A stretch of 9,318 nucleotides of DNA, from NCBI GenBank assembly GCA_016202645.1, contig JACQOF010000066.1, positions 1 through 9,318 of the forward strand. The letters are read 5' to 3'. Positions 1 through 9,318 of the stretch are shown in pieces (position 1 is the first letter of the stretch; each line of letters opens with the position of its first letter). Below the pieces are notes generated by a model. That model made no database searches. It saw nothing but the letters and a program-made list of their open reading frames with translations, and was not told where the DNA came from. A program made the translations under genes and the position numbers. This DNA is from a bacterium (lineage in GTDB: Bacteria > Lindowbacteria > 2-12-FULL-62-27).

Positions 1-78
1 ATTACTAACATATTATATAAATCATAGCTAATAAAATGTGTAATGCCTCAGTTATGGGTGGATTTGACTGCCAAATGC

Positions 79-150
79 CGTCATCCCCGCGAAAGCGGGG
101 ATCCAGATTCACTCAGAATGAGCTGGATGCCCGCTTTCGCGGGCATGACG
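79..150. repeat. REP/MITE-like inverted repeat made of two hairpins
   Basis: Two 28-bp arms (79-106 and 123-150) are inverted copies that differ at only two positions, separated by a 16-bp spacer (107-122). Each arm is also its own hairpin: ATCCCCGC pairs with GCGGGGAT around GAAA in the left arm, and ATGCCCGC pairs with GCGGGCAT around TTTC in the right arm. The two differences between arms fall on opposite sides of the same base pair in each small stem, so both small hairpins stay perfectly paired. Interspersed palindromes of this general look (GTCAT..CCCGCGAAAGCGGG..ATCCAG) are common between genes in many Gram-negative genomes. No transposase lies in the window, so mobility is inferred from form only. 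Confidence 0.8.
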
Positions 151-508
151 AGGTCAAAATGTTTGCCCACCCTCTACCGCGACCGATTACTAGAAGAATG
201 CCGAAATGCCGAATGCCGGGGTCAGATGCCCGGCTGTCATGCAATAAGACAATTGTCCCGCCTTCAGACAATACCACAACCCGCCGATGACCACCCGATA
301 AATCTATAATCCTATAGGTATCAATCCATTGAACAATAAATGCGCCTCCGGCGCGCGGTCGGGTACCCCTTTTGCACCTTGGGGGGATACGGACAAACAA
401 CGGACAGTCTACGGGGTTTATCGCGCCGTGCATTTGTCCCATCTTCGATACGGAAAAAACGCGGGGCACCTGAAGGCGCTTCGCTTCAAAGCAAAGGGGG
501 TTCACAGC
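151..508 (+). other. Gene-free leader region upstream of the cytochrome operon
   Basis: No credible gene lies here; open frames in this stretch lack family resemblance or a ribosome-binding site. It holds three close copies of the heptamer AATGCCG (198-218), a hairpin GCCGGG/CCCGGC (215-220 with 229-234, 8-nt loop), a perfect 10-bp palindrome GACAATTGTC (248-257), a TATAAT box (305-310) and a small hairpin GCGCC/GGCGC (342-346 with 350-354, 3-nt loop). The frame of the downstream cytochrome gene stays open back to 329, but the signal peptide and ribosome-binding site place the start at 509. If transcription begins near 317, the mRNA leader would be about 190 nt. I could not match the leader to a known riboswitch. 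Confidence 0.55.
305..310 (+). promoter_or_regulatory. Possible -10 element for the cytochrome operon
   Basis: TATAAT is a perfect match to the sigma-70 -10 consensus and lies in the AT-rich part of the leader upstream of the cytochrome-porin gene. No good -35 hexamer is found 16-18 bp upstream, where the sequence is GC-rich (around CCGCCGATG), and there is no extended -10 TG. The palindrome GACAATTGTC about 50 bp upstream could be an operator. This is a weak call. Confidence 0.25.
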
Positions 509-1738
509 ATGAATGACCGTCGAATTGGGTTCGTGATCGCCATGCTCATGCTCGCCATCGGGTTTTTGGCGGCGACCAGCGAACCGGCGGACGCCATCGC
601 GGCGTGGGGGCGCAAGTACAGCGTCTCCTGCAGCGCCTGTCATCAGGGGCAGTGGGACTTGAACAAGGATGGCCAGGAGTTTTTGCGCCGGGGCCACCGC
701 TACGAAGAGGAGAAGGCGGGGCCGAACATCAACGACCATATGTCCTTCGCCACTAAAATCCGGTATAAGTACGGCGAGACCAGCAGTCCCCGCACGAAGT
801 TCGAGCATCACGCATTTGCCATTTACACGGGCGGCGCGATGACGCCCCAGTTTTCCTACTTCACGGAAGTCTATCTCCATGAAAACGCCGGCAAGCAGAC
901 CGGCACCACCCTGCCAGAGAGCGATGACGGCGCGAGAACCAAACTGGCCGAGTCCTTTCTGCAGTGGACATCGGCCGACGGTCCGCGCTACAACTCCGTC
1001 CGAGTGGGCCAGATCATGCCGTCCCTGATCCACCGGTTCGGCGGCGGCGCGCGGCTTTCCTACAGCCGGCCTCTGGTCCTGACCCAGGAGGACACCACGT
1101 TGGCCGCGGCGAGGACCGGCTATTCGTTCTTCAAGCGGGATTATGGAGCCGAGTACACCCGGCAACACGACAACCTGCACCTGGCGCTCGGCTTGGTGAA
1201 CGGCGGCGGAACTTCCGGCACCTTCAACACCACCGACACCGACAACCACCGGGACTTCTACGGCACCGTCGATTATGTCTTCGACGACAACGGAAGCATG
1301 ATCGGTTACTACTTCTACGACGGCGAGCTGTCCAACTTCAAGAACTTTAACAGCGGCTTCACTCGCCACGCCGTGATGAGCCATTACGTCAGGGACAACT
1401 ACAAGCTGACCGGGTTTTGGTCATGGGGCGACCGGAAGGTCGCGCTGGCCGGACCCAAGACCAAGAACAAGATGTATTACGGCCAGCTGTCGATGTATGA
1501 GCTCGAGAAGTACGTGAAGATGTCTCTGCCGATGTCGATGTATGTCCGGCACGAGTTCATCGATCTGGACAAGGACCGGAAGGTTTCGGATCTCATCCGG
1601 CAGAATGTTGTGGGGCTCCAGATCGAGCCCTTTGAATACGGCCATCTGGTGCTGGAATGGATCGGCAAGCGCGATCAGACGGTGGCGGCGCCGGTGCATC
1701 GCAACGAGCTTGTGGCCGAACTTCAGTACATCTGGTGA
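509..1738 (+). CDS. Cyc2-like monoheme cytochrome fused to an outer-membrane beta-barrel
   Basis: The 409-residue product has a signal peptide (hydrophobic core about residues 6-22, likely cleavage near PADA-29). One c-type heme site, CSACH (41-45), follows about a dozen residues later. After it comes LNKDGQEFLRRGHRY, which resembles the L-N-x-x-G-x-x-F-x-x-x-G-[YH]-R pattern seen after the heme in fused cytochrome-porins such as iron-oxidiser Cyc2. The rest is rich in alternating aromatic and polar residues typical of transmembrane beta strands and ends in a terminal Trp (QYIW), the usual outer-membrane barrel signature. Length fits the family (roughly 400-500). The start at 509 is chosen for the signal peptide and an AAAGGGGG ribosome-binding site 8 nt upstream, although the frame is open back to 329. 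The inferred role is electron transfer across the outer membrane. Cyc2 orthology itself is unproven, because related heme-barrel proteins of unknown function are widespread. Confidence 0.85.
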   Translation: MNDRRIGFVIAMLMLAIGFLAATSEPADAIAAWGRKYSVSCSACHQGQWDLNKDGQEFLRRGHRYEEEKAGPNINDHMSFATKIRYKYGETSSPRTKFEHHAFAIYTGGAMTPQFSYFTEVYLHENAGKQTGTTLPESDDGARTKLAESFLQWTSADGPRYNSVRVGQIMPSLIHRFGGGARLSYSRPLVLTQEDTTLAAARTGYSFFKRDYGAEYTRQHDNLHLALGLVNGGGTSGTFNTTDTDNHRDFYGTVDYVFDDNGSMIGYYFYDGELSNFKNFNSGFTRHAVMSHYVRDNYKLTGFWSWGDRKVALAGPKTKNKMYYGQLSMYELEKYVKMSLPMSMYVRHEFIDLDKDRKVSDLIRQNVVGLQIEPFEYGHLVLEWIGKRDQTVAAPVHRNELVAELQYIW

Positions 1739-1771
1739 TCGTTCAGGGTTAGGCATTCGACCAAAATCCGA

Positions 1772-1812
1772 TTCCGCCCCGCCTCCCGAAATCCGGGGGG
1801 CGGGGAACGGAA
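1772..1812 (+). promoter_or_regulatory. Strong intercistronic RNA hairpin without U-tract
   Basis: A 12-bp stem (1777-1788 with 1794-1805, including one T:G wobble) closes a 5-nt loop AAATC. Beyond a small internal loop it extends by TTCC (1772-1775) pairing with GGAA (1809-1812). It lies between the cytochrome-porin stop and the ribosome-binding site of the tetraheme cytochrome (AGGAGG, 1819-1824). No run of T follows, so it is not a standard rho-independent terminator. It could mark an mRNA processing or stability boundary, or tune expression of the two cytochromes. The structure is seen directly; the role is inferred. Confidence 0.55.
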
Positions 1813-1832
1813 CCGGTCAGGAGGAAATCAGG

Positions 1833-2474
1833 ATGGGACTTAGTGAGAGGGACGTGAATCTGATGGAGAGGACGTTTCTGGTTACCGGCGTTTTTCTCGC
1901 CGTGATTTTCTCGATCCTGTGCCTGGCGCTCCTGCTCTGGCCGGCGGCGGGGTTTGCGGCGGAGACCAAGTCCGCCGCCGAAGCCAAACCCCCGGCGGCC
2001 AAACACGAATTTGCCGGGACCGACAAGTGCAAGAAGTGCCACAAACTGCAGTTCGAGACGTGGGAGAAAACCAAACACGCGACGGCTGTGAACACCGTCA
2101 AGAAAATGCCGAAGGACCTCAAGGTCGATCCGGAGGTCGCGGTCGTCACGGACACCGGCGTCCAATTTGTGAAGACCGGTGAGTTCAAGACGTGCCTGTC
2201 GTGCCACACGACGGGGTATGACGAGAAAACCGGCAAGGCCGTCCACGAGGGCGTGTCCTGCGAGGCCTGCCATGGCGCCGGCGCGGACTACGGGAAAGTC
2301 GCGATCATGAAAAACCGGGAGAAGGCGGTTGCCGCGGGGCTCACCATTCCGACCGAGGCCACGTGCCGGCAGTGCCACCGCGCGGACAATCCCTTCGAGA
2401 AGGAAAAGTTCAATTTTGACAAGCGTAAAGGTAAGGTTCATGAGCACAAGAAGAAAAGCGAAGGAGCGAAATAG
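1833..2474 (+). CDS. Periplasmic tetraheme cytochrome c, c554-like family
   Basis: The 213-residue protein has a hydrophobic segment (about residues 14-36) followed by AAGFAAE, so it is either a cleaved signal peptide (near 42-43) or a membrane anchor. Four CxxCH heme sites are present: CKKCH (66-70), CLSCH (121-125), CEACH (143-147) and CRQCH (178-182). The arrangement GTDKC..CH..Q...W..TKHA, then CLSCHTTGY, then GVSCEACHG is typical of the cytochrome c554 / multiheme family, in which the His of the KHA motif (His82) and a His just before the third site (His138) serve as distal heme ligands. His203 and His205 in the Lys-rich tail are further candidates. The start at 1833 has an excellent AGGAGG 8 nt upstream; a second Met at 1863 is less well supported. 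It lies 94 nt after the cytochrome-porin gene and 3 nt before the next gene. It is a likely periplasmic electron carrier for the outer-membrane cytochrome; the actual partner is inferred. Confidence 0.92.
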   Translation: MGLSERDVNLMERTFLVTGVFLAVIFSILCLALLLWPAAGFAAETKSAAEAKPPAAKHEFAGTDKCKKCHKLQFETWEKTKHATAVNTVKKMPKDLKVDPEVAVVTDTGVQFVKTGEFKTCLSCHTTGYDEKTGKAVHEGVSCEACHGAGADYGKVAIMKNREKAVAAGLTIPTEATCRQCHRADNPFEKEKFNFDKRKGKVHEHKKKSEGAK

Positions 2475-2477
2475 AGT

Positions 2478-3545
2478 TTGATTTACCGACACAGAGGGGT
2501 TTTCATTCTTGCCGTTCTGGCCCTGCTCGCCTGTCCGGGGATGTCCTGGCCGGTGGAACTGGACGACGCGCCGCCCTATGCGCTCGAACCGGTCTTCGCC
2601 CCCATCCCGCTGGAGGTCGTCAGCCTCGATCTGGAGGGACCGACGGGCGCGCCGTTCTGTCTGGCCGTCTCCGACAAGTCGGTCTTCCTCCTGAAATCCT
2701 CCGGGCGGAACTGGAAGACCCTCGACGTCATCCAGCCCGCCGGGACCGCCGTGTCGGGGGGATTCATCGAAACGCCGACGGCCAGCCGGGCCGCCGCGCG
2801 GGATCCCATCCGGTTTTTCGTGTCGAGCATCCATTCGGACGGACGCATCCTCACGACGTTTTATGTCTCGCGCCGGGGTAAAAAAGAGGTCGAGGGCCAG
2901 ACGGAGGGCAAAATCTATCGCAAGGACGGACCCGTTCTTGTTTCGCAGAGGCTGAATCAGGACGTCGGTCCGGTCGTGGTCGAAATGGTCCGGCCGGGAC
3001 TTCTGCCCAAACCCCTCTGGAATCTGCCCCTTCCCCCCGGAACAGGGCTGTTTGAATTCGGCCGGTTTTCCGACCCCGGCGAGGGCAAACTCGCGCGGAT
3101 CGAGAAAGATGAGGACATCAGCCTGTGGGTGAGGGATGAGCTGTCGGCGAAAGCCGGACTCAGAGTTGGCCGGCCGCCTCTCGAACTTCCCCGGCGGGTC
3201 GAACGTTTTGCCGAAAAACATTACGTCCCGCCCCTGGCGGCCGACGCGGACAAAGACGGAGGGGAGGATTTGATCGTTGCGATCAACAACCCGGACGTGA
3301 GCGGCGGATTTTTCCTGAAGGCCGAGGACCACCGGTCCAGGATCGCGGTCCTCAAGGTGACCCGCGGCGCGGCCGGCCCGTCGCTGGAGATCAGCGGCGC
3401 CACCCCCGTGGTCCAGGGGTCCGTTTCCGCCCTGGTGGTGATGGACGGCCAGGTGATCGCGGCGGTGGTCTCGGCCAAAACGCGCGAGACGCGCCTACAC
3501 CGGCTGAAGACAAAGGATACATACCGAACATCAACGGCCCCGTAA
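2478..3545 (+). CDS. Secreted protein of unknown function with an FG-GAP/VCBS-like calcium-loop motif
   Basis: The 355-residue product begins at TTG; it follows the tetraheme cytochrome stop by 3 nt and has AAGGAG 11 nt upstream (2461-2466). The next Met (residue 22) would remove the signal sequence, which supports the TTG start. Residues 8-18 are hydrophobic and end in LLAC (Cys19), which could be a weak lipobox, although Pro at +2 and Leu at -2 are unusual; ordinary signal peptidase cleavage after about residue 23 is the alternative. The mature part looks mostly beta-stranded. DADKDGGEDL (256-265) fits the D-x-D-x-D-G-x-x-D calcium loop of FG-GAP/VCBS propeller repeats, and a weaker propeller character is suggested by blocks such as FCLAVSDKSVFLLKSSG. 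There are no heme motifs. Spacing implies co-expression with the two cytochromes, and a terminator follows. I do not recognise a specific family; a surface or periplasmic accessory to the cytochromes is inference. Confidence 0.8.
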   Translation: MIYRHRGVFILAVLALLACPGMSWPVELDDAPPYALEPVFAPIPLEVVSLDLEGPTGAPFCLAVSDKSVFLLKSSGRNWKTLDVIQPAGTAVSGGFIETPTASRAAARDPIRFFVSSIHSDGRILTTFYVSRRGKKEVEGQTEGKIYRKDGPVLVSQRLNQDVGPVVVEMVRPGLLPKPLWNLPLPPGTGLFEFGRFSDPGEGKLARIEKDEDISLWVRDELSAKAGLRVGRPPLELPRRVERFAEKHYVPPLAADADKDGGEDLIVAINNPDVSGGFFLKAEDHRSRIAVLKVTRGAAGPSLEISGATPVVQGSVSALVVMDGQVIAAVVSAKTRETRLHRLKTKDTYRTSTAP

Positions 3546-3618
3546 ATCTCCGCGACCCCCCCTTTGCCGGTAAGGTCCGAGATTGACGCTTTCGATAAGA
3601 GGTGCCGTTCAGGTGCAA

Positions 3619-3647
3619 GGGGGCCGCTGACGCGGCCCCCATTTTTT
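3619..3647 (+). terminator. Rho-independent terminator of the cytochrome operon
   Basis: A perfect 9-bp stem GGGGGCCGC / GCGGCCCCC (3619-3627 with 3632-3640) closes a TGAC loop and is followed by A and six T. It lies 74 nt after the last gene of the operon and upstream of citrate synthase, so it separates the two transcription units. Confidence 0.93.
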
Positions 3648-3732
3648 CATATCCGATTTTCATAAAATCTGTTACATCCGTTCTCAGGGCGCTTGGCGCC
3701 GCGGCATGAAATTCGCAGATTCTGGAGGCGGC

Positions 3733-5034
3733 ATGGCGGAATCCAATAATCCCCAGGCAACGCTTGCATGGGACGGCAAGGCCGTCAGTTTCCCGGTGGT
3801 GGAAGGCAGTGAAGGCGAGCGGGCCGTAGACGTTTCGAATCTTCGAGGCCAGACCGGTCTGGTCACGCTGGATCCCGGATTCGTCAATACCGGCGCCTGC
3901 CGGAGCGCCATCACGTTTCTGGACGGCGAGCGCGGGATCCTGCGCTATCGCGGATATCCGATCGAACAGCTCGCCGAGTACAGCAACTTTCTCGAAGTCG
4001 CCCACCTCCTCATTTACGGGCGGCTCCCGTCGGAGAAAGAGTTCGGCCGGTTCGAGTACGAAGTCAAGCATCACACGATGATCCATGAGGACCTCAAACG
4101 GTTTTACGAGGCCCTGCCCAAGGATTCCCATCCGATGGCGGTCTGCTCGGCCGTCGTCGGGGCGCTGTCGGCTTTCTACAAGGAACTGGCGGACCCCCGA
4201 AACGCCGAGCAGGTGGACGGCGCAGCCCTTCGGCTGGTGGCCAAGATGCCGACCATCGCCGCCTATTCCTACAAACACTCCATCGGCCAGCCCTTCGTCT
4301 ACCCGATGAACAGCCTCGACTACCCGGCGGACTTCCTCCACATGATGTTCGCCACGCCCTGCGAGGAATACGCCGTCGAGCCGGCCCTGGCCAAAGCCCT
4401 GGACCTTCTTCTGATTCTCCACGCCGACCACGAGCAGAACTGCTCGACGAGCACCGTGCGGCTGGTCGGAAGCTCCATGGCGAATCTCTTTGCCAGCGTT
4501 TCAGCCGGCATCAGCGCCCTCTGGGGGCCTCTGCACGGCGGCGCGAACCAGGCGGTGATCGAGATGCTGGAGGAGATCGAGCGCGGCGCCGAGACGCCGG
4601 CGTCGTTCATGAGCAAGGTCAAGGACAAAAAAAACAGCGTGCGGCTGATGGGATTCGGCCACCGGGTCTACAAGAATTTCGACCCGCGCGCCCGGATTTT
4701 GAAAAAGGCCTGCGGCGAAGTTCTCAGCGCGCTCGGCCGGACCGACCGGCTGTTCGACATCGCGCTGGGCTTGGAGGAGATCGCGCTCAAGGACGACTAT
4801 TTCGTTTCGCGCAAGCTCTATCCCAACGTCGATTTCTATTCCGGCATCATCTACCGGGCGCTCGGCATTCCGACCAACATGTTCACGGTGCTCTTCGCTA
4901 TGGGCCGCCTGCCGGGCTGGATCGCGCACTGGAAGGAAATGCACGCCGACCCGGCGTTCAAGATCGGCCGGCCGCGGCAGATCTACATCGGCGAGAAAAG
5001 GCGGGAGTATCAGGCTGTCAGCTTGAGGACTTAG
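3733..5034 (+). CDS. gltA: Citrate synthase (GltA type)
   Basis: It catalyses oxaloacetate plus acetyl-CoA to citrate, the entry step of the TCA cycle, in the cytoplasm. The 433-residue protein matches the length and layout of bacterial GltA-type enzymes (E. coli about 427), including the N-terminal beta region (TLDPGFVNTGACRSAITFLDG) that shorter methylcitrate synthases lack. Catalytic motifs are intact: HADHEQN (from His230), GPLHGGAN (His268) and FGHRVYKNFDPRA (His310 and the catalytic Asp317). It ends in the usual GRPRQIYIGEKRREY-type tail. The start at 3733 has GGAGG (3724-3728) just upstream; an in-frame ATG at 3706 would add nine unlikely residues. A small hairpin GGCGC/GCGCC (3688-3700) lies in the leader. 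It is preceded by a terminator, so it should have its own promoter, but I see no convincing one (only TAAAAT at 3663-3668). Its stop overlaps the stop of the convergent porin gene. Confidence 0.97.
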   Translation: MAESNNPQATLAWDGKAVSFPVVEGSEGERAVDVSNLRGQTGLVTLDPGFVNTGACRSAITFLDGERGILRYRGYPIEQLAEYSNFLEVAHLLIYGRLPSEKEFGRFEYEVKHHTMIHEDLKRFYEALPKDSHPMAVCSAVVGALSAFYKELADPRNAEQVDGAALRLVAKMPTIAAYSYKHSIGQPFVYPMNSLDYPADFLHMMFATPCEEYAVEPALAKALDLLLILHADHEQNCSTSTVRLVGSSMANLFASVSAGISALWGPLHGGANQAVIEMLEEIERGAETPASFMSKVKDKKNSVRLMGFGHRVYKNFDPRARILKKACGEVLSALGRTDRLFDIALGLEEIALKDDYFVSRKLYPNVDFYSGIIYRALGIPTNMFTVLFAMGRLPGWIAHWKEMHADPAFKIGRPRQIYIGEKRREYQAVSLRT

Positions 5035-6143
5035 AACCACAACAACGCGTCGATCTGTATCCGGACCCTGTCCGGCCGGGTGCTTGCCCGGACGGGTTTG
5101 AGGAGAAATGCCGCCGCCGTGAGTTTCAGGTGGTTCCAGGGGACGTAATCGAGTTCAAACCGGTGTCCCCGGCTGTTGGTAAACGAAAAATCGCTGTCCG
5201 CGAACGCTGAAAGGACCGCGTCCGGATCGATGTCGGCGTACCGATATTTGAACATCTGATCGCCCTTGTTTTTTTCGCGTCCCAGAGCCAGTTCGGCCAA
5301 AAAGCCCTCGTCGTATTTCCTTCCCGCAAGCGCCCGCGCCCCGCGATTTTTCGCATAATCCAGTTCCAACGCGAAGGGGATTTTCCCGCCGAGCGTGGTT
5401 TCGAATTTGACCGGAATGTTGATGATTCTGAAATCGGAGACCAGTGCGGTGCCGGCGGCGTTCGTCAGATTGCCGTTCAGGCCGACAGCAAGCGTGGAGT
5501 TTGGCCGAATGACCTGCGTGTAGGACGGAAGAATCATCCATCGGGCGCCGTTCCGGCTTTCAAATTGCCAGCCGGATTGATAGGCGAGCAGATAACCGTC
5601 TTCGGTCGTCGAGGAACTGTTGATGAAAAACTGTCCAAGCGTCGCGATGAAGAGTCCCCGGCCGGTTTTGAATTTGAACGTCTCCGCCGCGCCTTCGGGA
5701 TTAAGGTCGGCGTCCCAGACCAGCGACGTGCGGAACATCGGTGTCGGCATTTTTCCGGCTTTGAGCTCGAGCCATGGCCAGGGCCGGACGGCGCCATAAA
5801 TCTGGCTGACGTGGAATGTCTTCGGCGTAAAATTGCCCGTGAACGTCTGGTTTTCGGATGTCGGGTCCGCGGTTGATCCGGACGCCCCGCGGAACGTCAG
5901 GGACGCGAAATCTCCGAATTGTTTGGTAAATCCCGCGCGGAACCGGTATCGGCCTCGATTGTCCCCCGCCGCCGTATCGTCAAAGATCCCCTCGTATCTC
6001 ACCCGCAGATCCGACGAGAACGTGATCCCCTTGAACATTTTTGCGATATTCTTGAGGTCCTCGTCGTCGGATTGACCGGCGGCAAACGAGGGATGGGCCA
6101 GGAGCGCAAGAATCAGCGATCCGAGCACGGACATTCTGAACAT
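5031..6143 (-). CDS. Putative porin, outer-membrane beta-barrel (Porin_5-like)
   Basis: The 370-residue protein has a signal peptide (hydrophobic residues 5-16, cleavage after SFA-21 or FAA-22). It is followed by a short acidic helix-like stretch, then beta-barrel sequence. Several segments resemble the 'putative porin' family (Pfam PF16930): LRVRYEG followed by RGRYRFRAGF, then DPTSENQTF, then LKAGKMPTPMFRTSLVWDAD and LNPEGAAE. The protein ends in DALLWF, with the terminal aromatic residue recognised for outer-membrane insertion. The family is thought to form passive channels; the substrate is unknown. There are no heme motifs, so it differs from the heme-barrel at 509-1738. The ATG at 6143 has no clear ribosome-binding site and the next Met is three codons in, so the start is uncertain by 9 nt. 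The gene is convergent with citrate synthase (stop codons share TTAG at 5031-5034) and divergent from the TPR gene. Confidence 0.88.
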   Translation of the reverse strand: MFRMSVLGSLILALLAHPSFAAGQSDDEDLKNIAKMFKGITFSSDLRVRYEGIFDDTAAGDNRGRYRFRAGFTKQFGDFASLTFRGASGSTADPTSENQTFTGNFTPKTFHVSQIYGAVRPWPWLELKAGKMPTPMFRTSLVWDADLNPEGAAETFKFKTGRGLFIATLGQFFINSSSTTEDGYLLAYQSGWQFESRNGARWMILPSYTQVIRPNSTLAVGLNGNLTNAAGTALVSDFRIINIPVKFETTLGGKIPFALELDYAKNRGARALAGRKYDEGFLAELALGREKNKGDQMFKYRYADIDPDAVLSAFADSDFSFTNSRGHRFELDYVPWNHLKLTAAAFLLKPVRASTRPDRVRIQIDALLWF

Positions 6144-6252
6144 GGGGATGGATATACCAAAAACCGCGGTTTCTGGCGATCCTCTCAGCCTTTTTTGTGC
6201 CGGATTTCCGGACCCGTTGACGGCGGTCCGGGGATACTGGTTTTATCGGAGC

Positions 6253-8202
6253 ATGATCCGCGGTCCGGCAGTCCGGGTATTGTGGTTGGTGATGCTGTGC
6301 TCGATGTTTTCCTCTCCGGGATTTGGAGAGATCATTTTTCAGGAACCCTTTGACACGGCCGTCTCCAGAAACGGCGCCTCCTTCGACACGCGGTATGCGG
6401 TCTCCCGAATGGACTCGGGAATGTTGATCTTCCGATATGCCGGCGACGTGAACAGTCTTCCGGCCGGCGTCGAGGCCCGATTCCCCGACGCAACGCCGGC
6501 GCCCGCCGAACGCCGGATCGATTTGTCGTTTGGCGGCGGCGGCACGGAACTTTCCAATTCCCTCTTCATCGCCTATGCCTTGGGCCCCGGCGATGGCCTT
6601 TCCCTGCCTCCCTTCGGATACGGCGGGGCGTCCGACAGCCGCACGGGCAACCGCACCGGTTATGTCGTCCGCCTTCTCCGGCATGGGGACGGCACAAACG
6701 AGGTCCTCTTTTACCGGAACGACACCGGCTGGGTAAACCGCATCTCAAACGCATGGCTGCCCTCCAACCCCGTTTCCACGCTCCGTCGCGCGGTGATCCG
6801 TTACCGCCGGGACGGGTGGCATTTTTGGGAAATGACGTTCGACACAGGGGCTTCATATATCCGGGCGTTCGCGTTCAAGGACGACGTCTATCCCCCCGGC
6901 TTCCACGACGGTGCGCAGGTGAGTGTGAAGGCCCACAGCGGGATCCGGGCTGAATTTCAATTTAGAATGGATACGTGGACCGTCACAGATCGCGCCGCCG
7001 CGTCGGACCTTGCACCGGAAGCGAAATCCATAATGAAGGCCGAGAAGACCCAGGGCCGTCCTCCGAAAAAAGCGGCGCCGGACCCGGCCGACGGCGATGC
7101 GCTGGACCAGCTGGGCCGGACTGCGGCCCTGGAGGAGCGATATTCGGACGCGCACCGTTTTTTTCGGATGGCGCTTGAGGCCCGAAAACGGAAATTCGGA
7201 TCGGGCCATCCGAAAGTCGCGGAAAGTCTCGAACGCCTGGCGGATCTTCTGGCCGCGCGGGACGGGTCGCGCGCGGAACAGCTTTATGAGGCGGCCTTTT
7301 ATTATCGGGTGAAATCGTTCGGGGAAACGCATCCCGAAGTTGCGCAGAGCTTGAAAAAACTTGGCGGGATATATGCTTCCCGCGGAATTTCCGGGCGCGC
7401 TGAATTCTCCTTCCAGCGAGCCCTGCAGATTCAGGCCGCCACCCGCGGCCCGGACCATCCGGACGTGGCCGACGCGCTCATGGATCTGGGCGGGTTTTAC
7501 CGGAATCAGGGAAAAAAGGCGGCTGCGGCCGGCGTCTACCGGCGCGCCCTGGAGATTCGAGAAAAGATTTTCGGAAAAGACCATCCGGCCGTGCTTACGG
7601 TCCTGTCCAACCTGGTTCTCGTGTATGAGGAGGGCAAGCCTTCCGCAGATTCGCTCGACATTCACCTGCGGGTGGTTGAGGCCCTCGAAAAACAATTCGG
7701 CCCTGATCATCCGGACGTCGCGGACGCATACACGCATCTTGCCAAAGTTTATTCTGATCTGGGCCTGTACGCGCAGGCTGAGACTTACCATCGCCGCGCG
7801 CTCGGCATTCGGGAGAAGATGCCGGGGCCGGCCCATGCCTACACGGGAGTCATCCTGTATAACTTGGCGGGCGTTCTCCATGCGCTGGCAAGGTTCGATG
7901 AAGCGGAAACCGCGCTTCAGAGGTCCCTGACCGTGACAGAAGAAACAGAGGGTCCGGACCATCCGGATGTGGAGGATATCTTGGAGAGACTTGGGGATCT
8001 CCACGTGAGCCTGCGCCGCTACAGGGACGCCGAGCCGGTGTTGCTCCGTCTTCTGGCGATTCGCGAGAAGACTCGCGGCCCGGATCATCCGTCCATCCGG
8101 CCGGTTGCGGAAAAATTGTCTTTGCTGTACAAGAAAATGAAGCGTCCGAAGGACGAAAAGCGATTCGCCGACAGGGCCAGGCGCCCAGGAGGATTGAAAT
8201 GA
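6253..8202 (+). CDS. Secreted beta-sandwich plus TPR-repeat protein (kinesin-light-chain type)
   Basis: From the Met at 6253 the product has 649 residues. A signal peptide (hydrophobic about 7-20, likely cleavage after GFG-25) is followed by a region at about 26-246 that looks like a LamG/concanavalin-type beta-sandwich (IIFQEPFD, GYVVRLL, WHFWEMTFD, FQFRMDTWTVTD). A charged linker leads to TPR repeats from about residue 285 to the end. Eight repeat units carry a His-Pro-type motif (GPDHPDVAD and variants) with His at 319, 360, 402, 444, 486, 528, 570 and 612: exactly 42 residues apart except the first interval of 41. The sixth unit is degenerate (GPAHAYTG). Such repeats bind proteins or peptides; no catalytic domain is seen. 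The frame is open up to an ATG at 6142, but that overlaps the divergent porin start and would bury the signal peptide, so 6253 is preferred despite a poor ribosome-binding site. The stop overlaps the next start (ATGA). Confidence 0.85.
   Translation: MIRGPAVRVLWLVMLCSMFSSPGFGEIIFQEPFDTAVSRNGASFDTRYAVSRMDSGMLIFRYAGDVNSLPAGVEARFPDATPAPAERRIDLSFGGGGTELSNSLFIAYALGPGDGLSLPPFGYGGASDSRTGNRTGYVVRLLRHGDGTNEVLFYRNDTGWVNRISNAWLPSNPVSTLRRAVIRYRRDGWHFWEMTFDTGASYIRAFAFKDDVYPPGFHDGAQVSVKAHSGIRAEFQFRMDTWTVTDRAAASDLAPEAKSIMKAEKTQGRPPKKAAPDPADGDALDQLGRTAALEERYSDAHRFFRMALEARKRKFGSGHPKVAESLERLADLLAARDGSRAEQLYEAAFYYRVKSFGETHPEVAQSLKKLGGIYASRGISGRAEFSFQRALQIQAATRGPDHPDVADALMDLGGFYRNQGKKAAAAGVYRRALEIREKIFGKDHPAVLTVLSNLVLVYEEGKPSADSLDIHLRVVEALEKQFGPDHPDVADAYTHLAKVYSDLGLYAQAETYHRRALGIREKMPGPAHAYTGVILYNLAGVLHALARFDEAETALQRSLTVTEETEGPDHPDVEDILERLGDLHVSLRRYRDAEPVLLRLLAIREKTRGPDHPSIRPVAEKLSLLYKKMKRPKDEKRFADRARRPGGLK
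7204..8090 (+). repeat. 126-bp tandem coding repeat (TPR units)
   Basis: The DNA copies of the TPR unit remain similar at base level. The core GA[C/T]CATCC or a variant begins at 7204, 7327, 7453, 7579, 7705, 7831, 7957 and 8083. The spacing is 126 bp throughout, apart from the first interval of 123. The constant period and conserved GGCCCGGA[C/T]CATCCG blocks suggest growth of the array by duplication within the gene. Confidence 0.85.
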
Positions 8203-9155
8203 GCCTCAGAACGGCCGCGCATGCAGCGCCGCACCTGGACATCCCGGCCGGGAGCGAAAAAGAGAGATTTACGCTGAAATTATTTGACGATCTATGGGCC
8301 AGGTACATCCGCCGGGTGTCCCACGTCCGGACTTACGAGGAGATCGTCGCCCGGCACGGCGGGAAATTCGTCAACGACCACATCGCCTTCCGCACCATCG
8401 CCTGGCCCGATCCGGCGACGGGGATTTTTACGCTGGCGCGGATATTCAAGGCCCTCGGATTTTCTCCGGCGGCCTGCTACGAGTTTCCGGACAAGCACCT
8501 CGGCGCGATCCACATGGAGCATCCCAACCCAAAATTTCCGAAGCTCTTTATTTCCGAATTGAAAACCTGGGAAATCCCGAAACCGGCCCGGGCCATTCTC
8601 GCACGAAGCCTGAAGACCCACCGGCTGGGTCTTTCTCCGGAAGACCTCGCGCGGCTCTATCAGATCGACGGGGCCTCCGCGCGTGACCGGGCAGGCCTGC
8701 TGTCGCGCGTCATCCGCGTCTTCAACCACCTCCCCTGGAACACGCCCCGAAAGGCCGACGTCCTGGCGCTCGACAAAGCGTCCCAATATGGCGCCTGGGT
8801 TCTTCTGAACGGATACGAAGTCAACCATTTCACCGCCTCGGTCAATTCTCACGGCGTCGCGGCCCTCGACAGCATCGACAAAACCATCGCGGCCCTCAAG
8901 AACGCGGGCGTGCCGATGAAAAAAGAAATCGAGGGCGATCCGGGCAGTCTCCTCCGGCAATCCTCCACGGAAGCGGTGAAGTTGTCTTTCAGAGTTCGGG
9001 GGAACCGCGGCCCGGAGACGTTGGAATGGACCTACGCTTATTTCGAAATCGCCGAACGCGGCTATGCCACAGACGCCCGCACCGGCGCCCGCAACCGATT
9101 TGAAGGTTTCCTTGGCGCCCAAGCCGCACAGTTGTTTGATATGACAAAGGTGTGA
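8199..9155 (+). CDS. DUF1338 protein, 2-oxoadipate dioxygenase/decarboxylase-like
   Basis: The 318-residue protein belongs by motif to the DUF1338 family, whose characterised member HglS converts 2-oxoadipate to D-2-hydroxyglutarate with a non-heme metal during lysine breakdown. Visible motifs are NDHIAFRT (His61 and Arg65, the H-x3-R pair that in HglS gives a metal ligand and a substrate-binding Arg), HMEHP and FISEL in the middle, VNHFTAS (His210, second ligand) and YFEIAERG (Glu283, probable third ligand). HglS has about 460 residues; this is one of the shorter homologues, so the substrate may differ. There is no signal peptide, so it is presumably cytoplasmic. The ATG overlaps the upstream TPR gene stop as ATGA, with AGGAGG (8187-8192) 6 nt upstream, which implies translational coupling. 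No other lysine-degradation gene is in the window, so the pathway assignment is inferred. Confidence 0.88.
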   Translation: MSLRTAAHAAPHLDIPAGSEKERFTLKLFDDLWARYIRRVSHVRTYEEIVARHGGKFVNDHIAFRTIAWPDPATGIFTLARIFKALGFSPAACYEFPDKHLGAIHMEHPNPKFPKLFISELKTWEIPKPARAILARSLKTHRLGLSPEDLARLYQIDGASARDRAGLLSRVIRVFNHLPWNTPRKADVLALDKASQYGAWVLLNGYEVNHFTASVNSHGVAALDSIDKTIAALKNAGVPMKKEIEGDPGSLLRQSSTEAVKLSFRVRGNRGPETLEWTYAYFEIAERGYATDARTGARNRFEGFLGAQAAQLFDMTKV

Positions 9156-9180
9156 CGAGCGGGTTAGGCCCTGTTTTCAA

Positions 9181-9318
9181 ATGTCATCTATAAAAAGACC
9201 TGTAAAGGGGAACAGACTACCCCCGCCGCCCATGAAAGGGCGAGATGCGCTTGATGTGGACCGGGCGTCGACGGTGGACATTGTCGAATCGCCGGGAAAG
9301 CTCCCCGAAGGGATCGCA
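9181..9318 (+). CDS. Possible 5' part of a hypothetical gene, cut by the window edge
   Basis: An ATG at 9181 opens a frame that runs for 46 codons to the right edge without a stop, while the other two plus-strand frames close. The predicted start is basic and proline-rich (KRPVKGNRLPPPPMKG), and the later codons have the G/C-rich third positions seen in neighbouring genes. There is no clear ribosome-binding site before 9181; an internal ATG at 9232 is an alternative start. I do not recognise the product. It lies 25 nt after the DUF1338 gene with no strong terminator between, so it could belong to the same transcript. Confidence 0.4.
   Translation, partial: MSSIKRPVKGNRLPPPPMKGRDALDVDRASTVDIVESPGKLPEGIA

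Follow-up and report, generated by a model that had tools for sequence, protein, structure and literature searches.

Do three adjacent genes from an uncultured groundwater bacterium of the Candidatus Lindowbacteria group encode a route for electrons across the outer membrane and, if so, of which kind? The window that we analysed is a whole contig of 9318 bases (G000:C39) from a genome of 2.9 Mb that is 82% complete. Genes 1, 2 and 3 are followed by a strong terminator and then by an unrelated citrate synthase gene.

509–1738, plus strand: gene 1, fused monoheme cytochrome-porin of the 'FLRxGH' clade (ATG at 509, 409 aa)
1833–2474, plus strand: gene 2, exported tetraheme cytochrome of the Cytochrome_C554 domain family (ATG at 1833, 213 aa, four CxxCH)
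2478–3545, plus strand: gene 3, secreted protein, by homology a divergent FG-GAP-type beta-propeller (TTG at 2478, 355 aa, signal peptide)
3619–3646, plus strand: terminator-like hairpin and T run that closes the gene set (9 G-C pairs, the strongest among those found)

Our phylum sample consists of three genomes, the window's own (G000), G001 and G002. These are real genes, because each of the proteins has conserved counterparts in related genomes, with best identities of 70%, 61% and 50% for genes 1, 2 and 3, respectively. The stop of gene 2 lies 3 bases before the start of gene 3, a gap of the same length as in the relative G002, and the three genes would be co-transcribed as one operon. A search for a promoter of the three-gene set found none, an Rfam search gave no match, and terminator-like sites across the region are no more numerous than in shuffled sequence. 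A 527-aa open reading frame on the minus strand (1749–3332) was rejected, since the overlapping plus-strand frames have conserved homologues.

With a probability of roughly 60%, we favour an operon whose products build an outer-membrane electron conduit of a type that is Cyc2-like but not canonical. A preliminary description of the locus had proposed a compact conduit built from a Cyc2-like barrel, a tetraheme cytochrome and an accessory protein of unknown kind. Its account of the layout is correct: an exported protein with one CxxCH and a C-terminal Trp, an exported c554-like cytochrome with four CxxCH and a secreted protein without heme motifs, all on one strand and closed by one terminator. 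Other parts of that description need to be qualified, as we explain below.

The cytochrome-porin and its clade

Gene 1 starts with a signal peptide, which predicts export, and direct searches of Pfam, NCBIfam and PDB gave no match for it, nor did plasmid and viral searches. Profile alignment of the gene 1 clade plus its sister group with 29 further fused cytochrome-porins runs end-to-end (379 columns, hhalign probability 100, E 3e-47), and the cytochrome part matches a canonical AxPxFARQT-type member with a profile probability of 97.8%. Two of the 29 match porin families directly, though weakly (Porin_O_P 0.002, BBP2 0.0019), and PDB profile searches with the porins gave weak matches, the best of them to OmpT porins (E 0.065). 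Judged by this homology, gene 1 is a member of the fused cytochrome-porin superfamily, barrel part included. The C-terminus has hydrophobic residues at positions -1, -3, -5, -7 and -9, and the terminal residue is F or W in 37 of 47 relatives; homology and C-terminal signal are compatible with an outer-membrane barrel, which in Cyc2 has 16 strands. The AlphaFold model of gene 1 is unusable (pLDDT 28.5, from an alignment of only 2–3 sequences), and a hydropathy test of strand alternation did not separate porins from controls.

The closest known systems are the Cyc2 and Cyt572 fused cytochrome-porins (Keffer et al. 2021, PMC8406198), with which gene 1 shares a signal peptide, one CxxCH, a fused porin of about 400 aa and full-length profile homology. 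At 409 aa and with a single CxxCH in its N-terminal cytochrome region, it lies within the Cyc2 limits for size (at least 365 aa) and heme number. However, Cyc2 is also characterized by AxPxFAR[Q/K][T/Y] before the CxxCH and by PxL after it (PMC8406198), and gene 1 has neither. 'Cyc2-like' holds for the full-length homology but not for the published signatures, and gene 1 falls in a separate clade. The features concerned are as follows.

593–619, plus strand: AIAAWGRKY, in the place of the Cyc2 signature (motif from PMC8406198), which it does not match
629–643, plus strand: CSACH, the sole heme attachment motif of gene 1
653–661, plus strand: WDL, where the PxL motif would stand
695–697, plus strand: codon of His63, invariant in the clade and a candidate distal heme ligand
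1706–1735, plus strand: ELVAELQYIW, the C-terminal outer-membrane insertion signal

We compared 57 distinct N-termini of cytochrome-porins. Of the 49 without 'FLRxGH', 48 have the PxL proline; of the 8 with 'FLRxGH', none has it. The eight form one clade (support 100/98) in a tree of 47 sequences that was built with the motif columns included. Their distribution is patchy: the window, G001, G132, G179, G353 (two copies), G484 and G642. As the eight sequences are one lineage, the loss of the proline and the gain of the histidine count as one evolutionary event, not eight. Besides the histidine of the heme motif, H63 is the only invariant His in the clade, which has no invariant Met, and it may be a heme ligand.

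Fused cytochrome-porins serve to mark iron oxidation. The present clade keeps their architecture, yet without the marker motif and with a new invariant histidine, and so shows that the marker covers only part of the family. Other potentials or substrates may fall within this wider family.

The genomic settings of related porins are varied. Clade porins in G132, G179 and G642 have no multiheme cytochrome next door. One clade porin belongs to G484, a genome from another phylum, where large multihemes and a C554-type tetraheme lie nearby; the neighbours at this locus (L116, G484:C19) are a 9-heme protein, a 13-heme protein fused to a cytochrome b561-type domain, the C554-type tetraheme and another 13-heme protein. 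In G353, two clade cytochrome-porins stand in tandem, and genes for a response regulator and a kinase-like protein come next (L115, G353:C38, 7491–10400). The window's genome has a second cytochrome-porin, with the canonical motif (L052, G000:C7, 738–6501), which adjoins a response regulator, a kinase-like protein and a pentaheme protein.

The tetraheme cytochrome and the secreted propeller-like protein

Gene 2 resembles cytochrome c554 and other Cytochrome_C554 proteins in its four hemes, in a domain score above the Pfam cut-off (PF13435, 57.4 bits against 20.8) and in a sequence match to the c554 structure 1bvb. It is far from the Nitrosomonas cytochrome c554 CycA itself (NCBIfam NF043010, 47 bits against a cut-off of 400). 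The heme motifs are located as follows.

2028–2042, plus strand: CKKCH, heme motif 1
2193–2207, plus strand: CLSCH, heme motif 2
2259–2273, plus strand: CEACH, heme motif 3
2364–2378, plus strand: CRQCH, heme motif 4

A further difference from cytochrome c554 is the conserved hydrophobic segment at the N-terminus. Identities of the 36 N-terminal residues and of the heme domain to four phylum relatives are 64/63, 58/45, 58/42 and 33/39%, so in three of these relatives the N-terminus is conserved at least as well as the heme domain. Such conservation suits a retained membrane anchor, and gene 2 is probably held at the membrane by its N-terminus; a cleavable signal peptide is also possible.

Unlike c554, gene 2 has paralogues in other respiratory loci. 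In G001 and G002 these lie beside a 9-heme cytochrome and a cytochrome-b-like protein, and a further G001 paralogue lies inside a molybdoenzyme operon; the cytochrome b and molybdoenzyme readings (L053–L055) come from inspection of the sequences and a neighbouring Nitrate_red_del match. Because of these paralogues, the tetraheme is a lineage-wide relay and is not dedicated to the porin locus. The compact conduit that had been proposed fits a recurring cluster and a role in electron transfer, with a tetraheme that is not its own. Elsewhere in G001, a 1059-aa open reading frame with 42 CxxCH is found near a 6-heme protein and another tetraheme (L059, G001:C30, 4906–8085).

Gene 3 has no CxxCH and no direct match in Pfam, NCBIfam or PDB. 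Its family profile reaches larger proteins outside the phylum, and all four of those whose frames were scanned carry FG-GAP_3 above the cut-off. Profile-profile alignment of the gene 3 family with these FG-GAP_3 proteins gave an hhalign probability of 98.3% (E 2.4e-14, 250 columns). By homology, therefore, gene 3 is a divergent secreted FG-GAP-type beta-propeller, and not the protein of unknown kind that had been described. The AlphaFold model is mostly beta but of low confidence (pLDDT 40.5, again from only 2–3 aligned sequences). Matches to designed WD40 propellers in PDB were not taken as proof, as they involve one 26-residue piece within repetitive chains.

In contrast to other FG-GAP propellers, gene 3 is shorter and has close homologues only in the phylum, always after a cytochrome-porin. 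A survey of 145 genomes found it in three, all of the same family; full-length matches to its profile were likewise confined to this family (386 genomes). A contig scan gave two loci, both from Candidatus Lindowbacteria, but used only two short N-terminal patterns, so that its silence elsewhere carries little weight. More distant paralogues also exist. In G001 one adjoins a NapC-like multiheme and a molybdoenzyme, and in G002 one has an FG-GAP_3 match at E 5.6e-4, below the curated cut-off.

How well is the trio conserved? Gene 3 is downstream of a fused cytochrome-porin in 3/3 phylum genomes, whereas the tetraheme lies between the two in 2/3 and is absent from this position in G001. The order in G001 is NrfD-like protein, NapC-like multiheme, cytochrome-porin (70% identity), gene 3 (50%) and a triheme. 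In G002 it is kinase-like protein, response regulator, cytochrome-porin of another kind, tetraheme (61%) and gene 3 (48%). Contigs C71 and C161 each carry a part of the G002 porin; their ends share 31 identical bases, and the joined order porin-tetraheme-gene 3 would run across them. The expected conservation is thus borne out for porin and propeller and is partial for the tetraheme and for the kind of porin. The gene set is a real, lineage-conserved variant of fused cytochrome-porin systems. Keffer et al. (PMC8406198) suggested that some partner might help iron in and out of the pore; the constant pairing of porin and propeller is a candidate for this kind of partner, although the link is speculative.

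Proposed electron flow and competing readings

How might such a conduit work? The gene 1 barrel would span the outer membrane, its one heme plugging it from the periplasmic side, and an extracellular redox partner that is soluble or small would come to this heme through the pore and exchange electrons with it. The tetraheme would relay electrons between this heme and quinone-linked complexes of the inner membrane, and the secreted propeller may bind or dock parts of the conduit as a scaffold. The flow could be in either direction, uptake or export. This reading is favoured by the NrfD-like and NapC-like genes upstream in the G001 operon, by the tetraheme and large multihemes near the clade porin of G484 and by the respiratory loci of the tetraheme paralogues. 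The G001 locus without a tetraheme, the clade porins without multiheme neighbours, the promoter search that found nothing and the unusable structure models count against it. A barrel combined with a periplasmic heme relay is also the logic of MtrCAB, MtoAB and PioAB. Here, however, barrel and heme share one chain with one heme, the window has no decaheme cytochrome and the operon has no separate barrel protein, which sets the locus apart from MtrCAB-type systems.

Two more specific readings are both possible, yet we doubt either. The first is true Cyc2-type iron oxidation, in which Fe2+ enters the pore and is oxidized at the heme, and the tetraheme carries the electrons inward to an oxidase. 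Homology to Cyc2-type porins agrees with this, as does the report by the FeGenie authors of iron-oxidation potential, via cyc2 or sulfocyanin homologues, in a set of genomes with Candidatus Lindowbacteria among them (PMC7005843). Two of the three phylum genomes have heme-copper oxidases, but a search of the window's own 82%-complete genome found no oxidase subunit, and RuBisCO, the sole carbon-fixation route covered, has no match above the cut-off in the phylum. The absence of both Cyc2 signatures and the distinct clade also argue against it.

The second, which we doubt to the same degree, is the export of electrons from a quinol-oxidizing complex to extracellular acceptors, e.g. Fe(III), Mn(IV) or humics. 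The NrfD-like and NapC-like genes of G001 fit this, as do the many multiheme cytochromes of the phylum, including the open reading frame with 42 CxxCH, and a bis-histidine heme, if H63 is the ligand, would lower the potential. That said, unless an extracellular cytochrome helps, a lone heme on the periplasmic side has no access to solid acceptors, and the window encodes no such cytochrome.

A more elaborate proposal strikes us as unlikely: proteins of the H63 clade would make up a functional class of their own, in which the heme has bis-histidine ligation and a lower potential, and those of Lindowbacteria would work with a dedicated secreted propeller that attaches to the pore and deals with its extracellular substrate. 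It is improbable that gene 1 is instead a solute porin with the heme as a sensor or redox gate, gene 3 as the solute-binding protein and electron transfer as a secondary matter: a distant gene 3 paralogue in G002 has a Porin_4 protein and a small secreted protein as neighbours, and the G001 locus does without the tetraheme, but the neighbours of the porins are mostly electron-transfer proteins and sequence conservation in the fused cytochrome-porin family is highest in the heme region.

The remainder of the window holds some minor features. The protein encoded at 8199–9155 belongs to the HGLS (2-oxoadipate dioxygenase/decarboxylase) Pfam family and scores far below the NCBIfam equivalog. A Porin_5 protein (5031–6143, minus strand) and a TPR protein (6142–8202, plus strand) point away from each other, with overlapping starts of their open reading frames; the true start of the TPR protein is probably further downstream. 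Finally, positions 78–152 are a 75-base palindromic repeat, a REP-like dispersed hairpin that occurs about 40 times across the genome (82 match rows on both strands).
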